Below the pieces are notes generated by a model. That model saw only the letters and a list, made by a program, of their open reading frames with translations. It was not told the DNA's origin and did no database searches. From Acidilobaceae archaeon (GTDB lineage: Archaea > Thermoproteota > Thermoprotei_A > Sulfolobales > Acidilobaceae): a stretch of DNA of 64,000 nucleotides. Shown piece by piece: positions 1-64,000 of the stretch (positions are counted from its first letter, which is position 1; each line of letters starts with the position of its first letter). Position numbers and translations under genes: made by a program. The stretch covers positions 186,001-250,000 of the forward strand of contig JALVZQ010000007.1 of the NCBI GenBank assembly GCA_027037535.1, given 5' to 3'.

Positions 1-675
1 AGCGTCACTGCCAGATTCTTCACGCTGAGTGACAGAACATTTAGCCAGATAAGCAGCAGGTTAGTAGAGAACCTACCTCATGACTCGGTAATTGTTGTTA
101 TGAGCCACACTCATACAGTGGCTAGGATAATAGGTAGCTTGCGATATAAGATCTATAAAGTGTATGTTAGCAAGAAATATCCATTGAACGCGGGAGTAAC
201 GATTGCCAAAGAGATAAGGGCTCATGGAGTCAACGTATCCTATATACCAGACGAGTATCTTGCATGGGCAATAGAACAGGCAGACATGATACTGGGATTC
301 GCGCTAGGAACAACTACTACTGCAAGAATAGTGACAGAGACAGGTTTGCTCGGTGCGCTCGCAACGGGCGAAATGCTGGGCGTAGATACAATCATTATAG
401 CTCCATTGAATTTCATGTGTGGGTGTGACGAGGAGGATATAAGGAAGAAAATGCCGGGATTCGTAGTGTCCAACGAGATAACAGGGGTAAAACTCAAGCT
501 AAGAAGCCTTGACCTAATAGACCCCGACTCATTTAGGGTAAAACTAGTTAACGAGAACGAAGTAATAGATGCGTCTCGAGAACTCATTATTCAGAGACAA
601 AAACAGCTCGACAGTGTTATCAATGATACTATTAACTATATCTCTAGGGAGAGAGGACTAGTTAGCTGGGGGTAA
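1..675 (+). CDS. eIF2B-alpha-like / ribose-1,5-bisphosphate isomerase-like protein (5' partial)
   Basis: The reading frame is open from the first base of the window, so the start lies upstream. The visible 224 residues match the C-terminal Rossmann-like half of the eIF2B alpha/beta/delta, MtnA and R15P isomerase superfamily: an SHTHT segment after a hydrophobic strand, then a 'vtyIPD' strand (here VSYIPDEYL), then the segment that normally reads GAD. Here that segment is GFALGTTTT, so the catalytic Asp of the sugar-phosphate isomerases is absent. I infer a divergent, possibly non-catalytic member. The stop codon shares one base with the start of the next gene (TAATG), so the two are probably co-transcribed. 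The family call is fairly secure; the function is not. Confidence 0.6.
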   Translation, partial: SVTARFFTLSDRTFSQISSRLVENLPHDSVIVVMSHTHTVARIIGSLRYKIYKVYVSKKYPLNAGVTIAKEIRAHGVNVSYIPDEYLAWAIEQADMILGFALGTTTTARIVTETGLLGALATGEMLGVDTIIIAPLNFMCGCDEEDIRKKMPGFVVSNEITGVKLKLRSLDLIDPDSFRVKLVNENEVIDASRELIIQRQKQLDSVINDTINYISRERGLVSWG

Positions 676-2066
676 TGGATATGGCCAGGTTATTTGGTAC
701 GGATGGAGTTCGAGGAATCGTAGGAGAAAAGCTCACTCCTGAAATGGCGTTGAAACTTGGAAGAGCAATTGGAGCATACTTCGGAAAGGGGTCCCGGATA
801 CTCGTGGGACGGGATATTCGTAGCGGAGGGGCAATGATTAAACGCTCGGTTATATCGGGGCTATTAGCTGAAGGGATAAAGGTCTATGATGCCGATCTAA
901 TCCCGACGCCCGGCCTCCAATACAATGTTAAATCTCTAGGATTCGATGGTGGAGTAATGATAACTGCAAGCCATAATCCTCCAGAGTATAATGGTATAAA
1001 AGTAATAGCCGGTGATGGCGTAGAGATTCCCCATGAAGACGAGGAGATAATAGAGTCGTACTACTTCCGGAACCATGCCTCCAGGCTAGAGTGGCGCTCT
1101 TATGTTAACGATCCACTCTTTAGAGCCGACGTTATCGAGAACTATGTAGAAGCCATTGTATCACAAGTCGACAAAGAGAAAATCGCGAAATCCGGGTTCA
1201 AAGTCATAATAGACTGTGCTAATAGTGTAGGTTCTCTGGTAACTCCAAAAGTGCTTTCAAGCCTCGGCGTCAAATATGTTAGCTTAAACTGTAACTTGGA
1301 TCCCCTATTTCCTGGAAGAGAACCTGAGCCCTCGCCCATCACTCTGAAACCAGCCATAGCGCTTCTCCGCGAAATCTCAGCAGACCTCATAATTGGCCAT
1401 GACGGAGACGCTGACAGGGCGATAATAGGAGATGACAAGGGTAGAATACTCTGGGGTGATAGGGACGGCGCACTCCTATCTGCGTATGTTGCAGAGAAGC
1501 ATCCTGAGCTTCCGAGACGTGTCTATACCGGTGTGTCAAGTAGTATTGTAGTAGAGGATTATCTAAGGCCTAGAGGCATAGAGGTCGTATGGACTCCTGT
1601 GGGGAGTGTCACAATATCGCGTATGATTATTAGAGATGGAGGCGCAATATCTGGCTTCGAAGAGAACGGAGGCTATATGCATATACCTCACCAAATAGTG
1701 AGAGACGGGGCAATGAAGACAGCGCTAATATTAGAAATGCTCGCAGAATACAATACAAAGCTCTCCTCTCTAGTCGACGAACTACCATTCTACTATACGA
1801 TAAAGACGAAAATACCGGCGTCGAGAGAAGAAGCACTATGCGCAGTAGAAAAAACAGTGGAAGCATTCAAGCAATACAGACTTGTCACGATAGACGGAGT
1901 AAAAGTAATAGGGGACGATTTCTGGTTGCTCGTAAGGCCTAGCGGGACAGAACCCGTAGTAAGAATAATGGCGGAGGCACGGACAAAAGAGAAAGTGGAA
2001 AACATCGTCAGCAACGCTCGTAGCATAGTAGAGGAATGCAAGAAGAGAAGAGGTAACTCGAAATGA
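675..2066 (+). CDS. glmM: Phosphohexomutase (phosphoglucosamine / phosphomannomutase family)
   Basis: This 463-residue protein belongs to the alpha-D-phosphohexomutase family, which moves phosphate between C1 and C6 of hexose phosphates through a phosphoserine. All four signatures are visible: the TASHNP catalytic loop at 97-102 (Ser99), the metal loop DGDADR at 243-248, the sugar-recognition loop EENGG at 329-333 and the C-terminal phosphate loop RPSGTEP at 421-427. Length is normal. An intact EENGG loop fits glucosamine-, mannose- or glucose-phosphate use, and archaeal members are often multi-specific, so glmM is a best guess. The start overlaps the upstream stop by one base, and the end overlaps the Trm112-like gene by four bases. 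A second paralogue lies at 39339-40808. Confidence 0.9.
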   Translation: MDMARLFGTDGVRGIVGEKLTPEMALKLGRAIGAYFGKGSRILVGRDIRSGGAMIKRSVISGLLAEGIKVYDADLIPTPGLQYNVKSLGFDGGVMITASHNPPEYNGIKVIAGDGVEIPHEDEEIIESYYFRNHASRLEWRSYVNDPLFRADVIENYVEAIVSQVDKEKIAKSGFKVIIDCANSVGSLVTPKVLSSLGVKYVSLNCNLDPLFPGREPEPSPITLKPAIALLREISADLIIGHDGDADRAIIGDDKGRILWGDRDGALLSAYVAEKHPELPRRVYTGVSSSIVVEDYLRPRGIEVVWTPVGSVTISRMIIRDGGAISGFEENGGYMHIPHQIVRDGAMKTALILEMLAEYNTKLSSLVDELPFYYTIKTKIPASREEALCAVEKTVEAFKQYRLVTIDGVKVIGDDFWLLVRPSGTEPVVRIMAEARTKEKVENIVSNARSIVEECKKRRGNSK

Positions 2067-2455
2067 AATGGTATTTCCTAGACGTACTTGCATGCCCCGT
2101 ATGTAAAGCATACGGAGAAAAACTAGTGCTATACCCCATAAATGAAGTCGAGGAAGATACAACTATAGATGTAGAAAAAGTACGATGCAGAGACTACTGC
2201 GGCCTACACAGAAAACCCGTCTCAGAGGTATCAATCGAAGAATGCAAGAAATGCGTCAAGAAGAGAATAATAACGGGACTTATCATATGTACGAGCTGTG
2301 GACGCTGGTACCCCATTATTAACAGGATACCTGTAATGCTCGACGACAAGTATCGAGATCTAAAACTTTACAGGAAATTCCTCAAGGAATACCAGGATAA
2401 AATACCTGATAATATTAAAAAACTAATGAAGAATCCTGATCCAGGATCACTCTAG
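2063..2455 (+). CDS. Trm112-like zinc-binding protein
   Basis: This small protein (130 residues) starts with the Trm112-type motif: an aromatic-rich beginning, then CPVC at 11-14, further Cys pairs in the middle and CTSCGRWYPI, followed by a 'nRIPvML' strand that is characteristic of the family. Trm112 proteins are obligate activators of several RNA and protein methyltransferases in eukaryotes and archaea. This one is longer than minimal family members because of a Cys-rich insert at roughly residues 40-75. The ATGA overlap with the phosphohexomutase gene indicates translational coupling. Its methyltransferase partners are not identifiable from this window. Confidence 0.75.
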   Translation: MKWYFLDVLACPVCKAYGEKLVLYPINEVEEDTTIDVEKVRCRDYCGLHRKPVSEVSIEECKKCVKKRIITGLIICTSCGRWYPIINRIPVMLDDKYRDLKLYRKFLKEYQDKIPDNIKKLMKNPDPGSL

Positions 2456-2529
2456 GTATTACTTGAGTATTAGCAGGTCTCATGGTCTAAGCAAAAAACC
2501 GCACAATATTTCTTCTGGGTGTCGATGTA

Positions 2530-3045
2530 TTGAGCACTATTAAAGAGAAAGAAGAATATGCCGCCAAGGACGAGCTACTGGAGTGGATAAAACAAAGAAT
2601 AAGCCTACTTGAAGAAGAGCTCAAGATGCTCAAGACGCTTCTTGCAATAGTTGAGCAGGGTTATTCTGAGCCGGAAGTGAATCCTTCAGAGAAGGTTGAG
2701 GATGTAAAGGTCGGAAAGAAGCTTATCGCAAAGGTATTTCGAGGAGAGGGCTATGTGAGAGCTGTCCCAAAGTTTCCGACAGGTATGCCTTCCGATATAG
2801 AGGAGTATCTACAGGCGTTTGTTGAGGAAATACGGGATAAACAGGCTAGAGAAGGTATAGAGCCGGATGAGAGAGCGTCTCTTATCGTGAGAACGAAGCC
2901 TGACGGATTAGTTGCTGAGATAAGGATCGCTAATCTGACGACTACACTGGACTTGCTAAAATCGAAGGCGACACTCAAGTATGCTATCGAGTTGTTATAC
3001 CAGTTATACAAGGCTAGGAAAGACAAGACAAGCCCGGAAGAATGA
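2530..3045 (+). CDS. Conserved archaeal protein with N-terminal coiled coil
   Basis: I do not recognise this 171-residue protein. Residues about 5-45 form a charged heptad-like helix (coiled coil). The rest is a compact alpha/beta domain containing RTKPDGLVAEIRI, followed by a C-terminal helix rich in Leu, Tyr and Lys. There are no Cys or obvious catalytic motifs. The start is taken as TTG, since no ATG lies in frame nearby. The gene stands alone between the Trm112-like gene and the ligase block, with about 75 bases of its own leader. It could be a nucleic-acid-associated protein, but that is only a guess from charge and coiled coil. Confidence 0.65.
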   Translation: MSTIKEKEEYAAKDELLEWIKQRISLLEEELKMLKTLLAIVEQGYSEPEVNPSEKVEDVKVGKKLIAKVFRGEGYVRAVPKFPTGMPSDIEEYLQAFVEEIRDKQAREGIEPDERASLIVRTKPDGLVAEIRIANLTTTLDLLKSKATLKYAIELLYQLYKARKDKTSPEE

Positions 3046-3076
3046 TTTCTAAAATTAGTTAGTACTATCATCTGTG

Positions 3077-3135
3077 GGGCTCGGTAACCAGGGTTACCCG
3101 CATCGCTACGGCCTTGCCGGGTCTCTTCATAGCCC
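3077..3135. ncRNA. Candidate small structured RNA (possibly minus-strand C/D-like)
   Basis: A GC-rich island lies in an AT-rich intergenic region of 221 bases. GGGCT (3077-3081) pairs with AGCCC (3131-3135). Inside are two perfect hairpins: GGTAACC/GGTTACC (3083-3089 with 3092-3098) and CGGC/GCCG (3109-3112 with 3116-3119). Read on the minus strand, the closing stem is followed by ATGAAGA, a near match to box C, and preceded at the other end by CCGA, a weak box D. That would make a C/D box sRNA of ordinary size. Box D is poor and the strand is undecided. GC-rich intergenic islands of this kind usually mark structural RNAs in AT-rich hyperthermophiles. Confidence 0.4.
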
Positions 3136-3229
3136 TTCTCTAGATATGCTGGTTACAAGCAAATATAGTCTAGTCACCTTTATTATTAGATGGTAGAAAT
3201 ACTGGAAGAGTGTCTTGAGAGCTATCAAT

Positions 3230-3266
3230 ATTCCTCTAATAGAGGATTACTCCTGAGGCGAGGAAT
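3230..3266 (+). promoter_or_regulatory. Leader with mutually exclusive hairpins at the DNA ligase start
   Basis: ATTCCTC (3230-3236) is the exact complement of GAGGAAT (3260-3266), which lies directly before the ligase ATG and contains its purine-rich ribosome site. The overlapping TCCTCT (3232-3237) can instead pair with AGAGGA (3241-3246) around a three-base loop. The two pairings exclude each other, and only the first hides the ribosome site. The stems are short, so regulation at high temperature is uncertain. Confidence 0.3.
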
Positions 3267-5096
3267 ATGAGCCAAGAAAATGAATCAGATCTCCCATTTA
3301 TTGAGGTGGCAAGAACATTCAGCGTGATGGAGAGGATATCTAGTAGGACCCAGTTGACGCTTACGCTCGTTAGATTATTCAAGAAGACTCCATCCACCGT
3401 AATAGACAAGCTAGTATACCTTATACAGGGAAAGCTTGGGCCCGAGTGGAAAGACATACCGGAGCTCGGCGTAGGGGAGAAACTTCTGATAAAGTCGATA
3501 GCTTTAGCCTATAAGGTACCAGAATCCGAGGTCGTTAAACTATACCATAGAGTAGGCGACCTGGGTGCAGTGGCGGAACAACTAGCTATCAGGTATAGGG
3601 AGAAGACAAAGGGGAGACAAGCAGGTCTTCTAGCGTTTATGGAAGAAGAAGCAGAGCCCCTAACCATATCACGAGTATACAATACACTGATGAGGATCGC
3701 ATATGCACAAGGAGAGAACAGCCGTGACCTCAAGCTAAGACTCCTTGCAGGACTGCTAAGCGATGCAGAGCCTCTGGAGGCACGCTACATAGTAAGGTTT
3801 GTTGAAGGCAGATTAAGAGTAGGCATAGGGGACGCTACCGTAATGGATGCACTCGCCTCGATCTATGGAGGAGGAGTCCATGCACGCGAGATAATTGAGC
3901 GAGCCTACAATCTTCGAGCAGACCTAGGATACATAGCCAGGCTACTAGCAGAGAAGGGAATAGACTCTCTCAAAGATATCCATCCAGTAGTCGGAGTACC
4001 TATTAGGCCCATGCTAGCAGAGAGAGGAAGAGACCCCCACGAGATCCTACGCAAAGTTGGAGGCCGGGCAATAGTAGAATACAAGTACGATGGAGAAAGA
4101 GGACAAATCCACAAGCGAGGAGAAAAAATATGGATCTTCTCGAGAAGACTCGAGAACATAACCAGGATGTATCCAGACGTAGTTGAAATGGTAAGAAAAC
4201 ATGTCAAGGCTGAGGAGGCGATACTTGAGGGAGAGATAGTAGCCATAGACCCAGATACTCTAGAGCTACAGCCATTCCAAGTCCTAATGCAGAGAAAGAG
4301 GAAACACGATATCCACAAGGTAATGAAAGAAGTTCCCGTCGCTGTATTCCTCTTTGATATCCTCTACAGAGACGGAGAAGATCTCACAGCAAAAATACTC
4401 CCTGTAAGGAGACAGAACCTACTCGAGGTCGTCGAGCCAGGAGAAACCTTCACAATAGCCCAATACATTGAAACAAGTGATCCAGACGAGCTATGGAACT
4501 TCTTCTTAAAAGCAATAGAAGACGGTGCAGAAGGAGTAATGGTAAAAGCAGTACACGAAGGCAGCGTATATCGTGCAGGTATTAGAGGATGGCTATGGGT
4601 CAAGCTTAAGAAAGACTATAAGAGCGAAATGACCGACACCGTAGACCTAGTTGTTGTCGGGGCCTTCTATGGAAAAGGAAAACGGGGCGGGAAGCTCAGT
4701 AGCCTACTAATGGCAGCGTATAATCCAGAGAAAGATATTTTCAGAACCGTCTGTAAGGTTGCGACAGGGTTCACTGACGAAGACCTAGAGAAAATGCAGG
4801 ATATGCTGAAACCCCATATTATCCCCCATAAACATCCAAGAGTAGACTCAAGGATTACTCCAGACGTATGGATAGAGCCTTATTACGTGGCGGAGATCCT
4901 AGGAGCAGAGCTAACGCTGTCACCACTGCATACCTGTTGCCTAGGACAGGTAAAATCCGGGGTAGGAATCTCCATAAGATTCCCAAGGTTTATACGGTGG
5001 AGACCAGATAAGAGCCCCGAAGACGCGACGACTGAACAGGAGCTATTCGAACTATACAGGAGGCAGTTGAAGAAAGTTGAGGAAGAGACAGTATAG
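3267..5096 (+). CDS. lig: ATP-dependent DNA ligase
   Basis: This 609-residue enzyme seals nicks in DNA during replication and repair, passing AMP from ATP (or ADP in some crenarchaea) to the 5' phosphate. The nucleotidyl-lysine motif KYDGER is at 273-278 (Lys273). The N-terminal half is the all-helical DNA-binding domain, and the later motifs EGEIV, DGAEGVMVK and WVKLKKDY are present, followed by the OB-fold domain. Length is standard for archaeal replicative ligases. An ATG start with a purine-rich GAGG ribosome site is clear. The end overlaps rnp4 by 20 bases, so ligase, rnp4 and yhbY form one unit. Confidence 0.97.
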   Translation: MSQENESDLPFIEVARTFSVMERISSRTQLTLTLVRLFKKTPSTVIDKLVYLIQGKLGPEWKDIPELGVGEKLLIKSIALAYKVPESEVVKLYHRVGDLGAVAEQLAIRYREKTKGRQAGLLAFMEEEAEPLTISRVYNTLMRIAYAQGENSRDLKLRLLAGLLSDAEPLEARYIVRFVEGRLRVGIGDATVMDALASIYGGGVHAREIIERAYNLRADLGYIARLLAEKGIDSLKDIHPVVGVPIRPMLAERGRDPHEILRKVGGRAIVEYKYDGERGQIHKRGEKIWIFSRRLENITRMYPDVVEMVRKHVKAEEAILEGEIVAIDPDTLELQPFQVLMQRKRKHDIHKVMKEVPVAVFLFDILYRDGEDLTAKILPVRRQNLLEVVEPGETFTIAQYIETSDPDELWNFFLKAIEDGAEGVMVKAVHEGSVYRAGIRGWLWVKLKKDYKSEMTDTVDLVVVGAFYGKGKRGGKLSSLLMAAYNPEKDIFRTVCKVATGFTDEDLEKMQDMLKPHIIPHKHPRVDSRITPDVWIEPYYVAEILGAELTLSPLHTCCLGQVKSGVGISIRFPRFIRWRPDKSPEDATTEQELFELYRRQLKKVEEETV

Positions 5097-5427
5097 GAGG
5101 AAAACACTAAGAATATACCGCGACCTTGTGAGGCAACGAATACACTATCTCTATAAGCTAGCAGTAGAAGAAGCAGAAAAAGGAAGACATGATTATGCTG
5201 CAAACCTAGGAAACTATATTAAAAAACTCTCGAAAGAGACGGGAACTAGGCTTCCAAGAGACATTAAGCGAGGCCTATGTAAGAACTGTGGCCTTCCACT
5301 TATACCAGGAGTAACATCACGTGTAAGGCTTAGGACACAAGGGAGATTCTCATATATTGTTATTACCTGTGTTAGATGCGGTTGGATACATAGATATCCA
5401 TATAAAATGGGGAGAAGGAATGACTGA
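5077..5427 (+). CDS. rnp4: Ribonuclease P protein component 4 (Rpp21 homologue)
   Basis: This basic 116-residue protein is the archaeal Rpp21/Rnp4 subunit of RNase P, which matures tRNA 5' ends. The N-terminal helical part is rich in Arg and Lys. The C-terminal zinc ribbon has CKNCG and CVRCGW as its two knuckles. The chosen TTG start lies inside the 3' end of the ligase gene; a shorter start is possible but would remove conserved basic residues. The 3' end overlaps the YhbY-domain gene by 8 bases, so the two RNA-processing genes are coupled. Confidence 0.9.
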   Translation: MRKRQYRRKTLRIYRDLVRQRIHYLYKLAVEEAEKGRHDYAANLGNYIKKLSKETGTRLPRDIKRGLCKNCGLPLIPGVTSRVRLRTQGRFSYIVITCVRCGWIHRYPYKMGRRND

Positions 5428-5707
5428 GAGCATCAGGGAAAAAGTCAAGAAAGCACACCACTCTAGCCCAGATGTTATCATTGGAAAGAACGGTATAACG
5501 CCCGGCGTAATCGAGGAAATCAAGACTCGGCTAAAAGCAAAGGCAGTTGTAAAAGTCAAGATACTGCGGACAGGGATTGACGAGGACAAGGGCCTAGATA
5601 GGAGAAGCATAGCGAGACTCGTAGCAGAAAGGACAGGAGCCCGATTAATGGGTATAAGGGGTCGTACCTTTGTCCTATACAAGGCTGGACAGGAGAGCTC
5701 CAAATAG
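5420..5707 (+). CDS. YhbY/CRM-domain RNA-binding protein
   Basis: This 95-residue protein is a single CRM (CRS1-YhbY) domain. Its core VIIGKNGITPGVIEEIKTRLKAK resembles the GxxG loop region of the fold, and it ends with the strand that includes GRTFVLYK. Bacterial YhbY binds pre-50S particles, so a ribosome-assembly or RNA-chaperone role is likely, which fits the neighbours rnp4 and S19e. The ATG at 5420 is preferred over starts further upstream: it overlaps the rnp4 stop by 8 bases, has GGAGAAGGA upstream, and the extra upstream residues would not belong to the domain. Confidence 0.85.
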   Translation: MTESIREKVKKAHHSSPDVIIGKNGITPGVIEEIKTRLKAKAVVKVKILRTGIDEDKGLDRRSIARLVAERTGARLMGIRGRTFVLYKAGQESSK

Positions 5708-5708
5708 A

Positions 5709-5716
5709 ATATAAAT
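5709..5716 (+). promoter_or_regulatory. TATA-like box for the S19e gene
   Basis: ATATAAAT begins two bases after the yhbY stop and about 45 bases before the S19e ATG, which would place transcription start near 5735. A GGGATGAGG ribosome site follows. Confidence 0.4.
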
Positions 5717-5754
5717 TCCGATACCTCGCCGTCTAGGACTGGGGATGAGGAAAC

Positions 5755-6219
5755 ATGGTGACGGCACTTGAGGTTCCAGCGGACGAGCTAATCAAAGAAC
5801 TCGCAAAGATACTAAAAGAACAATACGGTGAATACGTTAAACCACCTGCATGGGCGTATTATGCGAAAACAGGAGTTCACAAAGAGAAGCCACCAGAGGA
5901 TCCAGACTGGTGGTATGTAAGAGCGGCATCTATACTAAGGAAACTCTACAAGTCTCCCGAGCCAATAGGAATCGAAACGTTCAGAACAATCTACGGAGGA
6001 CGCCAGAACAGGGGTAGCGCTCCAGAACATTTTAGAAAAGGCTCTGGAAGCATCCCGAGAAAAATACTACAACAGCTAGAAAAAGCAGGCCTAGTGAAGA
6101 AAGTTCCTAGGAAAGGAAGAACACTTACGCCGGCGGGTAGAAGCCTCCTAGATAAAGCCGCTAAGGAAATTTTCAAGAGACTCGTAGAGACACGCCCCGA
6201 ACTAAAAATCTACGGGTAA
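5755..6219 (+). CDS. rps19e: 30S ribosomal protein S19e
   Basis: This 154-residue small-subunit protein is shared by archaea and eukaryotes and has no bacterial counterpart. The family sequence is clear: the 'PPAWAYYAKTGVHKE' segment, then DWWYVRAASILRKLY, a GGRQNRG turn, and a winged-helix segment with KAGLVKK and GRTLTPAGRSLLD. Length matches the family. It has its own TATA-like sequence and ribosome site just after yhbY, and it leads into the PDCD5/L39e/L31e block after 161 bases in which I see no gene or clear structure. Confidence 0.97.
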   Translation: MVTALEVPADELIKELAKILKEQYGEYVKPPAWAYYAKTGVHKEKPPEDPDWWYVRAASILRKLYKSPEPIGIETFRTIYGGRQNRGSAPEHFRKGSGSIPRKILQQLEKAGLVKKVPRKGRTLTPAGRSLLDKAAKEIFKRLVETRPELKIYG

Positions 6220-6380
6220 CCCAGTTTACAATTCCTATCTTATCTTCACAGGCTAGGCATAAAGGAGTTCTCGAGTAATCGCTTGTAATAGCAAAGATAT
6301 TCTTTAGTGTTAAGTCAGCGTCGAGAAGACAAATATACTATTATTCCTAGAGATGCACTTCTAAAAACGGTGGATTCAAG

Positions 6381-6725
6381 GTGTCGTACGACGACAAGGA
6401 GCTAGAAGAATTAAGAATGAGGAAATTAATGGAGTTAAGAAAACAGCTCGAGGCAGAAGAACAACGCAAGAAGCTTGAAGCGGAAATGGAAGCACGTAGA
6501 CAAGCTGTTCTAAGAGGGATTCTAACAGAGAAAGCTAGGGAGAGGCTTGCGAACCTCAAACTCGTTAAGCCAGAATTAGCTAAAGCTGCTGAAGACGCCA
6601 TTATCCAGCTTGTCCAGGTTGGGCGGCTTGTACCTCCAGTTACGGACGAACAAGTTAAAGCTTTATTACTCGAGCTCGACAGTCGAACTAGGCGTAGTTT
6701 CCAGATAAAGTTCAAGAGGAAGTAG
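6381..6725 (+). CDS. PDCD5-family DNA-binding protein
   Basis: This 114-residue, highly charged helical protein belongs to the archaeal family related to human PDCD5 (TFAR19). It has a long Glu/Lys/Arg helix at the start (about 5-45), then the three-helix core with LTEKARERLANLKLVKPELAKAAEDAIIQL, and a basic tail. A nucleic-acid-binding role has been reported for archaeal homologues; the biochemical function is unsettled. The start is GTG. It stands immediately before rpl39e and rpl31e, the usual archaeal order, suggesting a link with ribosome production or stress. Confidence 0.88.
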   Translation: MSYDDKELEELRMRKLMELRKQLEAEEQRKKLEAEMEARRQAVLRGILTEKARERLANLKLVKPELAKAAEDAIIQLVQVGRLVPPVTDEQVKALLLELDSRTRRSFQIKFKRK

Positions 6726-6751
6726 AGGAACTAGATGGAGAGGTGGAGTAG

Positions 6752-6907
6752 ATGGCGCGGAATAAGCCTCTAGGGAGGAAGCTAAGACTTGCAAAGGCGG
6801 CGAAAAGCAATAGTGCAGTGCCGGCATGGGTTATCATAAAGACAATGAGAAGATTTACAATGAACCCTAGGAGACGACACTGGAGAGTAAGCAAGCTTAA
6901 GAAGTAG
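6752..6907 (+). CDS. rpl39e: 50S ribosomal protein L39e
   Basis: This 51-residue basic protein has the typical features of L39e: an ATG start, [13 protein letters not shown] near the N-terminus, PAWVIIKT in the middle, and the Arg-rich end [15 protein letters not shown]39e lines the peptide exit tunnel in archaeal and eukaryotic ribosomes. It lies 26 bases after the PDCD5-family gene and 39 bases before rpl31e, with GGTGGAG as ribosome site. Confidence 0.96.
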
Positions 6908-6946
6908 CGGTAAATAGTTGAACTAGAGGAGAAAAGGTGGGGACTA

Positions 6947-7306
6947 GTGGCGGACGAAAAAAAGAGGAAGTTTGTAAAGGGCTTCGTATACATCATACCG
7001 CTTGCACGAGTTTACTGGGGTAGGAGAACGAATAGAGCAGATCGTGCAGTCAAACTTGTCAGAGAGTTCGTTAAAAAGCACACGAAGGCGGACAAGGTAA
7101 TCATCAACAACGACGTAAACAACTATATCTGGAGCAGAAGCAGAGAGAAGCCGCCGAGAAGAGTCAAGGTAGTAGTTACGGTCTACGAGGAAGAGGCAGA
7201 GGAAGAATCGGAAGAGGAAAAGAAAATAACTGTTGCAAGAGTGAGACTAGCGGACAAATCACTCAAACCGGGACCATACACGCCCAAATCCGCTGCCAAA
7301 CAATAA
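6947..7306 (+). CDS. rpl31e: 50S ribosomal protein L31e
   Basis: This 119-residue large-subunit protein is archaeal/eukaryotic specific and sits near the exit tunnel. Family features are PLARVYWGRRTNRADRAVKLVREFVKKH, the segment VIINNDVNNYIWSRSREKPPRRVKV, and a Glu-rich acidic loop followed by VARVRL. The C-terminal extension of about 20 residues is lysine- and proline-rich. Start GTG with GGTGGGGA upstream. It is the third member of the PDCD5-L39e-L31e group and is followed by aIF6. Confidence 0.96.
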   Translation: MADEKKRKFVKGFVYIIPLARVYWGRRTNRADRAVKLVREFVKKHTKADKVIINNDVNNYIWSRSREKPPRRVKVVVTVYEEEAEEESEEEKKITVARVRLADKSLKPGPYTPKSAAKQ

Positions 7307-7392
7307 CTCACGGGATGAAACAATATCACCGCTATAATCACCTTTTACAATAGGTTTGAAGGAGAACGGAGAATAAGAGAGTGTGGTGAGAA

Positions 7393-8079
7393 TTGGCGAA
7401 ATTCGATATCGCACTACTTAACTTGATGGGTAACTCTAACATAGGAGTGTATCTCTACGCTACCGATAAATATGTAATAATACCGGAGGGATTAGAGGAG
7501 AAGGAAAAAGAAGTAATATCAGAAATACTCCAAGTCGACATTATCGAGGCACAAGTAGGCGGGAGCAGGCTAATCGGAGTCCTGGTCGCCGGGAACAGCA
7601 ACGGGTTGCTCCTAGGATCAACAGTAAGAGATGATGAAATAACAAAACTAAAGAAGGAACTAGACATCAACATAGAAGTGCTACCTTCAAAGAACAACGC
7701 AGTAGGAAACTTAATAGCCGCAAACGATAAAGCGGCACTCGTTTATCCTTCACTAGAAAAAGAAAGCATCAAGATAATCCAAGATGTCCTCGGTGTCGAG
7801 GCAGTAGCCAGACCAATAGCAGGTATTACAACCGTGGGAAGCGTCCTTGTCGTTACAAACAAAGGAGGCCTAGTACATCCAGACGCGACAGAGGAAGAGG
7901 TCAGGTTCCTCGAAGAATTATTTAAGGTCCCGGTCCTAACAGGAACTGTAAACTTTGGTGTTTCTTTTGTAAGAACAGGAATAGTCGCGAATAGTTATGG
8001 GGCCCTAGTAGGCGGAGAAACTAGGGGCCCCGAGATCGCGAGGATCCAGATGGCTCTCGGAGGTGGTATAAATGAGTGA
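7393..8079 (+). CDS. eif6: Translation initiation factor aIF6
   Basis: This 228-residue protein has the five-fold repeated pentein (alpha/beta propeller) of eIF6, which binds the 50S subunit and prevents premature joining of the subunits. The repeats show as recurring GN(S/K)N, 'GLL(L/V)' and 'VPVLTGTVN' blocks. Length is standard. The start is TTG with a GGTGAGAA ribosome site. The end overlaps the L18Ae gene by 8 bases. The order aIF6, L18Ae, prefoldin alpha, FtsY is widely conserved in archaea. Confidence 0.96.
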   Translation: MAKFDIALLNLMGNSNIGVYLYATDKYVIIPEGLEEKEKEVISEILQVDIIEAQVGGSRLIGVLVAGNSNGLLLGSTVRDDEITKLKKELDINIEVLPSKNNAVGNLIAANDKAALVYPSLEKESIKIIQDVLGVEAVARPIAGITTVGSVLVVTNKGGLVHPDATEEEVRFLEELFKVPVLTGTVNFGVSFVRTGIVANSYGALVGGETRGPEIARIQMALGGGINE

Positions 8080-8335
8080 AGTAAAGATCTTCAAGGTTAT
8101 AGGAAAAATGATGATCTCCCATGATAAATTCCCGGAATGGAGGAAGTTCGAGATATATGTGAGAGCAGTAAAGCCTGAGCACGCTGTTGAGAAAGTATAT
8201 AGCGATCTCGGTAGCAGGCACAAGCTTAAACGATACCACATCAAGATATCAGAAGTAAAAGAAGTACCACTAGAAGAAGTAGAAGACCTAAACCTAATAA
8301 GACTAGCACAGCTCGATAAATGGGTGAAAGCTTAA
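8072..8335 (+). CDS. rpl18a: 50S ribosomal protein L18Ae (LX)
   Basis: This 87-residue protein is the archaeal short form of eukaryotic L18a (also called L20e or LX). It shows the beginning VKIFKVIGKM, then FEIYVRAVKPEHAVEKVYSDLGSRH and KRYHIKISEVKEV. It starts inside the end of eif6 with GGTGGT as ribosome site, and its stop shares one base with the likely start of the prefoldin gene (TAATG), indicating tight coupling. Confidence 0.95.
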   Translation: MSEVKIFKVIGKMMISHDKFPEWRKFEIYVRAVKPEHAVEKVYSDLGSRHKLKRYHIKISEVKEVPLEEVEDLNLIRLAQLDKWVKA

Positions 8336-8784
8336 TGTCACAACAACTACAAGTAGACCCAGCCGCCCTACTAGCACAAGCCCAGGCATTAAGAGAAAGA
8401 CTGACGGCTCTCCAGACAACTATTACGCAGCTAGAACAAGCCAGAATAAATGTAAGGAGAGCAATAGAAACAGCTAAATCCCTTGCCTCAGACGAGATAC
8501 TAGCACCAACAGATCCCGATTACAACGGAATGATTATGGTAAAACCAATTAACAAAGAGAAAATACTAGTCAAGCTAGGAGGAAACATATACGCTAAAGT
8601 ACCAGTAGAAAAAGCAGTAGAGATCCTAGAAAAACGGGCCGATTCACTAGAAAAACAAGTACAATTCCTCATGAAAGAATACGATGAAACACTCAGGGCA
8701 CTCGAATCAATAGAGTCTCTGCTCCAACAATTAGCGGTCATTGCGCAGCAACCCCAGCAGCCCCAGCAGCCTAAACAAAGTTAA
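8335..8784 (+). CDS. pfdA: Prefoldin subunit alpha
   Basis: This 149-residue chaperone subunit consists of two long coiled-coil helices (about residues 10-55 and 95-135) joined by a beta-hairpin region (VKPINKEKILVKLGGNIYAKVPVEKA). The alpha subunits form the core of the hexameric prefoldin jellyfish that hands unfolded proteins to the thermosome. The C-terminus is a QPQQPQQP tail. I prefer the ATG at 8335, which shares its A with the L18Ae stop, over an in-frame ATG 15 bases upstream. Confidence 0.93.
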   Translation: MSQQLQVDPAALLAQAQALRERLTALQTTITQLEQARINVRRAIETAKSLASDEILAPTDPDYNGMIMVKPINKEKILVKLGGNIYAKVPVEKAVEILEKRADSLEKQVQFLMKEYDETLRALESIESLLQQLAVIAQQPQQPQQPKQS

Positions 8785-8863
8785 CCTGTCTAGTTACGAT
8801 ACTATTTATCACCGGGTCGCGCGAAGAAGTGAAGAGTAGATAGGAGATTTTTCCCTTATTATA

Positions 8864-8888
8864 AGTTCTACAAAAGTATAGTAGAACT
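8864..8888. repeat. Perfect 8-bp inverted repeat upstream of ftsY
   Basis: AGTTCTAC (8864-8871) and GTAGAACT (8881-8888) are exact complements separated by nine bases. They lie just after a TTATTATAAG TATA-like stretch in the 168-base gap before ftsY. This could be an operator at the transcription start or a hairpin in the leader. Confidence 0.45.
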
Positions 8889-8952
8889 ATCTAAGTTGTT
8901 ATTCAGTAAATTTTACTATGGGACTATTATTTTCCTCTACTAGTCTAACTTC

Positions 8953-9894
8953 ATGATAGGGGTAGGAGCTTTGGTATTCGACAGGCTACGAAAAGCAGTT
9001 TCGAAAACGGCATCACTCATAAAGACGAGTGTCGGTGAAAAAATAGCCTACAAGGAGATTAAAGAAGATGATATCTCGGACGTACTAGACGAACTATTAA
9101 TGGCTTTGATAGAAGCAGACGTAGCTTACGAGGTTGCCGAAGAGATAGTTGAACACGTTAAAAACAGACTTGTAGGAGCCAAAGTCAAGAGAGGAGAAGA
9201 TATCGACCGCATTGTTAAAGAAGCATTCCGAGAGAAACTCCTCGAAATACTAGACATAGAGGCCCCAGACCTCCTAAGCATGGTAAAAGCCCAAAGAAGC
9301 AGGCCGCTCGTAGTACTATTCCTTGGAGTGAACGGTGTAGGTAAAACTACGACTATTGCCAAGATAGCATATATGTTAAAGAACAATGGAATAACACCGG
9401 TTTTAGCCGCCGCCGACACGTTCCGGGCCGGAGCCCAAGAACAGCTAGCAAAACATGCTGAAAGGATAGGAGTCCCTATAATTAAAGGCCGCTATGGCTC
9501 GGATCCGGCGAGCGTGGCGCATGACGCCATCAGCCATGCTGAGTCTAAAGGCTATCGTATAGTTCTAGTAGATACTGCAGGCAGGATGCACGTGGACTAT
9601 GATCTAATGGGGGAACTAAGGAAGATAGTTAGGGTAACGAGGCCTGACCTAAAAATTCTAGTAGTAGATAGTCTAACGGGAAACGATGCGGTGGAGCAGG
9701 CTAAGATATTTGACGAGGAGATAGGTGTAGACGGAGTTATACTGACAAAAACAGATGCAGATGTTAAAGGTGGTACCGCTGTATCCGTGGTATATACCAT
9801 TAAGAAACCAATACTGTATATCGGCACAGGCCAAGACTACGGTGATATAGAGAAATTTGATGCAAAGAAATATGTTGAGGCTATAGTAGGCTAG
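8953..9894 (+). CDS. ftsY: Signal recognition particle receptor FtsY
   Basis: This SRP GTPase docks ribosome-SRP complexes at the membrane. The N domain covers about 10-100. The G domain has the P-loop GVNGVGKTTT near 125-134, AADTFRAGAQEQL, DTAGR, TKTDADVKGG and the closing GTGQDYGDIEKFD. There is no acidic A domain, as is usual in archaea. The ATG at 8953 is given as start, but the TTG at 8971 is attractive: it follows GGGGTAGGAG and would give an N-terminus VFDRLRKAV like other FtsY proteins. The stop TAG overlaps the stop of the opposite CBS gene (shared CTAG). Confidence 0.96.
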   Translation: MIGVGALVFDRLRKAVSKTASLIKTSVGEKIAYKEIKEDDISDVLDELLMALIEADVAYEVAEEIVEHVKNRLVGAKVKRGEDIDRIVKEAFREKLLEILDIEAPDLLSMVKAQRSRPLVVLFLGVNGVGKTTTIAKIAYMLKNNGITPVLAAADTFRAGAQEQLAKHAERIGVPIIKGRYGSDPASVAHDAISHAESKGYRIVLVDTAGRMHVDYDLMGELRKIVRVTRPDLKILVVDSLTGNDAVEQAKIFDEEIGVDGVILTKTDADVKGGTAVSVVYTIKKPILYIGTGQDYGDIEKFDAKKYVEAIVG

Positions 9895-10751
9895 CTTCGT
9901 GCAATAGCCAGCAAGATCTCCCTCTTAGACAACACTCCTTCCAAGGAACCGTCTTCGTCAACGACTGGTAGTACTCCTATTTCCTCCATAACCATAAGCC
10001 TGGCAGCTTCAGCGGCATCCTTATCCTTGGTTATTGTTACAGGATCGGGAGTCATGATATCTTCTGCTGTCGGAACAAGATATATTCTACTCGGGACTAT
10101 CTTGTCCCTATATACATCGACAACTTTGATCTTAACATATCTATCCTTTCCCCTCGAAGTACGTTTTGCAGGCGGGATTGTTACGAATGCTAGGTCTCGC
10201 TTAGTTATAACTCCTATGGGCTTATTGTTCTTGTCGACAACAATTATTTTTCCGGCCGGATCCATGTGTATGAGCTTTGAAAGATAGTAGATGCTGTGTC
10301 CCCTATTCGCGATTGCGAACGCTGGACGCATGAGTTCTTCCACTGTATGCTTATTAGTAAATCTATCTGCATAGGCTCTAACTATGTCTGTCCTAGTAAT
10401 TATACCGATAAGTCTACCAGTAGGATCGACTACTGGTAGGCCTCCTATCTTGAATCTCAGCATGAGTTGAGCAGCGGTCTTTATGCTTTTAGTAGGCTCT
10501 ATTGTTATTATATTCTTAGACATTGCTTTCTCGACTGGTATAGCATCTAGTGGCCTAGAATAGTAGTGGCCTAGTAATGCATTAGTTAGATCAGTTATTG
10601 TCAGTATGCCTATTGGACGTTCATTATCGTCTATTACGACGAGTCTACCTATTCCTTTCCTAAGCATTAGATTTCTCGCTCTTGCCAAGCTATCAGTAGG
10701 CCTAATAATATAGACGGTATCCTGCATATAGGATGAGACTCTCGGAGCCAA
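9891..10751 (-). CDS. Four-CBS-domain protein (third of a tandem set)
   Basis: This 286-residue protein is made only of four CBS motifs in two Bateman pairs (about 1-60, 70-125, 130-190 and 225-286). Each ends with a 'G(I/V)(I/L)TxxDL/I' or similar strand, for example GILTITDLT, GIITRTDIV, GVITKRDLA and GVLSKREIL. CBS pairs bind adenine nucleotides or SAM and regulate partner proteins. No catalytic or DNA-binding domain is attached. It follows the second CBS gene by 20 bases in the same direction, so the three are likely co-expressed. The ligand and partner are unknown. Confidence 0.85.
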   Translation of the reverse strand: MAPRVSSYMQDTVYIIRPTDSLARARNLMLRKGIGRLVVIDDNERPIGILTITDLTNALLGHYYSRPLDAIPVEKAMSKNIITIEPTKSIKTAAQLMLRFKIGGLPVVDPTGRLIGIITRTDIVRAYADRFTNKHTVEELMRPAFAIANRGHSIYYLSKLIHMDPAGKIIVVDKNNKPIGVITKRDLAFVTIPPAKRTSRGKDRYVKIKVVDVYRDKIVPSRIYLVPTAEDIMTPDPVTITKDKDAAEAARLMVMEEIGVLPVVDEDGSLEGVLSKREILLAIARS

Positions 10752-10771
10752 TTATAGTCACCTCCCTTAGT

Positions 10772-11809
10772 CTATAACGCTTGTGACAATAGAATGGCGG
10801 TTAGGACGTCTCTCTCCGTTATTATTCCTATAATATTATCTTCCTCGTCTACGACAAGTAGGCTGCTAGTCTCATATTCCATCATGTATTTCGCGGCTTC
10901 TCCTACATCGATATCGTGTTTAACAGTGTAGAATTCCGGTGTCATAATCTCATAGACGGGTGTGGCAAGAACTTCTTCAATATCAGTAGACTCAAGGTAT
11001 TTGAATGCCTCATGGCTTCCGAAGAAGTAAACAATGTCCTTGGCTGTTATTATTCCTTTGATGCTCTCGCCATCGGATCCTAATACTGGTAATCTTCTGA
11101 ATCCATGTCTAACCATTGTTTGTGCAGCTTCCTTGATTGTGGATTCTATATTTGTCGTGATTATGCTTCTTGTTGCTACCTCGCCTGTTGTTACTCCTAT
11201 GTTTGATTCTGAGAAGCGCTTGACTATGTCGTGTTCTGTTATGACACCATATACTGTTCCATCGTCCCATAGGACTGGTACGAGGCCGATGCCTGTACCG
11301 AGGATTAACTTAATTACATCGTCGATATTGTCTTTTACAGTGACAAATACTGGTGTGGGATTTGCAATGCTGGTTATCTTCTCGTCTCGTAATGCATTGT
11401 AAATATTTCTCTTATACCTGTTCACCACTATGTTGTAGTATTCTCCTCCTCCAAGGTAATTTACAAGGTCAAGAGCAGTAATTATTCCGGCTAAGGTATT
11501 GCTCCCTGCATTAGTTACTGGTAGCCCTCTAACTCTATGTTTTGTCGCGACCTCAAGTGCCTCAAGGATATTTCCGCTGCTCGAAACCGTAATCGCTGGC
11601 GCACTAGCTAATTGTTTCACTTCGCCTTCAGGTATCCTAAGTAGCTGGCTCCAATTCGGGGTTCCATCCGCTCTAATATAGCGTATTCCTTCAGGTCTCG
11701 GAACAGTTATAGGCGCTCTAGGTACATATCTCCTGATTCTACTCGAGGAAACCTTCCTTATAGGAGGTCTCCTAGGAGCTCCCCTTCCTCTCCTAGACAT
11801 GGTTATCAC
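10772..11809 (-). CDS. Four-CBS-domain protein with basic N-terminal tail (second of a tandem set)
   Basis: This 345-residue protein has four CBS motifs (about 70-115, 140-195, 205-265 and 280-345), with family strands such as GIITALDLV, GVITEHDIV, GIITAKDIV and GIITERDVL. It differs from its two neighbours by an N-terminal tail of about 45 residues rich in Arg and Pro (RRGRGAPRRPP), which may contact RNA or DNA; that is an inference from charge only. The start overlaps the upstream CBS gene by four bases (ATGA type), so translation is coupled. Confidence 0.85.
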   Translation of the reverse strand: MITMSRRGRGAPRRPPIRKVSSSRIRRYVPRAPITVPRPEGIRYIRADGTPNWSQLLRIPEGEVKQLASAPAITVSSSGNILEALEVATKHRVRGLPVTNAGSNTLAGIITALDLVNYLGGGEYYNIVVNRYKRNIYNALRDEKITSIANPTPVFVTVKDNIDDVIKLILGTGIGLVPVLWDDGTVYGVITEHDIVKRFSESNIGVTTGEVATRSIITTNIESTIKEAAQTMVRHGFRRLPVLGSDGESIKGIITAKDIVYFFGSHEAFKYLESTDIEEVLATPVYEIMTPEFYTVKHDIDVGEAAKYMMEYETSSLLVVDEEDNIIGIITERDVLTAILLSQAL

Positions 11810-12633
11810 CCTACAAGTATACGGACTACGTCCTCTCTGTCTACAATCCCCATGAGCTTACGGCGCTCCGCATCGCTAACAACAGGCAATCGGCCGAATC
11901 CCTTGGATACCATAATACTAGCGGCCTTCTCTACGGTATCCCAAGGATATAGATAAACGACGTTTGAGGTCATAACCTCGCGTATCTTCGCAAGCCTCGC
12001 AGGACCACTGCTAGACTCTAAGGATATGCGGACACCTTTAGCCAATAGATCATATTGGGTAATAATCCCGACAAGCCTCCCATTGTCGTCTACCACGGGT
12101 AATCCAGCATACTTGTACTCGACCATCTTATCCCATACACGGTTAACATGATCATCCCACTCGGCACTTACTACCTCTTTCGACATTATTGTCTCGACTC
12201 TTACTGTTTCAAGATATTCTTTGTTCTCGTCTAGCATACGCTGTATAATTTGCTCGAGACCAAGGACTCCAAGAATTTTTCCATTTTGTGTTACGGGAAC
12301 ATACCATTCGTCCACACTAAGCATTCTTGGTAGGATATCTGCCACACGTTCATCTGGTGCAGCGGTAACTAGTGGAGGGCTCATAATATCTTTTATTAAT
12401 GCCGTACTTTTCGCACTTGTCACAATTAGTATATCACCTCTAGTAACTACTCCCTGTAACTTATCATATCTGTCAACTACAAGTGCAATTCTCTGCTTGG
12501 AATCTCTGAACAGTTTCCTAGCGCTTGTTACCTTCTCATCTAAGCGTAGTTTGAGCGGGTTAGGATTATAGATATCGCTAACTCTCGTATTGAGAGTTAG
12601 CTCGAAAGGATGGGTCAAGCCTGTTATCACCAT
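11806..12633 (-). CDS. Four-CBS-domain protein (first of a tandem set)
   Basis: This 275-residue protein carries four CBS motifs (about 10-70, 80-135, 145-200 and 215-275). The strands GVVTRGDIL, GVLGLEQII, GIITQYDLL and GIVDREDVV mark the repeats. The second repeat has a changed ending (LGLEQII), so its ligand site may be altered. It lies at the head of the three-gene CBS cluster and has an A/T-rich leader with a TTAAATAA-like promoter sequence about 25 bases upstream. Adenylate-type ligand sensing is likely from the family; the target is not known. Confidence 0.85.
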   Translation of the reverse strand: MVITGLTHPFELTLNTRVSDIYNPNPLKLRLDEKVTSARKLFRDSKQRIALVVDRYDKLQGVVTRGDILIVTSAKSTALIKDIMSPPLVTAAPDERVADILPRMLSVDEWYVPVTQNGKILGVLGLEQIIQRMLDENKEYLETVRVETIMSKEVVSAEWDDHVNRVWDKMVEYKYAGLPVVDDNGRLVGIITQYDLLAKGVRISLESSSGPARLAKIREVMTSNVVYLYPWDTVEKAASIMVSKGFGRLPVVSDAERRKLMGIVDREDVVRILVG

Positions 12634-12696
12634 CTATATTATATTATGAAACGTTCTCTTATTTAAGGATTATTTAGAGATTTTTTCAATTAACAT

Positions 12697-13455
12697 TTAT
12701 ATACTATGAAAATTGTTTTCCGGCGAAACCATATATCCATAAAGCAACGCTCCAGTCCAGACAATCAGCTCAGCTATACGGAGCTTCAGCGACTTAACCT
12801 TCAGGAAATAACCATAGCATCCATAACTCTTATGCCCACAATATGGATTACTAAAATTAAAGCCGGCTAACCTTATTTCTTTTGCGCCAAGAGCCATAGC
12901 AAGAAGTACGGCTCTGTCACCGTCAGTATATCCCCCTGTTCCAAGGATGGGCCAACGGCATCCTATCTGAGAAGTGAAAACAACATTCAGTGTATTTTGA
13001 TAATCGAAGAGGCCGGAAAGCCTCCCATAGTTATCTCCATGTACATGTAGCAGGCAGATAGTAGAAGAGAGGGAGCCGCATATACCATATAAATCCATAT
13101 TATAAAGACCGTCAAAATCACCTACAACAATCAGATTGTCTATCATAGAAACAGGAGCCCTATCAACAAGAACTATAGTACTATCAGAGCCAACGCATTC
13201 TTGTTCTATATCATCTGCTAGTGGGCCGAGAACACAGACTTTCTGGTTGTTTATACGCCGGTATAGTTCTTCTAGTAATATAATAGATCTATCAGAATAA
13301 GCGAGAAGCTTATCTGACGCTGTAAATAACACTTCTCTTTCTCTACTCGGAGAGTGGCCCATCCGAGGCTCGGCCACTAGCTTATATAGAAGCCTAGCCT
13401 TCCTTAGTTTCTCGCATAGCATCATATATAGCTGAAAGGATCTCGTCAACAACAT
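12697..13455 (-). CDS. mptE: 6-hydroxymethyl-dihydropterin pyrophosphokinase, MptE-like
   Basis: This protein resembles MptE (COG1634), which in archaea makes 6-hydroxymethyl-7,8-dihydropterin diphosphate for pterin cofactors. The hallmark motifs are the (T/G)D(L/F)DG box, here GDFDG at 112-116, then HVHGDN at 137-142, a T-Q pair, GGYTDGDR at 174-181 and 'LAGFNF'. The usual Thr of TDLDG is Gly here. The upstream part overlaps the preceding gene by up to 62 bases; starting at Met11 or Met12 would cut this overlap to about 30 bases and is more likely. It pairs with the DUF447-like gene, consistent with a pterin operon. Confidence 0.8.
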   Translation of the reverse strand: MLLTRSFQLYMMLCEKLRKARLLYKLVAEPRMGHSPSREREVLFTASDKLLAYSDRSIILLEELYRRINNQKVCVLGPLADDIEQECVGSDSTIVLVDRAPVSMIDNLIVVGDFDGLYNMDLYGICGSLSSTICLLHVHGDNYGRLSGLFDYQNTLNVVFTSQIGCRWPILGTGGYTDGDRAVLLAMALGAKEIRLAGFNFSNPYCGHKSYGCYGYFLKVKSLKLRIAELIVWTGALLYGYMVSPENNFHSI

Positions 13456-14005
13456 CCATCACCGCCTTGTCCCGGTTACTGGCTCTTACAATACACCATT
13501 TTAGTCCTTCTAAATATCCGTGTCCTGGGAGATCACCGATCCCCGACATAACCTTAGTATAATACACTAATAGCTCTAGGAGACAACCATATACCCTGCT
13601 ATAACCTATATTACTATACCAGTCGCCTGCAATGAATCCGTGAGATAAAGTACACGAGTAAATATCGTAGTCCGTTCCGCCGAATACTCTAAGAGGACTA
13701 AGGCAGACCGTGTAATTACCGTCTATATCCATTAAGGGACATTCGCCAGGCTCCAATCTTCGTTTCTCTAAGATATGTTTGAGGCTCTCATAGAAGCAAC
13801 GTGGATCGTTAGGATACAATAAAAGTAATGCCATGGGCTTATCATGCTCAAGTATTCTGCTGAGCCCGGTTTCTTTGTAGACTTTGAAGAAAGCCTGTTT
13901 TCCATATATCTGTAATCCGAGGGGCATAGAGTATCTTCCAAGTCTACATGGCACAGCAATAAATTCTCTATACCAATCCATTAAGATTGACCCCCGAGCA
14001 TCCAT
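13394..14005 (-). CDS. DUF447-like (flavin-binding split-barrel) protein, tentative
   Basis: This 203-residue protein is not recognised with certainty. Its layout (a first strand leading to 'YSMPLGLQIYGKQAFFKVY', then 'NDPRCFYESLKHIL' and a long C-terminal helical part) resembles DUF447 proteins, which have an FMN-binding split-barrel fold and often lie in archaeal pterin clusters. It sits directly upstream of and overlaps mptE, so a role in pterin biosynthesis is a reasonable inference. An alternative start at Met9 (13981) would give MDWYREF. It contains several Cys residues without a metal-site pattern. Confidence 0.55.
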   Translation of the reverse strand: MDARGSILMDWYREFIAVPCRLGRYSMPLGLQIYGKQAFFKVYKETGLSRILEHDKPMALLLLYPNDPRCFYESLKHILEKRRLEPGECPLMDIDGNYTVCLSPLRVFGGTDYDIYSCTLSHGFIAGDWYSNIGYSRVYGCLLELLVYYTKVMSGIGDLPGHGYLEGLKWCIVRASNRDKAVMDVVDEILSAIYDAMRETKEG

Positions 14006-14067
14006 ATAGCTCTACGATAATTTGTTCTATCTATAATAATTAGACAAGACTTTAGGATAATCCGAGG

Positions 14068-14158
14068 GAGGCCTATGATGATCTCTGCCGCTGTTGATCT
14101 GCCTTGATAAATAAATGAAGGGCAGAAATGAATACAGCGAACCCCTGTCTGAGGCCTC
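14068..14158 (+). ncRNA. Candidate C/D box sRNA with extra D'-C' hairpin
   Basis: A terminal stem GAGGCC (14068-14073) pairs perfectly with GGCCTC (14153-14158). It encloses a canonical box C ATGATGA (14075-14081) and box D CTGA (14149-14152), the K-turn arrangement of archaeal C/D RNAs. A 12-nt spacer (14082-14093) leads to TTGA, a near box D'. Then TCTGCC (14098-14103) pairs with GGCAGA (14121-14126) as an extra hairpin, followed by ATGAATA (14128-14134), a near box C', and a 14-nt spacer to box D. The element fills the intergenic region between two minus-strand genes. Guide targets are not known. Confidence 0.6.
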
Positions 14159-14165
14159 TTAACTA

Positions 14166-14399
14166 TTAGCTGGATCCTTTCTCACTCTCGGCCTCCACAG
14201 CCCTAGTGACAAGCCAGGTCCTTAATAGTGTGACACCGGCTGAAACAAGTGACAAGCCTATGACGGTCGCCAATAGGCTAGCGGCTACTTGGGGAGGATT
14301 AGCCACTATTAGGCGCAGAGCATTATATAGGAAGTATATTCCTGCTCCGACTAGTAGAGTAGTGAATACGATCGTAGAGCCTGTTTTAGCGATACTCAT
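14166..14399 (-). CDS. Small membrane protein with two transmembrane segments
   Basis: This 77-residue protein has two hydrophobic helices (about 8-28 and 40-64) and a charged C-terminus (RAVEAESEKGSS). I recognise no family. It lies 21 bases downstream of the HtpX-like protease gene on the same strand, so it is probably co-transcribed and may be an accessory or substrate of that protease; this is inference from position only. Its stop codon abuts the C/D-like RNA element encoded on the other strand. Confidence 0.7.
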   Translation of the reverse strand: MSIAKTGSTIVFTTLLVGAGIYFLYNALRLIVANPPQVAASLLATVIGLSLVSAGVTLLRTWLVTRAVEAESEKGSS

Positions 14400-14420
14400 C
14401 TTTTATCTGCCTCCATTAGA

Positions 14421-15512
14421 TTATGGCGCTAATGCTATTCTTGTCTTTATCCTGTCGAGGAACCTTAGCCTTTTCGGTACTGGTGGGTGGGTGCTTAATA
14501 GTTCTTCTACTGGATTAACCTCCTCATGCTTTAGCGACTCTACTATATAGTCGATGTCTGTGAAGAATCCTCCTTGAATCTCGATGAGTGGTGCTACTAT
14601 GAATAATGGTGCTGTGAAGCTTGCCTTTTGCGCCTCTCTCGCGATATGTGGATTTTCTTTTATCGATAAGTGGATTTTTGCGAGAGCTCTCTGGAGGCTT
14701 TCTGGTCTACCTGTTACGAGTGCACTATGGGCATCTGCATAGTATTCTCTTAGTCTGTTGAAGTGTGCTATGAGAAACCTGAAGAGTATGCTTGCCGCTA
14801 TTAGGGCAATGCCTAAGAGTAATAAGTATACGCCTCCATTGCCTTCTCTCCTGGAGCTTGAGGAATTAAGGATTCCTGCGTAAATTAATGATCTACCTAT
14901 GAAATATATCATTACCGGTATTATGCTGAGTGCAAGTATCCAGGCGACATCCCTGTGCTTTAAGTGTCCTATCTCGTGTCCGAGTACTGCCATTATTTCA
15001 TCTTTGTCGGCTATCTTAAGGAGTCCCTTGGTGACTGCAACATAGTTACCTGCGATAGGGCTGCCATATGCAAACGCGTTAGGCATGGCGTTATCAACGA
15101 TCCTTAGCTTAGGAGTCTTTATCCCGCTTTGATCGGCGATATGTTTCAGGTGGATCTCTAGTTCTCTTTCATAACTTGTCTGGGGCGGCCTAGCACGATA
15201 TATAGAGTTAATCAGATAGGGGCCGAGGAGCCATTGGCCCAGGAGAATTACTATGCTGAAGATTGCAGCAATTATTACTAAGCCACTGGCATTCGCTGCT
15301 CCTAGGGCCTGTCCCAGTCCTATGATGATGCTTATGTATGCGATGAACGTTATTATTGCGGTTAGAACCATGCTGGCTCTTAGCTTACTTATGTCTCTAG
15401 GTTCGCGTCCTACAAGCTTATCGGCTCCAAGGTAGAGAACTCCCAGGATACCTGCTATAACTATAGACTCTATAAGCATAACCCACCAGTATGCAAGTAT
15501 GAATCCTATCAT
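14421..15512 (-). CDS. htpX: HtpX-like M48 membrane zinc metalloprotease
   Basis: This 363-residue integral membrane protease belongs to M48. The zinc motif HEIGH is at 179-183 (LGHEIGHLKHRD), and the third ligand is probably in LREYYADAHSA near residue 260. Hydrophobic segments lie at about 5-30, 48-70, 78-100, 190-212 and 225-245. The NAFAYG segment before the active site is typical of the family. HtpX proteases take part in quality control of membrane proteins. It is followed by a small two-helix membrane protein in the same direction. Archaea often carry several paralogues, so the exact counterpart is open. Confidence 0.92.
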   Translation of the reverse strand: MIGFILAYWWVMLIESIVIAGILGVLYLGADKLVGREPRDISKLRASMVLTAIITFIAYISIIIGLGQALGAANASGLVIIAAIFSIVILLGQWLLGPYLINSIYRARPPQTSYERELEIHLKHIADQSGIKTPKLRIVDNAMPNAFAYGSPIAGNYVAVTKGLLKIADKDEIMAVLGHEIGHLKHRDVAWILALSIIPVMIYFIGRSLIYAGILNSSSSRREGNGGVYLLLLGIALIAASILFRFLIAHFNRLREYYADAHSALVTGRPESLQRALAKIHLSIKENPHIAREAQKASFTAPLFIVAPLIEIQGGFFTDIDYIVESLKHEEVNPVEELLSTHPPVPKRLRFLDRIKTRIALAP

Positions 15513-15610
15513 TCTATTACACCGTCTCGGTCGATATTCTCTATCGTCTTTGTCTATCTACACTAGAGTTTTCCTTGATGTATTATCGGGTATATGCGAG
15601 GCTATAATAT

Positions 15611-15952
15611 TTAGTCACTAAACTTTTCATCGCATCTAAGCGTTATAAGTTTATTTTGAACTCTAACAGAGACCTTATCTAGGAATAATCCTTTAGGGGT
15701 ATCTTCGCTGAGTCTACTACAGATATATTTCAGTAAGTCTTCAATTAGTTCTCCCCCTATTACTTCCCATAAGGCATTATGATCGATTTTCTCTACGATC
15801 TTGGTAAGAATCCTATCTAGCTTTTCTATGTCATAGACCTCTTGTGCATCCCAACATGCAATTATAGCGAGATCATGGCCATGTAATCCATAGCCCCATT
15901 TGGTTATTCTCATAGCGACGCTAGCGGTCTTCTCAACACAATACTTTAACAA
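15611..15952 (-). CDS. Short PTPS-like (QueD-fold) protein
   Basis: This 113-residue protein looks like a small member of the 6-pyruvoyl-tetrahydropterin synthase family. It has GLHGHDL (His24 and His26, the paired zinc ligands), a D-x-E-K-L turn, KIDHNAL (Asp57-His58, normally LDHxxLN) and a final strand VRVQNKLITLRC. The first zinc His, which should lie near residue 10 in an 'aaH' context, is replaced by TASVAM. Short PTPS variants have been proposed to replace dihydroneopterin aldolase in some archaea, which would fit mptE 2 kb away, but this is inference. Altered metal binding is possible. Confidence 0.6.
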   Translation of the reverse strand: MLKYCVEKTASVAMRITKWGYGLHGHDLAIIACWDAQEVYDIEKLDRILTKIVEKIDHNALWEVIGGELIEDLLKYICSRLSEDTPKGLFLDKVSVRVQNKLITLRCDEKFSD

Positions 15953-16033
15953 GTATAGGCACCTCCCATATTGGTACCAGGCCTTATTATTTAGTGTTTA
16001 AAATAATAGAGGTAAATAGGCAGACTCATTAGG

Positions 16034-16381
16034 TTGGGAGAGGGTTTGAAGAACAATAAGGTAGTTTCCGATAAGATTAAGCAGTATTTGAAGAATCAGA
16101 GGGGCTCAGTGGTGTTATTTCTTCGAGTTGTTCCGGGAAATAGAATTACGAAACTCGTGCTAGGAGAGGAAGGCCTAATATTCTATACAGAAGAGCCTCC
16201 TATAAGGGGGAGGGCTAATGTTAGTCTTGTCAAGTATATTTCTAAGGCTCTGAGAATAAGTACGTCCCGAGTCAAAATTGTCCGTGGCTTGAAGTCTAGG
16301 GATAAACTTGTATCCGTTGAGGGAGTAGACGTCGACTATGTTGCTGAAAAGCTAGCGGAAAAGGTTGAGCTGGAAAAATAA
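16034..16381 (+). CDS. DUF167 (YggU family) protein
   Basis: This 115-residue protein contains the DUF167 fold: LRVVPGNRITKLV, the region PIRGRANVSLVKYISKAL, and the strand VKIVRGLKSRDKLVSVEG. Homologues are found in all domains of life but have no firm function. The start is a TTG at 16034; another TTG lies 12 bases downstream. It faces the gcvT gene, with only three bases between the two stop codons. Confidence 0.85.
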   Translation: MGEGLKNNKVVSDKIKQYLKNQRGSVVLFLRVVPGNRITKLVLGEEGLIFYTEEPPIRGRANVSLVKYISKALRISTSRVKIVRGLKSRDKLVSVEGVDVDYVAEKLAEKVELEK

Positions 16382-16384
16382 CGA

Positions 16385-17515
16385 TTACTTGTGTATAAGA
16401 GGGAACTCTTGGATTTTGGCTACCCCCTCTCTGCCTCTATGGTCAACTATTGTGATGGGCTCGTCGATGATCGCGTAACGTACATCTATGTATCCCATGC
16501 CTAGTCCTCGTTTGCGGATGGGGCTATAAGTTCCGCTTGTAACCCATCCTACATCTATTCCCTCAACAGTGATCCTATAGCTCTCCCTAGGTATGAATCT
16601 AGCATGCTTCTTTTTCATCACGAACCCTATCCTTATCCACCGTACTCCCTCCTTCCTACATGCCCTTAGAGCAGGCTCCCCCACGAACCCCGTCTTATCC
16701 CAATCTATAGCGCCCAAACCATATCTCAAACTCAACGCACACGGATACTTCATAGGATCCTCTCCATACTCATGGCCTCCTAGAACAAACCCCATCTCTA
16801 TCCTAAGAGTATCTCTCGCGGCAATGCCGACAGGTTTAACGCCCAAGCCCACTAGCTCTCTCAGTATTTTTCCAGCCTTTGAAGGCTCAGCCCAGATCTC
16901 AAACCCATCCTCACCGGTCCATCCACTCCTGCTAACTAGAAATGTATCTACGCCAGCGATACTAGCGCCCAAGATGAATTCTAGCGGCTTAAGATCGACT
17001 ACTTCCCTACCAGCAATTTTTGATAGATACTCCACAGCATTAGGACCTTGCAAAGCCAGCATAGCATATTTATCGGTTAAGTCCTCGACTTCGACTCTAA
17101 GACCATACTCTTTCGCTTTTGACTCGAGATAGCTAATCATAGTCTTTGTGACAGCCGCGTTTGGCACGAACAACCACTCTTCATCGGATACCCTATATAG
17201 CATTTCATCGTCTTTTACACGAGCATATTCATTTAGTGCGAGTGTGGGTCCGCTCATGAACATTGGCTTAGTTTTAGAGATTTTCTTTGTGTAGAGGCGT
17301 TCGAGTAATTCTAGGGCGTCGGAACCTCTAACAATTACTCTGCCCATGTGAGAGATATCGAACACGCCGGCGTCTTTTCTCACTGCTAAGTGCTCTTCTA
17401 TAGTACTAGTGTACATCATGGGGACTTCCCAGCCCGCAAATTCTCCAAAGGACGCGCTGAGTTCCTCGTGTATGTTTTTCAGAGGAACTGGTCTTGCTTG
17501 ACTCATAAGACACAC
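16385..17515 (-). CDS. gcvT: Aminomethyltransferase, glycine cleavage system T protein
   Basis: This 376-residue T protein takes the aminomethyl group from lipoylated H protein and passes the C1 unit to tetrahydrofolate or an archaeal pterin. Family motifs are visible: FAGWEVPMMYTSTIEEHLAVRKDAGVFDISHMGR near the start, ALQGPNA, SRSGWTGEDGFEIW, and RIEMGFVLGGHEY. The likely start is Met4 (17506), which follows a better spacer, giving MSQARPVPL. No P or H protein genes lie in the window; a divergent lipoate-ligase-like gene is at 50312-51208. The gene is transcribed divergently from the DUF2299 gene. Confidence 0.95.
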   Translation of the reverse strand: MCLMSQARPVPLKNIHEELSASFGEFAGWEVPMMYTSTIEEHLAVRKDAGVFDISHMGRVIVRGSDALELLERLYTKKISKTKPMFMSGPTLALNEYARVKDDEMLYRVSDEEWLFVPNAAVTKTMISYLESKAKEYGLRVEVEDLTDKYAMLALQGPNAVEYLSKIAGREVVDLKPLEFILGASIAGVDTFLVSRSGWTGEDGFEIWAEPSKAGKILRELVGLGVKPVGIAARDTLRIEMGFVLGGHEYGEDPMKYPCALSLRYGLGAIDWDKTGFVGEPALRACRKEGVRWIRIGFVMKKKHARFIPRESYRITVEGIDVGWVTSGTYSPIRKRGLGMGYIDVRYAIIDEPITIVDHRGREGVAKIQEFPLIHK

Positions 17516-17629
17516 CCATAGAGTAATATTATCGTTATACGAAATAATAACACTACATTATATTATACCGATAAACTACGACGAATAGATAGTAACCGAT
17601 ATTATTAGTTTAGACGCTCTAGGCATATA

Positions 17630-18160
17630 GTGAGAGTGGTGAATGAACAATTGGAGCTTAGAGATAAAATCCTTGGATGGCTTGCTGATGAAGACTACGA
17701 AGTAAAGATAGACGCGCCACCTCCAAACGCACCTATAGAATGGATAATAAAAGCCACTAGCAAAGTTCCTCTGAGAGCCAACATAATAATCCAGCAGCCA
17801 AAGACAAAGAAAGATAGAATAGTCATAACACTAGGGGTTATGATAAGTGACCATCATAAACGTGGACTAAAGAATTTAAAAGTTCAGGAACGAGCCGAGA
17901 TCATATACAATTTACTATCAGACCTGCAGAGCATATGTCCGGAATGCCTTATACTAGCCCAACCCTCATATCTAGAGCCAGAGAGCTTTGTATTCACCAA
18001 GATAATATATTACGAGTCCTTAGAGAGGCAAGGATTCCTCGACTCTATAAGGAAGCTAGTGAACATGTTCTCAATGCTTGTAATAGGTCTCTCAAGCAAG
18101 TTTGGTCCATTCAAGCAAGCACAGAAGAGAAGCGATTACGAGAATATGGGGTACATTTAG
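17630..18160 (+). CDS. DUF2299-like protein
   Basis: This 176-residue protein resembles DUF2299, a family of unknown function related in fold to bacterial surface-presentation chaperone-like proteins. It shows an N-terminal helix followed by 'NIIIQQPKTKKDRIVITLGVMIS' strands and an aromatic-rich C-terminal half. A GTG start is used; a second GTG nine bases on is possible. It is followed after 21 bases by another unrecognised gene, probably in the same transcript. The promoter region is shared with gcvT on the other strand. Confidence 0.55.
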   Translation: MRVVNEQLELRDKILGWLADEDYEVKIDAPPPNAPIEWIIKATSKVPLRANIIIQQPKTKKDRIVITLGVMISDHHKRGLKNLKVQERAEIIYNLLSDLQSICPECLILAQPSYLEPESFVFTKIIYYESLERQGFLDSIRKLVNMFSMLVIGLSSKFGPFKQAQKRSDYENMGYI

Positions 18161-18181
18161 TAATGGTAAAAGGGTGGAGAA

Positions 18182-18649
18182 ATGAGGTTCGAGCTAGATC
18201 CAGTAATCATATATATGGAATCCGAGCATTATAAAATAGCATTTCCTGTAGAATGTAAATCAGAGATTAAAGGATGCATGCACGATAAACTTCGAGAAAT
18301 AGAAGTAATAATCTACAAGATATTGAACGGAGAGAGAAGCCCAGATGAATACGATGATGAGAAAAGAGTGGTTCTATTCACAATACTCTATGGAGGCGCA
18401 ATATTGTTCTTCAAATCATCAAGAGGGTTCTTGCCTATAGCACGACAACATATAAATAACGTCCTTGGAATCGAGTCCATAAATAATGTTGAGGGTTCTC
18501 GATTGGTTAGTGATAAAGATTTGCTCGAGGCCTGGTCAGTTATGGTTACTGATGGAAAATTACCTGAACGCCAGGCATCTTGTCCAAGAGTTAAAATCGT
18601 AGAGAGAGGAGACTGTATTGTTCCTCCGACGGGATACAGGTTCTATTAG
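18182..18649 (+). CDS. Uncharacterised protein
   Basis: I do not recognise this 155-residue protein. It starts with an ATG after GGGTGGAGAA. It has an acidic first half (ESEHYKIAF, NGERSPDEYDDEKR), a central hydrophobic segment VVLFTILYGGAILFFKS that might be a buried helix rather than a true membrane span, and three Cys residues (two near 25-32, one near 133-143) with no clear metal motif. It is in tandem with the DUF2299-like gene, suggesting shared expression. Confidence 0.55.
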   Translation: MRFELDPVIIYMESEHYKIAFPVECKSEIKGCMHDKLREIEVIIYKILNGERSPDEYDDEKRVVLFTILYGGAILFFKSSRGFLPIARQHINNVLGIESINNVEGSRLVSDKDLLEAWSVMVTDGKLPERQASCPRVKIVERGDCIVPPTGYRFY

Positions 18650-18762
18650 TGTGGCTTGTCTAGTTCCTAAAGGTATGTGATCTTGAAGATGCATTCTTTT
18701 CGAATAATTTTCTCTAGCGACAATTATTATTTTGTTGGTAGTGACTGGTGTAAGTAGGATGG

Positions 18763-18772
18763 CTATAAAAAA
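18763..18772 (+). promoter_or_regulatory. TATA box for the suf operon
   Basis: CTATAAAAAA lies about 38 bases before the sufC TTG start, placing transcription start near 18792 and leaving a very short leader. The A/G-rich bases just before it could serve as BRE. Confidence 0.5.
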
Positions 18773-18805
18773 CCTGTTTAACAGTGTTAAAGCTGGTGCA
18801 TCGAG

Positions 18806-19564
18806 TTGAAAGGATTAAGCATCGAGAACTTAAAGGTAAAAGTCGAGGGCAAAGAAATCATTAAAGGTGTTAGTTTAACAATAGAACCAGGAACAATCCA
18901 TGCTTTAATGGGTCCTAATGGAAGTGGGAAATCCACGCTGGCATATGCCATAATGGGGAGAGAAGGATACGAGGTAACAGGCGGGAGAATACTCCTGGAC
19001 GGAGAAGATATAACGGAACTACCAACAGAGGAACGAGCTCTTAGAGGTATATTCATCGGACTACAGGAACCTCCTGCGGTTCCAGGACTAAGATTCAGTA
19101 GCTTCCTTATCGCACTTATCAATAAGAGACAAGGCGAGATAGACCTGTTCAAACTATCATCGCCGAAAATATTGAAAAGAATATATGAGGTTGTTGAGAC
19201 AGTAGGACTCCCCAGAGAAGTCCTAGGACGAGAAGTGAACAAGGGATTTAGTGGAGGAGAAAAGAAAAGAAGTGAGATGGCACAAGCATTACTCGTAGAC
19301 CCAAAAATAGTAATCCTAGACGAGCCAGACAGCGGTCTAGACATTGATGGTGTAAAGAAAATAGCTGAAATAATAAGAGAGCTAAGAGACCAGGGTAAAG
19401 GAATACTCCTCATAACGCATTATACGAGACTCCTAAAGTATGTTAAACCAGACAAGATCAGTGTGATATATCGGGGCAGAATAGTAGCTTCTGGAGACGA
19501 TTCCCTAGCAGAGATCATAGACAGCCAGGGCTACGAGGGCCTGATAGCTTCTCTCAACAAATAG
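18806..19564 (+). CDS. sufC: Fe-S cluster assembly ATPase SufC
   Basis: This 252-residue ABC-type ATPase powers the SufBCD scaffold for iron-sulfur cluster assembly. The Walker A motif GPNGSGKST is at 36-44, the Q-loop falls in GLQEPPAVPG, the signature is FSGGEKKRSE, and Walker B is VILDEPDSGLD followed by the switch His in ITHY. These SufC-specific sequences separate it from transporter ATPases. The TTG start is preferred because it fits the TATA box position and the normal SufC N-terminus. It leads the sufC-sufB-sufD operon, which would serve the many Fe-S proteins in this window. Confidence 0.97.
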   Translation: MKGLSIENLKVKVEGKEIIKGVSLTIEPGTIHALMGPNGSGKSTLAYAIMGREGYEVTGGRILLDGEDITELPTEERALRGIFIGLQEPPAVPGLRFSSFLIALINKRQGEIDLFKLSSPKILKRIYEVVETVGLPREVLGREVNKGFSGGEKKRSEMAQALLVDPKIVILDEPDSGLDIDGVKKIAEIIRELRDQGKGILLITHYTRLLKYVKPDKISVIYRGRIVASGDDSLAEIIDSQGYEGLIASLNK

Positions 19565-19591
19565 TAACCATCACTGTTGAGGTGAAATACT

Positions 19592-21019
19592 ATGAGCGGA
19601 GCAGTAAAAATCAGCGACAAACTATTCAAAGAACTCGATAAAAACAGAGACGTAATCACGGCTTCGCCCTATCGAGTAGAAACAGAACTTAAAGGAAAAA
19701 TCAGCCGTAGCCTCGTAGAAGAGATAAGCCGGATAAAGAATGAGCCGGGCTGGATGAGGAGGCTAAGACTTAGAAGCCTAGAATGGTTCAATAAGTTGCC
19801 AATGCCCAAATGGCTCCCGGGAATAGAGGAAATAGACCTAGAGGCCCTATCCCTCTACGTAAAACCAGATATCCCAAGGGTTGAACGATGGGAAGACCTC
19901 CCTAGAGAAATAAGAGAGTTCTACGAGAAGCTAGGTCTACCAGAAGAAGAAGCAAAAATGCTAGCCGGCCTACAAACAGTAGTTGACTCCGAGAACGTCT
20001 ATAGCCATGCAAAAAAGATACTCAAAGAAAAAGGAATAATCCTCATGTCAATGGACGAAGCAGTCCAAAAAGACTTACCCATAGTAAAGGAATACTTTAT
20101 GAGAGTATTCCCTCCCAGCGACCACAAGTTCGCGGCATTACATGGGGCCTTGTGGAGCGGAGGAGTATTCCTCTATGTTCCTAAAAATGTTAAACTACTC
20201 GAGCCGATAGAAGGATTCTTCCTTATAGGAAACGCTATGGAAGGCCAGTTCGAGCACACGCTATTGATCGCAGATGAAGGAAGCTTTATAAACTTCATAG
20301 AAGGATGTAGCGCGCCGAGATTCGTAGGCTACAGCTTCCACGATGGGATGGTAGAAATATATGCCCACAAGAACAGCACGGTAAGATTCACGACACTACA
20401 GAACTGGAGTAGAAACGTCGTAAACTACAACAACAAGAGGGCTATAGCAGAGTCAGGTGCACGAGTAGACTGGTTCGAGGGTAGTATAGGTAGCAAGATA
20501 ACCGTAACATATCCCTCTACAATACTGAAAGGAGAGAATAGTACCAGTAACAGCTACGTAGTCTCAGTAAGCAAAGGACCAGTGCTAAAAGACACAGGCA
20601 GCAAAATGATACACGCAGCCCCATACACCAAGAGCAAGATAGTCAACAAGAGCATAAGCGTAGACGGCGGTGTAAACATCTACAGGGGCCTAGTCAAAAT
20701 AAACAAAGGAGCTATAGAAAGCGCGGCCCACGTCGAATGCGATAGCCTCATACTAGACGAGAAGAGCGCTGCCCACACATATCCGCATAACCAGTTAGAA
20801 GAGCCAACGGCTAGTATCACGCACGAGGCCACTACAGGGAGACTAAGCGAGGAACAACTATTCTACTTGACAAGCAGAGGATTCAGCGAGAATGAAGCAA
20901 AAAGCCTCATAGTCCTCGGCTATCTAGAGCAAGTTCTAGTAGACCTACCGTTCGAGATGGTCAACGTCCTGCGCAGAGTTGTTCAGCTAGAATTCAAAGA
21001 ACTAGGCGGAGTAGGGTGA
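19592..21019 (+). CDS. sufB: Fe-S cluster assembly scaffold protein SufB
   Basis: This 475-residue scaffold has the N-terminal helical region and the right-handed parallel beta-helix core of SufB. Recognisable segments are PPSDHKFAALHGALWSGG, a cluster of Cys and aromatic residues in FIEGCSAPRF, the long repeat-like 'VRFTTLQNWSRNVVNYNNKRA' stretch, and the ending FYLTSRGFSENEAKSLIVLGYLEQV shared with SufD. With SufC it forms the cluster-building complex. It begins 27 bases after sufC with GGTGAAA as ribosome site. Confidence 0.97.
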   Translation: MSGAVKISDKLFKELDKNRDVITASPYRVETELKGKISRSLVEEISRIKNEPGWMRRLRLRSLEWFNKLPMPKWLPGIEEIDLEALSLYVKPDIPRVERWEDLPREIREFYEKLGLPEEEAKMLAGLQTVVDSENVYSHAKKILKEKGIILMSMDEAVQKDLPIVKEYFMRVFPPSDHKFAALHGALWSGGVFLYVPKNVKLLEPIEGFFLIGNAMEGQFEHTLLIADEGSFINFIEGCSAPRFVGYSFHDGMVEIYAHKNSTVRFTTLQNWSRNVVNYNNKRAIAESGARVDWFEGSIGSKITVTYPSTILKGENSTSNSYVVSVSKGPVLKDTGSKMIHAAPYTKSKIVNKSISVDGGVNIYRGLVKINKGAIESAAHVECDSLILDEKSAAHTYPHNQLEEPTASITHEATTGRLSEEQLFYLTSRGFSENEAKSLIVLGYLEQVLVDLPFEMVNVLRRVVQLEFKELGGVG

Positions 21020-21026
21020 GGAAGCA

Positions 21027-22121
21027 ATGAAGACAAATGGAGCTACAGGAGGAACAATACTCTACCAAGCCATAAAAGACTCGCCAACAGTAAAGTACTA
21101 TACCGACTGGAAACAGTTCGAGAAAAAACTAGATGCACCGAAAGCATCTAAGTATGATCTAATCAAGATCAAAGACGCACCCGATCTAAACTGTATAGTG
21201 GACACAGCACGGAAAACAGTTCTCCAAGGCCCGAGGACCTGTATCACGGAGTCATCTATACATGAGCCTATAGGAGCAAAATACAACTCCGAAGCACTCT
21301 TCCACATACATGAGGAACGGACACGAGGAGAATCGATCGAAATAGTGATGCGAGGAGGAAAATACCTAGTCCTAATACCTGGAGGAAACGGATACACAGG
21401 ATACAATCTCATGATCAGGGCGGAAAACGGAGAATCAGATCTCTATATAGTCGACACAGGCCTAGAAGACGGAATAAAGACAATCTATAAAGAGATCCAC
21501 ATCGCAGAAAATGCAAAACTTAATTTATATGAACTATCTGTACACAGAAGACAACCAGTCTACAGTTATACATTAGCAGTATTATCAAGAAATGCAGAAC
21601 TAGCATTAAGGTATTCGGGGCAAGCCGGGAAAATGACCAGGTCAAGGACAGATATAATCCTTGCAGAAGGCAAAGCCAAAGTAGATGCGAGAATAGGTTA
21701 TATCGCGGATAATGCAGGGAAAGGTGATATAATTGTCGATGTTCTCCATGTTGCTCCAGAGACAGAGAGTCTCGTAGAGGGCAGGGGGCTTGTATTTTCC
21801 GGATCACAGCTTGCAATGAGAGGAACTGCACGAGTGTATGAAACCGCGAAGAACAGCTCGACCAAGGTCGAAGTACATACTATTACACTAGATAATACAG
21901 CTAAGGGATACTCTATCCCAATGCTCGAGATATTCACTGGCAACGTAAGAGAAGCATCGCATAGCGCCTCTGTCACTAGCATTGACAAAGAAAGGATCTT
22001 CTACTTGAAGTCAAGAGGCTTATCATGGGACGATATTAAGATGCTAATGAAAAAGAGCGTGTTAGAATTCAGCGATGCATTCGAAAAAATAACCACGTAT
22101 ATAGATCTAGAGCTAGCCTAG
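21027..22121 (+). CDS. sufD: Fe-S cluster assembly protein SufD-like
   Basis: This 364-residue SufB/SufD-family protein shares the beta-helix and the C-terminal FYLKSRGLSWDDIKMLMKKSVLEF motif with SufB but has a shorter, different N-terminus, which fits SufD. In the complex it stabilises SufB and helps iron entry. It starts seven bases after sufB, so the two are coupled. Its last nine bases overlap the opposite-strand HD gene. Confidence 0.9.
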   Translation: MKTNGATGGTILYQAIKDSPTVKYYTDWKQFEKKLDAPKASKYDLIKIKDAPDLNCIVDTARKTVLQGPRTCITESSIHEPIGAKYNSEALFHIHEERTRGESIEIVMRGGKYLVLIPGGNGYTGYNLMIRAENGESDLYIVDTGLEDGIKTIYKEIHIAENAKLNLYELSVHRRQPVYSYTLAVLSRNAELALRYSGQAGKMTRSRTDIILAEGKAKVDARIGYIADNAGKGDIIVDVLHVAPETESLVEGRGLVFSGSQLAMRGTARVYETAKNSSTKVEVHTITLDNTAKGYSIPMLEIFTGNVREASHSASVTSIDKERIFYLKSRGLSWDDIKMLMKKSVLEFSDAFEKITTYIDLELA

Positions 22122-22709
22122 CTCTCTTTTCCATTCCTCCAGGAAAGCTTCTATTATCTTGATTCTCTCCCCAGCTATTTCCTTCGCAGATGACAAATAC
22201 AATAACTTAGGTAAATGGATGATTTTATTATAGAAGTGCCTTATGCTTTCGTCAAAGCCTCTCTTCATAGTACAACCTGTATGGAAAACCCTAGCGATGC
22301 CAACTGCTCCCAACGCGTCTAATTTATCAGCGTCACTAAGTATCATGGCCTCCAGCGTCTCTGCACGTATGCCGAGGCTGAAGCTATGTGCCTTTATAAT
22401 GTGAACCACGTCCCCGATACAAGACTCGGGAACACCCAGAGTCTCTAGAAGAGACTTAGCGTAGCTAGCGGATTTAAGCGCGTGATTCCTTTTTCCAGGC
22501 ATGTTTCGACCTATATCGTGGAGATAGAGGCCAGTATAGAGCAGGCACCTGTCAACCGTTTCGTCTACTCCTTCTTTTCCTATTAACTCGACTATCAGCG
22601 ATTCTAATCGTTCAATATGAGGCCATCCATGTGCTGGGTCATTACCCATTATCGCGTAAGAAGTTTGCTTGATCACAGGAAGCAGTCTGCAGAGTATACT
22701 GCACCGCAT
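22113..22709 (-). CDS. HD-domain phosphohydrolase
   Basis: This 198-residue protein has the HD metal motifs: an N-terminal His in AHGWPHIERL, then the HD pair in LHDIGRN, a further His in IIKAHSF, and the last Asp in LSDADKLDALG. Such enzymes hydrolyse nucleotides or phosphoesters. The exact substrate is not clear. The true start may be Met21 (22649), since the first 20 residues look unlike the family; however, a perfect palindrome just before the first ATG suggests a promoter close to 22720. It is convergent with sufD and divergent from citrate synthase. Confidence 0.75.
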   Translation of the reverse strand: MRCSILCRLLPVIKQTSYAIMGNDPAHGWPHIERLESLIVELIGKEGVDETVDRCLLYTGLYLHDIGRNMPGKRNHALKSASYAKSLLETLGVPESCIGDVVHIIKAHSFSLGIRAETLEAMILSDADKLDALGAVGIARVFHTGCTMKRGFDESIRHFYNKIIHLPKLLYLSSAKEIAGERIKIIEAFLEEWKRELG

Positions 22710-22713
22710 ATCC

Positions 22714-22731
22714 TGTATCCTATAGGATACA
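22714..22731. promoter_or_regulatory. Perfect 18-bp palindrome, candidate operator
   Basis: TGTATCCTATAGGATACA is identical on both strands. It ends four bases from the first ATG of the HD gene and about 25 bases downstream, on that strand, of a TTTTAAA TATA-like sequence, so it covers the expected transcription start. It could also influence the divergent citrate synthase promoter. Confidence 0.6.
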
Positions 22732-22768
22732 CACTAGTTTTGTGAGTTTAAAAGGTAGCTTGGAGATG

Positions 22769-22790
22769 CTATATAATATTTCTATATATG
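22769..22790 (+). promoter_or_regulatory. TATA-like region for citrate synthase
   Basis: Two overlapping TATA-like sequences, CTATATAATAT and CTATATATG, lie 65-85 bases before the citrate synthase ATG. A ribosome site GAGGGAGAAG follows shortly before the start. Which box is used cannot be told from sequence. Confidence 0.35.
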
Positions 22791-22854
22791 AAAATGCTTA
22801 TCCTACATACATCCCCATAATAGTATACATGAAGAATCTCCTGAGGGAGAAGAA

Positions 22855-24042
22855 ATGTCAAAACAGCCTGAATGTAAGATAGAGAACGGACTCATAATTG
22901 CTCCTAAGGGTCTCGCAGGCGTTGTCCCGGACGTAACCAGGATAAGCGGAGTAGATCCCAAAGGAACAGCAACGATCTACAGGGGCTATACGATTGATGA
23001 CATAGGAGAGCATGCAAGCTTCTACGAGGCAGCCCACCTAATACTAAAAGGAGCTCTTCCATGCGAGGACGAGCTCAAAGAGATCAAAAAGAAGATAGAC
23101 ACTTACAGGGGACAGGTACCCGAGAAAATATTCGATGCATTAAAGCATGCAAGACTCGCACACCCAATGTATTATGGAAGCTATGGAGTAACACTGCTAG
23201 GGCAATATAATGCACCCTACGACTGGAAGTTCGACGAGGACTTCCTATATGACCACGCACTAAAGCTCATCGCACAACTCCCAGTAATATTCACCGCTGG
23301 ATGGCACCTAGCACACAATGGGACAATCATTAGGCCAGACCCAAGCCTAGACCATGCAAAAGACGTACTAAGAATGATACTAGGCAAAACACCAAGCGAC
23401 CTCGAGGCAAGAGCATTCGAATCAACCCTAGTCCTATACATGGACCACGGATTCAACGCATCAACATTCACGGTAAGAGTCATAGCTAGCACACTAAGCG
23501 ACATGTACAGCGCCATAGCAGGTGGTATCGGAGCCCTAAAAGGACCGCTCCACGGTGGAGCAAACGAGAAAGCACTGGTAATGCTCCTAGACGCAAAGGA
23601 GAAAGCGGAAAAGGCAGGTAAACCACTAGAAGAATACATAGAAGAATACATCCTCGACAAACTAAGCAGAAAAGAAAAGATCATGGGCTTCGGACACAGA
23701 GTCTACAAGGTACACGACCCAAGAACCGACGTGGCAGCCAAATTCATCAAGCAGCTACCAGAAGGAGAATACTGGCTAAAGGTACTTCACAAGGCAGAAG
23801 AAGTAATGAAGAGAGAAAAGAACCTACCGGCTAACATTGACCTATACACAGCAATCCTCTACTACCAGCTAAAGATACCAATACCAATGTTCACGCCCAT
23901 ATTCGCAATGGGCAGAATAGTAGGATGGACCTCCCACTACATAGAGCAAGTACTCAACAACAGAATCATAAGACCAAGCGAGAAGTACGTGGGCCCAGTC
24001 GGCCTAAAATACGCTCCATTAGAGGAGCGCTGCAAGAAGTAA
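22855..24042 (+). CDS. gltA: Citrate synthase (type II archaeal form)
   Basis: This 395-residue enzyme condenses acetyl-CoA with oxaloacetate; a 2-methylcitrate activity is also possible in this family. The catalytic residues are visible: the first His in GPLHGGANEKAL, the second His in MGFGHRVYK, and the Asp in PANIDLYTAILYY. The N-terminal 'YRGYTIDDI' segment and length are typical of archaeal enzymes. It has its own promoter and stands as a single gene, divergent from the HD gene. Codon use is more biased than in the neighbours, which suggests high expression. Confidence 0.96.
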   Translation: MSKQPECKIENGLIIAPKGLAGVVPDVTRISGVDPKGTATIYRGYTIDDIGEHASFYEAAHLILKGALPCEDELKEIKKKIDTYRGQVPEKIFDALKHARLAHPMYYGSYGVTLLGQYNAPYDWKFDEDFLYDHALKLIAQLPVIFTAGWHLAHNGTIIRPDPSLDHAKDVLRMILGKTPSDLEARAFESTLVLYMDHGFNASTFTVRVIASTLSDMYSAIAGGIGALKGPLHGGANEKALVMLLDAKEKAEKAGKPLEEYIEEYILDKLSRKEKIMGFGHRVYKVHDPRTDVAAKFIKQLPEGEYWLKVLHKAEEVMKREKNLPANIDLYTAILYYQLKIPIPMFTPIFAMGRIVGWTSHYIEQVLNNRIIRPSEKYVGPVGLKYAPLEERCKK

Positions 24043-24107
24043 ACAAAAATAATAATCCCAGAACCATAAAAAACCACTTTCTTTTTACCTTTACATAGTC
24101 TTATATC

Positions 24108-25313
24108 ATGAACCGGGGCATGACCTTGTATAAGGCATATAACGATTCTTCCAGCATAGACCTGGCAGAAATACTAGCTGAATCCCTAGGGATAAACTAT
24201 GAGAGAGCAACTAAGTTACTCGAATCTAAATCGACGAGAATCCTCAGATATAAGAACATAAGATACATAGCACTACGTCGAGACCTAGGAAACCATTATG
24301 AAGGAACAGCGATACTCATAGACGAAAAAACAGGAGAATACCGGGTTGTCGAAGGATACCCTCATATAAAACGAGTCCTCTTACTTTCGAAAGCGGTACC
24401 ACAACACTTCGTCGACTGGGTAATAGTAGAGGAAAAAATGGACGGCCACAATGTTAGAGTCATAAAATTCAAAGACGAGATATACGCTGTTACTCGGGGA
24501 GGATACATATGCCCATATACGACAGCTAGAATGCGCCACGAACACGGCAAGAGCATAGAGAACCTAATAGATGCTATTGGCGAAGAAACAGTAGTGGCAG
24601 GAGAAGTAGTAGGCCTAGAGAACCCATATACTAGATACTACTATCCAGAAGCACCCGAATGGGGATTCTTCATATTCGACATTTTCCGGAAAGGACTCGA
24701 TCCACTAAGCGTAGAAAATAGAAGAAGGCTAGTCGAAGAATACGGGCTCAGAAACGTTCCATTACTAGGTAAATACCATAAGGACGACTGGCAGGGAATA
24801 TTGGAAGTTGTATCAAATCTAGAAGAAGTAGGCCGGGAAGGAATAGTGATGAAAGATCCATATTATAGGGTAGATCCGCTCAAGTATACGACTAGCTATA
24901 TTAACACGAAGGATATCCAGGAGGGAATGAAGTATCCCTTCGACGAAGGACATACTTTCATTTACCCGCGAGTACTAAGACAGATGTTCAAGGCGATTGA
25001 AGACGACTGGGACGAGGAAAGACTCGCGAAAGAAGCCCAGAGGCTGGGAGAAGCGATACTTGTAACGGCGGTTGAGAGCGTAAAACGTTTCCTCAGAGGA
25101 ATGCCTATAGCCGAAGAATTCATATTAACCTTCTACAATATGCGGGACTTCGAAGACTTTGTCTCCCACATAACTCTTCTAGGAGTACCGATAACGATTG
25201 TATCTATAGATCAAGCAAGCGAGAACTATATCAAGGTTAAAATACTAAAGCATAAGAAAACGCCCGAGTACTATAAACGGATACTTAGAACAGGGCTAAG
25301 CCCCCTCGACTAG
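24108..25313 (+). CDS. ATP-dependent RNA ligase, Rnl3 family
   Basis: This 401-residue protein matches the archaeal Rnl3 RNA ligases (Pab1020 type). The nucleotidyl-lysine motif EKMDGHNVRV places Lys110 as the AMP acceptor. Further motifs are WGFFIFDIF, GREGIVMKDP and the 'LKYTTSYIN' strand, followed by a long helical C-terminal domain that in Rnl3 mediates dimerisation. These enzymes join or circularise RNA; the cellular substrates are not well known. It follows citrate synthase with its own leader and ends three bases before the opposite CitG-like gene. Confidence 0.9.
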   Translation: MNRGMTLYKAYNDSSSIDLAEILAESLGINYERATKLLESKSTRILRYKNIRYIALRRDLGNHYEGTAILIDEKTGEYRVVEGYPHIKRVLLLSKAVPQHFVDWVIVEEKMDGHNVRVIKFKDEIYAVTRGGYICPYTTARMRHEHGKSIENLIDAIGEETVVAGEVVGLENPYTRYYYPEAPEWGFFIFDIFRKGLDPLSVENRRRLVEEYGLRNVPLLGKYHKDDWQGILEVVSNLEEVGREGIVMKDPYYRVDPLKYTTSYINTKDIQEGMKYPFDEGHTFIYPRVLRQMFKAIEDDWDEERLAKEAQRLGEAILVTAVESVKRFLRGMPIAEEFILTFYNMRDFEDFVSHITLLGVPITIVSIDQASENYIKVKILKHKKTPEYYKRILRTGLSPLD

Positions 25314-25315
25314 CA

Positions 25316-26191
25316 CTATTCATTATGCTCATAGTATTTTCTAAGATAATATAACGAGATCCCAGACGCCAATATATCAAGGATCGCTCCAGGACTCCAC
25401 TTCCTTGGCCTCCATAAAGAGTCTAGCCACAACAAAGCCTCTCGAACACCAATCGTTTTTGACAAGGCTAACGCCTGCCTAGCCTCAGCCATTGCCCTAT
25501 AATATGCACTCCAACCATACTTCCTTGCAATCAAGGTATCTCCATACTCCGCCAACAAATCAAGGAGAATCCTCAGAAGCGACTCTTCCGCTACACCTAA
25601 AACATCGAGTTCTTCCGCAACATGCATTGATATCTTATAGCTTTCAAGGATCTCTTTATGAACAAGATCCCATGACGTCAACGAGAGTATTCTGTATAGA
25701 GACGGAGTATTCTTGGGCTCCCTGATATCTGGCAGAGGTCCATAATAGCGTCCCATATAAGACCTTTCTCCAAGCCCGAGCATCTTATAGTAGTAGTATC
25801 CATCAACACTCCCGCTACAAGCCTCAACATAATACCTAGCGGAAGATACTGCTTCATCGACTCTTCTTGAGACTAAGGCTCCCTTCATCAACACGAGAAG
25901 GAGAAGCGCTGTTCCAGTATTAACGTTCCGTGAACCTATACTTTCCTCGACACACGAGGCATAGAGCTTGAAGCCCCTACCTAGAACTCCGTCCCTACAC
26001 CCATCACTAGCTATCGAGATAAGGGAAGGATAAAGGCAAGACGAGGCAACCATAAACATATAGATATCCATATCGTCGTGTTCTTTTCTCCTAGTAACGG
26101 CCCCCGGCTTTGGGTCAACCAATGGCTCAATTAATGCACCTCTAATTAAATTACTAGCAAGCGACGCTACATTACTGATTCTGTCCGACAA
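25316..26191 (-). CDS. CitG/MdcB-like triphosphoribosyl-dephospho-CoA synthase family protein
   Basis: This 291-residue all-helical protein belongs to the CitG/MdcB family, shown by GALIEPLVDPKPGAVTRRKEHDDMDIYMF near the start (normally 'EvsltPKPGLVdr...gaH.Dmd'), NVNTGTALLLL and the following helical bundle. In bacteria these enzymes make the prosthetic group of citrate or malonate lyase. No lyase subunits are in the window, and archaeal homologues are often found without them, so its real substrate is uncertain. It faces the RNA ligase gene with two bases between stops. Confidence 0.75.
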   Translation of the reverse strand: MSDRISNVASLASNLIRGALIEPLVDPKPGAVTRRKEHDDMDIYMFMVASSCLYPSLISIASDGCRDGVLGRGFKLYASCVEESIGSRNVNTGTALLLLVLMKGALVSRRVDEAVSSARYYVEACSGSVDGYYYYKMLGLGERSYMGRYYGPLPDIREPKNTPSLYRILSLTSWDLVHKEILESYKISMHVAEELDVLGVAEESLLRILLDLLAEYGDTLIARKYGWSAYYRAMAEARQALALSKTIGVREALLWLDSLWRPRKWSPGAILDILASGISLYYLRKYYEHNE

Positions 26192-26295
26192 CTATACCCC
26201 TATAACATGTATAATACCCAGGAGGCAATTAACACAATAGGCTCCCAAACAGCTGGCACCGCGATAAAGAATATGAGCCTGGGAGATGAAGGAAA

Positions 26296-28014
26296 ATGAC
26301 ATCAGACATCAATATATCTCCATGGAGATTCCTTGAGAAAATAAAACACTATGTGAGCAAAAGTAGAGCCTATAGAACACTGAAACTAATCACGCTATAC
26401 CATAGGATCCAGGGCTCTCCTGGCCTAGAGGAGGCCGCTGAGAAAATTGAAGAATATATCCTAGAGGAGGGACCCGAGAACATAAACACAGAATTATTCA
26501 AGTATACCGGGCGCCAAGGCCCAGAATGGCTTCCTCTCCCAGTCTCTTGGAACGTGCATGATGCACGCATGATTATAGGCTCTAAGGAATACAGGCTTGA
26601 ATCTCATCCAACAATGGTGGCTGCACACTCTCCTCCCAGTGATGGTTGGATCATGGGCCCCGTTGTAAAAATCGGGGATCCGCTTGATCCGGACAGTTAC
26701 AGTAATGTTTCGGGAAAAATACTGTTAATAGAAAAACATCACCGGCTAGCCTACAGGCTAGCATCGGAACACGGAGCCAGCGCTGTCCTGTTGACAATGG
26801 AATCAAGGCATCATGACTCGTTTCCGTATATAGGGCTATTTCTCACTGATAGAGAATCGTCAAAGTATTCAATTCCTGCTCTCACGATTCCGTGGAGAAT
26901 AGCTAGAGATATAGAGGGTAAAGAGGTAAAGCTCAAACTAGACTCTGATATTGGAGGTCCTGGAAAACTACCTGTGCTAGTAGCGTGGATCGGAGATAGA
27001 GAAGTTCCTGGGCCAACATTGATAGCTCATCTCTGCCATCCTATGCCTGGTGCAAACGATAACGCTAGTGGATCCTCTAGCTCAATAGAGGCATTTCTTG
27101 CTGTAGCAAACGCTGTGGAGGAAAACGTTATTGATGAGCCTCCAGCAACTATACGTCTCGTACTGGTTCCAGAATTTACGGGAACAATACTTGGCATGGA
27201 GGGATGGATGAGAAACAATATAGTAGAGGCCCTAAACCTGGACATGGTTGGAGCCTCCCAGTCAAACGGAGTAGAACCACCATATGTATATTATCCCCCT
27301 GTATCAGCCCCCTCAAATATGCTAGCCGAAACCTTCATTGAAGCACAGACAGTGCTTCGAGGACAGCCGAGAGTAAAATACTATATGTATGGGAGCGACC
27401 ATGACGTATTCCTAGCCTATCAGAGGGAAAGCATATTAATCAATCAATGGCCAGACCCCTACTATCACACAGACTCCGACGACGCCGACAAAATAGATCC
27501 AAAGAACCTCTGGGAGACAGCATTGCTCGCATCATCCACGATTCTCGCTAGGGCACATGGTTATGCTCCGAGGATTGCTCCTGGAGCCGAGATAATTGCC
27601 CGATATATAATGGGGAGTAGGATGAGAGAAGGGGACGAGCTAGGCTATAAACTAGCAGGGTTCTATGTACCGTTAAGATACGGTATAACCCCATATACAA
27701 GGCCTCCTACAGATCTAAAGCTCAAGTCCGATACAAAGATCAAGTTTAAAGGATCTAGGAGACTTGTTCTAGGTCCTCTAAGTATAGCAGAGAAGTCATT
27801 GGATGAAGCAATAGAGCTTGCACGATTCTTGGAAGAACAAAAGCTCGATACAAGTATGATATATGGTGAAATATCGTTTGTAGCGGTGCGAGAGGAGCCA
27901 GTGTCGAGATCTTTTATTTGGTTCAGGAGCGTTTATGGGCAGAATATTACTTGGGAGAAATATCAAGAGACTCTAATAATACTAGAAGATAAAGGAATAT
28001 TAGAGTTAGACTAG
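26296..28014 (+). CDS. M28-like zinc aminopeptidase with DUF4910 features
   Basis: This 572-residue protein is an M28-type metallopeptidase of the DUF4910 kind. The metal site appears in LIAHLCHPMPGANDNASG (His and Asp), then VPEFTGT (Glu) and NLDMVG, and HTDSDDADKIDP supplies the last ligands. A PA-like insert is suggested around 130-200 ('SYSNVSGKILLIEKHHRLAYRLASEHGASAVLL' region). No signal peptide or membrane helix is seen, so it is probably cytoplasmic and works in peptide breakdown. The C-terminal 100 residues look like a separate winged-helix-type domain. Start ATG after a GGGAGATGAAGG leader. Confidence 0.85.
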   Translation: MTSDINISPWRFLEKIKHYVSKSRAYRTLKLITLYHRIQGSPGLEEAAEKIEEYILEEGPENINTELFKYTGRQGPEWLPLPVSWNVHDARMIIGSKEYRLESHPTMVAAHSPPSDGWIMGPVVKIGDPLDPDSYSNVSGKILLIEKHHRLAYRLASEHGASAVLLTMESRHHDSFPYIGLFLTDRESSKYSIPALTIPWRIARDIEGKEVKLKLDSDIGGPGKLPVLVAWIGDREVPGPTLIAHLCHPMPGANDNASGSSSSIEAFLAVANAVEENVIDEPPATIRLVLVPEFTGTILGMEGWMRNNIVEALNLDMVGASQSNGVEPPYVYYPPVSAPSNMLAETFIEAQTVLRGQPRVKYYMYGSDHDVFLAYQRESILINQWPDPYYHTDSDDADKIDPKNLWETALLASSTILARAHGYAPRIAPGAEIIARYIMGSRMREGDELGYKLAGFYVPLRYGITPYTRPPTDLKLKSDTKIKFKGSRRLVLGPLSIAEKSLDEAIELARFLEEQKLDTSMIYGEISFVAVREEPVSRSFIWFRSVYGQNITWEKYQETLIILEDKGILELD

Positions 28015-28030
28015 AAGACCTAGTCCCCAA

Positions 28031-28441
28031 TTATTCTATTCTTTTCAGATAGGATTCGATTCTCCTCTTAAGGGCTTCTTTACTCATGCTGCCTATTATG
28101 ACGTCTACTAGCTTACCATTTATGAATACTGCGATGCTTGGTATTTTCTCGATATTGTATTTCTCTGGAATCGACGGTGATCTATCTACGTCTACTCTCC
28201 CAAAGAATACTTCAGGGGTAGAGTATTCGAGTGCAATTGATCTAAAGGTTTCTAGGAAACTTATACAGGGCCCACACCAGTCTGCTGTGAAGAACAGGAA
28301 GCTCGCTTTCTTTTTTAGCGCTTCTTCGAGGTCGTGGCGTGTCACTTCGGGCACAGGATCTTTTGCAAGTCTCTCAATGTGTTCTCCTCTCTTCCTGAGT
28401 AGCTCTGCTAGCTTCTCAGCGGTTTCTTTAAGCTCATCCAT
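28031..28441 (-). CDS. Thioredoxin-family protein
   Basis: This 136-residue protein has a classic thioredoxin fold with the active site WCGPC at 55-59 and the cis-Pro in IEKIPSIAVFINGK. An N-terminal helical extension of about 45 charged residues precedes the domain and is unusual for plain thioredoxins. It is cytoplasmic, as no signal sequence is seen. It is transcribed divergently from the Tes-like radical SAM gene. It may reduce cytoplasmic disulfides such as in PrxQ (36798-37259), but that is inference. Confidence 0.9.
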   Translation of the reverse strand: MDELKETAEKLAELLRKRGEHIERLAKDPVPEVTRHDLEEALKKKASFLFFTADWCGPCISFLETFRSIALEYSTPEVFFGRVDVDRSPSIPEKYNIEKIPSIAVFINGKLVDVIIGSMSKEALKRRIESYLKRIE

Positions 28442-28548
28442 ATTTATTCACCATACTCAATTTACCCATTCTGCCTTAAATATGATCTAAATACTATCCT
28501 TTATAACCAAGGGATACTATAATATGACAATAGAGCTGACCATAGCTG

Positions 28549-30342
28549 GTGATAATTATGTCAGTTAAGATACCAGCGATAAAGATAACAGAAGAACACA
28601 AAGTACTACCGCCTCCTAGCAAGATCGTAAGAGAAAACGGTGACGTTTACATAGAGATAGCTGGTAGGCGAATACCAGTAGGTGGACCTATACCTAAACT
28701 AAAGGAAGGAGAGAAGCATCTTCGTGTTGTATCAACGTTATGTCCTTACTGTCAAAGACTACTTCCTGGCAGGATAGTCGAGAGGGACGGCAAGGTATAC
28801 GTGCGGAGGATTTGCCCCGAGCACGGCGAAATAGAAGAGCTCTACTATGGAGACTCAAACATATATCATAGAATGATGCTTTATGAGGAAACCGGAAAAG
28901 GAGTACCACAAGTCCACGCCTACGTAGGAATAGGAGGCCCATGTCCATATTCTTGCGGACTATGTGCAATGCACGAGAACCACACTGCACTAGCAAACCT
29001 TGTAGTAACGAACAGATGCGATCTATCGTGCTTCTACTGTTTCTTCTACGCTGAAAAAGCCGGATACGTATACGAGCCCTCGATAGAGATGCTGAGATTC
29101 CAGATACGACAGCTCAAGAAGCAAGGAGTCACGATGGCGATCCAGTTAACAGGTGGAGAACCAACAATGAGGGACGACCTAGTAGAAATAGTAAAGATGC
29201 TGAAGGAGGAGGGAGTGAGACACGTCCAGCTCAATACTAACGGTATCAAATTTGCTAGGCTATTCTTCGAAGACGAGAACAAGGCTGTAGAATATGCAAA
29301 GAGCCTTAGACAAGCAGGAGTTAACACTGTCTATATGAGTTTCGACGGTGTAACCCCGAAGGCCAACTGGAAGAATCATTGGGAAGCACCATTCACACTC
29401 GAGGTATTCAGAAGAGCAGGAATGACAAGTGTAGTCCTCGTTCCAACAGTGATCAAGGGCATGAACACGCATGAGCTAGGAAAGATAATTGAGTTTGCAG
29501 CCAAACACATGGACGTCGTGAGATCGGTAAACTTCCAGCCGGTAAGCCTATCAGGACAGCTAAAGAAGCATGAAAGAGAGAAGATGAGAGTAACGATAGC
29601 AGACGCCATAAACATGATAGCTGAGCAAACAGACAACCAGATTTATCCAGAATCCTGGTATCCAATACCTGTAGCGGCTAAATTCGCCAAATTCATTGAG
29701 GCATGGACAGGAATACCACAGTTCTGTATGTCGAACCACCCTATGTGCGGTGCCGGAACATACATCTATGTAGAGAGAACGGCTGATGGAACGCCGAAGA
29801 GATTCATACCTATTACCGACTTCTTCGATGTTGACGCGTTTGTAGAGTGGCTTGATGAAAAGAGGCTGTACCTGCTTGAAGGAAAGAGTAAGAGAATGCT
29901 AATAATGAGGGGAATAATAGACTTCAGGAAGTTCATCAAGAAGAAGAACCTTCCGAACGGCCTCAACGTAGAGAAACTACTTGTAAACATCGTCCTTAAG
30001 AGGAACTATGACGTACTCGGAGAATTCCACTACAACCTAATGTTCCTAGGAATGATGCACTTCATGGACCAGTACAATTACGACGTGACAAGGGTAAGGA
30101 GATGCAACATCCACTATCTGTCGCCAGACGGCAGGATAATCCCATTCTGCACATACAACGTGCTAAACGATGTGTACAGGGACCATATACTATACCAGTA
30201 CAAGACAGATATAGAAGCATACGAGAAAGAAGTAGGAGTAAACCTATTCGCTCCAGGCCAGAAATACAACAGGAGCAAATACTGGAAGATAATAAAGAAC
30301 CATCCAATCTACAAGGAGGCCTACAAGGGAATACTCTGGTAA
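28549..30342 (+). CDS. tes: Radical SAM protein, tetraether lipid synthase (Tes) family
   Basis: This 597-residue protein matches the archaeal radical SAM family that includes the tetraether synthase Tes, which joins two archaeol tails to form membrane-spanning lipids. The radical SAM motif is CDLSCFYC (Cys157, 161 and 164). Extra cysteines occur as CPYC at 65-68, CPEHG near 89, CPYSCGLC at 132-139, and a C-terminal set (QFCMSNHPMCGAG, RRCNIHY, FCTYN) that fit auxiliary Fe-S sites. GGEPTMRDDL is the SAM-binding strand. A GTG at 28549 or ATG at 28558 may be the start. This fits a hyperthermophile with tetraether membranes. Confidence 0.88.
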   Translation: MIIMSVKIPAIKITEEHKVLPPPSKIVRENGDVYIEIAGRRIPVGGPIPKLKEGEKHLRVVSTLCPYCQRLLPGRIVERDGKVYVRRICPEHGEIEELYYGDSNIYHRMMLYEETGKGVPQVHAYVGIGGPCPYSCGLCAMHENHTALANLVVTNRCDLSCFYCFFYAEKAGYVYEPSIEMLRFQIRQLKKQGVTMAIQLTGGEPTMRDDLVEIVKMLKEEGVRHVQLNTNGIKFARLFFEDENKAVEYAKSLRQAGVNTVYMSFDGVTPKANWKNHWEAPFTLEVFRRAGMTSVVLVPTVIKGMNTHELGKIIEFAAKHMDVVRSVNFQPVSLSGQLKKHEREKMRVTIADAINMIAEQTDNQIYPESWYPIPVAAKFAKFIEAWTGIPQFCMSNHPMCGAGTYIYVERTADGTPKRFIPITDFFDVDAFVEWLDEKRLYLLEGKSKRMLIMRGIIDFRKFIKKKNLPNGLNVEKLLVNIVLKRNYDVLGEFHYNLMFLGMMHFMDQYNYDVTRVRRCNIHYLSPDGRIIPFCTYNVLNDVYRDHILYQYKTDIEAYEKEVGVNLFAPGQKYNRSKYWKIIKNHPIYKEAYKGILW

Positions 30343-30422
30343 AATAATCCAAAGTTTTTATCATAACTAACCCATTATACAACACATATCCTTGTTCCCT
30401 GACGTGATCCTCAAATGTATTG

Positions 30423-31067
30423 TTATACGTATACAACTCGATACCTGAGATTTACCCAGCCACCGCACAAGACATCATGCCCTATATATGCGAGATAAGC
30501 AGGGCATCCCAGGCCAGAACCCTCAAACACGCTAATACCAGCACCGAAGATCCTTGGGGCTATGGTTACGTGAACTTCGTCAACTAGTCTATGCTTGAGC
30601 AAAGCACAGTTCAATCCTCCTCCTCCCTCAACAAGAAGCCTCCTAATACCAAAAGCATAGAGCTTCTCTAAACCAGAGGCGAGATCAACTTTTCCAGAAC
30701 CAGCCTGTACTATAAGTATTCCCCTAGACCTGTATCTAGATAATTCTTCCGCTGTATGATCTATAGTAGTTAGTAGAACAGACCTTCCTGGGACGCCGAA
30801 CACGTTCGAACCGGGATCTGTTCTCAAGCGAGAATCCACAACTATACGTATGGGGGATCTCCCTCTAGCTAGTCTCAGCGTCAACTTAGGATTATCTACG
30901 AGCACAGTGTTTGACCCTACCATAACGGCGTCTGCCATAGCTCGGTGTTTATGTAGAAGAGCAAAGTCTTCATCACAACTAAGGCGGGAGTATCCGCTTG
31001 GATCAGCTATACGGCCGTCAAGTGTAGCAGTCGAGAACACGACAACGTAAGGTCTAAGCAAGTCCAT
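30423..31067 (-). CDS. arfC: 2,5-diamino-6-ribosylamino-4(3H)-pyrimidinone 5'-phosphate reductase
   Basis: This RibD C-terminal/Rib7-type reductase takes part in riboflavin and F420 precursor synthesis in archaea, using NADPH. Visible motifs are STATLDGRIADP, then DAVMVGSNTVLVDNPKLTLR, RIVVDSRLR, and RRLLVEGGGGLNCALLKHRLVDEV. Length from Met at 31067 is 214 residues. Upstream in-frame ATGs exist, but the added residues do not belong to the family. It converges with the Tes-like gene after about 80 bases and is divergent from yjbQ. Confidence 0.92.
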   Translation of the reverse strand: MDLLRPYVVVFSTATLDGRIADPSGYSRLSCDEDFALLHKHRAMADAVMVGSNTVLVDNPKLTLRLARGRSPIRIVVDSRLRTDPGSNVFGVPGRSVLLTTIDHTAEELSRYRSRGILIVQAGSGKVDLASGLEKLYAFGIRRLLVEGGGGLNCALLKHRLVDEVHVTIAPRIFGAGISVFEGSGLGCPAYLAYIGHDVLCGGWVNLRYRVVYV

Positions 31068-31173
31068 GCCCCTAGATCTCCTAAGTGTTCTAATGAGGAT
31101 CAAAATCATTTCCATAACATGCGTCAATAAAATGTATCATGTTTCAACAATACAGTTATACTTGGTGATAAGG

Positions 31174-31587
31174 ATGCGTATAATACGAGGAGTAATCGAG
31201 GTCGCGACAAGCGACAGATTCCAAGCCCTGAACGTCACAAGCATCATCGAAACATGGGTTAAGGAGCAGAAGCTTTCTAATGGCCTATTGCTAGTCTATG
31301 TACCTCATACAACAGCTGCCTTAACAGTGAATGAAGCCGAGAGAGGATTAATGAGCGATATTGTAACGTTTCTAAAAGAACTGACTTATGAAGGGAAAAG
31401 TTGGCGCCACAATATTATTGATGACAACGCTCACGCTCACCTATCATCTATCCTAGCGGGATATAGCATTATATTACCGGTGATAGATGGAAGGCTGGAT
31501 CTTGGGACATGGCAACAAATAATACTATTAGAGATGGACGGTCCAAGGCGTCGAAAAATAAAGCTCTTCTTTATGGGAGAGACCTAA
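31174..31587 (+). CDS. YjbQ (UPF0047) family protein
   Basis: This 137-residue protein is of the YjbQ/UPF0047 family, annotated as a secondary thiamine-phosphate synthase on the basis of E. coli work. The family pattern is complete: GLLLVYVPHTTAALTVNE, then WRHNIIDDNAHAHL, and LDLGTWQQIILLEMDGPRRRKIK, with the conserved His residues forming a probable metal site. The ATG at 31174 follows GGTGATAAGG and is clearly better than the upstream starts, which overlap the arfC start region. Confidence 0.92.
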   Translation: MRIIRGVIEVATSDRFQALNVTSIIETWVKEQKLSNGLLLVYVPHTTAALTVNEAERGLMSDIVTFLKELTYEGKSWRHNIIDDNAHAHLSSILAGYSIILPVIDGRLDLGTWQQIILLEMDGPRRRKIKLFFMGET

Positions 31588-31637
31588 GACTAAAACCCAG
31601 GATAGCCAATAACAAGACTAGAACAATGAATAATTAA

Positions 31638-31713
31638 ATGGCCAATGAAGAACACCTTGACCCCGGAGCCTCCGTATGGAGGCTATGATAATGTGGCGGC
31701 TGTCTGAGGCCAT
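31638..31713 (+). ncRNA. Candidate C/D box sRNA with extra D'-C' hairpin (second copy of this design)
   Basis: A terminal stem ATGGCC (31638-31643) pairs with GGCCAT (31708-31713). Just inside are ATGAAGA (31645-31651), one base off box C, and an exact box D CTGA (31704-31707). A perfect hairpin AGCCTCC/GGAGGCT with a GTAT loop (31667-31684) leads straight into ATGATAA (31685-31691), a near box C', followed by a 12-nt guide-length spacer to box D. A TTGA at 31657-31660 could be box D', but only about five bases follow box C, too short for a guide. The design matches the element at 14068-14158. Confidence 0.5.
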
Positions 31714-31794
31714 CTAATGTAGCCAATTTATTTAGATTGGAAGCTGGGAAGTTTCCATAGATGGGAGATCATGTCTGTGAGCGAAGGATGAGTC

Positions 31795-33645
31795 ATGACT
31801 ATAAGGTTCCCCTATCAAGAATTCAGAAAAGGACAAAAAGAGATAGCAGAAATAGTTGAAGAAACCGTGAGAAAGAAGGAGTTGCTAGCATTAATGGCTC
31901 CTACAGGATATGGGAAGACACCAGCGATCATCTACGGGTTATTGAAGAGCGGGGCAGAAAAAATCCTATACTTGGTCAGGACTATTAACGAGATAGATCC
32001 TGTTGCCCGTGAACTCTATAGGTTTGGGGCAGAGTTCACATATGTATACTCTGCGAGAAGGATGTGTCCTCTTTTCGGAACTAGTAGCAATGGAGAAACC
32101 AGCGTAGAGGATTTCTGGCAGGCTTGTAGAATAGCGAGACTTAAAGGAGCCTGTCCCTACTATAATGAGCTCCAGCGATATAATCCCAGCGATATCAAGC
32201 CTATAATTGTGTCCCTTAAGGATTCTCCTCCACGGAGAATCGTTAACCTTCTTAGAAGAAAACTAGGAATATGCCCCTTTTTCGCGCTGAGATCGCTGGT
32301 CAGCGACTCACAGTTCATCGTAGCAACCTACCCATACGGGTTTAGACCAGAAATATTCGAGAGCCTTATGGATCCCTATTCCTACGAAGATCTCGTCGTA
32401 GTCGTAGACGAAGCGCATACTCTATTCAACGCTCACAGCCTTCTCGAACATAGAATAAAGTTAAAGGACATAGAGGTATCAATAGTAGAGGTACGACAAT
32501 ATGCGCCGGAGGCCAAGATCGTAGTCGACCTTCTACAGAATCTCTACAAGTCCTTATCCGAAATAGGTAAGAATATCAAATATACCAAGGTTACACGAAT
32601 TGACAAAGAACCTATAAAGAACGTTATAGAGGAAATAGACGTCATAATTGACGCTTCGGAACATGTACAAGAGAAAAAGATAGAAGAAGCGATCTTATCC
32701 TCAACTGACATCTCCAAGGCTAAAACGAGCATCGCCAAGATAGTATCTTGGCTAACAACGATAGCTCGAGACGATGTGTTTCTATTCATCGAGATAAATG
32801 ATGAAACACAATACGTGGCGACTCCTCTGGATCCGTCCGTTGTGGCGTCACCTTTATTGAATAGGGCAAAGGCAGTCGTGCTCTCAAGTGGTACCCTACC
32901 ACCAGGTGATTTCGTCAGGGAACTCTTAGGGGTCAAACGACAAGTCGTGTACTTAGACGCAGAATTGACCTACGGCAGATTCCTTCCCACCGGCAATATC
33001 TACACTGCGGTGGCAAGGGACGTAACCACTAGATACAGGGAGAGATCAGACCACATGTACAGGAGGCTAGCCGCATATATCTCTCTAATATCAAGGAACA
33101 TCCCAGGAATCAAACTAGCCGTATATCCCAGCTACGAATTGATGGACAAGATCACAGGTAAGTTGCCTGCTGATCTACCGACATACAACGAGACAAAGAA
33201 GACGAGTCTCCAGGAGGTACAGGAGAAGATAACGCTATACGATGACCTCCTCATAAACGCTGTCGCGAACGGCAAACTAGTGGAAGGAGTAGAATTCGTG
33301 TCTCCGAAAGGCGAAAACCTATTATCAACAGTCATAATAGTAGGAGTCCCATATCCGCAGCCAGACGCATATACAAACACCCAGCTTGAGATCCTATCGC
33401 AGAGACTCGGTAGCCAAAGAGCAAAATACTATGTATACACGTTCTCAACAATAGTAAAAGTAAAGCAGGCTCTTGGAAGAGCTACTAGAAGTCCTACAGA
33501 TAAAGCAGTCTACTTCCTACTCGACAGAAGATATCTCAAAAAAGAGATCAGGGAATCACTGAGAATACCTATCAAGAAAGTTTTCACTTCAGTAGCCGGC
33601 TTGCAACAGGCAGTCATAGAGGCGAGGAGGCATCTAGGTTTCTAA
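31795..33645 (+). CDS. XPD/DinG-type Fe-S DNA helicase
   Basis: This 616-residue superfamily-2 helicase has Walker A APTGYGKT at 35-42, four Cys at 91, 111, 120 and 160 that fit the XPD-type 4Fe-4S domain, the DEAH box at 205-208 (VVDEAHTL), SGTL in motif III/IV position, and the C-terminal motif QALGRATRSP. It is thus a 5'-3' helicase related to XPD and DinG, probably in DNA repair. Archaea often have both a canonical XPD and more distant relatives; the exact counterpart is uncertain. The Fe-S cluster would depend on the Suf system. Start ATG in a GGATGAGTC leader. Confidence 0.9.
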   Translation: MTIRFPYQEFRKGQKEIAEIVEETVRKKELLALMAPTGYGKTPAIIYGLLKSGAEKILYLVRTINEIDPVARELYRFGAEFTYVYSARRMCPLFGTSSNGETSVEDFWQACRIARLKGACPYYNELQRYNPSDIKPIIVSLKDSPPRRIVNLLRRKLGICPFFALRSLVSDSQFIVATYPYGFRPEIFESLMDPYSYEDLVVVVDEAHTLFNAHSLLEHRIKLKDIEVSIVEVRQYAPEAKIVVDLLQNLYKSLSEIGKNIKYTKVTRIDKEPIKNVIEEIDVIIDASEHVQEKKIEEAILSSTDISKAKTSIAKIVSWLTTIARDDVFLFIEINDETQYVATPLDPSVVASPLLNRAKAVVLSSGTLPPGDFVRELLGVKRQVVYLDAELTYGRFLPTGNIYTAVARDVTTRYRERSDHMYRRLAAYISLISRNIPGIKLAVYPSYELMDKITGKLPADLPTYNETKKTSLQEVQEKITLYDDLLINAVANGKLVEGVEFVSPKGENLLSTVIIVGVPYPQPDAYTNTQLEILSQRLGSQRAKYYVYTFSTIVKVKQALGRATRSPTDKAVYFLLDRRYLKKEIRESLRIPIKKVFTSVAGLQQAVIEARRHLGF

Positions 33646-33673
33646 AAATAAAATTTATGATTATCTAGGAGAA

Positions 33674-34066
33674 TTACTCTAGGAAGGATTCGAGCGCATC
33701 GTATACGTCTAAGACTCCCTCCCTAGTTTTCCTAACAACCTTGAAACCAGCTAACTCTAGCTTCTTTACCGCATAGTCTGCAACGCTTAGAAGCAAATCG
33801 AGTGCATCCTCAAGCTCTGCCCTGGGATCAATTTCGTCGCTAAGTAGTTCCTCGATATTTTCTTCGAGCCCCTCTCCCGCTTTTAGCTCTACAACGAATT
33901 TTTCTCCTTCACGATAAATTACCAGTTTCACAGGATACTCTGGATGATCAACAGTGACAGTCTCACCAGATATACTAGCCTTAAGGCCTTTCGCATTCGA
34001 GTTCTTAGCTATCGACTCCAAAACCTCTGCTACATTGCCCGTCATTACTACCACCTCTAGACCCAT
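33674..34066 (-). CDS. Conserved acidic protein of unknown function
   Basis: This 130-residue protein is not recognised. It begins with a strand-helix region (the likely true start is Met8, giving MTGNVAEVLESIAKN), then has alternating strands (KLVIYREGEKFVVELKAG) and an acidic helical C-terminal half. The overall shape suggests a small alpha/beta protein. It follows the metallophosphoesterase gene after a short gap on the same strand. Confidence 0.6.
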   Translation of the reverse strand: MGLEVVVMTGNVAEVLESIAKNSNAKGLKASISGETVTVDHPEYPVKLVIYREGEKFVVELKAGEGLEENIEELLSDEIDPRAELEDALDLLLSVADYAVKKLELAGFKVVRKTREGVLDVYDALESFLE

Positions 34067-34087
34067 TTACTACTATGGTCATCGACC

Positions 34088-34684
34088 TTATAGCTTTTCA
34101 AGAGAAGCACTGCAATACTCCAAATTATTATTACACTCTATCAAAGCATAGTAACCTCTTTTCAAGGGTCCCGGATTAACGAATAATGAACCGTTTCTCT
34201 TCTCTACGCCTCTTGATTCGTGTATGTGCCCAAATAGATGAAGTCTCGGACGAAGCACAGTTATAAAATCCCTGAGCTCACGTACTCCGGCGTGAAGCCC
34301 GAAGAACACCCGGTCAAGGATTCCCTTTGGGGGATGATGTGATAACAATATGTCAACTCTACTATTTCCGAGTTTCTGTCTTAGCGAGTCAAGGGAGCTA
34401 TGGAAATCCAAACCCCCTATACCGGCGATAATGACTCCCCGAACCTTGATAATTCTTCCGTCGAGGAGCACTTCATTATCACGTAAGACCCTGGCGATCG
34501 CTGGATCATCAATATTTCCTGTCACCGCGAGCTTGTCCTTGGCTATCTTGATGAAAAACGTTGCAGTGTCGACGCACTGGAAGTCTCCAGTTGCAACTAT
34601 TAGATCGTAGTCATCTATTCTTTCCAGCAATTTCTCAAGCTTATCATTTGCACAGTGTATATCTGAGATATGGAGAATCTTCAT
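34088..34684 (-). CDS. Calcineurin-like metallophosphoesterase (YfcE/MJ0936-like)
   Basis: This 198-residue phosphoesterase has SDIHC (Asp8, His10), ATGDFQ, TGNIDD, LLSHHPP and LFGHIHES. The usual GN(H/D)D motif reads GNIDD, so the His acid is replaced by Ile; catalytic changes are possible, though related archaeal enzymes show this variant. The substrate is unknown. It lies downstream of the DUF763 gene on the same strand with a gap of 35 bases. Confidence 0.88.
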   Translation of the reverse strand: MKILHISDIHCANDKLEKLLERIDDYDLIVATGDFQCVDTATFFIKIAKDKLAVTGNIDDPAIARVLRDNEVLLDGRIIKVRGVIIAGIGGLDFHSSLDSLRQKLGNSRVDILLSHHPPKGILDRVFFGLHAGVRELRDFITVLRPRLHLFGHIHESRGVEKRNGSLFVNPGPLKRGYYALIECNNNLEYCSASLEKL

Positions 34685-34719
34685 GGATCCAACACCGTCA
34701 TTAATACTATAATTATCTC

Positions 34720-35874
34720 CTACAAAAGATCATTGCCTAGATACCTTAGCAAACGAGCTCTAAGCCTTCTAAGGGTTTTTCTTTTAAGTTCCCTGTCGAT
34801 CTTGCTTTCTTCCACCGCCGTTACAAGGTATCGATATGCAAAGATAGCTGTTCTAGGATCGAACCGGTAAGGTATGCCGTCTTTGCCGCCTATAGCATAT
34901 GCATAGATAAAGGGGTCTGGTGGATGCGTCACCGAGTCTCTTGTACTTGTCGGAACCCCATAGACTATGTCGGCTATAAGTGCAAGCGCTCTAACGACGG
35001 CAGGTCCGACTCCCGGGGCTAGTCCTAGATCTTCTGGGTTAACTAGGGAGACTTTGCCTAGACGTTCCAGGGACCTCTTAAGCTGTGGAGATATTTTCAT
35101 CGGCCGATAATAACGCGGGGGACTAATATTTACGGCGTCACGTCTTTGATCCTCGAGGAAATCGATTAAAGTAGCCTTTCTTTTTATACGGGAAAGCGCT
35201 TCTTCTAGTCTCTTTGTGAGATGCTTTCCTTCACTATTGATTACCTCTACATATGTCTTAAGCGCCTCCTTGCTTTCCTCCACCGTTGCATTCAGAGTAA
35301 GGTCTTTGCTCGGTACACCGGATACACCGCTATGAGGCTCTATTAGAGAGGGACGGTCAATATGATATCTACGAGCGTATTTCGTGGCGGTATTCATACC
35401 CTGTTGCACAACCAAGATTTTTCCATTTTTCGCAACGATAACTGCATGTTGATACAGATCGTAGCCATCCTGCAGGAATGCAGAATCTACTCTAGCAGTT
35501 AGCTTGCTAAACCTCGTTATCTTGTATGGATCGACGCCTAGAATTTTCTCCGCTCTTTCGGCCTCCTCAGGTACGAGACGCATACGTGATCCTTTTCCTC
35601 CCAATACTAGGAAGCCGAGACATGGATCATTCCATGTTATCGTTTTTAAGATACCGAGAACAACAGTAGTACTTCCACTGCTATCCCAGTCCATTCCTAT
35701 CACGTTGTTGAATGCTTGGAACCATACTGGGTCAGATAACATGGCGATAACTGCGTCTACACCACGCTCGTCAATTATATAGCGGATAATTGAGTCTCCC
35801 AGCTTCTTCATTATTCTTAGCATCCATGGAGGTACATGTCCACCATGCAGTGGGAGATCCGCGACCCCGGGCAC
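34720..35874 (-). CDS. DUF763 protein
   Basis: This 384-residue protein belongs to DUF763. The N-terminus ADLPLHGGHVPPWMLRIMKKL is highly characteristic, as are QHAVIVAKNGKILVVQQGMN and YARRYHID, and a helix-hairpin-helix-like GLAPGVGPAVVRALALIADI near residue 290, suggesting DNA binding. Function is unknown; family members in archaea and some bacteria are single-copy. It heads a minus-strand run with the phosphoesterase and the acidic protein. Confidence 0.88.
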   Translation of the reverse strand: MPGVADLPLHGGHVPPWMLRIMKKLGDSIIRYIIDERGVDAVIAMLSDPVWFQAFNNVIGMDWDSSGSTTVVLGILKTITWNDPCLGFLVLGGKGSRMRLVPEEAERAEKILGVDPYKITRFSKLTARVDSAFLQDGYDLYQHAVIVAKNGKILVVQQGMNTATKYARRYHIDRPSLIEPHSGVSGVPSKDLTLNATVEESKEALKTYVEVINSEGKHLTKRLEEALSRIKRKATLIDFLEDQRRDAVNISPPRYYRPMKISPQLKRSLERLGKVSLVNPEDLGLAPGVGPAVVRALALIADIVYGVPTSTRDSVTHPPDPFIYAYAIGGKDGIPYRFDPRTAIFAYRYLVTAVEESKIDRELKRKTLRRLRARLLRYLGNDLL

Positions 35875-35955
35875 TTCAAGATCCCTAGTGTACTAGCTAA
35901 ACCAATAATATTGGATCTATTGAGAGGTGAAAAATCCTTAGCTAATCCAAATTCT

Positions 35956-36711
35956 CTATTTCTTTTTCTTTTTAACAAAACCCTTAGCCCGGCTCCTCGT
36001 TTCTTCTCTTGCTGCACTTGTAATAAGCGATCTAAGACCAGCTTCTACATGTGAATGGGGTCTAGAAGAGCGTAGGAGTATCAATGCATTTTCTACCGCC
36101 CACTTGCTATTGGATGCAATGTCTTCAACAAGTTTCTCGATAGTGTCTAATAGTTCTTCCCTATTGTCTACAACGCCGTTCAAGATCCCCATTCTAAATG
36201 CTTCCTCAGCAGTCACGAGTCTTCCTGACAAAACTATGTATGCGGCATTTTTGTACCCCAGAAAGAGGGGGCCGAGAGTTGTTGATGCAGGAGGTATCAT
36301 TCCCCATTTGACAGCAGGACTTCCGAGCTTGGCGCCGCGTACAGAGTATGCTAAGTCGCTGGCTAGAACAAGTTCGAAGCCTATTCCTACAGCGTGCCCG
36401 TTTACGGCTGCTATTACTGGCTTCTTACATGAGGAGACTGCTTTGCATACTCCTCCGAGTCCTTCACCCATTAATTTTATGGAGTCGTCGACACTGGTTA
36501 TTTCGGCTACTGATTCTAGATCCACGCCGGTGCTAAAGAAACGTTCTCCACTACCTGTTATTACTATTGCAACGGTTTCAGGGTTCTCGCATTCTCTTCG
36601 AATAATTCTAGCAAGTTCCACTGCATGTTCGTAGTCGAGGCTGTTTCCTTTCTCCTCTCTATCAATGGTTATGAGAGAAGCTTTGCCTAGGCGTTCAGCA
36701 TGTATAGGCAA
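35956..36711 (-). CDS. Enoyl-CoA hydratase/isomerase family protein
   Basis: This 251-residue crotonase-fold protein has the oxyanion-hole segments ITGSGERFFSTGVDLES and KKPVIAAVNGHAVGIGFELVLASDLAYS. The catalytic Glu of the second hydratase position seems to be missing, as the segment after GSPAVKWGMIPPAST has no clear Glu, so it could be an isomerase or other crotonase rather than a true hydratase. The C-terminus is very basic (KGFVKKKKK). It stands alone with about 80 bases on each side. Confidence 0.85.
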   Translation of the reverse strand: MPIHAERLGKASLITIDREEKGNSLDYEHAVELARIIRRECENPETVAIVITGSGERFFSTGVDLESVAEITSVDDSIKLMGEGLGGVCKAVSSCKKPVIAAVNGHAVGIGFELVLASDLAYSVRGAKLGSPAVKWGMIPPASTTLGPLFLGYKNAAYIVLSGRLVTAEEAFRMGILNGVVDNREELLDTIEKLVEDIASNSKWAVENALILLRSSRPHSHVEAGLRSLITSAAREETRSRAKGFVKKKKK

Positions 36712-36797
36712 CGGTATTCACCGTATTAATTCTTGTGGATGGGATCAATATAAACAATATCATTAAATAAAAATAAATAATAATAAGAGAAATTAAT

Positions 36798-37259
36798 TCA
36801 ACAAGACTGAAGCTCCTTAACTATCTTTAACGCCTCGTCAGCATGCTTCTCGGCAGGCCTAACATTCTTAAGAATAGCTATTAATTCACCGTTCTTCTTC
36901 AGGATATATGTTGTCCTCTTTGCGCTCGGCTGTTTTGTTCCCTTCTTCAGGATTCCTAGCTTCTCGGCTAGTTTTCCTCCATCGTCGCTGAGTAGCCTGA
37001 ACTGGAACCCGTATTTCTCAGAGAATTTCTTGTTTCTAGAAGGAGGATCAGTCGACACCCCTACTACCTCGGCTCCACACTTTCTAAACTCATCTATAAG
37101 CTCGTTGAATCTTATTCCCTCTCTTGTGCATCCAGAAGTCATTGCCCTCGGATAGAAGTATACTACTATGATCTCGGATGGAATATCCGAGATTTTCACC
37201 GGGTTTCCGTCCTGGTCAACGAGCTCGGCTTCGAGAAGTATTCTCGCCTCTTCACTCAC
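36798..37259 (-). CDS. Thiol peroxidase, PrxQ/BCP family
   Basis: This 153-residue peroxiredoxin reduces hydrogen peroxide and organic hydroperoxides. The peroxidatic Cys44 lies in FYPRAMTSGCTREG; further Cys at 61 and at the C-terminal residue 153 are candidate resolving residues, whereas the classic PrxQ resolving Cys five residues after the first is absent. VVGVSTDPPSRNKKFSEKYGFQFRLLSDDGG is the usual core. The likely electron donor is a thioredoxin such as 28031-28441. Confidence 0.92.
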   Translation of the reverse strand: MSEEARILLEAELVDQDGNPVKISDIPSEIIVVYFYPRAMTSGCTREGIRFNELIDEFRKCGAEVVGVSTDPPSRNKKFSEKYGFQFRLLSDDGGKLAEKLGILKKGTKQPSAKRTTYILKKNGELIAILKNVRPAEKHADEALKIVKELQSC

Positions 37260-37345
37260 GTCAATGACACCTCTCGCCTATTACAGTGAGAGGCATAGTA
37301 TTTAGCAGATAGTAAATACTTCTAGGTAGAAGGGATGAGAGACAA

Positions 37346-38554
37346 CTATAATATCTCGCTAATCTCTACGTGTTTGAGTTGGTCCAATACGTAGGCTCGT
37401 ATTTCTTCGAGGCCGGGTAGCGGCTTTACTATTTTTCCATTCTCTATGTATTTGACTAGGAGTTCTTCGGGTTTCTTTCCACCCTCACATATTGGAGGCT
37501 CTCTACCTAGTAGGACTGTCCAGTTCGTAACGGGTGGACACCTATACAGTGTCTTTGCACCGGGTAGTTTTCCTCTCTTCGATACGGGTTCCCAGCCTTT
37601 TCCTCTGTCTACTGCGACAATATCCATACTTATGTCTATACTGGGAGCCATCGATATCGTAGTACCAACACCGAATCCGTCGACTATGTCTCTCAGTTCA
37701 ATTACCTGCTTCTCCCCGATTCCTCCACTCACATATATCTTGACGTGCTTATAGCCGTGGAGGTCAAGAGTCCATCTGACTTCTTCCACTATCTCCCTCA
37801 TCTTCCCTCTTCTACTACTCGGAGTATCTAGTCTAACACCGCTTAGATCCTTTCCAAGGAGCTCCGCTGCCATAAGACTCTCTACTCGTTCATCATAGAA
37901 TGTGTCAACTAGGGCGATTACGGGCGTTTCGTCTTTATATAGTTTCGCGAACCAATACCATGCGGCCTTCTGATCGCCGAATGCGATAATTAATGCATGC
38001 GGCATGGTGCCTTTTGGCTTGACGCCGAGATACTTCTCGGATAGTACTCCGCTGACCCCATCTGCTCCACCGATATATGCTGCTCTATCAGCGGCTGGAT
38101 AGACTGCTGGATGAAGGGCCCTGAGACCAAAGTATAGTACTGCTTTATCTCCGGCGAGCTTCTTTATCCGGGCGGTTTTAGTCGCGATACTGCTTGCAAA
38201 CCTAAGTACTCCGAGAACAGGTGTCTCGTATTCTACGAAGTCTATGTATCTACCTTCGATAACGAATATTGGCTCTTTCCTCCCGAAGATTGTTCCTTCC
38301 GGGACACTGTATACGTCTACTGGGACTCCTTCCAGTATCTTGAGGGCTTCTTCTACTCCTGCGAGGACGGCCCACTCGTATCCTCTAGGCATGGTATATA
38401 CATGTGCTTCCATCCTAACCTTGAGGTTTTCTAAGCCCGCTTCTTTTAGTATTCTTTTTGTCCTTACAAAGTAAACGTCTGTTGATACTCCCTTCTTGAT
38501 ATCATAAGGACTGCTCATATATACTGGCTTGTTTTCCAAGTCCTCGGCACCCAC
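37346..38554 (-). CDS. pncB: Nicotinate phosphoribosyltransferase
   Basis: This enzyme makes nicotinate mononucleotide from nicotinate and PRPP in NAD salvage. Signs are VYSVPEGTIFGRKEPIFVIEG, ALHPAVYPAADRAAYIGGADGVSG, ALVDTFYDERVES, and the C-terminal TLYRCPPVTNWT. The GTG at 38554 is chosen because a TTTTTAAT TATA-like box on this strand is near 38585, placing transcription start close to 38558 and thus upstream ATGs (for example 38614) outside the message; ATG 38518 is the other option. Archaeal NAPRTs of about 390-400 residues are of this type. Confidence 0.9.
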   Translation of the reverse strand: MGAEDLENKPVYMSSPYDIKKGVSTDVYFVRTKRILKEAGLENLKVRMEAHVYTMPRGYEWAVLAGVEEALKILEGVPVDVYSVPEGTIFGRKEPIFVIEGRYIDFVEYETPVLGVLRFASSIATKTARIKKLAGDKAVLYFGLRALHPAVYPAADRAAYIGGADGVSGVLSEKYLGVKPKGTMPHALIIAFGDQKAAWYWFAKLYKDETPVIALVDTFYDERVESLMAAELLGKDLSGVRLDTPSSRRGKMREIVEEVRWTLDLHGYKHVKIYVSGGIGEKQVIELRDIVDGFGVGTTISMAPSIDISMDIVAVDRGKGWEPVSKRGKLPGAKTLYRCPPVTNWTVLLGREPPICEGGKKPEELLVKYIENGKIVKPLPGLEEIRAYVLDQLKHVEISEIL

Positions 38555-38720
38555 TACTGTATCACGCTGAGTAACTAAATTAAAAACTAAACATACCAAC
38601 CCATTATTAATCAATTATGAAATCATTCAAGTAAGAAACGAGATAAATTCCTCCACGCTTCACGACACGGTCATCTACTGTTATTATCCCTTGCTACAAA
38701 CCACCAAACGGGGATGAATA

Positions 38721-39275
38721 TTGAGTAGTAGGAGAAGCAGAGAACTATATACACAATTCAACCTAATAGTCTCTCACCTACCAGGATATGATGAGAAGAG
38801 GGAAGCCATGAAACATCTAAGGTGGCTTCTAGACGACGTAGAAATAGTTGAGTCAAGGCCAAATCTTCTCCTGGCAAAAGTCGAGGATCCTATTGACGCG
38901 GTTGAAAGACTTAGGCGGAGCCTTCCAAAGCATACTACCATACTCCGTGTTATTCCAGTCATGGAGGTAACTTATCCTAATGTAGAGAACGTGAGAGACG
39001 TGGTACACAAACTCCTAAAAGGGCGAGAAGGTTCTTTCGCAATAAAGCTAGATGGACACCTCTACGATAGTGAAGGCAGGATGATGCATAAAGTAGATAG
39101 CATAACTGTCCTTGCCGATGGCATTGATCTCCCCGTAAATCTCTCGAATCCAGACATCTTGGTCTATATCAAGATCGTCAGGTATAGAAGAAACTATCTA
39201 GCCGCAGTATACGTGGGTAGCCCCGACGGTATACTATCCGTGAAAAAACTATTCGGGGAAACAAAGAATAATTAA
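38721..39275 (+). CDS. THUMP-domain RNA-binding protein, TAN1-like
   Basis: This 184-residue protein carries a THUMP domain with the 'GREGSFAIKLDGHLYD...HKVDSITVLADGIDLPVNLSNPDILVYIKI' pattern at about 100-155, preceded by an N-terminal ferredoxin-like region. It matches the TAN1-type proteins that help acetylate tRNA cytidine 12 in eukaryotes and archaea. No catalytic domain is fused, so it would need a partner enzyme. Start is TTG. It is followed by the second phosphohexomutase gene 63 bases downstream. Confidence 0.85.
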   Translation: MSSRRSRELYTQFNLIVSHLPGYDEKREAMKHLRWLLDDVEIVESRPNLLLAKVEDPIDAVERLRRSLPKHTTILRVIPVMEVTYPNVENVRDVVHKLLKGREGSFAIKLDGHLYDSEGRMMHKVDSITVLADGIDLPVNLSNPDILVYIKIVRYRRNYLAAVYVGSPDGILSVKKLFGETKNN

Positions 39276-39338
39276 GAGGACACGAGTATTTCCATAGCAA
39301 GTATAATCTTCGAGTAGAAGTTAGAGGGGCACACTGCC

Positions 39339-40808
39339 TTGGATCAGAGGAGGCAACTATTCGGGACCGCCGGCATACGTGGTCGTTACCTAGAAAAAGT
39401 CACTCCCGACCTCGCGTTCAGAATAGGTCTAGCAATAGCAAATTATGTAGGCGGAGAAGGAACCGCCACAGTAGGCCATGACGTCCGGACAACGAGTCCC
39501 TTACTAGCACAAATGGCCGCGGCAGGACTAATGGCCGGTGGATTAAACTCTTTGTTTATAGGAACAGTACCTACACCGGTACTAGCCTATAGTGTTCCAC
39601 GGACAAATAGTAGGGCCGGTATAATGATTACAGCCAGCCATAATCCTCCCCCAGATAATGGGATAAAAGTATTCGACGCGGAAGGCATGGAGTATACCAT
39701 TGGCATGGAACGCGATATCGAGGACATAGTATTCAACATGGACCCATACAAATTACACGCTCCATGGGACAGCGTAGGCAGATTTATCCAAGGAGAAGAA
39801 GTTATAGAAGACTACATGAGATCACTAATAGAAAAAATAGGGATAAACGGAAGAAGGATTCCTCTCCGAATAGCGGTCGACTGTGCAAACGGAGCTGCAA
39901 GCATGGTTACACCACGAGTACTCAGAGAAATAGGAGCAGAACAAGTAGTAAGCATAAACTGTCATCCAGACGGATTCTTCCCAGGTAGGCCTCCTGAGCC
40001 TAGGCCAGACGTGATAGCCCCGTATATAGGAAGCGTCCAGAACCTAGGAGTACACGTATTATTCGCCCACGACGGCGACGCTGATAGACTAGCTGTATCA
40101 ATACCAGGCGTTGGCTTCATAAAACAGGATCTTCTAATAGCCCTCTATGCATGGTACAAGCTTCGTAACCGTAAAGGAACAATTATTGTCTCAGTAGATG
40201 TTGGAATAGAAGTAGAAGAAATCGTGGAACACCTGGGAGGAAGAATTGTAAGAGCAAAACTGGGCAAGATCCACGAGAAACTCCGCCAAACACCGGGAGC
40301 CTTGCTAGCAGCAGAGCCATGGAAACTTATAGACCCAGAATGGGGATACTGGGTCGACGGAATCTATCAAGCAGCTCTACTCACACGAATAAGCCTAGAA
40401 GAGAAAGACTACCCACTCAACCTCATAAGAAGGCTCCCATTCTATCCCAGTGCACGTATATCGATTAAAATGCATTCAGACGAGGATAAGATAAAGTTCT
40501 TCGGATATTTCGAGGAGGAAGCAAAAGCCGTCATGTCCCGTGGAGCGGTCAAGATAATGACACTGGACGGTATCCGCATAGAGTATGATGATAGGAGCTG
40601 GTTGCTTTTGAGAATGAGTGGAACAGAGCCTAAGATAAGGATCTATGCGCAGGCAACAAGTAGAAAGAGGCTCGAAGATATCCTTGCTCAGGTAAAGAAG
40701 CTGGCTTTTCAGACAAGTAGTAAGCTAGGAATCGAGCTCAAGGGACTAGAAGAGCATATAGATTATGGTGAGTCTATAGTCGGCAAAGAAAAGACCTCTG
40801 AGAAGTAA
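39339..40808 (+). CDS. Second phosphohexomutase family protein with altered sugar loop
   Basis: This 489-residue protein is a paralogue of the gene at 675-2066. TASHNP at 98-103 (Ser100), DGDADR at 245-250 and RMSGTEP near the C-terminus are intact, so phosphoryl transfer should work. The sugar-recognition loop, normally E(E/Q)(N/S)GG, is replaced by AAEPWKLIDPEWGYW, so the substrate is likely different from the first paralogue. Start is TTG. Which sugar phosphate it uses cannot be inferred from sequence alone. Confidence 0.9.
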   Translation: MDQRRQLFGTAGIRGRYLEKVTPDLAFRIGLAIANYVGGEGTATVGHDVRTTSPLLAQMAAAGLMAGGLNSLFIGTVPTPVLAYSVPRTNSRAGIMITASHNPPPDNGIKVFDAEGMEYTIGMERDIEDIVFNMDPYKLHAPWDSVGRFIQGEEVIEDYMRSLIEKIGINGRRIPLRIAVDCANGAASMVTPRVLREIGAEQVVSINCHPDGFFPGRPPEPRPDVIAPYIGSVQNLGVHVLFAHDGDADRLAVSIPGVGFIKQDLLIALYAWYKLRNRKGTIIVSVDVGIEVEEIVEHLGGRIVRAKLGKIHEKLRQTPGALLAAEPWKLIDPEWGYWVDGIYQAALLTRISLEEKDYPLNLIRRLPFYPSARISIKMHSDEDKIKFFGYFEEEAKAVMSRGAVKIMTLDGIRIEYDDRSWLLLRMSGTEPKIRIYAQATSRKRLEDILAQVKKLAFQTSSKLGIELKGLEEHIDYGESIVGKEKTSEK

Positions 40809-40823
40809 AATGAAAGGCTAAGC

Positions 40824-41579
40824 TTATTCTAGTTTTTTAGCTTTGCCGTATCTTTTTAGAAGTTCTTCTAATCGTTTGACTCTTTTAGTGTAGAACCTGA
40901 TCTTGGTAATGCTTCTTTTTCCATGTCTGATCAGTTCGACGAAGCCCCTTTTCTCGCTTACGTTCATAAACGTGTCCTCGGGTAGGGGGAACTGTATGGT
41001 TGTCTTACCTACGAGGCCAGATATAACTATTCCTTTATCGGTAACAGTATATTTCTGTGGGACCTGCATGACTGTTACTTTGCCTACTTTCTTTATTGCC
41101 CATAGCATGAAGAGCTGGTTGATAATGAATATGCCCTCGAAGTATATGAGGAATGCTAGAAATAGTGCGAGCCTATCGTTACCGAGATAGTCGAAGAAGA
41201 GTAAGTGGAGGTGGTCAATATATTTCCACAAGGTTATGAAGTAAATCATTGCAGCTACCATGCCAAGGCTACTATACATAGTGAACTTGGACTGCTCCTG
41301 CATGTCCCGCATTATTCCTTCGTCTCTCATCTGAATATCGCGTATGTTTTCTTCTTCGAATACCTTCCTCCCACTTAGAATAGTTTCCGGAGGAACTTTC
41401 TCTTGGCCAAGTGGATTCTTGCCTCTCCTGTTCAGTAGTACCGACATTAATATTATCACGATGAACGCTAATAGGAATGTCTTATAGTTCTTGCCTAGGA
41501 TAGCTGCTAGAGCCGAGTATAGTAGCATGGATACTTGACCGATTATCAATCGTTGCCTTAGATTCTCGACGAACGACAA
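40824..41579 (-). CDS. Membrane protein, DUF2208-like
   Basis: This 251-residue protein has four probable membrane helices (about 15-27 with 30-48, 100-120, and 135-160) and a C-terminal cytoplasmic domain of about 80 residues with strands VTVMQVPQKYTVTDKGIVISGLVG. This layout resembles the crenarchaeal DUF2208 family, whose function is unknown. Two charged loops (after helix 2 and after helix 4) face the same side. It converges with the phosphohexomutase gene. The family assignment is moderate. Confidence 0.55.
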   Translation of the reverse strand: MSFVENLRQRLIIGQVSMLLYSALAAILGKNYKTFLLAFIVIILMSVLLNRRGKNPLGQEKVPPETILSGRKVFEEENIRDIQMRDEGIMRDMQEQSKFTMYSSLGMVAAMIYFITLWKYIDHLHLLFFDYLGNDRLALFLAFLIYFEGIFIINQLFMLWAIKKVGKVTVMQVPQKYTVTDKGIVISGLVGKTTIQFPLPEDTFMNVSEKRGFVELIRHGKRSITKIRFYTKRVKRLEELLKRYGKAKKLE

Positions 41580-41647
41580 CTTTCTACGCCACCAGAAGAA
41601 AACATCTTAACTCACCCTATTTATAACTTAGAACCGGCGTAGCAGAG

Positions 41648-42766
41648 ATGAACAAAAACGATATGATAGCAGTTAAGGCGGGATTAATACTGCGTGGAGA
41701 AAAATTAGAGACGACCACGGACGCTTGTATATGGATAAAAGACGGAGTCATCGAAGCGATAACCAGCTCAGCCTCGTGCCCTACACATTACATAGGGACT
41801 AGTAGCATACTAGTTACTCCTCAGCCCGTGCTTGCACATGTACACTCGATGGACCACGCCTTCCCAGAATACGGTATTAACAAGAACATAAGTGAACTAG
41901 TCGCATATCCAAACGGTGAAAAACACGCTAGGCTAAAGGCTCTGACACGAGATAAAATGATAGCCTATACTGCAGAGTATTATAGGTATGCTTGGCGCCT
42001 AGGCGTGGGACTAGTAGTAGATTTCCGCGAGCTCGGAGGCCTAGGATGTACAACAGCCAAGGAAGCATATCAAATTATTCCGGAAGGACTATCATTGATA
42101 GTACTAGGGAGGCCGGGACCGGAATGGCCTAAGGGATGTGACGGTCTTGGCATATCTAGTCCTCTTGACTATTCGAAAAACGAGCTACGTAAACTAGTTA
42201 ATAGCGTGCCTATAGCTGTTACACACATAGCCGAGACTAGAGAAATGAGGGAACAAGGAGATCTAGAGATAGCTCTGGATACAGGTTTCCAGGTATTAAT
42301 ACATGGAACTTATCTAGACGAGGACGACATAGCGAAGATCTCTTCGGAGAAAAGGAGCCTTGTCTTGTGTACGAGAAGCAACATGTGGCATGGCCTCCAG
42401 ATACCACCTATAGACGTAGTAGTTAAACTAGGCGTCGATTTTGGACTTGGAACCGATAATGCGGCCTGGTTGCCTCCCGATCCGTGGAGCGAGGCTATGA
42501 CTCTCCTGTTAGCTGGTCGATTAAGAGGGTATAAGGAGGCATTACTGGCGAAGCGGATCCTGGATGGGTTGTATATAAACGGTTACACTATGTATGGCCT
42601 AGAGCCAAGAGTAGTAGAAGAAGGCGTAAAGGCGAGCTTCTTGCTATGGAATGTAGAAGATACAGGCCTATATAGGGCCGAAGACGTTTATGTTGGAGTA
42701 GTAAAAAGACTTGTGTCGGCGAGACTCCTTGCTCGGATAGATAAAGGAGTTATATCATGGGTCTAG
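41648..42766 (+). CDS. Amidohydrolase-family protein
   Basis: This 372-residue protein belongs to the amidohydrolase superfamily (cytosine/guanine deaminase-like group). The metal pair is HVH at 64-66 (LAHVHSMDH); later ligands are VTHIAETR, LIHGTY and GLGTDNAAW. The GTDN(A) motif suggests a deaminase or chlorohydrolase-type enzyme acting on a nucleobase-like compound; the substrate is unknown. It ends four bases inside the opposite SCP2-domain gene. Confidence 0.85.
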   Translation: MNKNDMIAVKAGLILRGEKLETTTDACIWIKDGVIEAITSSASCPTHYIGTSSILVTPQPVLAHVHSMDHAFPEYGINKNISELVAYPNGEKHARLKALTRDKMIAYTAEYYRYAWRLGVGLVVDFRELGGLGCTTAKEAYQIIPEGLSLIVLGRPGPEWPKGCDGLGISSPLDYSKNELRKLVNSVPIAVTHIAETREMREQGDLEIALDTGFQVLIHGTYLDEDDIAKISSEKRSLVLCTRSNMWHGLQIPPIDVVVKLGVDFGLGTDNAAWLPPDPWSEAMTLLLAGRLRGYKEALLAKRILDGLYINGYTMYGLEPRVVEEGVKASFLLWNVEDTGLYRAEDVYVGVVKRLVSARLLARIDKGVISWV

Positions 42767-43107
42767 GCCTTACCGACGCCTAGGTCTATTAGCTTCTTTA
42801 GGTTCATGGTGTCTAGGACGTTTCCTGTTATCTTTATCTTTCTTAGCATGAAGGCCTTCATAGCGTCTAGTTCCCCGCTTAGTATCTTGTCGAGTGTCTC
42901 TTTGTCTGCTGACAATGTGGCTATTGGGTTTGGATGTTTTCCTTCTACAACTTTTAGCTCGCCGTTGCTGATCTCTACGTAGAACTCGCCGACTCCTTCG
43001 ACGACGAACTGGTATACCTTGTTCCACGACTTTATCTCGGGCGCCTTCTCTACTGCAGCCGAGAAAATCTTTTCGAATACTGGCTTTACCTCGTCTACTA
43101 GGCTCAT
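42763..43107 (-). CDS. SCP2 sterol-carrier-like domain protein
   Basis: This 114-residue protein is a stand-alone SCP2 domain, with VYQFVVEGVGEFYVEISNGELKVVEG, PNPIATLSADKETLDKILSGELDAMKAFMLRKIKITGN and the final helix. Archaeal SCP2 domains probably bind lipid or acyl groups. It lies next to the thiolase/DUF35 genes, which act on acyl-CoA, though on the opposite strand. Confidence 0.9.
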   Translation of the reverse strand: MSLVDEVKPVFEKIFSAAVEKAPEIKSWNKVYQFVVEGVGEFYVEISNGELKVVEGKHPNPIATLSADKETLDKILSGELDAMKAFMLRKIKITGNVLDTMNLKKLIDLGVGKA

Positions 43108-43340
43108 ACTTCTCCACCTGCATACTGCCGTACTCTGGTCTATATAATATATTGAAACGATTTCTATAACTTAGGAGACTATGTGTTAGGTTTTTTCATG
43201 TTGCTTCTTTTATAAACTCTGAAACCCGTTTTCCCGTATTTATATATGTGTGCATATCGGTATATAGTAGATTATTAAGGAATTGAATCATAATTCCCCC
43301 TAATGGCCACATAATCAATATGATCCTAAGGGTGTGAAAC

Positions 43341-44531
43341 GTGGGACGCAGAGTTGCGATTGTAGGCACCGGCCACTCGAAATTCGGAGTAAGAAACGAT
43401 GTAAACATAGCAGAACTAGCATATGAAGCAATTTCCAAGGCCATTAGCAGTGCAGGAATCGAGAAGAAAGAGATAGACCTCGTAGTAACAGGTTACGTAG
43501 GAGGCTGGAGCAGCGAAGGACTAGCACCAGTTGTAGTAATGGAGTACGCAGGACTCACAGGCAAGCCTGGATACAGGATCGAAGCCGCATGTGCAACTGG
43601 AAGCGCCGCAATCAAAACCGCGCACGACGCGATCGCCAGCGGAGAAGCAGACATCGCGCTAGTCGTAGGAGTAGAGAAGATGAACGAGAGCCCAACACCA
43701 ACAGTAGTAGAGTTCATAGGAAGAGCAGGAAACTACTTCTGGGAGTTCGAGAACTTCGGATTAACCTTCCCAGGCTACTATGCCCTATACGCGACCGCAT
43801 ACATGGGCAAGTACGGAGCAACAGAGGAGGACCTCTGTAGAGTAGCAGTAAAGAACCACTACTACGCAAGCATGAATCCTAAAGCCCAGTTCCCAAGGGC
43901 CATAACGCTAGAACAATGCATGAAGTCGAGATACATCGCATGGCCACTCAAACTATTCGACTGCAGCCCCATAACAGATGGTGCAGCAGCAGTAGTCCTA
44001 GCAAGCGAAGAAGTAGCGCAGAAACTAACAGACAGCCCCGTATGGATAGAGTCAATAGGAGTCTCAGTAGGAACAAGCAACCTAAGCAAGAGAGACCAGT
44101 TCACAAGCCTAAACGCAGCAACCCTAGCAGCAAAAATGGCGTACAAGAAGGCAGGCATCGATCCCGAGAATCCAGCAAAGTACCTCGACGTAGCAGAGGT
44201 ACACGACTGCTTCACGATAGCAGAAATACTAGCATACGAGGACCTAGGATTCGCAAAAAGAAGAGAAGGATACAAACTAATAAGAGAAGAACAGACCTAC
44301 ATCGGCGGACTAATACCAGTAAACCTAAGCGGAGGACTCAAAGCAAAAGGACACCCACTAGCAGCAACAGGAATAAGCATGGCTGTAGAGCTAACAAACC
44401 AGCTCCTAGGAAAAGTAGAGAAAGGAAGACAAGCAGACATCAAGAACGGCAGAGCACTAGCACACAACATCGGAGGAACAGGCCACTACGCATACGTAAC
44501 AATCTATTCTTTGAGCAAGCCAAGAGCATAG
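43341..44531 (+). CDS. Thiolase-family acetyl-CoA C-acetyltransferase
   Basis: This 396-residue thiolase is of the SCP-x-like archaeal type that works with a DUF35 partner and probably makes acetoacetyl-CoA for the mevalonate pathway. The nucleophilic Cys84 is in EAACATGSAA, the His is in AEVHDCFTIAE, and the C-terminal GHPLAATGIS loop is present; a second Cys in the last motif is not obvious, as in other archaeal members. Start GTG. It is followed by the DUF35 gene after 26 bases. Codon bias suggests strong expression. Confidence 0.93.
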   Translation: MGRRVAIVGTGHSKFGVRNDVNIAELAYEAISKAISSAGIEKKEIDLVVTGYVGGWSSEGLAPVVVMEYAGLTGKPGYRIEAACATGSAAIKTAHDAIASGEADIALVVGVEKMNESPTPTVVEFIGRAGNYFWEFENFGLTFPGYYALYATAYMGKYGATEEDLCRVAVKNHYYASMNPKAQFPRAITLEQCMKSRYIAWPLKLFDCSPITDGAAAVVLASEEVAQKLTDSPVWIESIGVSVGTSNLSKRDQFTSLNAATLAAKMAYKKAGIDPENPAKYLDVAEVHDCFTIAEILAYEDLGFAKRREGYKLIREEQTYIGGLIPVNLSGGLKAKGHPLAATGISMAVELTNQLLGKVEKGRQADIKNGRALAHNIGGTGHYAYVTIYSLSKPRA

Positions 44532-44557
44532 AAACCATGGTAGGAGGTGGTGCTTGA

Positions 44558-45100
44558 ATGAGCAACCAGAGAGAGCAGGCGGACGCATTCCTAGCCCAGA
44601 TGGACCAGTTCGCAAACATGATGAAGCAGAGCATCGGAGTACCAGTACTACTAGACCAGAAGACAGGCGTAGCACTATGGTGGGACCAGAGAGAAATAAA
44701 ACTGAGATTCGTAATAAGCGTCGAGAAAATAAGAAAATTCTTCGAGGCACTCTCAGAAGGAAAACTATTAGCCACTAAGTGCAAGAAGAGCGGTAAGATA
44801 CTATTCCCGCCACAGGTAGACTGCCCTGACGATCCAGAAGACGAGGTAGAATGGGTGGAGCTACCAAAAGAAGGAGAACTAGTCACATGGACAGTGATCT
44901 ACGTAAAGCCCTACAGCTTCGGCCACTACAACGACTATACAGTAGGCATAGCAAAGCTCACAAACGGCGTCCAGATACTAGCATGGGTACGCGAGACAGA
45001 TCCAAGCAAGCTTAAGGTAGGGCAAAAAGTAAAGATCGAGATAGTAAAGAGGGAGCCTGAGGGATACCTCACCTACGAGATAGTACCCGTACAAGAATAA
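44558..45100 (+). CDS. DUF35 OB-fold protein partner of thiolase, degenerate zinc ribbon
   Basis: This 180-residue protein has the DUF35 layout: an N-terminal helix, a rubredoxin-like zinc ribbon and an OB-fold (VTWTVIYVKPYSFGHYNDYTVGIAKLTNGVQILAWV). In the archaeal thiolase/HMG-CoA synthase complex the DUF35 protein bridges the two enzymes through the CoA path. The zinc ribbon retains one Cys in each knuckle (Cys75, Cys89) where the family has two, so zinc binding is probably lost or uses other ligands. ATG start after GGAGGTGGTG. The HMG-CoA synthase gene is not in this window. Confidence 0.88.
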   Translation: MSNQREQADAFLAQMDQFANMMKQSIGVPVLLDQKTGVALWWDQREIKLRFVISVEKIRKFFEALSEGKLLATKCKKSGKILFPPQVDCPDDPEDEVEWVELPKEGELVTWTVIYVKPYSFGHYNDYTVGIAKLTNGVQILAWVRETDPSKLKVGQKVKIEIVKREPEGYLTYEIVPVQE

Positions 45101-45157
45101 CGCAGACCATAACATTAGGGAAAATCCGAGTTTTTCCCCTACAAATTATTAATTTAA

Positions 45158-45967
45158 CTATAGCTTCTCTAATTTATAAAGATCATTTCTCCGCAAATCT
45201 AGCAGTGGCATAAGTCTTCTAGCCTCGGCTAGAACCTCGGGCTCTAATACTGCCTCCACTACACGCTCTCCGAATCCAGCCTCAGCTACAACAATGCCTC
45301 GCGGATCAACTATTAGGCTCCTACCTGTAAAGTAATCTCCATATAATACAGCTCCTACAACGTATGAGACGTTTTCATGTGCGCGGACCTGCGCAAGAAC
45401 CCGGTACGCCTCCTCTTTTCCGTGACCAGTATACCAGGCGCTCGGAACGAAGAAGACGTCTACCCCCTTCTCTGCCTGTAGCCTGAATAACTCGGGATAC
45501 CTTATCTCGAAGCAAATCGCTAAACCGATCCTCGCGCCGCATACATCTACTGGCTCAAATAATCTATCGCCCGCAGCTATCTTGTCGCTCTCCCGGAATC
45601 CCAGTATATCGAACAAATGCGTCTTACTATAGGACGCCACGATATCGCCAGACCTGTCAATTATGACCGCGGTATTATAAACACGAGGCTTTTCACGAGA
45701 CGGCTCAAACAACGTGCCGACTATACACGAATCATATTCTTTCGCTAGTTTCTTCAAGTTATCTAGCCATCTTCCACTCCACTCGTATGAAGCCCTATAG
45801 AGTTCTTCGGCGCTAAGGTTTGTCGGATCAATCATAGCGTACTCGGGCATTACAAGGATATCGCCCGCAGTCTTCTTAACTAGAAGATCGACTCTTTTCA
45901 TATTATCCGATACATTAGTAGAAGCCTTAGTTTGAAGAACACTAACTATGACGGGTTCCTGTAGCAC
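45158..45967 (-). CDS. Nitrilase-family carbon-nitrogen hydrolase
   Basis: This 269-residue hydrolase has the Glu-Lys-Cys triad: Glu42 in MPEYAM, Lys115 in SYSKTHLFD and Cys152 in AICFEIRYPELFR. These enzymes cleave amides or nitriles in the cytoplasm. The sequence around the Cys (CFEIRYPEL) is like the Nit2/omega-amidase and related groups; I cannot pick one substrate. It is 17 bases downstream of the aminotransferase gene on the same strand, so the two may act in one amino-acid pathway (an omega-amidase pairing is a possible reading). Confidence 0.92.
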   Translation of the reverse strand: MLQEPVIVSVLQTKASTNVSDNMKRVDLLVKKTAGDILVMPEYAMIDPTNLSAEELYRASYEWSGRWLDNLKKLAKEYDSCIVGTLFEPSREKPRVYNTAVIIDRSGDIVASYSKTHLFDILGFRESDKIAAGDRLFEPVDVCGARIGLAICFEIRYPELFRLQAEKGVDVFFVPSAWYTGHGKEEAYRVLAQVRAHENVSYVVGAVLYGDYFTGRSLIVDPRGIVVAEAGFGERVVEAVLEPEVLAEARRLMPLLDLRRNDLYKLEKL

Positions 45968-45984
45968 GTGTGATCCCTCACATT

Positions 45985-47211
45985 CTATAAGGAAGAATTC
46001 AAGAAAGTCTTAAGTTCGTCCACGAACTTGTAAAGATCTCTTTCATTATTGTACAAGTGAATAGAGACCCGTACTCCATGTATTCCCGACTGTCCTCTCG
46101 CAGACACGGCTATGCCTCTGCTCATTAGTCTTCTCACAAGCTCAACTTCTTTAAGAGTTTTGAGTTCTGTTTCAACAAGTATGATACCGGATTTTGATCT
46201 ATAGCTATAGCCTTCCAGACGCTCTCTAAGATTCATGTCTTCTAGCATTTCAACCAGTATCTTTCTCAGACCCATGATATGGTCTTCGACCGCCATAGGG
46301 CTAATGGATACGAGATAGTTGAGGGATTCAAGGAAGAGCTCCATTGCATGTATACTTGGCTTTCCAATAGGTAGGAACCTAGTAGCGTCTTGCTTGAGGA
46401 TGGGAGCGTCGATTAATGGATTCTTGCTGGGATCAATATAGTATTTCTCAATGTTATCAATCTCGAGGTTGCTTAGCCCATAAACCAGGGGCACGACCTC
46501 TTCAACTATTCTATCATTGACATATGCTATACCTAACGAGGCAACGGGCATCAGGAGCCATTTAATGCTTGTACCGCAAGCAGCGTCTGCACGCCTCATA
46601 TAGATTGGTACCGAAGATTGTCCAAAATGCTGGGCAGTATCCAGTATGATATAGGAATCATCTCTCCTCTCACTCAGAACATCACCGAGATCTGCCTTAT
46701 AACCTGTAGTCCACTGGACACTACTAGCAACAAGCAAACGACCACTTTTATCTAGGAATGTAGAGGCGTCTTCCTCCCACTCAATTGTCCCTCCTATTTC
46801 GACAACCTTGTTACAATATGTGTAGAGCGACTCACACAATGATCGTAATGCGTATACGACTCCTGGAAACTCTTGTTTAGTTACACCTATTATGACAGGT
46901 TCTCGATGCTCCCTATAGTGTTTAGTGATAAGTGATGCCGTGATAGAGACTATGCAGTCAGTGGTGCCATTTGTTATTACAATGTTATTTTTGTTTCCTA
47001 GACCTATTAAAGTAGAGAAAAGTATCCGTATCCTGTTGTATACCTCTAAGGCTTCTTGGCTTTTTCCAAGAGGATTATTTATGAACTCTAGGAGCGATCT
47101 GAGGCCTTTATCACGTACTGTTCTTGGAACAAGTCCGACAACTGCGGTGTTAAGATAGCTTTGGAAGCTTCCTAGTCCTGGGAAGTCGCCTCTTGTATAT
47201 GCTGAAAGCAA
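45985..47211 (-). CDS. PLP-dependent aminotransferase class V-like protein
   Basis: This 408-residue protein has the class V fold with the PLP-binding Asp191 and the DTAQHFGQ segment, and Lys217 in GTSIKWLL. Substrate residues differ from known desulfurases and serine-pyruvate transaminases; isopenicillin-N epimerase-like and SufS-like families are alternatives. The context (nitrilase next in the operon, 17 bases) supports an amino-acid role. The upstream region of 256 bases to the AbrB-PhoU gene is A/T-rich and contains the promoters and an inverted repeat; I see no gene in it. Confidence 0.8.
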   Translation of the reverse strand: MLSAYTRGDFPGLGSFQSYLNTAVVGLVPRTVRDKGLRSLLEFINNPLGKSQEALEVYNRIRILFSTLIGLGNKNNIVITNGTTDCIVSITASLITKHYREHREPVIIGVTKQEFPGVVYALRSLCESLYTYCNKVVEIGGTIEWEEDASTFLDKSGRLLVASSVQWTTGYKADLGDVLSERRDDSYIILDTAQHFGQSSVPIYMRRADAACGTSIKWLLMPVASLGIAYVNDRIVEEVVPLVYGLSNLEIDNIEKYYIDPSKNPLIDAPILKQDATRFLPIGKPSIHAMELFLESLNYLVSISPMAVEDHIMGLRKILVEMLEDMNLRERLEGYSYRSKSGIILVETELKTLKEVELVRRLMSRGIAVSARGQSGIHGVRVSIHLYNNERDLYKFVDELKTFLNSSL

Positions 47212-47415
47212 ATTTATAGGCCCCCTTGTTATTTAGATGGGTAGGTTGTTGAAATTTTTTGGCCGTAATAGTCTGTAGTAGTTAATTGTTTAGTGTGATA
47301 TATTTTTATTTCTGGTATTACTGTATGTCAACAGGGGATTGGTAGTATTCTTTGTATGTCTTGGTGTTTTTATACTCTATTCATGTATATACATAGTGTT
47401 AGATCATAAGTAAGT

Positions 47416-47450
47416 ATTGTATAGAAACATATTAATTCTAGTTATACAAT
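47416..47450. repeat. Inverted repeat upstream of the AbrB-PhoU gene
   Basis: ATTGTATA (47416-47423) and TATACAAT (47443-47450) form a perfect 8-bp dyad separated by 19 bases, ending 26 bases before the ATG. The position fits an operator around the transcription start, possibly for self-regulation by the AbrB-like domain of the gene product. Confidence 0.45.
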
Positions 47451-47476
47451 AATATATCGGTGACGGAGTGATTAAA

Positions 47477-48469
47477 ATGAGAATGCTGGAAGCTAGACGA
47501 GTCCAAAAACTGGGTGCCAGCAGCTTAATAGTGACGATACCGAAGGATTGGGCACGGAAACTTAACATAGAGCCTGGCCAAATAGTGTATCTTAGCAAAG
47601 AAGGAGACACGATACGAATAATTCCACAATCTAAAGCAAGGAAAGAGAAGATGACGCCAATACTTGAAATAGAATCGGAAAAAGACTTGTTGCTTGCTAG
47701 ACAAGCAGTTAACTGTATATATGTTACGGGACTAGATAAAGCTATAATAAAGTCAAAGAAGAAAACGGACAAACTATCTCTCGAAGTTAAAAGAAGAGCA
47801 CTAGACCTTATGGGAGTAGAAGTATACGAGGAAGATGACCGGACTCTTCAAATAATGATATATATCGATATTCAGAAAACAGATATAAACAGTATACTAA
47901 AACAGGTATCGCACAGTGCTCTAAAAGCACTCGATACTATAAAGGTATTGTTAGGCGACGAGCGTAATAAGTCATTCATAGTTGATGAAACGCAAATTCT
48001 CAAAAAGGACTTAGTTAGATACCAGCACGCTATATTAAGATATCTATCTACTGAGAGGACGCGGGAGCCGTCATCTATCCTGTACTATATGGCTAGCGCG
48101 GTAGGCTACTTCTCATCGATAATAGATATACTCCTATCCTATACCGACTTAGTCGTGACAATGGATTTAGATGAACAAGCGAAACTAAGCGATCAATCTA
48201 GAAAAATAATAGAATCGCTAAAGAAACTCGTTACAGAGACGGTATCACTCCTATTAGAACCGAATAATGAGAAACTTGACAAAGTTCTAAAGGAACTTGA
48301 GAAACTTGAAAACAACATTAGATCACGGATCAAGGAGGATACACTGACCAGGGCAGAGACAATATTCCTATCACAGGTTCTTATTATCGCTAGAATATTC
48401 AAAACAATAATATACGTTGTAACATGTGAAGTAGTATTGAGCATAATGAAAAACCTGGATCTGGAGTAG
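47477..48469 (+). CDS. AbrB-PhoU fusion regulator
   Basis: This 330-residue protein has an N-terminal AbrB/SpoVT-type DNA-binding segment (RRVQKLGASSLIVTIPKDWARKLNIEPGQIVYL) and a PhoU-like helical-bundle domain in the rest. Such archaeal fusions usually sit beside phosphate transporter genes and are named phosphate uptake regulators. No pst genes are in this window, so the ligand may differ. ATG at 47477 with GGAGTGAT upstream is preferred to the GTG at 47468. The inverted repeat just upstream could be its own operator. Confidence 0.85.
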   Translation: MRMLEARRVQKLGASSLIVTIPKDWARKLNIEPGQIVYLSKEGDTIRIIPQSKARKEKMTPILEIESEKDLLLARQAVNCIYVTGLDKAIIKSKKKTDKLSLEVKRRALDLMGVEVYEEDDRTLQIMIYIDIQKTDINSILKQVSHSALKALDTIKVLLGDERNKSFIVDETQILKKDLVRYQHAILRYLSTERTREPSSILYYMASAVGYFSSIIDILLSYTDLVVTMDLDEQAKLSDQSRKIIESLKKLVTETVSLLLEPNNEKLDKVLKELEKLENNIRSRIKEDTLTRAETIFLSQVLIIARIFKTIIYVVTCEVVLSIMKNLDLE

Positions 48470-48550
48470 AGACTTCTAATCGAAAATAGTATTTTTCCCA
48501 CTCTCATAAATATGTAGATAAAGTATTACTCGAAATAATATTCTAGTGTG

Positions 48551-49173
48551 GTGAATACAAAATAATAACAGGCTACATACTAGAACAACTCTACTTCTGT
48601 GAATACAAGGCATATACAGAGTACAGAAAAGGATGGCAAAACAATATCAAGCCAAGCAAAGGAAGAATAATATCAAGACTGCTAGTCGGACTAAAAGAAA
48701 AGGATAACAAACTAGAATTTGCTAGAATAACTTTTAGGGGAGAGATTAACGGGATTCCTGCAGCTGTAACACCTGATCTCACATTACTCAATAATGGCAA
48801 ACCTATCGGATACATAAGAATAAAACAAAGAAAAAACCTGAAAATATACGACTCCGATTATGCTGGGCTTCTATTAGCAGGCTATCTAGACGATGAAGAA
48901 GAGAAAAGAGACCACGAGAAAAAGCTAATCGTAGTTACATACAATGAGACAAGCGCATTAATAGAAGCATTGAAAAAGCTACTAGAAACTGGTATATATC
49001 CGGCTAAAGGAGAGAAATGGGCGATAGGAATACGAGTATACGATAGATACATTGCGGAGAGATTCCTATTAAAAGCAATAAACACCTTAACACGGGACAC
49101 CCCACCAGTGCCCCGTGTGTCTCTACGATGTAATTATTGTTCGTTGAGAGAAGAATGCCCTGTTCAATTGTAA
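48551..49173 (+). pseudogene. Cas4-like nuclease without canonical start; likely frameshifted
   Basis: The frame ending at 49173 is open back to a TAG at 48544 but has no ATG, GTG or TTG before 48970. From TGY at about 48574 the product has the layout of Cas4/PD-(D/E)xK nucleases: GYILEQLYFCEYKAY (first Fe-S Cys), the motif-II Asp in TPDLTLL, and a C-terminal CNYCSLREEC cluster. The (D/E)xK acid is replaced (YIRIKQRK), so nuclease activity is doubtful. A GTG at 48551 would reach this frame only if one A were added to the AAAA run at 48559-48562. Alternatively, GGTGA (48550-48554) could serve an ATA start at 48562. No CRISPR repeats are near. Confidence 0.65.
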
Positions 49174-49206
49174 ACCCTTAATCCCCACAATAATAATACT
49201 AGTTAT

Positions 49207-49301
49207 GGGCGGCTGGGGAATGGAGTGGCCCGATCGCTGCTGAACAAGCCTTTCAGGCTACTCTTATGATGACCGAACCCGAGTCTCGACCCCAGCCGCC
49301 C
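49207..49301. ncRNA. Structured RNA candidate with perfect 12-bp closing helix
   Basis: GGGCGGCTGGGG (49207-49218) is the exact complement of CCCCAGCCGCCC (49290-49301). The 71 bases between contain a hairpin AGCCT/AGGCT (49247-49259), an exact CTGA (49240-49243) and an exact ATGATGA (49266-49272), which are box D- and box C-like. The region is far richer in G and C than its surroundings and lies between two convergent genes. TTAATC-type sequences flank both sides, so neither strand is excluded; the box motifs favour plus. It is not a tRNA, 5S or known SRP pattern that I can recognise. Confidence 0.65.
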
Positions 49302-49314
49302 TCGTTATCGTGGA

Positions 49315-49557
49315 TTAAGATGATCGATTGTTCTTCTCTTGAAGTTCTCTTACCAGCCTTATAGCAAGGAAGAATACTATTCCTGCTTCTACAATCGTGA
49401 AGACAGGGTCATTGTTAAGATAAGCGTATACTGCAAGGATGGTTGCACCACTCATGTTAAAAGCATAGAGCCATTTCCAGTCTTTTACTATAAAAGATAC
49501 GAAGACCAAGATTATTCCCAGTAGTCCTAGTAGCTGGTTCCCGTCTATGTAATCCAT
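49315..49557 (-). CDS. Small membrane protein with three hydrophobic segments
   Basis: This 80-residue protein has three hydrophobic helices (about 8-25, 28-46 and 53-70) and a charged end (RELQEKNNRSS). The pattern, including an Asn in the second helix and Glu before the third (VEAGIVFFLAIRL), resembles small CBU_0592-like membrane proteins of unknown function. It converges with the Cas4-like gene across the structured RNA element. Confidence 0.6.
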   Translation of the reverse strand: MDYIDGNQLLGLLGIILVFVSFIVKDWKWLYAFNMSGATILAVYAYLNNDPVFTIVEAGIVFFLAIRLVRELQEKNNRSS

Positions 49558-49619
49558 ACGTCTCCTTGATTCGTTTTTATCTACTGGTCAGGGTTATAAA
49601 TTATTCTTTCTGATACAAG

Positions 49620-50312
49620 TTATAATGTGTGTCTAAGGGCTCGTCTAAAAAAGGGATTCTTATTTGCTAGTTCCTTTATGACGGATTCTATTGGCTCTTC
49701 GGGGCTTAGCTCTACTTTGAGGAATACTCCTGTTCTTCCATGCATTCTTCTCCTAGTTAACACGGAGACTCTTTCTCTTACAAGGTCTATGCTTACTCCT
49801 AGGATTTTTGCGGTGAATTCTTCGTTTCCCGGGACTGGTATCATCGTATGGCCTTTTTCTACTGGTATGATTAGGTATAGGTCTTTGTTGACGCCTGGAA
49901 CCCGCTTATTATCCAGTAATTCTTTAAGAGTGAGTTCTCCGCCCCACCTATAGAATTCTCTTTCTCTAGGCCTGAGTGGTGCTAGGGGGTAGCTGACGAC
50001 TATTTCCTCGTAGGGATCCAGGTAAATGTACACTTTCGGGATATAGCTTGGAGTTGCCTGGATTATCTCCTTTGAATAGATCCTGTATCCTCGCGAAATA
50101 AGATAGTATTCTAGAAGCCCTGGCATGACAGGCTCCAATACAACTATATCTATATCGCTATCCTCCCTTACGTCTCCTCTTGCAATACTACCGTGGACTA
50201 TTACCGGCTTTCCGAGAGATGCAAGTGCTTTCATTACTTCTATTGCTTTGTTTCTCTTATATTTAAGAATCCTCCAAGTTTCCTCAGAGTATACGATTAG
50301 TTCCTCCTCCAT
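49620..50312 (-). CDS. Archaeal nucleotidyltransferase-domain protein
   Basis: This 230-residue protein has a minimal nucleotidyltransferase motif GSIARGDVREDSDIDIVVL (Gly41-Ser42, Asp53, Asp55), followed by a larger C-terminal part with VYIYLDPYEEIVVSYPLAPLRPREREFYRWGG that is typical of an archaeal group of predicted nucleotidyltransferases (COG1665-like). The target molecule is unknown. It shares one base with the LplA-like gene upstream, so the two are coupled. Confidence 0.8.
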   Translation of the reverse strand: MEEELIVYSEETWRILKYKRNKAIEVMKALASLGKPVIVHGSIARGDVREDSDIDIVVLEPVMPGLLEYYLISRGYRIYSKEIIQATPSYIPKVYIYLDPYEEIVVSYPLAPLRPREREFYRWGGELTLKELLDNKRVPGVNKDLYLIIPVEKGHTMIPVPGNEEFTAKILGVSIDLVRERVSVLTRRRMHGRTGVFLKVELSPEEPIESVIKELANKNPFFRRALRHTL

Positions 50313-51208
50313 TATTCTAGACCCGCAAGTCTCTCCAGTTCTCTGAAGCTCCCGAGTATGAAGTCCTTGAAGTCCCCCGGCTCAACACCGACATATTCAA
50401 CGAGACCGTTCCATGCATTAACAAACTCGAACCCTGCAACTCTACTCGCTACTGCACCTATCATCTCATCTATAAGTAACCTTGCTTGGGCTGGTGGATA
50501 AAGGAACATATTTGAGTAAAGATCAAAACCAGTGATTAAAGGAGGCTCTAGAGAGACATTTACCTCTATGTAGAATTCACTCCACGTTCTAGAAAATACA
50601 TGGGGTCCTTCATCAACGTTATAGCGCAGCCACGCCTCGCTTAAATGACGCTGCAAGCTATTTCTTAAGATCAGATCTATGTCTAGTTCCTCATCGCTCT
50701 CATCCCATATGTCGTAATCCAACACTTTCTCAATACAGGATCTATCACCGAAGAACTCGATCAATGGTCTTTGGAGTAGTTTACCCACGCTAGCAACGCA
50801 TCTATCTTTGCTACTCGTAACACATTTGAGTGCAGGCGTCGTGTTGTGACATTTATCTTCAAAACGTGCGTGGACGAACTCATATACTCGTGTTAGTTGT
50901 ATAGGTCGTTTCCCTATTCTGGGGCCTATAACCACTGTATAGTGGGGCTCATTATACTCTTTAGGATCAAATATTGGTCCTCCGGTTATTCTTCTAAGGA
51001 ACTTTTGCTTGTCTGAGACAGGAGGCTTGTCGAGATATCCTATAAGTATTGTTGGCCACTTCCAGCTTGCAGTGGATAATATCCATTTGTTTTTTATGTT
51101 TGATGAGCGCAGGGCTATTGTCTCAACTCCGCCTAATACATAGACTGGTTTGTCCACATTTAGCCTAACTTCGTAGTATTCAGGGGGTAAGTCTATTTCC
51201 CTGCTCAT
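50312..51208 (-). CDS. Divergent lipoate-ligase (BPL/LplA)-like protein
   Basis: This 298-residue protein has a region that looks like the core of lipoate-protein ligases: ASWKWPTILIGYLDKP, then FLRRITGGPIF at 70-80 (the RRxGGG-type loop, here RRITGG), and HYTVVIGPR. The rest is not similar to anything I know, and the conserved Lys of the family is not clear. If it is a lipoate or biotin-type ligase, it might serve the glycine cleavage system whose T protein is encoded at 16385-17515. A non-catalytic role is equally possible. Confidence 0.45.
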   Translation of the reverse strand: MSREIDLPPEYYEVRLNVDKPVYVLGGVETIALRSSNIKNKWILSTASWKWPTILIGYLDKPPVSDKQKFLRRITGGPIFDPKEYNEPHYTVVIGPRIGKRPIQLTRVYEFVHARFEDKCHNTTPALKCVTSSKDRCVASVGKLLQRPLIEFFGDRSCIEKVLDYDIWDESDEELDIDLILRNSLQRHLSEAWLRYNVDEGPHVFSRTWSEFYIEVNVSLEPPLITGFDLYSNMFLYPPAQARLLIDEMIGAVASRVAGFEFVNAWNGLVEYVGVEPGDFKDFILGSFRELERLAGLE

Positions 51209-51226
51209 TGTAGACGTTCACCGACA

Positions 51227-51802
51227 CTACTTTAGCCCACTATTATTATCGAACTCGTATAGAGGAGGTATTTCAGATAGAGATTTCCCTGTTGCAGTAA
51301 CAAGTACCGCGTGTTCGTCGGGGAGATAGGCCCAGTCGAATCCTTCTGTCTCTGGTTTAATCGGTGCTTCTTCGTCTTCCTCGAGATAATAGTATGCTTC
51401 TACTATCACTCCATCAGGACTCCAGCTTATCCTGACTCTATCCGAGAGTAGATCACTTCCTTCAAGCGCAACTAACTCTATCTCTAGTGAGCCTGTATCC
51501 GGATCTAGCTCGAGATATTCGAGCTCGTAGCGTCCTCTAGCCTTTAGAACATCTAGAACTCTATCAATAATGTTTTTGTGAGTAGCAATACCATAGTAAA
51601 TGAGCTCGCTCATTACACTATCAACTCTGTGTTCTTTCCTGACCTTTAATTGATAAGCCCAGCCGATGATGTCTTGAGAATAATCACTAAGCGTCTCAAC
51701 AAACGATCCAACAAGATCATCAACTGTGACGTCAAGTTTCTCGGCTAGATCAGTTATAATCCTTAATGTTTCTTCGCTTAACTCTAATTGAATTCTCGGC
51801 AT
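51227..51802 (-). CDS. Protein with ribbon-helix-helix-like N-terminus, unknown function
   Basis: This 191-residue protein starts with PRIQLELSEETLRIITDLAEKLDVTVDDLVGSFVETL, which fits a ribbon-helix-helix strand and two helices. The C-terminal 120 residues are acidic with strands (SLEIELVALEG, RVRISWSPDGVIVEAYYYLEEDEE). It may be a regulator with its own sensor domain, but no family is recognised. It lies 18 bases upstream of the LplA-like gene in the same direction. Confidence 0.5.
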   Translation of the reverse strand: MPRIQLELSEETLRIITDLAEKLDVTVDDLVGSFVETLSDYSQDIIGWAYQLKVRKEHRVDSVMSELIYYGIATHKNIIDRVLDVLKARGRYELEYLELDPDTGSLEIELVALEGSDLLSDRVRISWSPDGVIVEAYYYLEEDEEAPIKPETEGFDWAYLPDEHAVLVTATGKSLSEIPPLYEFDNNSGLK

Positions 51803-51857
51803 CTATGATTACACCATATATCATAGCGGGTAGGAGACAGGACTTATATCCACATAG

Positions 51858-52442
51858 TTAGATATAGAATATCACATCCTTGGAAGTGGTCCCTAGCAAC
51901 TTGTACTCTTTTGCTAAGAGCAAGTCCTTGTATCTAAGATTCTTCAATAGACTCATAATAACTCTGCCCCTAGATACCCTTGACAGCTCTCGGATCGCTT
52001 TCTCTAGGTCGTCTACTAGATCGAGAACCGTGAAGCTATAAACGAGATCGAACACATTGTCTCTGAACGGCATATACTCTACATTTCCCTCAACGAGTAG
52101 ACATCTCGACGGACAATATAGTCTAGCTCTTCCCCTAGCAATATCTAGCATGTTCCGGCTATAGTCAAGGCACACGTATTCGTCAACTCTAGATAAAAGC
52201 TTGTTTAGCCCCAGATATTCCAGTAGTAGCCCGGTCCCGCATCCAGCATCAAGAACTCTTCCATAAGGTGGAAACTTCTTTAACGCGACAAAGTATTTCT
52301 CGAACTGCTCAGCACGATACAGTTCATCATATCCTTTAGCGGTGGCCTCATACCTTTCCCTAATTATATGGCCTTTACCCATTTTAACGCTCCCGTCTAG
52401 GCCCATTAGCACCCTTCCGTTAATGATATCATTCTTAGGCAC
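51858..52442 (-). CDS. Class I SAM-dependent methyltransferase
   Basis: This 194-residue protein has the SAM-binding motif I VLDAGCGTGLLLEYL at 63-77, motif II acidic end in VCLDYSRNMLDIARGRA, and the 'VEGNVEYMPFRDNVFDLVYSFTVLDLVDD' motif IV region, as in the UbiE/Methyltransf_11 group. The substrate is not known. The true start may be Met13 or Met21, since the first 20 residues are outside the domain. Confidence 0.85.
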   Translation of the reverse strand: MPKNDIINGRVLMGLDGSVKMGKGHIIRERYEATAKGYDELYRAEQFEKYFVALKKFPPYGRVLDAGCGTGLLLEYLGLNKLLSRVDEYVCLDYSRNMLDIARGRARLYCPSRCLLVEGNVEYMPFRDNVFDLVYSFTVLDLVDDLEKAIRELSRVSRGRVIMSLLKNLRYKDLLLAKEYKLLGTTSKDVIFYI

Positions 52443-52545
52443 TTAAAAGAGACAAGCACTTCTAGAAACAATCGAAGATACTATTGTAGCGACACTATCT
52501 TAATTAGAGTATCACAATAGCTATTAGGGCAAATGGAGGATCATT

Positions 52546-52932
52546 ATGCCCCGAGCACTGATAATAATAAAAAATAAGCACGAGAGAAGCGTATATTACT
52601 GCATCGAGCAGTGGTTACTGTATAAGGGAGTTGAAGTCATAACTATCGAGTACAAAGACGATATATTGTCATCAAGTCTGGATGCAGAAATCGACGTACT
52701 AGTGGTAGACACGGAGGCCACATTGAAGAAACTTGGTTTAAGACCTAAGATAACGGTTATATATCGTGGTATGCCTAGAGACGACGTTCCAGTATCCTTT
52801 AATGAAGGCATAATCGTACTACATAGAAGTACAGGTCTCTATATGCTTTTCCGAATACTGGAACATTATATGAATAAAAGCGGTCTACTCCTTCATACTC
52901 CTATATTAGGGGAGGAACTAAAACCTCCCTAG
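52546..52932 (+). CDS. Uncharacterised small protein
   Basis: This 128-residue protein is not recognised. It alternates strands and helices (RALIIIKNKHERSVYYCIEQWLLYKGVEVITIEYKDD; EIDVLVVDTEATLKKLG; ITVIYRGM; GIIVLHRSTGLYMLFRILEHYMNK), a Rossmann-like or response-regulator-like layout without the typical acidic pocket being certain. ATG start after GGAGGATCATT. It converges with the HTH regulator gene with 19 bases between. Confidence 0.6.
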   Translation: MPRALIIIKNKHERSVYYCIEQWLLYKGVEVITIEYKDDILSSSLDAEIDVLVVDTEATLKKLGLRPKITVIYRGMPRDDVPVSFNEGIIVLHRSTGLYMLFRILEHYMNKSGLLLHTPILGEELKPP

Positions 52933-52951
52933 GCAATTATCGGTCACAGGT

Positions 52952-53437
52952 CTAATCTATATGGCGTCTGGCTAGCTTGCTGATACTTCTCTTTATGAGT
53001 TTTAACGCGGCCGGCTTGCTTATTTTTAAGAATCGAGAGAGCTGTGTAGCATTGGAGACTTTACCGCTTATAAGAAGTGATAATACTTCCTTTTGTCTTT
53101 TTGTGAGGTATAATTCTCGGTAGTCTACTTCTTTTATTTCAACTAGTTGATACGAGTGTTCATTTAAGAGTTTCTTTACGCTTATATTATTTTTTACTAC
53201 GAATTTAATTTTACCGCCATCAACTATTATGGGACTACCTATTAAGTGGGTTGATTTCATAAGTTTAGCGAGGACACAGTTCTCGCATCTTACATTTATG
53301 TTCTTAACTTTATTATCGCTTATAATAAGGTGTTCTATTTTCTCAGGACATCGACGTAGACTTACTCCTAGGTAATCCTCTGCTTCTAATTTTCGAATTA
53401 GTTCGCACTGCCACATTATAACTTCTAGCAGCTTCAT
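52952..53437 (-). CDS. Cysteine-bearing HTH transcription regulator, divergent from nitric oxide reductase
   Basis: This 161-residue protein has an N-terminal part with four Cys (11, 30, 51, 54, the last two as RCENC) and a C-terminal winged or simple HTH (LTKRQKEVLSLLISGKVSNATQLSRFLKISKPAALKLIKR at about 112-152), like the HTH_10/bacterio-opsin-activator type. The Cys set could hold an Fe-S cluster or sense NO or redox state. It is transcribed away from the nitric oxide reductase gene, with a dyad between them, so regulation of that gene is a strong inference. Confidence 0.75.
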   Translation of the reverse strand: MKLLEVIMWQCELIRKLEAEDYLGVSLRRCPEKIEHLIISDNKVKNINVRCENCVLAKLMKSTHLIGSPIIVDGGKIKFVVKNNISVKKLLNEHSYQLVEIKEVDYRELYLTKRQKEVLSLLISGKVSNATQLSRFLKISKPAALKLIKRSISKLARRHID

Positions 53438-53553
53438 GCGAAGGCAACTCCGTTCTACTAGTTAGATGCAGGTTTATCGATCTGTAGCCATTCTAATTAT
53501 TAATATTATATAATTGTTTAAAAGGACTAATATGTATAATCCTTCCCTTAAAA

Positions 53554-53585
53554 AGATCTTGTTAACCTGGTTAACCACAAGGTCT
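53554..53585. promoter_or_regulatory. Composite dyad and direct repeat, candidate operator for nitric oxide reductase
   Basis: AGATCTTGT (53554-53562) and ACAAGGTCT (53577-53585) form an inverted repeat with eight of nine pairs. The space between holds two direct copies of GTTAACC (53561-53567 and 53570-53576) set nine bases apart. It lies just upstream of a TTTATGC TATA-like sequence near 53600 and about 60 bases before the GTG of the reductase. Confidence 0.5.
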
Positions 53586-53646
53586 TCTATCTTCACGAAA
53601 CTTTATGCTAAACAGAAGGATTTCCCAGTGTTATAGGTGGTAGCTG

Positions 53647-55785
53647 GTGGCATCTAATGGAAACAATGGCTGGGCCAGACTAGTATTGGCAGCAGCGATT
53701 TTCGTCTATATCGTCTATTTTGCGGGGGCAGCGTATACCTTTCAGAATCTGGCACCTATACCGGTAGAGGTAAAAACTACAGATGGAACTGTACTCTTCA
53801 CTTATAATGATATAATTGAAGGAAAATATTTCGTACAGAGATACGGTATACAAGACTATGGAAGCATACTTGGCTTCGGAGGATACTTTGGAACGGATTA
53901 CACGGCATATGCATTAAAGTTCATACAAGACGCGGCAACTAGTGCAGGTGCCGATACTGGGAATCTTGTAACGATACAGGGTACTGATGGCCAGGCAGTA
54001 TATATTGTAGATCCTTCATTAGAGACAGCCTATGAGAACCTCTACAATTATTATAAGAACCTTTGGACCGACCAATACGTGAATGATAGATTAGCCTTAG
54101 AGAATCTCCTCACAGATGACGACATAAGAAAAGTAACTGCATACTTCATGTGGACTGGACTAATAGCAATAGAAGGATACACTAATGGATTCCCATATAC
54201 TCCAGGACTAGTTGAACAGACTATAGACGCCACCAGGGCAACATGGGTAACAATGTTCCTATTACTTCTGGTAATAATGCCAATGATAGGATACATAATT
54301 ATAAAATTCGTAGACTACTGGAAAGACGAGAGAATAACTGTTAGCTTACCAGCACCCAGTGCTACACAAAGAGTCGCATTACTAGGAATGGTCCTGGCAG
54401 CACTAGGGCTCCTAATTCAGGGCCTCCTAGGAGGCTACATTATGCATCTCTACGCTGAGCCAACACTTTATGGTCTTGACACTACAGGCATTCTGCCCTT
54501 CAACGTAGCAAGAGGATTGCACTACAACTTAGCTATATTGTGGATAGCCGTAACATGGGTTAGCTTCGCACTATTCGTACTACCATATTTCGGGCTAAAG
54601 ATACCAAAAGGACAGGCTACAACAATACTATTGGCCGGAGGAGGCGTAGCAATACTAGCTCTCCTAGGACTATGGGCTAGCTATCTCGGTAAGATACCAG
54701 ATCCTCTCTGGTTCATAATAGGTAGCCAAGGCAGACCAGTCGTGAGCGCTGGAACACTATGGCTACTGTTAATAGCAGGCCTCGTAGGATACCTTGCACT
54801 AGTAACTTATAAAGTAGCTAGACAGAACCAATATCCGTTCAACACACTATTAAAGATACTAGCAATAGGTCTAGGAGGAACTGCATTCGGAGCTTTCGTA
54901 GGTGCATTGCCCATAATATCTCCTTGGAAGCATTTCACGGTAGACGAGTACTTCCGATGGATAACAATCCACGCATTCGTCGAAGGATTCTGGCCGGCAA
55001 TAGTGATACCAATACTACTAATACTCCTAGTAATTGCTGGCCTCGTTCCACCAAGACTTGCAGTAGCAGTAGCTGGAATAGATGCAACACTTGAGATAGC
55101 GACGGGAATGATTGGAACAGCCCACCACTACTATTGGGGCGGAGAACCAACATTCTGGATGTATCTAGGAGCAGCAATATCAACTCTCGAAGTACTACCA
55201 ATCGGCTTCGTTATAGCATATGCCTTAGTACTTTGGAAGAAAGGAGAAGTAAAAACTGAGTTCCAAAAGACAATACTTACATTCATACTAGTTGCTGCCT
55301 TTGGAGGAGCAATAGGAGTCGTAGCGTTCGGTGCAGGACTAATCAACATGCCGATCGTAAACTACTACCTACACGGTACACAGGCAACAATGGTGCACGC
55401 CCACTTAGCGATGCCACTTGCATACGGAGTGCCAACGATTCTAATGTGGGTAGTAGCCTTCTACCTTGCAGGAGGATTCGGCGACTCAACACTTGCAAAG
55501 ATAAGGAAAGCCATAGTTATAGCAGCTGCCGGATTCTATCTACAAGTATTGTTAAGCCTTGGAATAATGATGTATGCCCAGTTCGACGCGGGAAGCAAGT
55601 ATGGATACTGGTATGTTAAGAGCCTGGTATTGCCTGATGGCACACTAAGTGGATTCTGGACGCATGACTCGATGATTACAGCGATATGGGCCAGAATGGT
55701 AGGAGATGTCATAGCAGGATTAGCATTAATACTGATAATCTACTATGTTGTCAAAGCATTCCCAAAGGTCTTCAAGGCACAATAG
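53647..55785 (+). CDS. norZ: Quinol-dependent nitric oxide reductase (qNOR)
   Basis: This 712-residue membrane enzyme reduces two NO to N2O with electrons from quinol. It has an N-terminal helix (about 10-32), an extracytoplasmic NorC-like domain (about 33-200) without a CxxCH heme c site, and then about 13 helices of the heme-copper oxidase/NorB fold. Predicted heme and iron ligands include His292 (GLHYNLAIL), His442 with Glu446 (IHAFVEGFW), His493-His494 (AHHYYWG) and His584/His586 (HAHLAMPLAYG). These features indicate qNOR rather than an oxygen reductase. GTG start. It stands beside a likely regulator; no nitrite reductase is in the window, so detoxification is as likely as respiration. 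Confidence 0.93.
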   Translation: MASNGNNGWARLVLAAAIFVYIVYFAGAAYTFQNLAPIPVEVKTTDGTVLFTYNDIIEGKYFVQRYGIQDYGSILGFGGYFGTDYTAYALKFIQDAATSAGADTGNLVTIQGTDGQAVYIVDPSLETAYENLYNYYKNLWTDQYVNDRLALENLLTDDDIRKVTAYFMWTGLIAIEGYTNGFPYTPGLVEQTIDATRATWVTMFLLLLVIMPMIGYIIIKFVDYWKDERITVSLPAPSATQRVALLGMVLAALGLLIQGLLGGYIMHLYAEPTLYGLDTTGILPFNVARGLHYNLAILWIAVTWVSFALFVLPYFGLKIPKGQATTILLAGGGVAILALLGLWASYLGKIPDPLWFIIGSQGRPVVSAGTLWLLLIAGLVGYLALVTYKVARQNQYPFNTLLKILAIGLGGTAFGAFVGALPIISPWKHFTVDEYFRWITIHAFVEGFWPAIVIPILLILLVIAGLVPPRLAVAVAGIDATLEIATGMIGTAHHYYWGGEPTFWMYLGAAISTLEVLPIGFVIAYALVLWKKGEVKTEFQKTILTFILVAAFGGAIGVVAFGAGLINMPIVNYYLHGTQATMVHAHLAMPLAYGVPTILMWVVAFYLAGGFGDSTLAKIRKAIVIAAAGFYLQVLLSLGIMMYAQFDAGSKYGYWYVKSLVLPDGTLSGFWTHDSMITAIWARMVGDVIAGLALILIIYYVVKAFPKVFKAQ

Positions 55786-55895
55786 GAGGCGGATCCACAT
55801 TCATTTTTCCCCATTTATAAGTCTATACTTGCTAAGAAGGAATCGTGCTCCAAGAGGTATTGTTTTCCTATGTCTGAGATCATTGAATAATATCG

Positions 55896-56486
55896 TTATA
55901 TTACGAATAGCATTGGTATACAGTATGCTAATAGCTCGAACAGCCTTCCAACTAGTCTATAAAATTCTAAGCGACTCTTATCCTGGAGACAGGTGCCTAG
56001 CCTGACTAGTAGGAACCTTAAATGATCATTGTATAATTTCATGGCTTCTTCTCTATAACCATATGTGTAAAGCAAGTAGAATAATTCAATAAGTACTCCT
56101 AAATGATCCGGGGATACGGCTCTTTCCCTGGCTAGGTCTACGTCTACGAGCTTCAGATATTTTATGATATCTCTTATAATTGGTTCGTGATACATGAGAC
56201 GTCTCGGGCTTTTGAAGACCGATTCATAGGGTGGACACTGAACTCCCTCTAAGGCATTAATGAATAGCCTCGTGTATTCTTTTTCTAAATCCAATATATT
56301 GTTGTTTTCGATATGTTTCTTCAGTTCACCGAGTATGTTACGAATATTATTGCATTCTATAAACGTCATGTCTTGAAGACTATCAATTATTGTTATTAGA
56401 TTATTTTTCCAGCCTAGATGGCGGGGGCTGACAAGGGTTATGCTTATTAATTGTGTTAATAGTTTAACTATTTTATTATTTGTCAT
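55896..56486 (-). CDS. TorD/DmsD-family chaperone
   Basis: This 196-residue all-helical protein has the TorD motif EYTRLFINALEGVQCPPYESVF (normally 'EYtrLF....pPyeS'). TorD-type chaperones bind the twin-arginine leader and help insert the molybdenum cofactor into the catalytic subunit. It is divergent from the molybdopterin oxidoreductase operon, which encodes a Tat-type leader, so that enzyme is the likely client. The 110-base space after norZ holds only the 3' ends of the two genes. Confidence 0.88.
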   Translation of the reverse strand: MTNNKIVKLLTQLISITLVSPRHLGWKNNLITIIDSLQDMTFIECNNIRNILGELKKHIENNNILDLEKEYTRLFINALEGVQCPPYESVFKSPRRLMYHEPIIRDIIKYLKLVDVDLARERAVSPDHLGVLIELFYLLYTYGYREEAMKLYNDHLRFLLVRLGTCLQDKSRLEFYRLVGRLFELLAYCIPMLFVI

Positions 56487-56660
56487 TTTCTATCGAGATT
56501 TAATTTATAGTTTTTAAATAAATTATACGTTTTCTCTAATATAATATATGCATTTCGCCGAATTGCGATATATATGTGAGGAGTAGGAGGGATATAACCG
56601 TAATTTTCATATATAGATACATGAGTATACGTGGGATTAGAATTATTTTTGGTGATGACA

Positions 56661-59228
56661 ATGCCTAAAATAGTATTAACACGAAGAGATTTTCTAAAAC
56701 TTTCAGCAGCAACAGCAGTCATAGCGGGTACCATTGGAGTAGACGAACTAATATTCTTACGTAAAAACAAAACAGAACTCTCTATCCCCAACACTCCACA
56801 GCTGGAAGAGAGATACTTTGTATGCAGAATATGTGGTGGAGGATGTGTCTTAAAAGGCTATCTCACCCCCGAGGGCCGACTTGCAAAAATAGAAGGAGAC
56901 AAAAATGATTGGGTAAGCCATGGAACACCATGCGTCAAAGGAAAGACTGTACTTAGAATGTTATATGATCCAGATAGACTAAAGAAACCTCTAAAAAGAA
57001 CTAACCCCGAGATAGGATTCGAGAGAGGACCGAATGGCGAACTAATAGGTGTAAAAGATCCAGGATGGATAGAAGCAGATTGGGACGAAGTTCTCGAAGA
57101 GATTGCTGATAAAATGGCCGAAGCAATCAGAACATGGGGGCCGCAATCAATAGTGTTCATAGGCCACGGTAAGGGATCCGCATTAGCTAAACTAATAGGA
57201 ACACCGAATATTGTAAAACACCACTCCACTTGTCACTCGACATGGGACGTAACGCTAAAACCTATGTACGGAGGAGTTCCTAATTCCGATATGAGAAATT
57301 CTAAACTCATTTTAGCATTCGGCTTCGATCAAGGAGCAGGAAAGTCAAAGAATCCATTTGCTTGGCTATTTGCCTACGCCAAAAAGAATGGAGCAAAAAT
57401 AATAGTATTCGAACCAAGGCTATCAGAAACAGCCAGTAAAGCAACCGGATGGATACCTATCAAGCCAGGCACTGACCTGGCAGTACTACTAGCAATGATC
57501 AACGTCATAATAAATGAGGGACTCTACGACGAGGAGTTTCTATCAAAATACACGAACGCACCACTCTTAATGGATCCAGAGACCTACCAGTACATAAAAG
57601 ACGAAGACGGAAACTTCCTAGTCTATGACACGATAAAAGGCCAGATAGTCCCACTCGATTCAGCACTTAGTCCACAACTAGAATGGGAAGGAAACTACAA
57701 TGATACATATGTCAAGACAGCATTCAAAATACTAACAGAAAGAGTACAAGAATACACGCCAGAATGGGCAGAATCCATAAGCGGAGTCCCAGCAGAAAAG
57801 ATTAAGCAAATAGCCATTGAATTCGCAACCACAAAGCCAGCAAGCATACCTCACTGGAAACGTAGTGGTGGAACTGGACCGAATAGAGGACAAGGCGTAG
57901 AATCATACAAAGCAGTAGGTATACTAATGGCACTCACAGGAAACATCGAGAAGCCTGGAGGATGGCTATATAATAGGAACGCGAAATTTGTATCAAAAGC
58001 CATAAGTAAGACTCCAAAGAAGACATTCGCCGATCTCTATCCAATACCAGAGGAATATCAAGGTAAAACTATAGATGAAAAAGAAAAGTTCCCGTTATAC
58101 AAGAAGAATACTAAGGAAGGAGCCTATCAAAAGGTATGGTATAATATTCTCAATGATTATCCATACCCTGTAAAGGTAGTTATCGTATGGGGCCAGGGAC
58201 TACAAGCGGTCTTAGACTATGATCTAGTAGAAAGAGCAATTAATCACGTAGTATATGATAACAATGGAATAGTGGTGAACGTAAACATATATCCTGACGA
58301 GATGGCGGCACTGGCCAATATCGTGCTCCCCGAGAAATTCTTCCTTGAAGGAGGAGCTAACATAGGATTCTCTAAGAGCTTCGATATAACTACAAGAATT
58401 AACTGGGTAGACGGAATAGAACCACTATATCCAGACGCGAAAAGCGAGAGTTGGATAGTAAAACAACTGGCGTATAAAATCGCCGAGAGACTTGGAATAT
58501 CGAAAACAGAACTAGAAAACGATTACTTCTCCGAGTACTTCCTCGTAAGTGGGCAGGAGAAACTAGAAAAGATGGTAGAAAAGTACAATGAGAAGACAGG
58601 AGCGAACATAACTCTAGACGACCTAAAAAGGGAGAAAGTAATTAGTATAGAATGGAAACCTAAGGATCTAACCAGTCTAGAGACACCCTCCGGTAGAATA
58701 GAGATTCTGCCAACCGAGCTAGCAGAATACGGATATGATCCACTACCAAAATGGAGCCCAGGCTTCACATATGATGAATCGAGTCTAGCAGACAACGAGC
58801 TAGTAATGGTATCCACAGTGTTCGCCATGAACAGACACTCCAAGACAGTCAACAATGACTGGCTCAGATACTTCCTCGCTAAACACCATGCGGACAAAGT
58901 ATGGATACATCCAGACACAGCCAGCAAGCTAGGACTCAAGGAAGGAGACAAAGTCATAATATCATACAAGCGTAGCTTCGACCCAGAATACACGATCCAC
59001 ACTCCCAAATTCAAGGTTCTCGCAAAAGTACACATAACAGAGGGCGTAAGACCAGATATCATCGTGGTTCCACATGGTACAGGACAGCTCTCAAGATTCA
59101 TGGCCAGCTATGGTTTCGGCCCCCTCGGAGGAGACGGGGTCGTTAAATCAATCGAACTAGACTACAATGATCCATCAGCCTCTTCACGAGACCTAGACAT
59201 AATCGTGGAGGTGAGAAGGTATGGCTAG
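56661..59228 (+). CDS. Molybdopterin oxidoreductase catalytic subunit (polysulfide/thiosulfate reductase type)
   Basis: This 855-residue subunit starts with a Tat-like leader (TRRDFLKLSAATAVIAG, Arg8-Arg9). It has an N-terminal 4Fe-4S site CRICGGGC with a later Cys (Cys55, 58, 62 and 91), and Cys191 in HHSTCHSTW is the probable molybdenum or tungsten ligand. The rest matches the DMSO reductase superfamily, group PsrA/PhsA/SreA/TtrA. With the ferredoxin subunit and NrfD-like anchor it should reduce polysulfide, sulfur, thiosulfate or tetrathionate outside the membrane. ATG at 56661 is chosen because GGTGATGAC precedes it and the leader is then a normal Tat signal. Confidence 0.92.
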   Translation: MPKIVLTRRDFLKLSAATAVIAGTIGVDELIFLRKNKTELSIPNTPQLEERYFVCRICGGGCVLKGYLTPEGRLAKIEGDKNDWVSHGTPCVKGKTVLRMLYDPDRLKKPLKRTNPEIGFERGPNGELIGVKDPGWIEADWDEVLEEIADKMAEAIRTWGPQSIVFIGHGKGSALAKLIGTPNIVKHHSTCHSTWDVTLKPMYGGVPNSDMRNSKLILAFGFDQGAGKSKNPFAWLFAYAKKNGAKIIVFEPRLSETASKATGWIPIKPGTDLAVLLAMINVIINEGLYDEEFLSKYTNAPLLMDPETYQYIKDEDGNFLVYDTIKGQIVPLDSALSPQLEWEGNYNDTYVKTAFKILTERVQEYTPEWAESISGVPAEKIKQIAIEFATTKPASIPHWKRSGGTGPNRGQGVESYKAVGILMALTGNIEKPGGWLYNRNAKFVSKAISKTPKKTFADLYPIPEEYQGKTIDEKEKFPLYKKNTKEGAYQKVWYNILNDYPYPVKVVIVWGQGLQAVLDYDLVERAINHVVYDNNGIVVNVNIYPDEMAALANIVLPEKFFLEGGANIGFSKSFDITTRINWVDGIEPLYPDAKSESWIVKQLAYKIAERLGISKTELENDYFSEYFLVSGQEKLEKMVEKYNEKTGANITLDDLKREKVISIEWKPKDLTSLETPSGRIEILPTELAEYGYDPLPKWSPGFTYDESSLADNELVMVSTVFAMNRHSKTVNNDWLRYFLAKHHADKVWIHPDTASKLGLKEGDKVIISYKRSFDPEYTIHTPKFKVLAKVHITEGVRPDIIVVPHGTGQLSRFMASYGFGPLGGDGVVKSIELDYNDPSASSRDLDIIVEVRRYG

Positions 59229-59793
59229 GTATGGATTTGTCATAAACCTAGACACCTGTATAGGCTGTGGAGCCTGCGTAGCGGCATGTAGCGAAGAAAA
59301 CAGCCTAGTGCTACAACAACTCAAGGAAGATGCCGAGGTACCACTAGGCGGAAGAAGAGACATTCTAGTTATAGAAAAAGGAAAGTTCCCATCAACTGTT
59401 AGAATTAATCATCATCACACCTGTATGCACTGTGATAATGCTCCATGCGTACATGTATGCCCGACAGGAGCCAGCTATAAGACGGAAGAGGGAGCCGTCC
59501 TAATAGACTACGATCTATGTATAGGGTGTAAATACTGTATAGTTGCCTGCCCCTATAATGCTAGATACGTTAACGAGGCCCTCGGGGGACCAGACAAGTG
59601 TACAATGTGCTATCACAGGATCACTAAAGGCCTCGAGCCAGCATGCGCCTCATCATGCCCAACAGACTCCATTGTATTCGGAGATCTCGACGATCCAAAC
59701 AGCGAAGCCTACAAGCTATCACTAGAAGCAGTACCACTAGCGCCAGAGATAGGAACCAAGCCACGGGTATACGTGATTCCTCCAAGGAGGTGA
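59221..59793 (+). CDS. 4Fe-4S ferredoxin subunit of the molybdopterin oxidoreductase
   Basis: This 190-residue subunit carries four 4Fe-4S sites in the usual DmsB/PsrB order: CIGCGACVAAC, CMHCDNAPCVHVC, CIGCKYCIVAC and CTMCYHR with CASSC. It passes electrons between the membrane anchor and the catalytic subunit. It overlaps the catalytic gene by eight bases, so the subunits are made in a fixed ratio. No signal peptide is present, in line with joint export with the Tat-leader subunit. Confidence 0.95.
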   Translation: MARYGFVINLDTCIGCGACVAACSEENSLVLQQLKEDAEVPLGGRRDILVIEKGKFPSTVRINHHHTCMHCDNAPCVHVCPTGASYKTEEGAVLIDYDLCIGCKYCIVACPYNARYVNEALGGPDKCTMCYHRITKGLEPACASSCPTDSIVFGDLDDPNSEAYKLSLEAVPLAPEIGTKPRVYVIPPRR

Positions 59794-59799
59794 TAGAAG

Positions 59800-60738
59800 A
59801 TGTCAGAAATACTATTCGTCCGGCAGGAATGGTGGGAGACAATTATAGCTGGATACCTCTTTCTAGGAGGTCTGGCCGGAGCCATAGTACCGGTAGCATA
59901 TTACTACTGGATAAAAGAAAAGAACAAGATGCTCAGCCTAGTGGGAGGGATATCAGCATTCATAGGAATCGTAGTCGGTATATTCTTACTAATATTAGAC
60001 CTAGGGATTCCGTCACATGCAATAGAGATGTTCATCAGTCCACGACTAAATCTTGGATCATGGATGACTATCGGTACTTACATAATAGTACTTTTCACAA
60101 TATTCACGGGTCTCTACACGATACCATTCTTACCATGGTTCAAAATAATAGGAGGTAAATTCACAAGAAAACAAATAACAATATTAGGAGGAATAGCATC
60201 GATTCTAGGACTAGCAACAGCAGCCTACACAGGATTCTTATTAGGAGCTGCTAAAGGGATCCAGTTCTGGAATACTCCGATACTACCAATACTGTTCGTC
60301 GCCTCAGCAACAAGCAGTGCCCTGTGCTTTTATTGTGCCGTGGCAGCACCTATACTTCTAAAACTATATCCCCAGTTCAAAGACATTGCCGCTCGAGTAA
60401 GACTACAACTACAGAGGTTTGACTTGTACGTTATGCTAGGAGAACTCTTCATAATATTCGTATATCTGAATATAGCACTTTGGGGACTCCCAGGTACAAG
60501 GGAGTCAGCACTACTATTAATAAGTGGTAGTCTAGCCCCACTATTTTGGATCGGGGTCGTTCTAATAGGATTAGTCATACCAATAATAATACTATGGGGC
60601 TATACGCTCAGAATAAAGGACGAGAGACAGGAAGTCATTATCGCATCTGCTATAGCAGGATGGATGGTGCTAATAGGAGCATTCATTTTAAGATACGTAA
60701 TACTAACAGCAGGCGTGATCGCAGTTCCCCTAATATAG
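59800..60738 (+). CDS. NrfD/PsrC-like membrane anchor
   Basis: This 312-residue protein has about eight to nine membrane helices and the features of NrfD/PsrC: an N-terminal segment with WWETIIAGYLFLGGLAGAIVP, acidic and His residues near the membrane surfaces (DLGIPSHAIEMF), and no heme ligands of the cytochrome b type. It would oxidise quinol and pass electrons to the ferredoxin subunit. It lies six bases after the ferredoxin gene, completing the operon. Confidence 0.92.
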   Translation: MSEILFVRQEWWETIIAGYLFLGGLAGAIVPVAYYYWIKEKNKMLSLVGGISAFIGIVVGIFLLILDLGIPSHAIEMFISPRLNLGSWMTIGTYIIVLFTIFTGLYTIPFLPWFKIIGGKFTRKQITILGGIASILGLATAAYTGFLLGAAKGIQFWNTPILPILFVASATSSALCFYCAVAAPILLKLYPQFKDIAARVRLQLQRFDLYVMLGELFIIFVYLNIALWGLPGTRESALLLISGSLAPLFWIGVVLIGLVIPIIILWGYTLRIKDERQEVIIASAIAGWMVLIGAFILRYVILTAGVIAVPLI

Positions 60739-60746
60739 ATCAAGCA

Positions 60747-60818
60747 CAGTATATTCAGAGAAATACTGCTCTCCCTCTCCCAAACCCACATCCCTTATTT
60801 TCCTATTCCTTATTTTAT
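60747..60818 (+). terminator. Possible terminator region of the oxidoreductase operon
   Basis: A small hairpin CAGTAT/ATACTG (60747-60768) is followed by a long pyrimidine-rich tract (about 60769-60818) on the coding strand. T-rich tracts of this kind often end archaeal transcripts. The rest of the 198-base gap to the isomerase gene holds only its promoter region. Confidence 0.35.
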
Positions 60819-60936
60819 TAAAAACGACTAATTATAGTATACGGAATAATCCATATCCTAGAATAAGAAGCGGACCAGTCAATAAGATTGAATAACACTA
60901 ACAATACCATATACTATAACATGGGTGGAAATAGCG

Positions 60937-61605
60937 ATGAGAATTCTAGCAATAAACTTCAAAGCATACGAAACCGGATTTACAGACACAGCGGTAGAAA
61001 TTGCAAAGGCAGCATCAAGAGCAGTAACGATATACAACAATGTACGAGTAATACTAGCAGTTCCGTCCCCACTAGTATATAGATTATCAGGCATCCACGA
61101 GGATCTCTATCTTGAGCATATAGATCCTGTAGAATATGGTAGTAGAACAGGTTATCTCCCAGCCAGAGCATTAGAACATCTCCCAGTTAAAGGAACACTA
61201 CTTAACCATAGCGAGCATAAAGTGACCATAAGACACATAGACTATGCCATAAAAACGATACATGAAATAGGAAAAGAAATCCTAGTATGCGCCGACACGC
61301 CACAGGAGGCAGCCGCATTAGCACATTTAGAACCAGACATGATTGCGGTAGAACCACCAGAGCTAATAGGAACAGGCATCCCGGTTTCTAAGGCAAAGCC
61401 AGAAGTCATAACCAGTGCTGTCGAGGCAGTCCATAGAATAGTACCCAAAATTCCGGTACTCGCCGGGGCCGGCATCTCAAGCCCTGAAGACGCAGCTAAG
61501 GCAATAGAGCTTGGCGCAAAAGGCGTACTAGTAGCCAGTGTCGTGATGAAGTCTAAGACTCCAGGAAAGAGCCTTATCGAGCTTGCAGAAGCGTTGTCCC
61601 AGTAA
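60937..61605 (+). CDS. tpiA: Triosephosphate isomerase (archaeal type)
   Basis: This 222-residue isomerase interconverts dihydroxyacetone phosphate and glyceraldehyde 3-phosphate. The archaeal short form is evident: NFKAYETG at the N-terminus (Lys), LLNHSEHK (His), then AVEPPELIGTG (Glu), and GAGISSPEDAAKAIELGAKGVLVASVVMKS as the phosphate-binding end. The ATG at 60937 follows GGGTGGAAA; the upstream GTG would add four residues not typical of the family. Confidence 0.97.
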   Translation: MRILAINFKAYETGFTDTAVEIAKAASRAVTIYNNVRVILAVPSPLVYRLSGIHEDLYLEHIDPVEYGSRTGYLPARALEHLPVKGTLLNHSEHKVTIRHIDYAIKTIHEIGKEILVCADTPQEAAALAHLEPDMIAVEPPELIGTGIPVSKAKPEVITSAVEAVHRIVPKIPVLAGAGISSPEDAAKAIELGAKGVLVASVVMKSKTPGKSLIELAEALSQ

Positions 61606-61698
61606 TCTCCAGAATAACGGTATGAGCGGTATACTGAGAACACTAACAGGTTAAGTATACATTATCTTCCTTATGCCTTATTCTTTAGGTGTTATGCT

Positions 61699-62208
61699 GT
61701 GGAGTCAAAATATGCTCTGAGGGCGTTATACTGGATATTGCTCATAGTCGTACCAGCGACGCTAGGATCTTATCTATACGAAGCAAGCCTATTCAGTTTC
61801 TCAACGATCTATACAGTAATGTGTAGGGTAATTGGTATGGCCCTTGTTTTCTATGGCATAGCGCTTAATGTCATGGCAGGGCGGGCTCTGAGAAAATATG
61901 GACACTCACATCCCTCGAAAAGATTTACTCAGCCAGACCGCCTTGTCAAGACAGGGATATACTCATGTATGCGTCATCCCGGGCAGTTCGGCTTAATTCT
62001 GGTAAGCGTAGGAACTAGCCTAATAGTCGCGGGCATACTCGGAATTTTGATTTCAGGATGGATTATTACTGCAGGATTATTGTTCATCATTTATGTTGAG
62101 GAGCCGGAGGCACGATCGATATTTGGAGAAGACTACCATCTCTATGAGGAAAAAGTTCCGCCAATATCGTTGAATATCTTATGTGTAATTAGGCAATTAT
62201 TCAACTAG
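61699..62208 (+). CDS. Isoprenylcysteine/phospholipid methyltransferase-like membrane protein
   Basis: This 169-residue protein has four or five membrane helices and the ICMT/PEMT signature: RKYGHSHPSKRF, then LVKTGIYSCMRHPGQFGLILVSVGTSLIV, and the C-terminal VEEPEARSIFGEDYHLYEEKVP. It should be a SAM-dependent methyltransferase in the membrane; the substrate (lipid, protein or small compound) is unknown. Start GTG. The end overlaps hyuB by eight bases in a convergent arrangement. Confidence 0.85.
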   Translation: MESKYALRALYWILLIVVPATLGSYLYEASLFSFSTIYTVMCRVIGMALVFYGIALNVMAGRALRKYGHSHPSKRFTQPDRLVKTGIYSCMRHPGQFGLILVSVGTSLIVAGILGILISGWIITAGLLFIIYVEEPEARSIFGEDYHLYEEKVPPISLNILCVIRQLFN

Positions 62209-63895
62209 ACTCCGGATAAGTGTTTTGCCCTCGACCTACGCAGTTGGATCTTAGAGTCTTTATCCACTCTTCATCTATACGGCCCTCTTCCAAGTCCTTC
62301 TCAATCAGATATTGTTCACGTTTACAGGGGTCTCCATAACCTCCTCCTCCCGCAGTCATAATAATGATCTCGTCTCCTTCACCCAGCTGTATCGTGGCCT
62401 TGCTTGGAAGTATCTTAGTTCTACCGTCTTTGTATCGTACCATGTATATGGCTGGTTGTCCAGGCATGCCTCCTCTGAGTCCCCATGGACGGGTTCTACA
62501 TCTCTCTCCTACAATTGAGACGGTGGTCTTGTCGGAGAGTATTTTTATGCCTCTAATTATTCCATTTCCTCCTCGGTACTTTCCTTGTCCTCCACTGGAT
62601 GACCGTATCTCGTATCTCGTAAATAGTATAGGATACTCGGCTTCAAGTATCTCTATAGGAGTATTGAGTGTATTCGTCATATTGGTGTGAACAGCGTCTA
62701 CTCCATCGCAACAGGGCCTACCACCAGTGCCACACCCTATGGTTTCATAGAACGCCCATGTCTGGCCGTCCCCTATTATGCCACCTATCATGATATTGTT
62801 CATGCTACCGCATGATGCCGCGGGTACTTTATCGGGAAGGGCCTCGGCTAGTGCCCTTAGTACTACGTCTGCTATTCTCTGGCTCGTTTCTACGTTTCCG
62901 CCGCTAACTGGTGCTGGTTTTACGGGATTGACTAGGCTTCCCTCGGGAGCCTTTATTTCGACTACTCGTAGGAATCCCTGATTCATTGGCATCTCGGGGT
63001 CGAGCACGCTTTTTAGGGCATATGCTGTGGCGGCAACCGTTACTCCATATACTGCGTTTATGGGGTAGTCGACTTGGGGATGAGTACCGGCGAAGTCGAC
63101 AGTTAGCTTATCTTTATCGAAGGTGATCGATACGTCAATGTTGACTAGTTTATCCTCTAGTTCGAGGTAGTCTCTTGCATGGAAGGATCCTTGGATTCCT
63201 AGATCTTCTAGGAGTCTCCTGGTGTATCTCTCAGTGTAATCTAGGATCTCGCTCCATGCCTCTAAGAGTGCGAAGGATCCATATTTCTTGGCGAGATCGA
63301 GTATTCGTTTTTCTCCAACATTTAGACTAGCTATTTGTGCCCGGAGATCGCCTTCGAAGTATCTGGGGGTTCTGACATTTGACTCTATGAGACGTAGAAT
63401 CTCTGTATCGAGTCTACCGTCCTTGACTATTTTTACGGGAGGTATAACTATTCCTTCTTGGAGGAGCTCTGTGACTTTTCCACCTATGCTTCCTGGAACG
63501 CTTCCTCCTACGTCTACGTGGTGGGCTTTATTCGCTACTATAGCGATGAGTCTCCCATCATAGTATACGGGTTTCATTGCCAGGATATCGTTTAGGTGTG
63601 TGCCTGCTATGTATGGGTCGTTTACAATGACTATGTCTCCTGGGTTTAGGTTCTTGCCTAGTTTCTTTAGCGTTCTGACCGTATTTACAACGCCTATGCT
63701 CATGCTACCTAGGTGGACGGGAATATGCTCTGCTTGTGCCACTATTTCTCCGGTAGGTGCTAGTATTGCACAGCTGTGGTCGAGTCTGTCCTTTATATTA
63801 GGGCTATATGCGGTGTTTCTGAGGACTATTCCCATTTCTTCGCTTGTATATATGGCTGCGTTCTTGATGACTTCTACTGTTATCTTGTCCACCAT
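62201..63895 (-). CDS. hyuB: Hydantoinase/oxoprolinase subunit B (HyuB)
   Basis: This 564-residue protein is the B subunit of ATP-dependent hydantoinase or 5-oxoprolinase. Signs are MGIVLRNTAYSPNIKDRLDHSCAILAPTGEIVAQAEHIPVHLGSM near the start, NDPYIAGTHLNDI, FAGTHPQVDYPINAV, GGNVETSQRIADVVLRAL and the C-terminal GGGGYGDPCKRE. Length is typical. It follows hyuA with only four bases between, so the two form an operon. The true substrate (a hydantoin, 5-oxoproline or acetone-type compound) cannot be told from this part. Confidence 0.95.
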   Translation of the reverse strand: MVDKITVEVIKNAAIYTSEEMGIVLRNTAYSPNIKDRLDHSCAILAPTGEIVAQAEHIPVHLGSMSIGVVNTVRTLKKLGKNLNPGDIVIVNDPYIAGTHLNDILAMKPVYYDGRLIAIVANKAHHVDVGGSVPGSIGGKVTELLQEGIVIPPVKIVKDGRLDTEILRLIESNVRTPRYFEGDLRAQIASLNVGEKRILDLAKKYGSFALLEAWSEILDYTERYTRRLLEDLGIQGSFHARDYLELEDKLVNIDVSITFDKDKLTVDFAGTHPQVDYPINAVYGVTVAATAYALKSVLDPEMPMNQGFLRVVEIKAPEGSLVNPVKPAPVSGGNVETSQRIADVVLRALAEALPDKVPAASCGSMNNIMIGGIIGDGQTWAFYETIGCGTGGRPCCDGVDAVHTNMTNTLNTPIEILEAEYPILFTRYEIRSSSGGQGKYRGGNGIIRGIKILSDKTTVSIVGERCRTRPWGLRGGMPGQPAIYMVRYKDGRTKILPSKATIQLGEGDEIIIMTAGGGGYGDPCKREQYLIEKDLEEGRIDEEWIKTLRSNCVGRGQNTYPESS

Positions 63896-63899
63896 TTTC

Positions 63900-64000
63900 C
63901 TACACCTCCGAGATATGGAATGCCCCTAGATTGTCTAGAAGCGCTTCATATCTTTCTGGGACTACGATTGTAGAATCAGGAGCCTCTATTATTGCTGGGC
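63900..64000 (-). CDS. hyuA: Hydantoinase/oxoprolinase subunit A (HyuA), C-terminal end
   Basis: Only the last 32 residues are in the window; the gene continues beyond the right edge. The visible end, PAIIEAPDSTIVVPERYEAL followed by a DNLGAFHI segment, is the typical C-terminus of HyuA ('GPAIIE..dsT..vP'). The stop is four bases before the hyuB ATG, as expected for the pair. Confidence 0.85.
   Translation of the reverse strand, partial: PAIIEAPDSTIVVPERYEALLDNLGAFHISEV

Follow-up and report, generated by a model that had tools for sequence, protein, structure and literature searches.

A GC-rich element between two convergent genes

At this locus a Cas4-like open reading frame on the + strand ends at 49173 and an 80-aa open reading frame on the − strand ends at 49315. 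Between these convergent genes lies an element whose outer arms, GGGCGGCTGGGG and CCCCAGCCGCCC, are exact reverse complements, forming the perfect 12-bp GC helix (P1) that a sequence-only reading of this DNA had described. Throughout the window (the whole 64-kb stretch of DNA that was analysed) no perfect 12-mer inverted repeat besides P1 has its arms no more than 100 nt apart; in first-order Markov copies of the window the chance count of such repeats was about 1.05, and none was GC-rich. The GC content of the element, 63%, exceeds the 44% of the window and is matched by no other 95-nt segment scanned; its GC-richness had likewise been noted correctly. The + strand folds at −52.5 kcal/mol, compared with −31.5 ± 3.4 kcal/mol for shuffled sequences (z = −6.1), and the fold of the − strand is weaker (z = −4.6).

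Promoter-type TTAATC sequences had been proposed on both sides. The upstream hexamer, a candidate promoter, starts 29 nt before the helix, which is the distance of a TATA box, and it recurs at near-identical spacing upstream of the copy in a related genome (G003), where the intervening sequence has diverged; the one on the other strand, about 17 nt away, is poorly placed. Read 5' to 3', the element runs GGGCGGCTGGGG AATG GAG T GGCCCGATCGCTG CTGA, a 22-nt loop, then ATGATGA C CGAACCCGAG T CTC GA CCCCAGCCGCCC, and thus contains the exact CTGA and ATGATGA already pointed out (Table 1). It is a predicted small non-coding RNA gene on the + strand, at about 49207-49301. A small putative membrane protein gene (~80-100 aa; 49315-49557 on the − strand of the window) adjoins the RNA in several genomes, and at two loci (L003 and L004) its reading frame, on the strand opposite to the RNA gene, extends into that gene or right across it.

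Table 1. Features of the RNA element and its upstream region, in window coordinates
Feature	Position	Strand	Remarks
TATA-like hexamer TTAATC	49178..49183	+	putative promoter, from the sequence and the G003 copy
Whole RNA element	49207..49301	+	single covariance-model match in its own genome
P1 5' arm GGGCGGCTGGGG	49207..49218	+	covarying helix
Internal loop AATG, degenerate box C remnant	49219..49222	+	(N)AUG; ATG invariant in 14/14 aligned sequences
P2 5' arm GAG	49223..49225	+	covaries with 49285-49287
Guide B GGCCCGATCGCTG	49227..49239	+	immediately precedes box D'; GGCYYGANCGCTR almost unchanged across 14 genomes
Box D' CTGA	49240..49243	+	CTGA in 13/14 aligned sequences, CCGA in 1/14
Variable D'-C' loop	49244..49265	+	length and sequence vary, about 3 to 24 nt between genomes
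Hairpin AGCC/GGCT in D'-C' loop	49247-49250 / 49256-49259	+	species-specific, not conserved
Box C' ATGATGA	49266..49272	+	UGANGA in 14/14 aligned sequences, mostly RUGAUGA
Guide A CGAACCCGAG	49274..49283	+	invariant in 14 genomes
P2 3' arm CTC	49285..49287	+	covaries with 49223-49225; overlaps degenerate box D TCTCGA
Internal loop, 3' side GA	49288..49289	+	last base A in nearly all sequences
P1 3' arm CCCCAGCCGCCC	49290..49301	+	covarying helix

Homologues and covariation of the two helices

The genomes compared include those of Aeropyrum sp., Thermodiscus sp. and MAGs named 'Acidilobaceae archaeon' and 'Desulfurococcales archaeon'; G017 is probably Aeropyrum pernix, G023 Acidilobus saccharovorans, G025 Ignisphaera aggregans, G038 an Ignicoccus and G060 a Thermosphaera. 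When 40 related genomes were searched at the DNA level, G003 (86%) and G004 gave clear copies, and G021 and G013 gave weaker matches that proved to be homologues; a gapped-pattern search found matches in 13 of 48 genomes of Acidilobaceae. The covariance-model search that had been suggested was carried out with a model built from 14 sequences, all from Acidilobaceae. It gave scores above 70 bits in 15 genomes of this family, with one copy per genome, and weaker matches in further Acidilobaceae and in other families; the window element, itself in the training set, scored 77 bits (E 1e-17).

Rfam yielded no match, either at the gathering threshold or at E ≤ 10, so that the known family once envisaged as a full explanation of the element did not emerge; a tRNA scan of the window with ARAGORN gave no match, and no description of the RNA was found in the literature searched. 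Because no Rfam family covers this RNA, Rfam-based annotation would miss the copies in Aeropyrum and its relatives.

The sequence of P1 differs in almost every genome, yet its arms pair (GGGCGGCUGGGG/CCCCAGCCGCCC, GGAGGCCC/GGGCCUCU, GGGGGCGG/CCGCCCCC, AAGGGCCC/GGGCCCUU and others), over a length of 6-15 bp. Using uncut sequences, the inner P1 pairs were formed at 96.9% within a sequence and at 51.4% when arms were exchanged between species (0/20000 shuffles). On the alignment the 8 inner P1 pairs are 97.3% paired, with two-sided changes at every pair. The 3-bp P2 helix is GAG/CUC, CCU/AGG, CCC/GGG or CCA/UGG depending on the genome, and its observed pairing was reached by 1 of 20000 arm shuffles. 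For P1 and P2 together, two-sided changes occur at all 11 pairs tested, 96.1% of cells are paired (55.0% in shuffles), and the covariation score of 0.977, against 0.238 ± 0.042 for shuffled alignments, was reached by none of 500 shuffles; this alignment count was made after removing 1-2 loop bases in a few sequences for arm register. Sliding the partners by one column lowered the paired cells from 96% to 53-59%. Between the helices lies an internal loop with (N)AUG on its 5' side and 1-3 bases, nearly always ending in A, on its 3' side.

In contrast to P1 and P2, the boxes D' and C' and the two guides (B, GGCYYGANCGCTR; A, CGAACCCGAG) hardly change. The structure is established by covariation, and established with it are the strand, the limits of the gene to within a few bases and the conservation of guides and D'/C'. 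Compensatory changes in the 12-bp helix and in an interior hairpin had been proposed as a check: the helix has them, while the hairpin is present in the window sequence but belongs to the variable D'-C' loop and is not shared by the other genomes. A UCGCU/AGCGA helix between the guides was also considered and rejected, because its variable positions fail to compensate.

The covariation and the conserved internal blocks refute the idea that the locus holds a known RNA, tRNA-like or otherwise, a mobile element, a terminator or an inverted repeat that arose by chance. The GC helix and its position between convergent genes speak for this group, but the ARAGORN and Rfam searches were negative and each genome has one copy, which leaves this group of explanations scarcely credible.

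Probable descent from a two-guide box C/D sRNA

Throughout the aligned Acidilobaceae sequences an internal D' (CUGA, 13/14) is followed by C' (UGANGA, 14/14), with conserved guide stretches before D' and after C', as is characteristic of C/D sRNAs. The RNA shares with archaeal two-guide C/D sRNAs (C-D'-C'-D) the canonical D' and C' separated by a short loop, guides that immediately precede D' and follow C', and a small intergenic gene. It differs in that its terminal boxes are degenerate, no kink-turn can be drawn there, and the molecule is closed by a covarying helix of 6-15 bp together with the 3-bp inner helix. The hallmarks of a terminal kink-turn (RUGAUGA/CUGA, tandem sheared G-A pairs and a 3-nt bulge) were not found in Acidilobaceae: the outer boxes are reduced to (N)AUG and ..A, no bulge interrupts the pairs of P1 before the loop, only a few of the aligned sequences offer both G-A partners, and the box D beside guide A is degenerate in 14/14. 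The observation that the ends lack good box C or D partners was thus accurate, with the covarying helix standing in their place.

Outside the family, relatives carry the same guides between recognisable boxes. The Ignisphaera relative reads GTGATGT-TAGGTCCGCTT-CTGA-TATA-TGATGA-TAGAACCCGAGT-CTGA and that of a Pyrodictiaceae MAG GTGATGT-TAAGGCCCGCTA-CTGA-..-GCGATGA-..GGGAACCCGAGA-CTGA, and the Ignicoccus relative has the same guides in the same order; the Ignicoccus and Ignisphaera loci were recovered by the model trained on Acidilobaceae only. Outer C/D boxes are canonical or nearly so in these three and in Desulfurococcaceae relatives, and the GAACCCG of guide A is common to the C/D sRNAs of Ignisphaera, Ignicoccus and Desulfurococcaceae. 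Intermediates exist as well: in Acidilobus and another genus a GC helix directly flanks GAUGA/GAGGA (box C) and AUGA (box D). Two points are established, the existence of relatives whose outer boxes are canonical or nearly so and the fact that the terminal kink-turn has been lost; the shared boxes and guides, short as the shared stretches are, point to common descent with canonical C/D sRNAs.

In the Desulfurococcaceae relatives the guide halves are swapped, the A half preceding the B half; kinship with these RNAs is suggested by short shared stretches. The order in the Desulfurococcaceae loci (L028-L045) is opposite to that in L046-L050 and L294, a difference of the kind that circular permutation of the RNA or an exchange of its halves would produce.

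We conclude that the RNA probably derives from a two-guide archaeal box C/D sRNA whose terminal kink-turn decayed and which is now closed by a GC helix (probability about 0.78). Since relatives share the guides together with outer boxes, and intermediates are found, the order 'D then C', which had been taken as a sign that this is not an ordinary C/D guide RNA, is how D' and C' normally follow each other inside a two-guide sRNA, although the outer boxes are indeed degenerate; by the same token, the missing partners at the ends represent a terminal C/D motif that decayed while the helix grew. The element is a variant of the archaeal C/D sRNA without an Rfam family. Of the two suggestions made from the sequence, 'a new class of small RNA' was too strong, and 'a C/D relative with unusual topology' describes it well: D' and C' are retained and the outer boxes have given way to a helix.

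Archaeal C/D RNPs are considered to require two motif pairs, the terminal kink-turn as well as the inner k-loop. The relatives form a natural, conserved series of stepwise decay of the terminal motif with a helix taking over, from canonical outer boxes (Ignisphaera) through GAUGA/AUGA set in a GC helix (Acidilobus) to (N)AUG/..A (Aeropyrum and the window genome). They offer a natural experiment on the purpose of the terminal kink-turn, on the function of a half-RNP in vivo and on how guide RNAs gain new roles. A comparable case is that of eukaryotic C/D snoRNAs with poorly conserved C'/D' (PMC8413462), where one motif pair is likewise degenerate; here the situation is the opposite way round, with the inner pair intact and the outer one lost.

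The same relatives bear on whether the RNA could be an H/ACA or H/ACA-like pseudouridylation guide, with a lower stem, a pocket and an apical k-turn. The RNA does have a helix, an open pocket and, at the apex, a motif of the k-turn type. This assignment is nevertheless very improbable: no conserved ACA lies 3' of P1' in the copies and relatives compared, no upper stem is conserved (a potential UCGCU/AGCGA helix is interrupted at positions that vary freely), and the relatives outside Acidilobaceae are C/D sRNAs.

A proposed mode of action

In archaeal C/D sRNAs the internal D'/C' motif forms a k-loop that is bound by L7Ae. The layout is, 5' to 3', P1 - (N)AUG - P2 - guide B - D' - variable loop - C' - guide A - P2' - ..A - P1'. 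The long GC helix with its small internal loop closes the molecule and holds the two guides open opposite each other; P1 would protect the ends and supply the rigidity given by the terminal kink-turn in ordinary members. In the most likely mechanism L7Ae would bind the retained D'/C' k-loop, Nop5 and fibrillarin would be recruited there, and guide B would position, for 2'-O-methylation, the target nucleotide that faces the fifth base before D'. We give slightly better than even odds to the RNA still acting as a methylation guide through its D'/C' half, with protein binding, methylation and targets all predicted.

The closing stem might also serve in processing. P1, the internal loop and P2 would then resemble the processing stems of archaeal rRNA, and cleavage at the internal loop followed by ligation would release a circular core without P1. 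A long GC stem that has at its base the conserved (N)AUG/..A loop, next to a 3-bp helix, is consistent with this, and circular C/D sRNAs are common in archaea, their usual termini lacking a canonical bulge-helix-bulge (PMC7994747). However, the loop places 3-5 nt directly across from 1-3 nt; it does not consist of two 3-nt bulges 4 bp apart and so is not a canonical bulge-helix-bulge, and we regard such a role as improbable.

Potential targets of the two guides

In most tRNAs, C50-C56 of the T-arm are complementary to the GAACCCG of guide A, and C48 adds one more pair. When the fit was averaged over all tRNAs, no guide among 300 shuffled ones did as well, in each of three genomes. On this complementarity guide A probably pairs with tRNA T-arms at these positions. 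Methylation at such a target is doubtful because the adjoining box D is degenerate. The complement does not extend to full length in the tRNAs of the window genome, the full 10-nt complement occurs nowhere else in that assembly (in which searches detected no rRNA genes), and guide A is not conserved in Acidilobus. We therefore treat a tRNA role of guide A as a lead.

Guide B had no match to rRNA, tRNA or SRP RNA that exceeded shuffled guides or was consistent between genomes. Against rRNA, 52-93 of 150 shuffled guides matched as well, and the candidate rRNA sites do not change in step with guide B. With both guides, the LSU and SSU rRNAs of Aeropyrum-like, Ignicoccus-like and Desulfurococcaceae relatives contained no site consistent between families, and neither guide had a full-length perfect target in the searches run.

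Several candidates were tried and rejected. The best guide B sites, AG[C/U]GGUCGGGG in SSU rRNA and CAGCG-UCGGG in LSU rRNA (with one bulged guide base), were attractive because the guide varies only between C and U where a G lies opposite; shuffled guides equalled both, and changes in the guide are not accompanied by matching changes in the LSU site. The tRNA D-loop as a guide B target gave no conserved site in nine genomes and none in the tRNA sets. A search of the whole Thermosphaera-like genome for a combined target of A and B returned no convincing site, the double perfect match being the RNA gene itself, and the SRP RNA of this genome was rejected as well.

The targets bear on an alternative reading, in which the RNA is no longer a methylation guide. 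One L7Ae on the k-loop would make a stable RNP that acts as a chaperone, decoy or regulator, its two exposed stretches pairing with other RNAs, guide A with tRNA T-arms and guide B with some further RNA. It would account for the invariance of guide A beside a box D that is degenerate in 14/14 Acidilobaceae, for its fit to the T-arms of many tRNAs and for the lack of a full-length perfect target for either guide. On the other hand, the box D' beside guide B has been kept, as methylation through the D'/C' half would need, and orphan guides are common in archaeal C/D sRNAs in any case (PMC7994747); we therefore consider this reading unlikely. Equally unlikely in its fuller form is a C/D lineage that has given up both the terminal kink-turn and symmetric guiding, a one-L7Ae RNP closed by a GC helix whose exposed stretches would pair with tRNA T-arms and with a further RNA, serving some function besides methylation.

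The distribution of targets recalls the tRNA-targeting C/D sRNAs of archaea, in which one guide usually serves a tRNA and the other has no target (PMC7994747). Here too one guide fits a sequence common to many tRNAs and the other has no known target. The difference is that the tRNA-complementary guide adjoins a degenerate box D and not a good one.

Genes for 16S and 23S rRNA were not found in the assembly of the window genome with Rfam models or conserved patterns, and rRNA targets were therefore examined in relatives only. The assembly is rated 99.94% complete; its rRNA genes may be missing or intron-rich. Several related genomes carry insertions, probably introns, in their 16S and 23S genes (SSU loci L066 and L069), and such insertions cause model searches to miss or split these genes. 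Only 43 tRNAs were found in the assembly. At one locus (L108, G000:C8:130050-130230) ARAGORN reports an intron-containing tRNA-Gly(gcc) whose D-loop, GAGCGGTCGAAGG, looks like that of tRNA-Cys, and other intron-bearing tRNAs of this genome also seem to be misnamed.
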